A stretch of 13,674 nucleotides of DNA from positions 1 to 13,674 of the forward strand of contig JBFLYA010000102.1 in the NCBI GenBank assembly GCA_040757115.1. The letters run 5' to 3'. The notes under the pieces were generated by a model. It ran no database searches, was not told where the DNA came from, and saw nothing but the letters and a program-made list of their open reading frames with translations. This stretch comes from a bacterium. GTDB lineage: Bacteria > UBA9089 > CG2-30-40-21 > SBAY01. The position numbers and the translations under genes were made by a program. Shown piece after piece: positions 1 through 13,674 of the stretch (the first letter of the stretch is position 1; each line of letters starts with the position of its first letter).

Positions 1-144
1 AAATCCTCAAAGGCTGAATTATCTCATCAAGAGATTTATAATGCTCTGGAGTTACCTTATCAACCAGGGAAAACAGTCAAATCATTTTGTGGGGATTCAT
101 ACTGTAGTGCCAAAACTCAACCTCTCTACTCTGTAAGTTGTTGA
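1..144 (+). CDS. Possible C-terminal end of a partial gene
   Basis: Frame 1 is open from the first base to a TGA at 142-144, giving 47 codons. It includes a protein-like stretch (ELSHQEIYNALELPYQPGK) followed by a Cys/Ser-rich tail. It would converge with the gene ending at 156. I do not recognise the product. The minus strand offers a rival reading that also looks protein-like (VDKVTPEHYKSLDEIIQPLR, with EFWHYSMNPHKMI just upstream in the same frame) but is interrupted by a TGA. The stretch may therefore instead be a decayed gene following the 156-1280 gene on the minus strand. An open frame of this length is not significant by itself. Confidence 0.25.
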   Translation, partial: KSSKAELSHQEIYNALELPYQPGKTVKSFCGDSYCSAKTQPLYSVSC

Positions 145-155
145 TAATACAAGAC

Positions 156-1280
156 TTATTTTTTTAAGCGGCGAAGTTGGGATGTGCCTTTGGGCAGAAT
201 AGCAATTACATAACGACTGGTTATCTCTAAAAAAATGGGCTGCCACAAATGCCTATCTGCTCCATAGATGTGCACTTTTTCCGAGCTAATCCTAATGGGA
301 TTTCCCCAGAGTCGAAACTTGTTATTTTTACGATTAAAGGTAGCAGTAATCCATTTTTCAAAGATATGTGGCGAAAGTTGGGAACTAAATTTCATAACCA
401 CAGGTGCTCCATGCAAGATAGTAAATCGTCCTTGAGTCTGTAAGGTTGTTTTCTCCATTGAATACCAGACTGTCTCTTCAGCATCTTCAGTAGCACTTTT
501 ATATATTTTTAGGACATAAACCAGATGTGCTCGGTGGTCCACAAAGCTGTCACTGCGATTAGTTACCTTACCATTATAATAGAAATCGTGCCCCCCTCGT
601 GAAGTTGAAGGAAAGCGTAATTGAGAAATAGAAAAAAGAGGCGAATATATCTTTTGAAGCTCAGGTAAGCAAATCTTCATCTCTTCCAGTCTATCTACCA
701 TAGCAAATCGAGAACTTCTTCGCTCCTTAGTTAATTGACTCTTTTCTTCAAATTCCTCTGATGTAGCATTTATAATCTCCTCTTCCTCTCCCTCTTCATC
801 ATCAATCTCAAAGAAATTCTCAGATTCAAAGACCAATCGCCCATATCTTTTACCAGAGTTAAGTTCTAATACCTTTTGCCACAACTGACCAAATGTCCAA
901 CCGCTAATCCAGAGCCTATCCAAAACAGGTGTGGAATCTACTAATCTTTTAATCCACGGGTCACATTCTTTGATATCTTCCATAGTATAATAGACTGGAT
1001 GACGAGGAATAAGTTTTTCCAGAAACCCTATGTATTGATTCTTTGCTCCATCCCATACCTTGTAAAGAGTCTCATCAATAGGTTCTAACCGAACCCCAAG
1101 ATTCTTGAAGATTCCTTCCATTTCTGGCTCTTGTGTTGTATTTGGAACCGTCTCAAGGAGATAGCTCTTAACCAGACCAGAGATTATCTGCCTCTTATCT
1201 ATCTCTTCCTTCTTTTCTTGAACATATCCTTCCAGATAGTCCATTACCTGCTTACGGGTAGAGATGGTTTCTATGGACAT
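156..1280 (-). CDS. Unrecognised protein with acidic linker
   Basis: The product is about 374 residues and I do not recognise its family. There is no signal peptide or membrane segment. The N-terminal ~150 residues look helical and charged, with an aromatic-rich patch (DRLWISGWTFGQLW). A strongly acidic linker follows at roughly residues 158-181 (EIDDEEGEEEE then EEFEEK). The C-terminal half (about 205-374) looks like a beta-rich domain ending in a basic tail (QLRRLKK). The architecture suggests two globular domains joined by a flexible acidic hinge, which is inference. Two adjacent ATGs exist at 1281-1283 and 1278-1280. The GGAGG at 1287-1291 is 3 bases from the first and 6 from the second, so the second is preferred. 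It lies 79 bases downstream of ppdK on the same strand and could be cotranscribed. A TTGACA just upstream has no -10 box at proper spacing. Confidence 0.75.
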   Translation of the reverse strand: MSIETISTRKQVMDYLEGYVQEKKEEIDKRQIISGLVKSYLLETVPNTTQEPEMEGIFKNLGVRLEPIDETLYKVWDGAKNQYIGFLEKLIPRHPVYYTMEDIKECDPWIKRLVDSTPVLDRLWISGWTFGQLWQKVLELNSGKRYGRLVFESENFFEIDDEEGEEEEIINATSEEFEEKSQLTKERRSSRFAMVDRLEEMKICLPELQKIYSPLFSISQLRFPSTSRGGHDFYYNGKVTNRSDSFVDHRAHLVYVLKIYKSATEDAEETVWYSMEKTTLQTQGRFTILHGAPVVMKFSSQLSPHIFEKWITATFNRKNNKFRLWGNPIRISSEKVHIYGADRHLWQPIFLEITSRYVIAILPKGTSQLRRLKK

Positions 1281-1362
1281 CATAGACCTCCAAATTAATA
1301 TCCTAAAAGTGTCAACGCTGGTTTAACCCTACGAGTTAATCTCTAACTTTCTAATTCGCTCT

Positions 1363-4020
1363 TTATCCATTTTTTATCTTTGCCTGGGCCGCGGCTAAGC
1401 GGGCAATAGGCACTCGATATGGTGAACAGGAGACATAGGTCATATTGACTAAATGGCAGAATTCTACGGAACTGGGTTCTCCACCATGCTCGCCACAGAT
1501 ACCAACTTTAAGTCCTGGTTTTGTTTTGCGTCCTTTTTCTATCCCAATTTTCACTAATTCGCCTACTCCATCACGGTCTAAAACCTCAAATGGATTTTGG
1601 GGTAAGACACCTTTCTCAAGGTATCTATCTAAGAATTTCCCTTCGGCATCATCTCTGGAAAAGCCAAATGTGGTTTGCGTTAAGTCATTTGTGCCAAATG
1701 AGAAAAACTCTGCCTCCTCAGCGATTTTATCTGCCGTAATCGCCGCTCTGGGTAATTCTATCATCGTTCCAACTAAGTAATCTACTGCTACTCCATATTT
1801 TTCAAATGTCTCTTTAGCCACCTTATCTGTAATCTGGCGTTGCAGTTTTAGTTCTTTTACCGTTCCAACTAATGGAATCATTACTTCAGGTAAGACTTTA
1901 TATCCTTCTTTAGTCAATTCGCAAGCCGCTTCAAATATTGCCCGTGCCTGCATCTCAGAGACCTCTGGATAGGTAATTCCCAGGCGACAGCCTCGAAGTC
2001 CTAACATTGGATTTACCTCTCTCAAAGTTTCTACCTTGTGTAACAACGTTTCAATCTCTGCTATTTTATTTTTGTCTCCTTTAGTTGTCTTCAAAGTAGC
2101 CAGTTCTACCAGTAATTCTTCATATTTAGGTAAGAATTCATGGAGTGGTGGGTCTAAAAGTCTAATAGTCACTGGTAAACCATTCATTGCCTTGAAAATA
2201 CCGGTGAAATCTTCTCTTTGCATAGGTAATAATTTATCCAGAGCCTTGCGTCTTTCTTGTTCATTATTTGCCAGAATCATTTCTTGCATAATAGGCAATC
2301 TATCCTCGGCAAAGAACATATGCTCGGTGCGACAGAGTCCAATTCCCTGGGCGCCAAATTCACGGGCTATGCCGGCTGATTTTGGGTCATCGGCATTAGT
2401 TCTGACACCTAATCTCTTTATTTCATCTGCCCAGAGGAGTAATGTTTTTGCCTCATCACTCATTTCTGGGTCTATCGTGGGTGCCTTGCCTAAAATTACC
2501 CGACCTGTAGAGCCATCCAGGGTGATGAAATCACCTTCTTTAATTATTTTCCCCTTTACTTCAAATTTCTTTCCATGTTCATCTACTTTAATTGCTTCAC
2601 AGCCCGCAACACAACATTTTCCCATACCACGAGCGACAACTGCGGCATGTGAAGTCATTCCACCACGTGCGGTTAATATCCCTTCAGCCACCGCCATTCC
2701 GTGAATGTCATCTGGTGAAGTCTCATTTCGGACTAAAATGACCTTTTTACCTGCCTCAACCCATTCGCAGGCATCATCCGGGGTAAGAACTACCATCCCA
2801 CACGCCGCCCCTGGCGATGCCGGTAACCCTGTAGCTAATACCTCGACGCTCGCTTTGGGGTCAATATGTCGATGAAGTAATTGGTCTAATTGTTGTGGTT
2901 GAACACGCATTATTGCTTCTTCTCTGGTAATTAACCCTTCATTAGTCATATCAACAGCAATCTTGATTTCAGATTGAGCGGTTCTTTTACCGGTTCGAGT
3001 TTGAAGCATGTATAATTTCTCATTCTCAATTGTGAATTCAATATCCTGCATATTTCGATAATGTCCCTCAAGTTTCTGGTATATATCAACTAATTGTTTG
3101 TATGCCTGGGGTAAATCTTTTTCTAATTCGGCAATCGGTTTTGGTGTCCTAATTCCAGCGACAACATCTTCACCCTGAGCATTAGTTAAATACTCGCCGT
3201 AAAACTTTTTCTCACCAGTAGAAGGATTTCGGGTAAAGGCAACACCTGTTCCTGATGTCTCCCCCATATTCCCAAACACCATCGCTTGAACATTAACTGC
3301 TGTGCCTAAATTATCAGGTATTTTATGCAACTTGCGATAAGTTACTGCTCTTGGTGTATCCCAGGATTCAAACACGGCATTAATGGCCATCTTAAGTTGC
3401 TCCTTTGGCTCCTGAGGGAAATGAATTTGTTCTTTTTCCCGAAGCATAGCTAAATATCGGGCAAGGACATTCCGAAGCCCCTCAACCGACAGCTCAGTAT
3501 CAAGTTTTACTCCCTCTTCTTCTTTGACCTCGTTTAAGATAAACTCAAAATTTTCATGTTTTACTCCTAAAACGACATTTGAAAACATCTGGATAAATCT
3601 ACGATAAGAATCATAAGCCATCCTTGGATTTTGTGTCTTCTTCGCCAATCCTTCTACGGAGTGAGTATTTAATCCTAAATTCAGGATGGTGTCCATCATC
3701 CCCGGCATAGATATTTTTGCCCCGGAGCGAACCGAAACAAGCAGTGGATTTTCTGGGTCACCAAATTTCTTACCCATTACCTCTTCTAACTTCTTCATAT
3801 TCTCCTCAATCTCTCCTTCTAACCCTTCTGGATAGGCACCGTTATGTTGGTCATAATAAATACAAGCCTCTGTCGTAATGGTAAATCCCGGTGGCACAGG
3901 TATGCCAATGTTGGTCATTTCAGCCAATCCTGCCCCTTTTCCTCCTAATAAATCTTTCATGTCTTTAGTCCCTTCTGCTTTACCCTGAGCAAAAAAATAG
4001 ATGTGTTTTTTTGTTGCCAT
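1363..4020 (-). CDS. ppdK: Pyruvate, phosphate dikinase
   Basis: This cytosolic enzyme interconverts pyruvate + ATP + Pi and PEP + AMP + PPi, and in anaerobes often runs in PPi-linked glycolysis. The ~885-residue length matches the family (about 870-900). Counting from ATG at 4018-4020: an N-terminal ATP-grasp domain (LLGGKGAGLAEM near 24-35; SVRSGAKISMPGMMDT near 96-111), the swivelling phosphohistidine domain with GGMTSHAAVVARG (catalytic His ~458), and the C-terminal PEP/pyruvate TIM barrel with GLCRTEHMFF (Arg ~564), IRLLDPP (Arg ~620), GTMIELPRA (Glu ~755), SFGTNDLTQ (Asn/Asp ~778-779) and GICGEHGGEP (Cys ~842). All key residues are present. A longer reading from ATG at 4035 is possible, but GGAGG at 4029-4033 lies 8 bases before 4020 and inside that extension, so 4020 is the start. 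Transcription starts from the consensus promoter at 4069-4097. Confidence 0.98.
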   Translation of the reverse strand: MATKKHIYFFAQGKAEGTKDMKDLLGGKGAGLAEMTNIGIPVPPGFTITTEACIYYDQHNGAYPEGLEGEIEENMKKLEEVMGKKFGDPENPLLVSVRSGAKISMPGMMDTILNLGLNTHSVEGLAKKTQNPRMAYDSYRRFIQMFSNVVLGVKHENFEFILNEVKEEEGVKLDTELSVEGLRNVLARYLAMLREKEQIHFPQEPKEQLKMAINAVFESWDTPRAVTYRKLHKIPDNLGTAVNVQAMVFGNMGETSGTGVAFTRNPSTGEKKFYGEYLTNAQGEDVVAGIRTPKPIAELEKDLPQAYKQLVDIYQKLEGHYRNMQDIEFTIENEKLYMLQTRTGKRTAQSEIKIAVDMTNEGLITREEAIMRVQPQQLDQLLHRHIDPKASVEVLATGLPASPGAACGMVVLTPDDACEWVEAGKKVILVRNETSPDDIHGMAVAEGILTARGGMTSHAAVVARGMGKCCVAGCEAIKVDEHGKKFEVKGKIIKEGDFITLDGSTGRVILGKAPTIDPEMSDEAKTLLLWADEIKRLGVRTNADDPKSAGIAREFGAQGIGLCRTEHMFFAEDRLPIMQEMILANNEQERRKALDKLLPMQREDFTGIFKAMNGLPVTIRLLDPPLHEFLPKYEELLVELATLKTTKGDKNKIAEIETLLHKVETLREVNPMLGLRGCRLGITYPEVSEMQARAIFEAACELTKEGYKVLPEVMIPLVGTVKELKLQRQITDKVAKETFEKYGVAVDYLVGTMIELPRAAITADKIAEEAEFFSFGTNDLTQTTFGFSRDDAEGKFLDRYLEKGVLPQNPFEVLDRDGVGELVKIGIEKGRKTKPGLKVGICGEHGGEPSSVEFCHLVNMTYVSCSPYRVPIARLAAAQAKIKNG

Positions 4021-4028
4021 TTTAAAAA

Positions 4029-4033
4029 CCTCC
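4029..4033 (-). promoter_or_regulatory. Ribosome binding site fixing the ppdK start
   Basis: GGAGG on the minus strand, 8 bases before ATG 4018-4020. It overlaps the codons of the upstream in-frame ATG at 4033-4035, which argues against that ATG being used. Confidence 0.85.
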
Positions 4034-4068
4034 ATTATTTAGTTAAATTTTAAATTTGGTAATGAAAT

Positions 4069-4097
4069 ATTATATAAAAATATATTGCTAATGTCAA
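4069..4097 (-). promoter_or_regulatory. Consensus sigma-70 promoter of ppdK
   Basis: On the minus strand TTGACA (4092-4097) and TATAAT (4069-4074) are separated by exactly 17 bases. Both hexamers are perfect. The predicted start near 4062 gives a leader of about 42 nt with a GGAGG site. The spacer is almost pure A/T. Confidence 0.85.
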
Positions 4098-4119
4098 CCT
4101 TTTTTTAGTAAGAAAAAGT

Positions 4120-4148
4120 TTGACAATATTTAAAAAGTTTATTATAAT
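4120..4148 (+). promoter_or_regulatory. Consensus sigma-70 promoter of pgsA
   Basis: TTGACA (4120-4125) and TATAAT (4143-4148) with a 17-base spacer, again a perfect match. The expected start, 6-8 bases after the -10, is 4155-4157, and the pgsA ATG is 4157-4159, so the transcript is predicted to be leaderless. The -35 boxes of the two divergent promoters are 22 bases apart (4098-4119). Confidence 0.85.
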
Positions 4149-4156
4149 AACCTTTA

Positions 4157-4747
4157 ATGAATTTAGCCAATAAATTAACCTTATTAAGAATTATTCTGGT
4201 GCCTTTTTTTGTCATATTTTTAGCCTATGACAATGTGTACTCTTATTATCTAAGTCTATTGGTATTTCTTATCTGTGCTATAACAGATATTTATGACGGT
4301 AAGATTGCTCGAAAGTATGGATTAGAAACTACCTTTGGAAAGTTTGCCGACCCATTAGCCGATAAAATATTAGTTTCTGCGGCGTTTATTTATTTTGTAG
4401 AGATGCCAGCGTTACACATACCCGCATGGATGGTAATCTTGATTATTACACGAGAATTTGTGGTTACAGGACTGAGAATGATTGCGATGTCAAAAGGTGT
4501 AGTCATTGCCGCTTCGTTAAAAGGTAAATTAAAAACCACCTTTCAGATTACGACAATTATCATTATTTTACTTATCCTGGTTATAAAGACATATCTGCGG
4601 GATTTTCTTGGAATAGAAAATACCCTTTTCCCTTTTTCAGTGGTTTTAGAATATACACCTTTAATTTTAATGTCAATAACTACCTTTTTTACAGTGATAA
4701 CCGGTATCTGGTTTACTATTTTACATAAAAAACTCGTAACTATTTAG
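4157..4747 (+). CDS. pgsA: CDP-diacylglycerol--glycerol-3-phosphate 3-phosphatidyltransferase
   Basis: PgsA transfers the phosphatidyl group from CDP-diacylglycerol to glycerol-3-phosphate, the first committed step to phosphatidylglycerol and cardiolipin, in the cytoplasmic membrane. The 196-residue product carries the full CDP-alcohol phosphatidyltransferase signature D-x2-D-G-x2-A-R-x8-G-x3-D-x3-D, with Asp44, Asp47, Gly48, Ala51-Arg52, Gly61, Asp65 and Asp69. There are about five or six hydrophobic segments. The N-terminus (MNLANKLTLLRIILVPFF) is typical of PgsA, which supports ATG 4157 although no ribosome binding site precedes it. The last codons and the TAG stop (GTA ACT ATT TAG, 4736-4747) fall in the GTAACTATTTA repeat motif seen at other palindromic unit ends, so the C-terminus may have been reshaped. 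It converges with the gene ending at 4768. Confidence 0.95.
   Translation: MNLANKLTLLRIILVPFFVIFLAYDNVYSYYLSLLVFLICAITDIYDGKIARKYGLETTFGKFADPLADKILVSAAFIYFVEMPALHIPAWMVILIITREFVVTGLRMIAMSKGVVIAASLKGKLKTTFQITTIIIILLILVIKTYLRDFLGIENTLFPFSVVLEYTPLILMSITTFFTVITGIWFTILHKKLVTI
4736..4746 (+). repeat. Solo GTAACTATTTA end-motif at the pgsA stop
   Basis: Identical in all 11 bases to the unit end at 6533-6543. Over 16 bases (GTAACTATTTAGCCAT) it resembles the unit end at 6764-6779 (GTAACTATTCAGCCAC). It contains the first two bases of the pgsA TAG. No inverted partner is visible nearby, so it may be a remnant or chance. Confidence 0.45.
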
Positions 4748-4767
4748 CCATCTATAGTGAGACAACA

Positions 4768-6207
4768 TTATTTATTCCATATCGGATGTAAAACACTAAT
4801 GTTGTTATCACTGATATTTCCAGTAATAACATCATTTAACCCATCGTTATTTACATCAGCAATGGCTAATCCTCCAGGTGCTTTACCGGTAGGAAAATAT
4901 AAGGGAGGAAGGAGATGTCCTTTATTATCCTGAAGATAAATAGTGAAGGTTTCTCCGTGTGTGGTTACTAAGTCAGCTCGGCCGTCATTATTAATATCAC
5001 CTATTTTTACCCCGCCAGCCCGACCGTCTTTACTTGTCGCCGTGCCAATTAGTCCAAATGAAGTCTCATCCTTTCGTCCAAAAATGGAGACAGGGCCTCC
5101 AGAGGCGGCAATTTCATTTATTCCATCACCCGTTAGGTCTCCGATAGCAACCGTAGATGGATTTCCACCCGCAGTTTGAAGTGCCCCCATTGGCAGAAGA
5201 GACTTATCTGGTTGTTGGAAATATGCATTCACGGTGTTGTTTCCATAATTAACCGTCGCAATATCTTCTCTTCCATCCCCATTTATATCTCCGATGGCTA
5301 ACCAGTATGAAATTGGACCTGAGGCATAAACAATATGGCTAAATATTTCATTTCCCTGTCGTTGCATTGTTAGACTCTCACATTTTTTAAAAGAACCAAG
5401 TAGATAATCATAACTTTCCTTAACCTCTGGTAACCAGGTAAAAATACTAATAGAAGTTGCCCCTGAATTAGGGACAACAATATCATTTCTTCCATCGCCA
5501 TTAACATCACCTACGGCTAATCCATAAGGGCCTCGTTCAGTGCGGAATACCATTGCTTGAGTGAGTGTGCCACCTTTATTTTGAGTAAAGATATGAATAA
5601 CATCAGCCGCCGCACAACCAACCACCACATCATTTAACCCATCAGCATTCATATCCCCTATGCCTACCCCAAAAGGACCTTGATTAACGGGATAGGTGGT
5701 TTGTGTGGCTAATTTTCCATCGGCTAGTTGAATAAAAACACTGATGTTGTTATCATAATAGTTAGCCGATACAACATCATTTAATCCATCGCCATTAACA
5801 TCTCCAGCCGCAATAATTCCCGGGGAGCCACCGGTTTGATATGAGGTAGGTAAGGTCATTGAAATCTCGCCACCTTTTGGGGCTCTGGCATCGTAAGAAA
5901 ATTCTACCACCTGATATGGTGAAACATTTCCTTCACGGTCACTCGCCGCCAAATAAAGCCTGTGTCCCCCACTTCCACTTACCCTTAAATTCTTAATGTA
6001 GGGATTGATTGTCCAGTTAGTATTAGGTTGCTGGTCGAGTTTATAGAAATAAGCCACTATTTCCTCACCGGCTGGTGGTTTCCAGGTGATATTAAATGAA
6101 TGTTTCCCTGCCTCTTGAGTAACCTTTATATCTATGGGTGGATTGATTGTTTTAGCCCAAACTACACTCTGGATAAAAAAGATAAATAAAAAGATTAATA
6201 TTTGCAT
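4768..6207 (-). CDS. Secreted FG-GAP/VCBS seven-repeat beta-propeller protein
   Basis: The 479-residue product starts with a Sec-type signal peptide (hydrophobic residues 3-17, likely cleavage after VVWA at 18, with no basic residue in the n-region). Residues about 22-108 look like a fibronectin type III-like domain (ITWKPPAGEEIVAYFYKLD; HRLYLAASDREGNVS). Seven FG-GAP/VCBS calcium-loop repeats of the DxNxDGxxD type follow at about 136, 185, 234, 307, 357, 404 and 451 (for example GDVNGDGLNDVV). Spacing is 47-50 residues except for a ~24-residue insertion between the third and fourth. Seven repeats fit a closed propeller like the integrin alpha headpiece fold. The fifth loop (GDLTGDGINE) is less canonical. 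No anchor or sorting motif is visible. The role is probably extracellular binding, but the ligand cannot be inferred. AAAGGAGG at 6217-6224 sits 9 bases before the start. Confidence 0.9.
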   Translation of the reverse strand: MQILIFLFIFFIQSVVWAKTINPPIDIKVTQEAGKHSFNITWKPPAGEEIVAYFYKLDQQPNTNWTINPYIKNLRVSGSGGHRLYLAASDREGNVSPYQVVEFSYDARAPKGGEISMTLPTSYQTGGSPGIIAAGDVNGDGLNDVVSANYYDNNISVFIQLADGKLATQTTYPVNQGPFGVGIGDMNADGLNDVVVGCAAADVIHIFTQNKGGTLTQAMVFRTERGPYGLAVGDVNGDGRNDIVVPNSGATSISIFTWLPEVKESYDYLLGSFKKCESLTMQRQGNEIFSHIVYASGPISYWLAIGDINGDGREDIATVNYGNNTVNAYFQQPDKSLLPMGALQTAGGNPSTVAIGDLTGDGINEIAASGGPVSIFGRKDETSFGLIGTATSKDGRAGGVKIGDINNDGRADLVTTHGETFTIYLQDNKGHLLPPLYFPTGKAPGGLAIADVNNDGLNDVITGNISDNNISVLHPIWNK

Positions 6208-6216
6208 TTCTAATTT

Positions 6217-6244
6217 CCTCCTTTGATTTGGTAATTAGTTACCA
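6217..6244 (-). promoter_or_regulatory. Ribosome binding site and adjacent small hairpin, FG-GAP gene leader
   Basis: AAAGGAGG (6217-6224) is a full SD match. Just upstream in the mRNA is a perfect 6-bp hairpin TGGTAA-TTAG-TTACCA (6229-6244). It is too weak and U-poor to be a terminator. It could position or expose the ribosome binding site. Confidence 0.5.
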
Positions 6245-6303
6245 GTTCATCTAACCGATTACTTACTTTTAATTTCGTAAAGCCCTATTTTATAAAAGAA
6301 TTG

Positions 6304-6525
6304 GTAACTATTCACCATTCACAATTCACCATTCACAATTTCTTCCCTAAATTTCCTTAATAATGGTGAATGGTGAATTGTCAATTGTGAATTATCACTC
6401 TTCACGGTGTCAAGCAAACCTGGCCCAAGAGTTCGATGCACCGCTATAGCGCATCCAATGACTCTATTCGATAATTCATCAAATTTCACTTCGTGCTCTC
6501 CGTACCCTTCGTGGTGAATAGTTAC
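6304..6525. repeat. Palindromic unit 1, ends GTAACTATTCACC
   Basis: Exact 13-base terminal inverted repeats (6304-6316 and 6513-6525) bound 222 bases. Inside the left part is a second inverted repeat of word-like sequence: ACAATTCACCATTCAC (6321-6336) pairs exactly with 6366-6381 within a longer imperfect match. The right part holds the GxxExxY gene remnant. There is no transposase. Non-autonomous and MITE-like in form. Confidence 0.75.
6403..6516 (-). pseudogene. GxxExxY-family protein, N-terminal remnant
   Basis: Minus-strand translation reads HHEGYGEHEVKFDELSN, then RVIGCAIAVHRTLGPGLLDTV. The second part matches the conserved N-terminal helix of GxxExxY proteins (TIGR04256, PD-(D/E)XK-like PF13366), whose usual form is IIGAAIEVHRELGPGLLES followed by VYEECL. 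Similarity stops at codon 6403-6405, where the GTGAATTGTGAATGG word repeat begins. The frame then runs through the repeat to a TGA at 6319-6321. The missing remainder (normally about 90 more residues, including the GxxExxY motif and catalytic residues) makes this a broken gene. A possible start is GTG 6487-6489, with GGAG 8 bases upstream. The His-Glu-Gly-rich leader is encoded by CACGAAGG-type repeat DNA. Confidence 0.75.
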
Positions 6526-6541
6526 AAGAATTGTAACTATT
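6517..6541. repeat. Perfect 11-bp hairpin where two palindromic units meet
   Basis: AATAGTTACAA, loop GAA, TTGTAACTATT: 11 perfect base pairs formed by the right end of unit 1 and the left end of unit 2 lying back to back. Confidence 0.7.
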
Positions 6542-6634
6542 TATCCCGGTGAAGTAAGACAGTAGGTTCACGGAGCAAGGAAGCTTATTTTCTACCTTGC
6601 TCTTTTGTTTCACTTCGGATGGTTAAATAGGTAG
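6533..6634. repeat. Palindromic unit 2, structured leader-like element
   Basis: Starts with GTAACTATTTA and ends with the imperfect counterpart TTAAATAGGTAG. The arms CTATTTA (6537-6543) and TAAATAG (6624-6630) pair over 7 bp. An inner GAAGT/ACTTC arm pair and a perfect 8-bp hairpin (GAGCAAGG 6573-6580 with CCTTGCTC 6595-6602) lie inside. Read on the minus strand it is just downstream of the promoter at 6640-6669, so it would be the start of a structured 5' leader. I match it to no known riboswitch. Confidence 0.55.
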
Positions 6635-6639
6635 AAAGA

Positions 6640-6669
6640 ATTTTATCATATTCTGGAGTAGTATGTCAA
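6640..6669 (-). promoter_or_regulatory. Sigma-70 promoter reading toward the GxxExxY remnant
   Basis: Minus-strand TTGACA (6664-6669), 18-base spacer, TAAAAT (6640-6645), the same architecture as the flippase promoter. It would initiate near 6633, run through the structured unit and the broken GxxExxY gene, and could continue into the FG-GAP gene starting at 6207. Confidence 0.6.
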
Positions 6670-6708
6670 CAAAAATTTGAATTTATCCGTAGATTATGCG
6701 AATTTACG

Positions 6709-6920
6709 GTAACTGTTCACCGCAGAGACACAGAGACGCAGAGAAAAAAATTAAAATCTATTGGTAACTATTCAGCCACAGATGGACACAGATGAAACAC
6801 TGATTTTATTTTTTTATCCGTGCTAATCCGTGTTAATCAGTGGCTGAATAGTTACTTTATTTCTATGTCTTCTCTGCGAACTCTTGCGTCTCTGCGGTAA
6901 AGGACTACCTGAACGGTTAC
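6709..6920. repeat. Palindromic unit 3, CACCGCAGAGAC word family
   Basis: The outer ends GTAACTGTTCA (6709-6719) and TGAACGGTTAC (6910-6920) are inverted copies (10 of 11 bases). ACCGCAGAGAC (6719-6729) pairs exactly with GTCTCTGCGGT (6888-6898). Flanking GACGCAGAGA words extend the similarity imperfectly. Unit 4 is nested inside. The right end overlaps the bioF stop codon (TAA at 6917-6919). Confidence 0.7.
6764..6855. repeat. Palindromic unit 4, nested in unit 3, CCACAGATGGACAC word family
   Basis: Exact 16-base terminal inverted repeats GTAACTATTCAGCCAC (6764-6779) and its complement (6840-6855) bound 92 bases. The similarity continues past one mismatch with GAT. The interior carries GGACACAGATG and ATCCGTGCTAATCCGTG words. 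The 15-mer ATTGGTAACTATTCA at its left edge also occurs at the left edge of unit 1. Confidence 0.8.
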
Positions 6921-8086
6921 AATTTACGCAGAAATGCCCATAGCACCTTATCGAGCTGAGATTTTGTATGGGTTGCCATCACACTCAGTCTTATACGGGA
7001 TTTTCCTTTTGGCACGGTTGGTGGTCTTATCCCTGGGGCAAAAATGCCATATTCATAAAGAAAATTTGCTACATCCATCGTTTTATTGCTATCTCCTATA
7101 AATACAGGGATAATTGGGGATTCACTCTCCATTGTATCAAGCCTTAAGTTTTGTAATCCTTGTTTTAAATATTGGATATTCTCCCATAATTTCTGTCTGT
7201 GATGAGGTTCTGTTTGAATTATTTCTAATGCCGCCAGGGCTGAAGCCACTTGAGCTGGTGGAAGTGCTGTTGAATAGATAAAACTTCGTGCCTTGTTTTT
7301 CAGGTATTCAATTAAAGCCGTAGAACCGGCAATAAATCCACCAAGACTTCCCAATGCCTTACTTAAGGTTCCCATTGAAATATCAATTTTTCCTTCTAAC
7401 CCAAAATATTCAATTGTCCCTCGACCTTCTTTTCCCATTACCCCGGTGCCATGGGCATCATCGACCATAACTAATGCCTTGTATTTTTTGGCTAAACCGA
7501 CTATTTCTGGCAAAGGAGCAATATCCCCATCCATACTGAATACGCCGTCAGTAATAATCAGTCGAAGTCTTGCAGATTGAGTTTTTTTTAAAATCTTTTC
7601 AAGGGAATTCATATCTTTGTGGGGATAGATTCTCAAAATTGCCTCGCTTAATCGACAACCATCAATGATACTGGCATGATTTAATTTATCAATGATGACG
7701 ACATCACCTTTTTTAGTCAGGCTTGATATTACTCCAAGATTAGCCGCATAACCAGAAGAAAAGACAAGTGCAGACCTGGTTTTTTTAAAATCAGCCAATT
7801 GTCTTTCTAATTCACAATGCAGGAAAGTAGTTCCCGAAACTAACCTTGAGGCACCACTGCTACAACCAAATCTTTCAATAGCCTCTTTAGCCTTCTCTTT
7901 AACTTTTGGGTGCTGACTTAAACCAAGATAATCATTTGAGGCTAAAAGGATGTATTCTTTTTTGCCAATGACAATGGTAGGTCCGTTAAGGGAATCAAGG
8001 ACTTTTAACTCCCTATAAAGTCCTTGTTTCTTGAGATTATTTAGTTCCTCTTTTAAACTGACTAAATCCATAAGTGGCGGATTCAT
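6917..8086 (-). CDS. bioF: 8-amino-7-oxononanoate synthase (KAPA synthase)
   Basis: BioF condenses pimeloyl-ACP (or -CoA) with alanine to 8-amino-7-oxononanoate, the first step of biotin ring assembly, using PLP in the cytosol. The 389-residue length is typical. Alpha-oxoamine synthase landmarks: ASNDYLGLS near 49, CSSGASRLVSG near 75, His137 (KLNHASIIDG), Asp209 and His212 (VDDAHGTGV), and the PLP lysine Lys243 (GTLSKALGSLGG). The C-terminal GIRPPTVPKGKSRIRLS favours BioF over glycine C-acetyltransferase. Start ATG 8084-8086 has only a weak AAGAAAG site, and ATG 8069-8071 is an alternative. No other bio genes are present. The start overlaps the methyltransferase remnant by 50 bases, and the stop lies in a palindromic unit end. 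If the organism lacks other bio genes, a related alpha-oxoamine synthase role is possible. Confidence 0.92.
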   Translation of the reverse strand: MNPPLMDLVSLKEELNNLKKQGLYRELKVLDSLNGPTIVIGKKEYILLASNDYLGLSQHPKVKEKAKEAIERFGCSSGASRLVSGTTFLHCELERQLADFKKTRSALVFSSGYAANLGVISSLTKKGDVVIIDKLNHASIIDGCRLSEAILRIYPHKDMNSLEKILKKTQSARLRLIITDGVFSMDGDIAPLPEIVGLAKKYKALVMVDDAHGTGVMGKEGRGTIEYFGLEGKIDISMGTLSKALGSLGGFIAGSTALIEYLKNKARSFIYSTALPPAQVASALAALEIIQTEPHHRQKLWENIQYLKQGLQNLRLDTMESESPIIPVFIGDSNKTMDVANFLYEYGIFAPGIRPPTVPKGKSRIRLSVMATHTKSQLDKVLWAFLRKL

Positions 8087-8378
8087 TCTTTCTTATCCAA
8101 AAACTTCCTGGCCATCTTTCATACCTTTTGTATGAGTTGAAAGCCAGTTCCAGTTTCTCTGGATGTTTTAAGTGCATATAACTTCCAGACCAGAGAACCT
8201 CAAAGGTGGTATTAAAACTTAAAAATGCTTGAAGTAAATATTGTTCGGTCCAAAATTTACAATCACCTAAAACCCATTTTTTAGGATATTCTGCAGGCAA
8301 GAATATATCGTGAAAATGAACAATTACTCTTTTATTGAGTCTTGGCAATATTTCAAGATATTCATACTGAGTAACCGC
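8037..8378 (-). pseudogene. Class I SAM-dependent methyltransferase, C-terminal remnant
   Basis: About 110 codons, readable back to a TGA at 8379-8381. They match the C-terminal third of a class I SAM methyltransferase family: ILPRLNKRVIVHFHDIFLP, then YPKKWVLGDCKFWTEQYLLQ, AFLSFNTTFEVLW and a PGSFWIRK end. The whole N-terminal AdoMet-binding half (glycine-rich motif I) is absent. The only available start is an internal TTG at 8346-8348 without a ribosome binding site, and family similarity extends upstream of it. Normal members end at about WIRK; here the frame runs on and overlaps bioF. The break coincides with a GTAACCGCTCA motif (8371-8381) that also provides the TGA. A non-functional fragment, probably from a sugar-modification or similar cluster. 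Confidence 0.75.
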
Positions 8379-8395
8379 TCAGGCTATATATCAAA

Positions 8396-8508
8396 AGTGT
8401 AAGAAAGGGGATAAGGAGATAAAGGGAGATATGGAGATTATTCATTGTAATTTGCAAAATTTTAGAATGAATTTATCTCCTTATCCCCATATCTCCTTTT
8501 CTTACACT
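8396..8508. repeat. 113-base palindromic element, GGAGATAAGGAGATA family
   Basis: Perfect 11-base ends AGTGTAAGAAA (8396-8406) and TTTCTTACACT (8498-8508). The next block GGGGATAAGGAGATAAA (8407-8423) pairs exactly over 17 bases with 8472-8488. The ~48-base centre carries further GGAGATATGGAGA words. It lies between two truncated genes. No transposase; MITE-like in form. Confidence 0.8.
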
Positions 8509-8518
8509 ATTTCAACCT

Positions 8519-9007
8519 TTATGCTAGATTAAGACACCACCAAAATTTTAGATATTGAATAACTCTTGCTTTTTCTTCAGGGAGAAGTGATTTAGATTTT
8601 TGGCTAATTTGCCAGAATTCGTCAACAAATTGCCAAAAATCTATTGCTTCATAACTGGTTTTACAAAGTAGGTCTAAATAAAGTTCTCTATCTTTAATTA
8701 TCAAAGGGATACCTGATGTCAACACGCTATAAATTAGTGTTGGAGCAACTCTATTTAAGACAGCAAAATCTACTTCTGCTTGCAAAATCTTTTCCACATC
8801 TGCCCAGATTTGATGTTCTTTGGGATAATCTCTTTGTGTTTCTATTTCTAAATATTCTTTGGGTTTAAAATAGACAGCAATATCCCAATCAGAGATTTTT
8901 CTTTCTAAGTTTTTACTTCTTGAACCAAATAAAAAGGCTAAAATTACTGACGGCACTTTTTCAAAATAATTAGTAAGTGTTTGAATCTTTACCTGTTTTT
9001 CTTCCAT
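8519..9007 (-). CDS. MNT-type nucleotidyltransferase (MntA-like), probably truncated
   Basis: From ATG 9005-9007 the product is 162 residues. It carries the minimal nucleotidyltransferase motif G-S-x10-D-x-D (Gly28-Ser29, Asp40, Asp42; FLFGSRSK ... SDWDIAV) and a third acidic residue at about Asp80 (AEVDFAVLN), so the catalytic triad is intact. In MntA/HepT modules this domain is the antitoxin that adenylylates and silences a HEPN RNase. Here no HEPN gene follows. The frame ends abruptly after LPEEKARVIQYLKF with WWCLNLA, just before the 8396-8508 palindrome, where I would expect a longer helical tail or HEPN gene. GGAG lies 8 bases before 9007. An upstream ATG (9059-9061) and TTG (9068-9070) are in frame, but the added residues look unlike the family. 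Confidence 0.75.
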   Translation of the reverse strand: MEEKQVKIQTLTNYFEKVPSVILAFLFGSRSKNLERKISDWDIAVYFKPKEYLEIETQRDYPKEHQIWADVEKILQAEVDFAVLNRVAPTLIYSVLTSGIPLIIKDRELYLDLLCKTSYEAIDFWQFVDEFWQISQKSKSLLPEEKARVIQYLKFWWCLNLA

Positions 9008-9036
9008 TAAATTGTCTCCCGGCAGGGTTCTTGGGA

Positions 9037-9081
9037 CACAATACTTAATTTCATCCTTCATCTTACCCAATTAGTATTGTG
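9037..9081. repeat. Inverted repeat in the nucleotidyltransferase leader
   Basis: CACAATACT (9037-9045) pairs with AGTATTGTG (9073-9081). AATT extends the stem after one bulged base. In the minus-strand transcript it forms a hairpin about 20 bases upstream of the GGAG site at the 9007 start. It spans the alternative starts at 9061 and 9070, which makes them less likely. Confidence 0.5.
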
Positions 9082-9108
9082 ACCGGCGATTTCGATTTCC
9101 CACGGCAC
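9058..9108 (-). CDS. Possible 16-residue leader ORF
   Basis: GTG 9106-9108 follows a strong AAGGAGGG (9113-9120) at good spacing and encodes MPWEIEIAGHNTNWVR. Its TGA overlaps the in-frame ATG of the nucleotidyltransferase extension (9059-9061) as ATGA. This is either a coupled leader peptide or the 5' stump of a deleted gene. A short coding-like tail (KKEFEKIMTQVYALKN, stop just before the AAGGAGGG) lies upstream, which favours a stump in a former operon. Confidence 0.25.
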   Translation of the reverse strand: MPWEIEIAGHNTNWVR

Positions 9109-9191
9109 TTTGCCCTCCTTTAATTTTTTAGGGCATAAACTTGTGTCATTATCTTCTCAAATTCCTTTTTAATGTTACGAAAAAAACTTCA

Positions 9192-10622
9192 CTAACTTGC
9201 CGTTCTAATCCTTTTTATCATTTCCCAATCCTCTTTTGATACCCCTTTAAAAAGAAGAAGTAAAAGAATGTAGATGGCTACTCCTGCTCCTATACATAAA
9301 AACAGGTTAAAATTTCTTCCCAGATAAAGAAACATACCCATAATAATAGAGGCAAAGATTATTTTAAATGTCTGCGTTGAGAATAAAGTAATCCCTTCTT
9401 TCACTTTACTTAGGTATATAAATCCCCATAAGGTAATAAGAAGATCTCCCGAAAATACACTCAGACTAACACCAATATGCTTTAACTTTGGAATTAGAAT
9501 GAAGTAAAGCACGACGGTGACCACTAATCCTGTTCCGGTAATATAAGTAATGTTCCTTTCCCGATTAATCGAAACAAGGGCCTGAATACAAATACTCTGG
9601 ATAAATACAAGTGGTATTGTCCATATAAGTATTTTTAGAACAGGAATTGAATTAACAAATTTCCCTCCATATATCAACAGGATTATTTTATCTGTTAAAA
9701 TAGTTGTTCCCACCGCGAGTGGAATTCCTATCATCAGCATATATTGACTGCTCTTGTTGAAGATATAAATAAACCCTTTGCTTTCTGATTTATGAAGATT
9801 AACTAATACCGGAAATAACGCTGTGGCAAAATAAACCGGGAGGGTTTTAAGAAAATGAGCTAATTTAGCCGAAGCTGAATACCACCCGGTTACTGCATCT
9901 CCAGCTATTCTCGACAGCATTATGTTATCCAGATTAACAAACAGTATCGCAATCACAATTAGGGTCATAAAAGGTATACTTTTTCTTCCCAACTCCTTCC
10001 AGAAGGGAATATCTATTTCAAATTTAGGCCTGGCAAATCTCTTTATAACAAATAGAAGAGTAAAGAAAAGATATAAAATACTGACAAAGAAATGAATTAT
10101 GACGAAGCCAACCAGACCATAATCTAAGAGAAGAATTGGGAAACCAAAGATTAAAAGTGAAATATTCTGAATAATATTTAACAAGGCACTATACTCAAAT
10201 TTCTGAAATGCCTGAAAGCACCATTTGAATCCATCAGATAGGGCTAAAAAAAAATATGACCCCCCCAGGATGTAGATGATTAATTTTGTCTCCGCGGGAC
10301 AATTCAATATACCTATTGCCAGACAGATGATGATAAATCCAATTATAGATAATCCTACCCTCATCAAGCCAATATTCCCAAGATACTTTCCTGCTCTGGA
10401 TTCATCTTCTGCTACTTCACGCACGGCTAAAGTGCCTATTCCCATATCAGTTGTCATAAAGAATATCGTCACGAATGAGACTGCAAATGCATACTTACCT
10501 AATCCTACATCACCAATTACCCTGGCCAGATAGGCAAATATTAACACCGAGAAAACTCTACATAGGACATTCCCTAAAAACAAAACACCTGTATTTTTGG
10601 CTACTCTTCTTGCTATACCCAT
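9192..10622 (-). CDS. Wzx-type polysaccharide flippase (MOP superfamily)
   Basis: The 476-residue membrane protein has about 12-14 hydrophobic segments. It starts with the typical RRVAKNTGVLFLGNVLCRV region and YLARVIGDVGLGKYAFA, both hallmarks of the polysaccharide biosynthesis protein family (PF01943) with its C-terminal extension. It should flip undecaprenyl-linked oligosaccharides across the inner membrane for O-antigen, capsule or exopolysaccharide. No glycosyltransferases, polymerase or chain-length regulator are nearby, so it is an orphan, possibly left from a larger cluster; the methyltransferase remnant could be from the same one (inference). Start ATG 10620-10622 has no well-spaced SD: GGGGAAGG is about 13 bases upstream. 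It has its own promoter overlapping the end of rpoN. Confidence 0.92.
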   Translation of the reverse strand: MGIARRVAKNTGVLFLGNVLCRVFSVLIFAYLARVIGDVGLGKYAFAVSFVTIFFMTTDMGIGTLAVREVAEDESRAGKYLGNIGLMRVGLSIIGFIIICLAIGILNCPAETKLIIYILGGSYFFLALSDGFKWCFQAFQKFEYSALLNIIQNISLLIFGFPILLLDYGLVGFVIIHFFVSILYLFFTLLFVIKRFARPKFEIDIPFWKELGRKSIPFMTLIVIAILFVNLDNIMLSRIAGDAVTGWYSASAKLAHFLKTLPVYFATALFPVLVNLHKSESKGFIYIFNKSSQYMLMIGIPLAVGTTILTDKIILLIYGGKFVNSIPVLKILIWTIPLVFIQSICIQALVSINRERNITYITGTGLVVTVVLYFILIPKLKHIGVSLSVFSGDLLITLWGFIYLSKVKEGITLFSTQTFKIIFASIIMGMFLYLGRNFNLFLCIGAGVAIYILLLLLFKGVSKEDWEMIKRIRTAS

Positions 10623-10661
10623 TTATAACAGTTTGCCTTCCCCTACAATATCTATATTATT

Positions 10662-10691
10662 ATTTTAACACATCTAAAGTGAAAATGTCAA
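10662..10691 (-). promoter_or_regulatory. Sigma-70 promoter of the flippase gene
   Basis: Minus-strand TTGACA (10686-10691), 18-base spacer, TAAAAT (10662-10667). The -35 box overlaps the rpoN stop codon (TGA at 10688-10690). The start near 10655 gives a leader of about 33 nt. Confidence 0.65.
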
Positions 10692-12097
10692 GAGGATTTA
10701 AGATTTTTCCTTGAAAATGATGATGGGATTTGTAATTCCTCACGATACTTTGCCACTGTTCTCGAGGCAATATTTATACCCTGTTGTTGAAGTAAAGTGG
10801 TGATTTTACTATCGCTTAACGGATTTTGTTTATTTTCCAGTGCAATTATCTGTTTTATCTTTTCTTTAATAGATAGAGTAGAAACAGTTTCTCCTTCTTT
10901 GGTCGTTAGACCTGTTTTAAAGAAGAATTTCAATGGATGGACTCCATAAGGTGTTTTAACAAATTTGTTTGCGATTGTCCGACTGACTGTGCTTAAATGA
11001 AGATTAAGTCCATTCGCAATATCTTCTAATCTCATTGGGACAATCTTTTCTGGTTTGCCATCCTGTAAAAATTGCTGTTGTAGCTCAAATATTACCTTTG
11101 CCACATGGGTTAATGTCTTTTTTCTCTTCTCCATACAATCTAAGAAAAATAAGGCTGATTTCAATTTCTTTCGGATATATTCATTTTCTTCTGCAGAGAG
11201 ATTTTTATCTTTTAACAATCTTTGATAGTAAGAACTAATTCTTAGCGAAGGTATCCATTCATCATTGAGTTCTAATTTAAGTCCTTCTTCCTCTGTATTT
11301 GAGATAATAATCTCCGGGATAATGTATGGCGGGTAGAATTTTTCATATAATCGAGCCGGTTTTGGCTCCAACAATTTAACAAGTAGTTCAACTAATTCTT
11401 TTACCCGTTCTACTGTAATATTCATTTTAGAGGCAATCAGGTCATAATTTTTATCTTGAATTGCCTGGAGGTAATTTTGAATTAAAGGTCCTAATGTTTC
11501 CTCCATTCCTAATTCTTTAGCCTGAATTAGCAGGCATTCTTCCAAATCCTTAGATCCCACCCCGGTGGGTTCAAATTCTTGAATCTTATTCAAGACATCT
11601 TTAACTTCCCCCAGACTGACCTTTGCCTCTTTGGCTATCTCCTCAACCGCACTATCAAGATAGCCATCTTTATTGATGTTGTCAATAATTAATTCGCCTA
11701 TTTTATATTCATCATTAGTTAATGAAGGCACCATCCGAAGTTGCTGGAGTAAATATTCTCTAAGAGAAAGTTGATGTGTAGGAATATTTTCATAAATTGG
11801 GTTAGACTCGATAGGTGGAGAAGAATCATAGGTAAAAGACTTTTTTGAAGATTCGAAGAAATCCTCCCAATTTATCTCCTCTTGTTTATCATTTTTTTTT
11901 ATCTCTGGAAAGTCAACAATTGGAAGCTCAAGGGTGGCAATATTATCCTCTTCTAAAACCGGATTTTGAAGTAACTCTTCATTTATCTTATCTACTAATT
12001 CCAGGTTAGAGAGTTGTAATATCTTGATTTTCAATTCCTGGAGTGGGGAAAATTTCATTTGTTGGCGTTGAGTTTGGTCAAGAGTTACTTTTGGCAT
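10688..12097 (-). CDS. rpoN: RNA polymerase sigma-54 factor
   Basis: Sigma-54 directs RNA polymerase to -24/-12 promoters and needs AAA+ activators. The 469-residue product has region I at the N-terminus (LDQTQRQQMKFSPLQ then LKIKILQLSNLELVDKINEE and NPVLEE). An acidic, variable region II follows (about 50-100), then the core-binding domain, the helix-turn-helix (MRLEDIANGLNLHLSTVSRT) and the C-terminal RpoN box ASRTVAKYRE (about 444-453; consensus ARRTVAKYRE). The second Arg of the usual RpoN box is Ser here, a mild change. GAGG lies 7 bases before ATG 12095-12097. It follows the nifV-like gene on the same strand after 143 bases. I saw no convincing -24/-12 promoter in the window, so its targets lie elsewhere. 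Confidence 0.97.
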   Translation of the reverse strand: MPKVTLDQTQRQQMKFSPLQELKIKILQLSNLELVDKINEELLQNPVLEEDNIATLELPIVDFPEIKKNDKQEEINWEDFFESSKKSFTYDSSPPIESNPIYENIPTHQLSLREYLLQQLRMVPSLTNDEYKIGELIIDNINKDGYLDSAVEEIAKEAKVSLGEVKDVLNKIQEFEPTGVGSKDLEECLLIQAKELGMEETLGPLIQNYLQAIQDKNYDLIASKMNITVERVKELVELLVKLLEPKPARLYEKFYPPYIIPEIIISNTEEEGLKLELNDEWIPSLRISSYYQRLLKDKNLSAEENEYIRKKLKSALFFLDCMEKRKKTLTHVAKVIFELQQQFLQDGKPEKIVPMRLEDIANGLNLHLSTVSRTIANKFVKTPYGVHPLKFFFKTGLTTKEGETVSTLSIKEKIKQIIALENKQNPLSDSKITTLLQQQGINIASRTVAKYREELQIPSSFSRKNLKSS

Positions 12098-12147
12098 AAG
12101 AAAACCTCGTCTTTAAATATATTGATAATGGGTAACGAAGGTAAATG

Positions 12148-12200
12148 GAGTATTGGAATTTATTTCTTCACCCATCCATTATTCCATCACTCTAATACTC
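12148..12200. repeat. Inverted repeat, GAGTATTAGAGTG word family
   Basis: GAGTATT (12148-12154) pairs with AATACTC (12194-12200), and GGAAT (12155-12159) with ATTCC (12181-12185), around a short centre. It is the only obvious structure in the 143-base gap between the nifV-like gene and rpoN. A further CTAAT/ATTAG pair is adjacent. It is not followed by a T-run typical of a terminator. Confidence 0.5.
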
Positions 12201-12240
12201 TATATTAGTTCCTGGATAATACTAATTTTATTGCCGCCAT

Positions 12241-13494
12241 TTATGGCGTTACGGTCATAATCTTTCGGGCTATTTCAGGGTATTTGGCAATAAATTTCAA
12301 TTCAGAGTCAACCAAAGGTTTCTGGGTATGGACATTGGCGTATCTGACTAAGTCTAATATTCTATTTGCCTCTACCTGGTCTTTAAATGCTATCTCTAAT
12401 TTTTCTGCAACATTTCTAAAGCCTTTAATTCCTGAGTATTCACCGGCAACAATTTTTCTACCAGTTTCTATCACTTCTGGTTCGCCAAGGCCTAATTCTT
12501 CGAAATCATACAATTCGTAATTTCGGGCATCTTTTAATGCTCCGTCAGCGTGGATACCGGATTCATGGGCAAAGGCATTGGCGCCAACGGCGACTTGATT
12601 TATTGGGATAGGAACACCAAAGGCTATGGAGGCATATTTAGCGATTTTCCAGGCACAGGATAATTTCACCCGCTCATCTAAAACATATTTATTCTCAAAT
12701 CCGCGTGATTTTTGTAAGGCTAAGATAACTGAAACTAAGTCAGCATTTCCTGCTCGTTCACCCATACCATTCACACAGACATTAATATAGGCATCTACGC
12801 CGCCATCAATAGCCCCCTTTGCGCCAGCAACTGAGCAAGCCGTTGCCATCCCGAGATCATTATGGCAGTGCTGTTCAAGAGGCAGCCCTACCTCTTTAGC
12901 TAATAATTTCATTCGTTCATAAATGGTAAATGGATCATCATAACCTAATGTATCACAATATCTTATGCGGTTGGCACCATGCTGTTTTGCCGCCTGAGCA
13001 AATTCTATCAGAAATTCATCATCTGTTCTCGAGGCATCTTCAGCATTGACTCCCACGGTCAGAATCCCTTTTTCTTTCGCTCTATCTAAAGCATCCGTCA
13101 TCATCTGGATAATATTTGGTTTAGTCGAACTTTCTTTGGGAGACCTGACGATTCTATCCCCAAATTTCCCTTTCGTCATTTGCTCTGAGGTAGATATAGA
13201 GATATTCAGATGTTTAACTTTTGTATTCTCTACACAGGCATCTATATCTTCAACAATCGCTCGACACCATCCAGATAGAATAATGGGTTTAAGCACACCT
13301 ATTTCGGCTAATTCAAGATTAGCATTAAGATAGTGAATTTCATGGGGAGTGGCTGGAAATCCAAATTCACTCTGGTAGATTCCCATCTCATTAAGATAGA
13401 GATTTAGCATTGTTTTTTCTAATTTAGCCAATCCTAATTTAGCTGTTTGCACCCCATCGCGGTTAGTCACATCAATCAAGTAAATTTTGTTCAT
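12241..13494 (-). CDS. Homocitrate synthase/NifV-like DRE-TIM acyltransferase
   Basis: A DRE-TIM metallolyase that condenses acetyl-CoA with a 2-oxoacid; the substrate is not certain (2-oxoglutarate to homocitrate, or pyruvate to citramalate). The product is 417 residues from ATG 13492-13494. It shows the active-site start IDVTNRDGVQ (Arg12-Asp13; most members have TxRDGxQ, here TNRDGVQ), the metal-binding QHCHNDLGMATA (His209, His211), NGMGERAGNADL, and the acetyl-CoA-side ESGIHADG. It lacks the ~120-residue C-terminal regulatory domain of LeuA/CimA, so allosteric leucine-type feedback is unlikely. GGAGG at 13501-13505 is 6 bases before 13494; a GTG at 13495-13497 is too close. No nitrogenase or lysine genes are adjacent. 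The -10-like TGTAAT upstream is weak. Confidence 0.88.
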   Translation of the reverse strand: MNKIYLIDVTNRDGVQTAKLGLAKLEKTMLNLYLNEMGIYQSEFGFPATPHEIHYLNANLELAEIGVLKPIILSGWCRAIVEDIDACVENTKVKHLNISISTSEQMTKGKFGDRIVRSPKESSTKPNIIQMMTDALDRAKEKGILTVGVNAEDASRTDDEFLIEFAQAAKQHGANRIRYCDTLGYDDPFTIYERMKLLAKEVGLPLEQHCHNDLGMATACSVAGAKGAIDGGVDAYINVCVNGMGERAGNADLVSVILALQKSRGFENKYVLDERVKLSCAWKIAKYASIAFGVPIPINQVAVGANAFAHESGIHADGALKDARNYELYDFEELGLGEPEVIETGRKIVAGEYSGIKGFRNVAEKLEIAFKDQVEANRILDLVRYANVHTQKPLVDSELKFIAKYPEIARKIMTVTP

Positions 13495-13625
13495 CACAAC
13501 CCTCCTCGTAATATTACATAGTCTGAATTAGAGTTCTGCAAAACTAAGAAACTGTAGTTTTTAAGCGGGTATTTAACACCTCTATTTTTATCAATTTCCT
13601 ACAAAGAGCAAAATGCAAAACTCGT

Positions 13626-13674
13626 TTATAGTTTAGGGTTTATAGTGTATAGTTTATAGTGTATAGTGTATAGT
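13626..13674 (+). repeat. Tandem heptamer array at the right edge
   Basis: Seven consecutive 7-base units run to the last base: TTATAGT, TTAGGGT, TTATAGT, GTATAGT, TTATAGT, GTATAGT, GTATAGT. The units are phase-perfect with substitutions only. The array is cut by the window edge, so its true length is unknown. It lies about 120 bases upstream of the nifV-like gene. Confidence 0.85.

Follow-up and report, generated by a model that had tools for sequence, protein, structure and literature searches.

Palindromic units with common GTAAC ends and dissimilar interiors: probable non-autonomous elements of the IS66 type

Introduction

Four palindromic units are crowded between positions 6304 and 6920 of the DNA analysed here (the window, i.e., the whole stretch of 13,674 nucleotides; contig JBFLYA010000102.1 of assembly GCA_040757115.1). 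They begin and end with forms of the same short motif, starting with GTAAC, and their interiors look dissimilar; two of the units stand back to back and a third encloses the fourth. What such units are, how they moved and why their contents differ are the questions raised by this locus. A first-pass annotation, made from the letters of the window alone, had preferred a non-autonomous mobile family moved in trans and had named a recombination system capturing hairpins as another possibility. Comparisons were made with the genome of origin (G000, an assembly of 4.32 Mb), a sister genome of 98–99% identity (G001) and further bacterial genomes.

The preference for mobilisation in trans was borne out by an enrichment of paired motifs, by occupied and empty sites and by target-site duplications (TSDs). 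With a probability of about 0.83, the units belong to a large non-autonomous family with ends of about 11 bp and TSDs of 8 bp, which is mobilised by the TnpC transposase of IS66 elements and whose interiors are decayed GxxExxY and IVS modules; in the window, unit 2 would have preceded unit 1, and unit 3, with unit 4, would have arrived separately.

Results and Discussion

Units and target sites in the window

The relevant features are as follows (coordinates of the window):

4736–4747, plus strand: solitary end-like motif GTAACTATTTAG, encoding VTI*, which closes the CDP-alcohol phosphatidyltransferase gene at 4157–4747 (..LVTI*)
4767–4774 (approximate place), plus strand: empty target (ATTATTTA), occupied in G001
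6295–6302, plus strand: original left copy of the TSD of unit 2 (AAAGAATT); unit 1 now lies between this copy and unit 2
6296–6303, plus strand: left copy of the TSD of unit 1 (AAGAATTG)
6304–6525, no strand assigned: unit 1, a non-autonomous element of 222 bp with ends GTAACTATTCA and a perfect 8-bp TSD
6526–6533, plus strand: right copy of the TSD of unit 1 (AAGAATTG), overlapping unit 2 by its last base
6533–6634, no strand assigned: unit 2, an older element of 102 bp with left end GTAACTATTTA and a degenerate right end, TAAATAGGTAG
6635–6642, plus strand: right copy of the TSD of unit 2 (AAAGAATT)
6701–6708, plus strand: left copy of the TSD of unit 3 (AATTTACG); one copy only at the empty site in G001
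6709–6920, no strand assigned: unit 3, an element of 212 bp with ends GTAACTGTTCA and GTAACCGTTCA and arms of GxxExxY-type words (CGCAGAGA); unit 4 lies inside
6764–6855, no strand assigned: unit 4, a palindrome of 92 bp with ends GTAACTATTCA and CACAGATG words
6917–8086, minus strand: gene for a PLP-dependent aminotransferase (KBL/BioF-like), whose stop codon TAA is contributed by unit 3 with its right-hand GTAAC end
6921–6928, plus strand: right copy of the TSD of unit 3 (AATTTACG)

The coordinates given for the four units in the first-pass annotation were all correct. The shared inverted ends that it described are exact in units 1, 3 and 4 (unit 3 is closed by the exact inverted pair GTAACTGTTCA with GTAACCGTTCA), but not in unit 2, since the reverse complement of its right end, CTACCTATTTA, differs from GTAACTATTTA by two mismatches. 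The ends of unit 2 resemble those of an insertion of 147 bp in G001 (locus L214, about 5194–5340), which has an 8-bp TSD of its own and is absent from G000. Unit 1 is present in many near-identical copies, both in G000 and in G001.

Flanking repeats are perfect at 8 bp for unit 1, for unit 3 and, after discounting unit 1, also for unit 2. Prior to the arrival of unit 1 the sequence would have consisted of unit 2 between two copies of AAAGAATT, which argues that unit 2 was inserted first and unit 1 later at its left edge, with duplication of AAGAATTG. Unit 3, already holding unit 4, represents a separate insertion, with duplication of AATTTACG, in the final codons of the aminotransferase gene. 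The corresponding site in G001 is empty (..ATGCGAATTTACGCAGAAATGC.. with a single copy of AATTTACG); the aminotransferase ends there with ..CAFLRKFA*, and in the presence of unit 3 with ..WAFLRKL*. No 8-bp TSD was present in the flanks of unit 4, which were checked for one, and the composite of units 3 and 4 recurs at about 94–95% identity (L040, L056, L065; further copies exist). Unit 4 thus gives no sign of a separate insertion and was multiplied together with unit 3, the two forming a single composite. At the G001 locus corresponding to the empty target near 4767 (L184), an element of 237 bp with ends GTAAGCGTTCA and GTAACCGTTCA is present between both copies of the target.

RNA folding yielded −94.8 kcal/mol (z −12.6) for unit 3 and −69.8 kcal/mol (z −8.7) for unit 1, and strong folding of the palindromes could perhaps soften the effects of insertions within transcripts. 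A search of the whole window against Rfam gave no match.

Abundance and pairing of the end motif

The motif GTAACYRTTYA occurred 567 + 574 = 1141 times on the two strands of the G000 assembly, versus 34 + 39 = 73 matches of the reversed pattern. In a sample of G000 consisting of 81 stretches (1.56 Mb), 219 + 201 motifs were found, which formed 81 inward pairs at distances of 80–300 bp; eight Markov-1 resamplings of 1.56 Mb contained 1–7 motifs per strand and not one inward pair. Chance can be excluded by these genome counts and inward pairs, which also confirmed the enrichment of paired motifs over shuffled sequence that the first-pass annotation had proposed as a check. The motif was likewise abundant in G001 (545/529 versus 9/5 for the control) and in the related genome G008 (376/341 versus 3/2). 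Many related genomes from this phylum are enriched in it, and in most other bacteria it is near background. Common to the family of the units is only this end of about 11 bp, GTAACYRTTCA, with the variant GTAAGCGTTCA.

Target-site duplications and empty sites

Exact flanking repeats around 135 inward pairs of up to 500 bp had a length of 8 bp in 38 cases, of 7 bp in three and of 9 bp in none. When the variant end was included, exact 8-bp TSDs were found for 58 elements in the G000 sample and for 35 in a sample of 0.76 Mb from G001. A search with joined flanks detected candidate empty sites in the other genome for 15 of the 58 and 10 of the 35 elements, i.e., 25 candidate pairs of occupied and empty sites, as anticipated for a mobile family by the earlier reading; some of these matches lie within repeats, and about ten are near-unique with 94–100% identity across the junction. 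The interiors represented among them include CGCAGAG, CACGAAG/ATTCACC, GTAGGAAAG, CACAGAGG, CACAGATG and GGTGTAAC; therefore, a single 8-bp mechanism seems to have moved every main interior family.

The elements are 100–900 bp long, and autonomous elements of 1–3.5 kb with an exact TSD were not present in the sample. Mostly within open frames of at least 150 codons lie only four of the 58 dated G000 elements; such frames make up 78% of that sample.

IS66 elements with the same ends

Ends of IS66-family elements usually start with GTAA, and such ends together with an 8-bp duplication point to IS66. Duplications of 8 bp are described as the general product of IS66 elements in a paper on ISPsy5 (PMC3916326). 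The first-pass annotation knew of no named family with the ends of the units; they do match those of IS66-family elements, both in the genome of origin and in related genomes. Five matches to PF03050 were obtained in the G000 assembly, all decayed or partial (one decayed copy plus fragments, some of them at contig ends), and no intact IS66 TnpC was seen among them. The decayed copy at L145, of 1563 bp, is located between GTAACCGTTCAGGTATAG and CTACCTGAACGGTTAC, and a remnant at L149 starts with GTAACTATTCAGC; the same-ended copies in G000 are decayed or cut by contig ends. Intact TnpC proteins between GTAAC-type ends are encoded in two relatives, with 468 amino acids in G004 (L157) and 522 amino acids in G005 (L156, end GTAACTACTCA), and both transposases passed the NCBIfam cut-off for IS66. 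In G014 (L158) both ends are present and the frame is broken. GTAAC ends therefore bound IS66 copies in G000, G004, G005 and G014, and the homology of IS66 copies from different genomes starts at the GTAAC end or a few bases away from it (L157/L163, L148/L173, L149/L158). In this manner a transposase with matching ends, for which a search had been recommended, was found as remnants in G000 and in intact form in G004 and G005.

Trans mobilisation of the units by IS66-family transposases (TnpC, DDE type) with the same ends would explain these data. Enrichment, pairing, TSDs, empty sites and the bounding of IS66 by the ends are observations; TnpC as the mover is what we infer from them, because the complete IS66 copies examined are without exact duplication (none of 8 bp at L145, L156, L157 or L158, which have both ends) and an intact TnpC was not encountered in the G000 assembly. 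Two relatives rich in the motif, G008 and G015, had no PF03050 match.

Interiors of the elements

The interiors had been described as unrelated word families. This is right only in part: words of the GxxExxY type are present in both unit 3 and unit 4, and unit 1 combines IVS and GxxExxY parts. Three portions were recognised in unit 1: a heptad hairpin of the IVS type (ATTCACC/ATTCACA), a 5' fragment of a GxxExxY gene (E 5e-8 by tblastn) and a GxxExxY word arm (CACGAAGG). Elements of this type contain the start of the GxxExxY gene (MKFDELSNRVIGCAIAVHRTLGPGL..), some CGCAGAG elements have another GxxExxY remnant inside, and GTAGGAAAG elements contain the four-helix-bundle IVS gene. The hairpins do not give the impression of arbitrary capture; several of them are GxxExxY or IVS elements that have undergone internal deletion and whose palindromic arms came with the gene.

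Profile searches of the whole G000 genome gave 65 matches to PF13366 and 26 to PF05635. GxxExxY or IVS matches within GTAAC-ended elements with an exact TSD were found at L110, L113, L114, L126, L128 and L129; among these, the element at L126 (484 bp) contains an IVS gene and those at L110, L113 and L114 (292 bp) part of a GxxExxY gene. Several longer elements keep most of a gene or all of it. A recognisable gene remnant was detected by tblastn in 22 of the 93 dated elements, about a quarter; for the remaining ones the GxxExxY or IVS origin is therefore suggested by the type of word. This applies to units 3 and 4, which are without a remnant and are assigned to the GxxExxY type by their words.

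Judging from the remnants, the interiors may differ since different small-gene modules were enclosed between the shared ends and subsequently suffered internal deletion. One module would consist of a GxxExxY gene (PDDEXK_3, nuclease-like) between inverted tandem words of about 8–10 bp, the other of a four-helix-bundle IVS gene (Avd-like) with inverted arms of tandem words, which are about 7 bp long and of almost any sequence.

The word-armed inner layer

In G000, intact GxxExxY and IVS genes are mostly flanked at close range by imperfect inverted arms built of tandem words, and GTAAC ends are usually absent from these loci. The arrangement is also present in distant genomes, where it lacks the IS66 ends. 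In other genomes, the median arm score at 27 GxxExxY and 51 IVS loci was 23; swapped partners of the two kinds had medians of 12 and 11, and 380 control ORFs a median of 11, with 1.6% of them scoring above 23. Arms above the 99th percentile of the swapped controls were present at 13 of the 27 GxxExxY and 22 of the 51 IVS loci. Named plasmids (cyanobacterial, Gemmatimonadota, Sphingomonas and Bernardetia) contain similar words, with only three of 14 loci above this percentile, and in Pseudanabaena the word arrays are direct, not inverted.

A period of 7 stands out sharply in the IVS arms, where self-identity reaches 0.54 at lag 7, 0.51 at lag 14 and 0.25–0.34 at other lags; in the GxxExxY arms it peaks at lags 8–10. 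G000 contains 487 arrays of period 7, versus 10 in shuffles, and for 172 of those in G000 an inverted copy lies no more than 600 bp away. IVS similarity is enclosed by 13 and GxxExxY similarity by two of 88 inverted period-7 pairs, which comprise 51 distinct words; for 45 inverted period-8 pairs the numbers are four and nine, respectively. Near-identical proteins have near-identical arms; arm similarity is still raised at 60–80% protein identity and reaches background below about 50%. Derivation of the words from the target site was rejected, since the words follow the protein lineage and drift.

Avd, of diversity-generating retroelements (DGRs), is a relative of the IVS proteins (PMC10053308), although scores of the latter with the Avd model were weak and below its cut-off. 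This kinship would suggest a route linked to hairpins or to reverse transcription for the inner layer. A role as DGR accessory protein, which would place the gene next to a DGR reverse transcriptase, was discarded: of two reverse-transcriptase matches in G000 the one examined adjoins a Cas1-like gene. At L055 (659–4520) a Cas1-like gene comes directly after the gene for a reverse-transcriptase protein of 954 amino acids, in which TPR-like and primase-like regions are apparent.

A tentative proposal, to which we would give somewhat less than even odds, is that GxxExxY and IVS genes are the core of widespread small mobile elements, whose arms are conserved in form and not in sequence and would drift while remaining matched. 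Such elements could spread between genomes and outside rRNA, and transposases unrelated to them, in this case those of IS66, could package them; what is left of such elements might make up a large part of the bacterial heptameric tandem repeats. A link between IVS genes and tandem words was not found in the literature, which was covered in part, and in the same partial coverage the term "GxxExxY protein" appeared in one paper only, on an algal virus.

One intergenic site contains an IVS element with AGTAGAG words in G000 (L029, 6597–7059) and a different palindrome, with CCACAGAG words, in G001 (L214, 5754–5951). On cyanobacterial plasmids (L306, L307, L314), four-helix-bundle genes are present among CRISPR genes in the same orientation, twice as cas6, IVS, cas4 and once as cas10, IVS, cmr3; on a Sphingomonas plasmid (L318) a GxxExxY gene is located between fabD and fabG, also co-oriented.

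Other explanations

Insertion sequence families other than IS66 also make 8-bp duplications, and one of these DDE families (IS1595, ISL3, IS256 or similar) might be moving the elements, the likeness to IS66 ends being borrowed or accidental. A match of 11 bp is short, and the state of IS66 described above (no intact copy seen in the G000 assembly, no exact TSD at the full copies examined, no PF03050 match in G008 and G015) would be compatible with another mover. This appears unlikely, however, since several separate IS66 lineages in at least four genomes are bounded by the motif, with homology starting at the motif (the search for transposases covered the IS66 type only). Furthermore, a GTAA start is the reported IS66 end, and the other families named here start with GG or CAGGG. 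Far less probable still are REP- or BIME-type palindromes moved by a RAYT (Y1 HUH) transposase: the units are intergenic, palindromic and of high copy number, as REPs would be, but single-strand insertion by HUH enzymes leaves no such target duplication, and the inverted ends of 11 bp and lengths of 100–900 bp do not fit either. REP/RAYT and pure slippage were rejected because of the 8-bp TSDs.

The word palindromes could also be primary, with GxxExxY and IVS modules inserting by a mechanism of their own and GTAAC ends being a favoured target or a later addition. The many modules in G000 with word arms and without GTAAC ends, and the same architecture in many other genomes, make this a possibility to be taken seriously, if still rather doubtful. 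Dated GTAAC-ended insertions duplicate 8 bp exactly at GTAAC, from which it follows that the GTAAC layer moves as the unit. Among modules lacking GTAAC ends, only one comparable site was available between G000 and G001, at which G001 holds a different palindrome, and a clean empty site did not turn up. Primary palindromes are compatible with mobilisation by IS66 if they are regarded as a second, older layer.

Comparison with known systems

Since their ends match IS66-family elements, the best reading of the units is that of non-autonomous elements of the IS66 type that were mobilised in trans. With the IS66 family (TnpC-only, ISBst12-like) and its non-autonomous derivatives they share GTAA-starting ends, the 8-bp duplication (present at the non-autonomous elements and absent at the four full IS66 copies examined) and the occurrence of same-ended IS66 in their own and related genomes; unlike IS66, they have no transposase, and beyond the end there is little or no sequence in common with IS66 or among the units. 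Because they do not encode TnpC, the window units are dependants and not members of IS66; the putative parents at L157 and L156 do encode it. They are best filed as MITEs, or as cassettes where the gene persists. MITEs are likewise short, non-coding and multicopy, with inverted ends and TSDs and without transposase; mobile insertion cassettes resemble the elements at L126 and L110/L113/L114, where a small unrelated gene lies between IS ends with a TSD, although the window units themselves are not cassettes. Different from both are the many interior families per one end, the palindromes of tandem words, and the frequent nesting and composite amplification. The family would thus be an unusual IS66-type variant, as its members have only about 11 bp in common and carry a mixture of decaying word-palindrome gene modules.

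The Ds elements of maize are described as a heterogeneous group with common terminal repeats of 11 bp and greatly varying size and composition (PMC3260210); short ends common to dissimilar elements are the point of likeness. In contrast, Ds are eukaryotic hAT elements, and they have no small-gene word modules.

The intervening sequences (IVS) of 23S rRNA, of about 430–480 bp, carry the S23p/IVS four-helix-bundle gene between inverted repeats and are considered selfish elements of unexplained mobility; that of Coxiella is strongly folded and cut by RNase III (PMC4990558). Their hallmark, a PF05635 gene between inverted repeats, was present at other G000 loci and in other genomes. Unlike them, the elements described here lie between protein genes (at the annotated loci examined), occur in many copies, possess arms of 7-bp tandem words and are often decayed or deleted.

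Heptameric tandem repeats are known from Xanthomonas (GGGAATC; PMC4692102), where 70 cases in X. campestris are convergent inverted pairs, and from Beggiatoaceae (TAACTGA; PMC4679880), and were tied to no mobile element there. Their 7-bp intergenic arrays are similar to those in G000; here, however, IVS genes or what remains of them lie between the members of some heptad pairs.

The results account for puzzling intergenic palindromes with common ends and dissimilar interiors, and provide a datable insertion system, with 8-bp TSDs and numerous sites that are polymorphic between two closely related genomes. The greatest promise lies in the inner layer, which bears on the movement of 23S rRNA intervening sequences and on the origin of heptameric tandem repeats, which are over-represented in bacterial genomes. 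If IVS and GxxExxY genes should generally be the core of word-armed elements, several unexplained classes of repeats would have one explanation.

Other repeats

Six direct repeats of 43 nt at 4827–5814 of the window are coding repeats of an FG-GAP-type protein. The end of the window (13624–13674) is a heptad-like array, TTTATAG/TGTATAG, a type of word as in the arms of the IVS element at L123. Another palindromic family (TAGCACTTATTAATCG.. / ..GACTAATAACTGCTA) is represented in G000 at L029 (3778–3993) and absent at this site in G001 (L214, near 3000); its junction suggests duplication of TA. An insertion of 428 bp at L021 (13619–14048), absent in G001 and with ends like GGTGGTGTCTGAAAATAAC / TTAAGACACCACC, belongs to a further MITE-like family.
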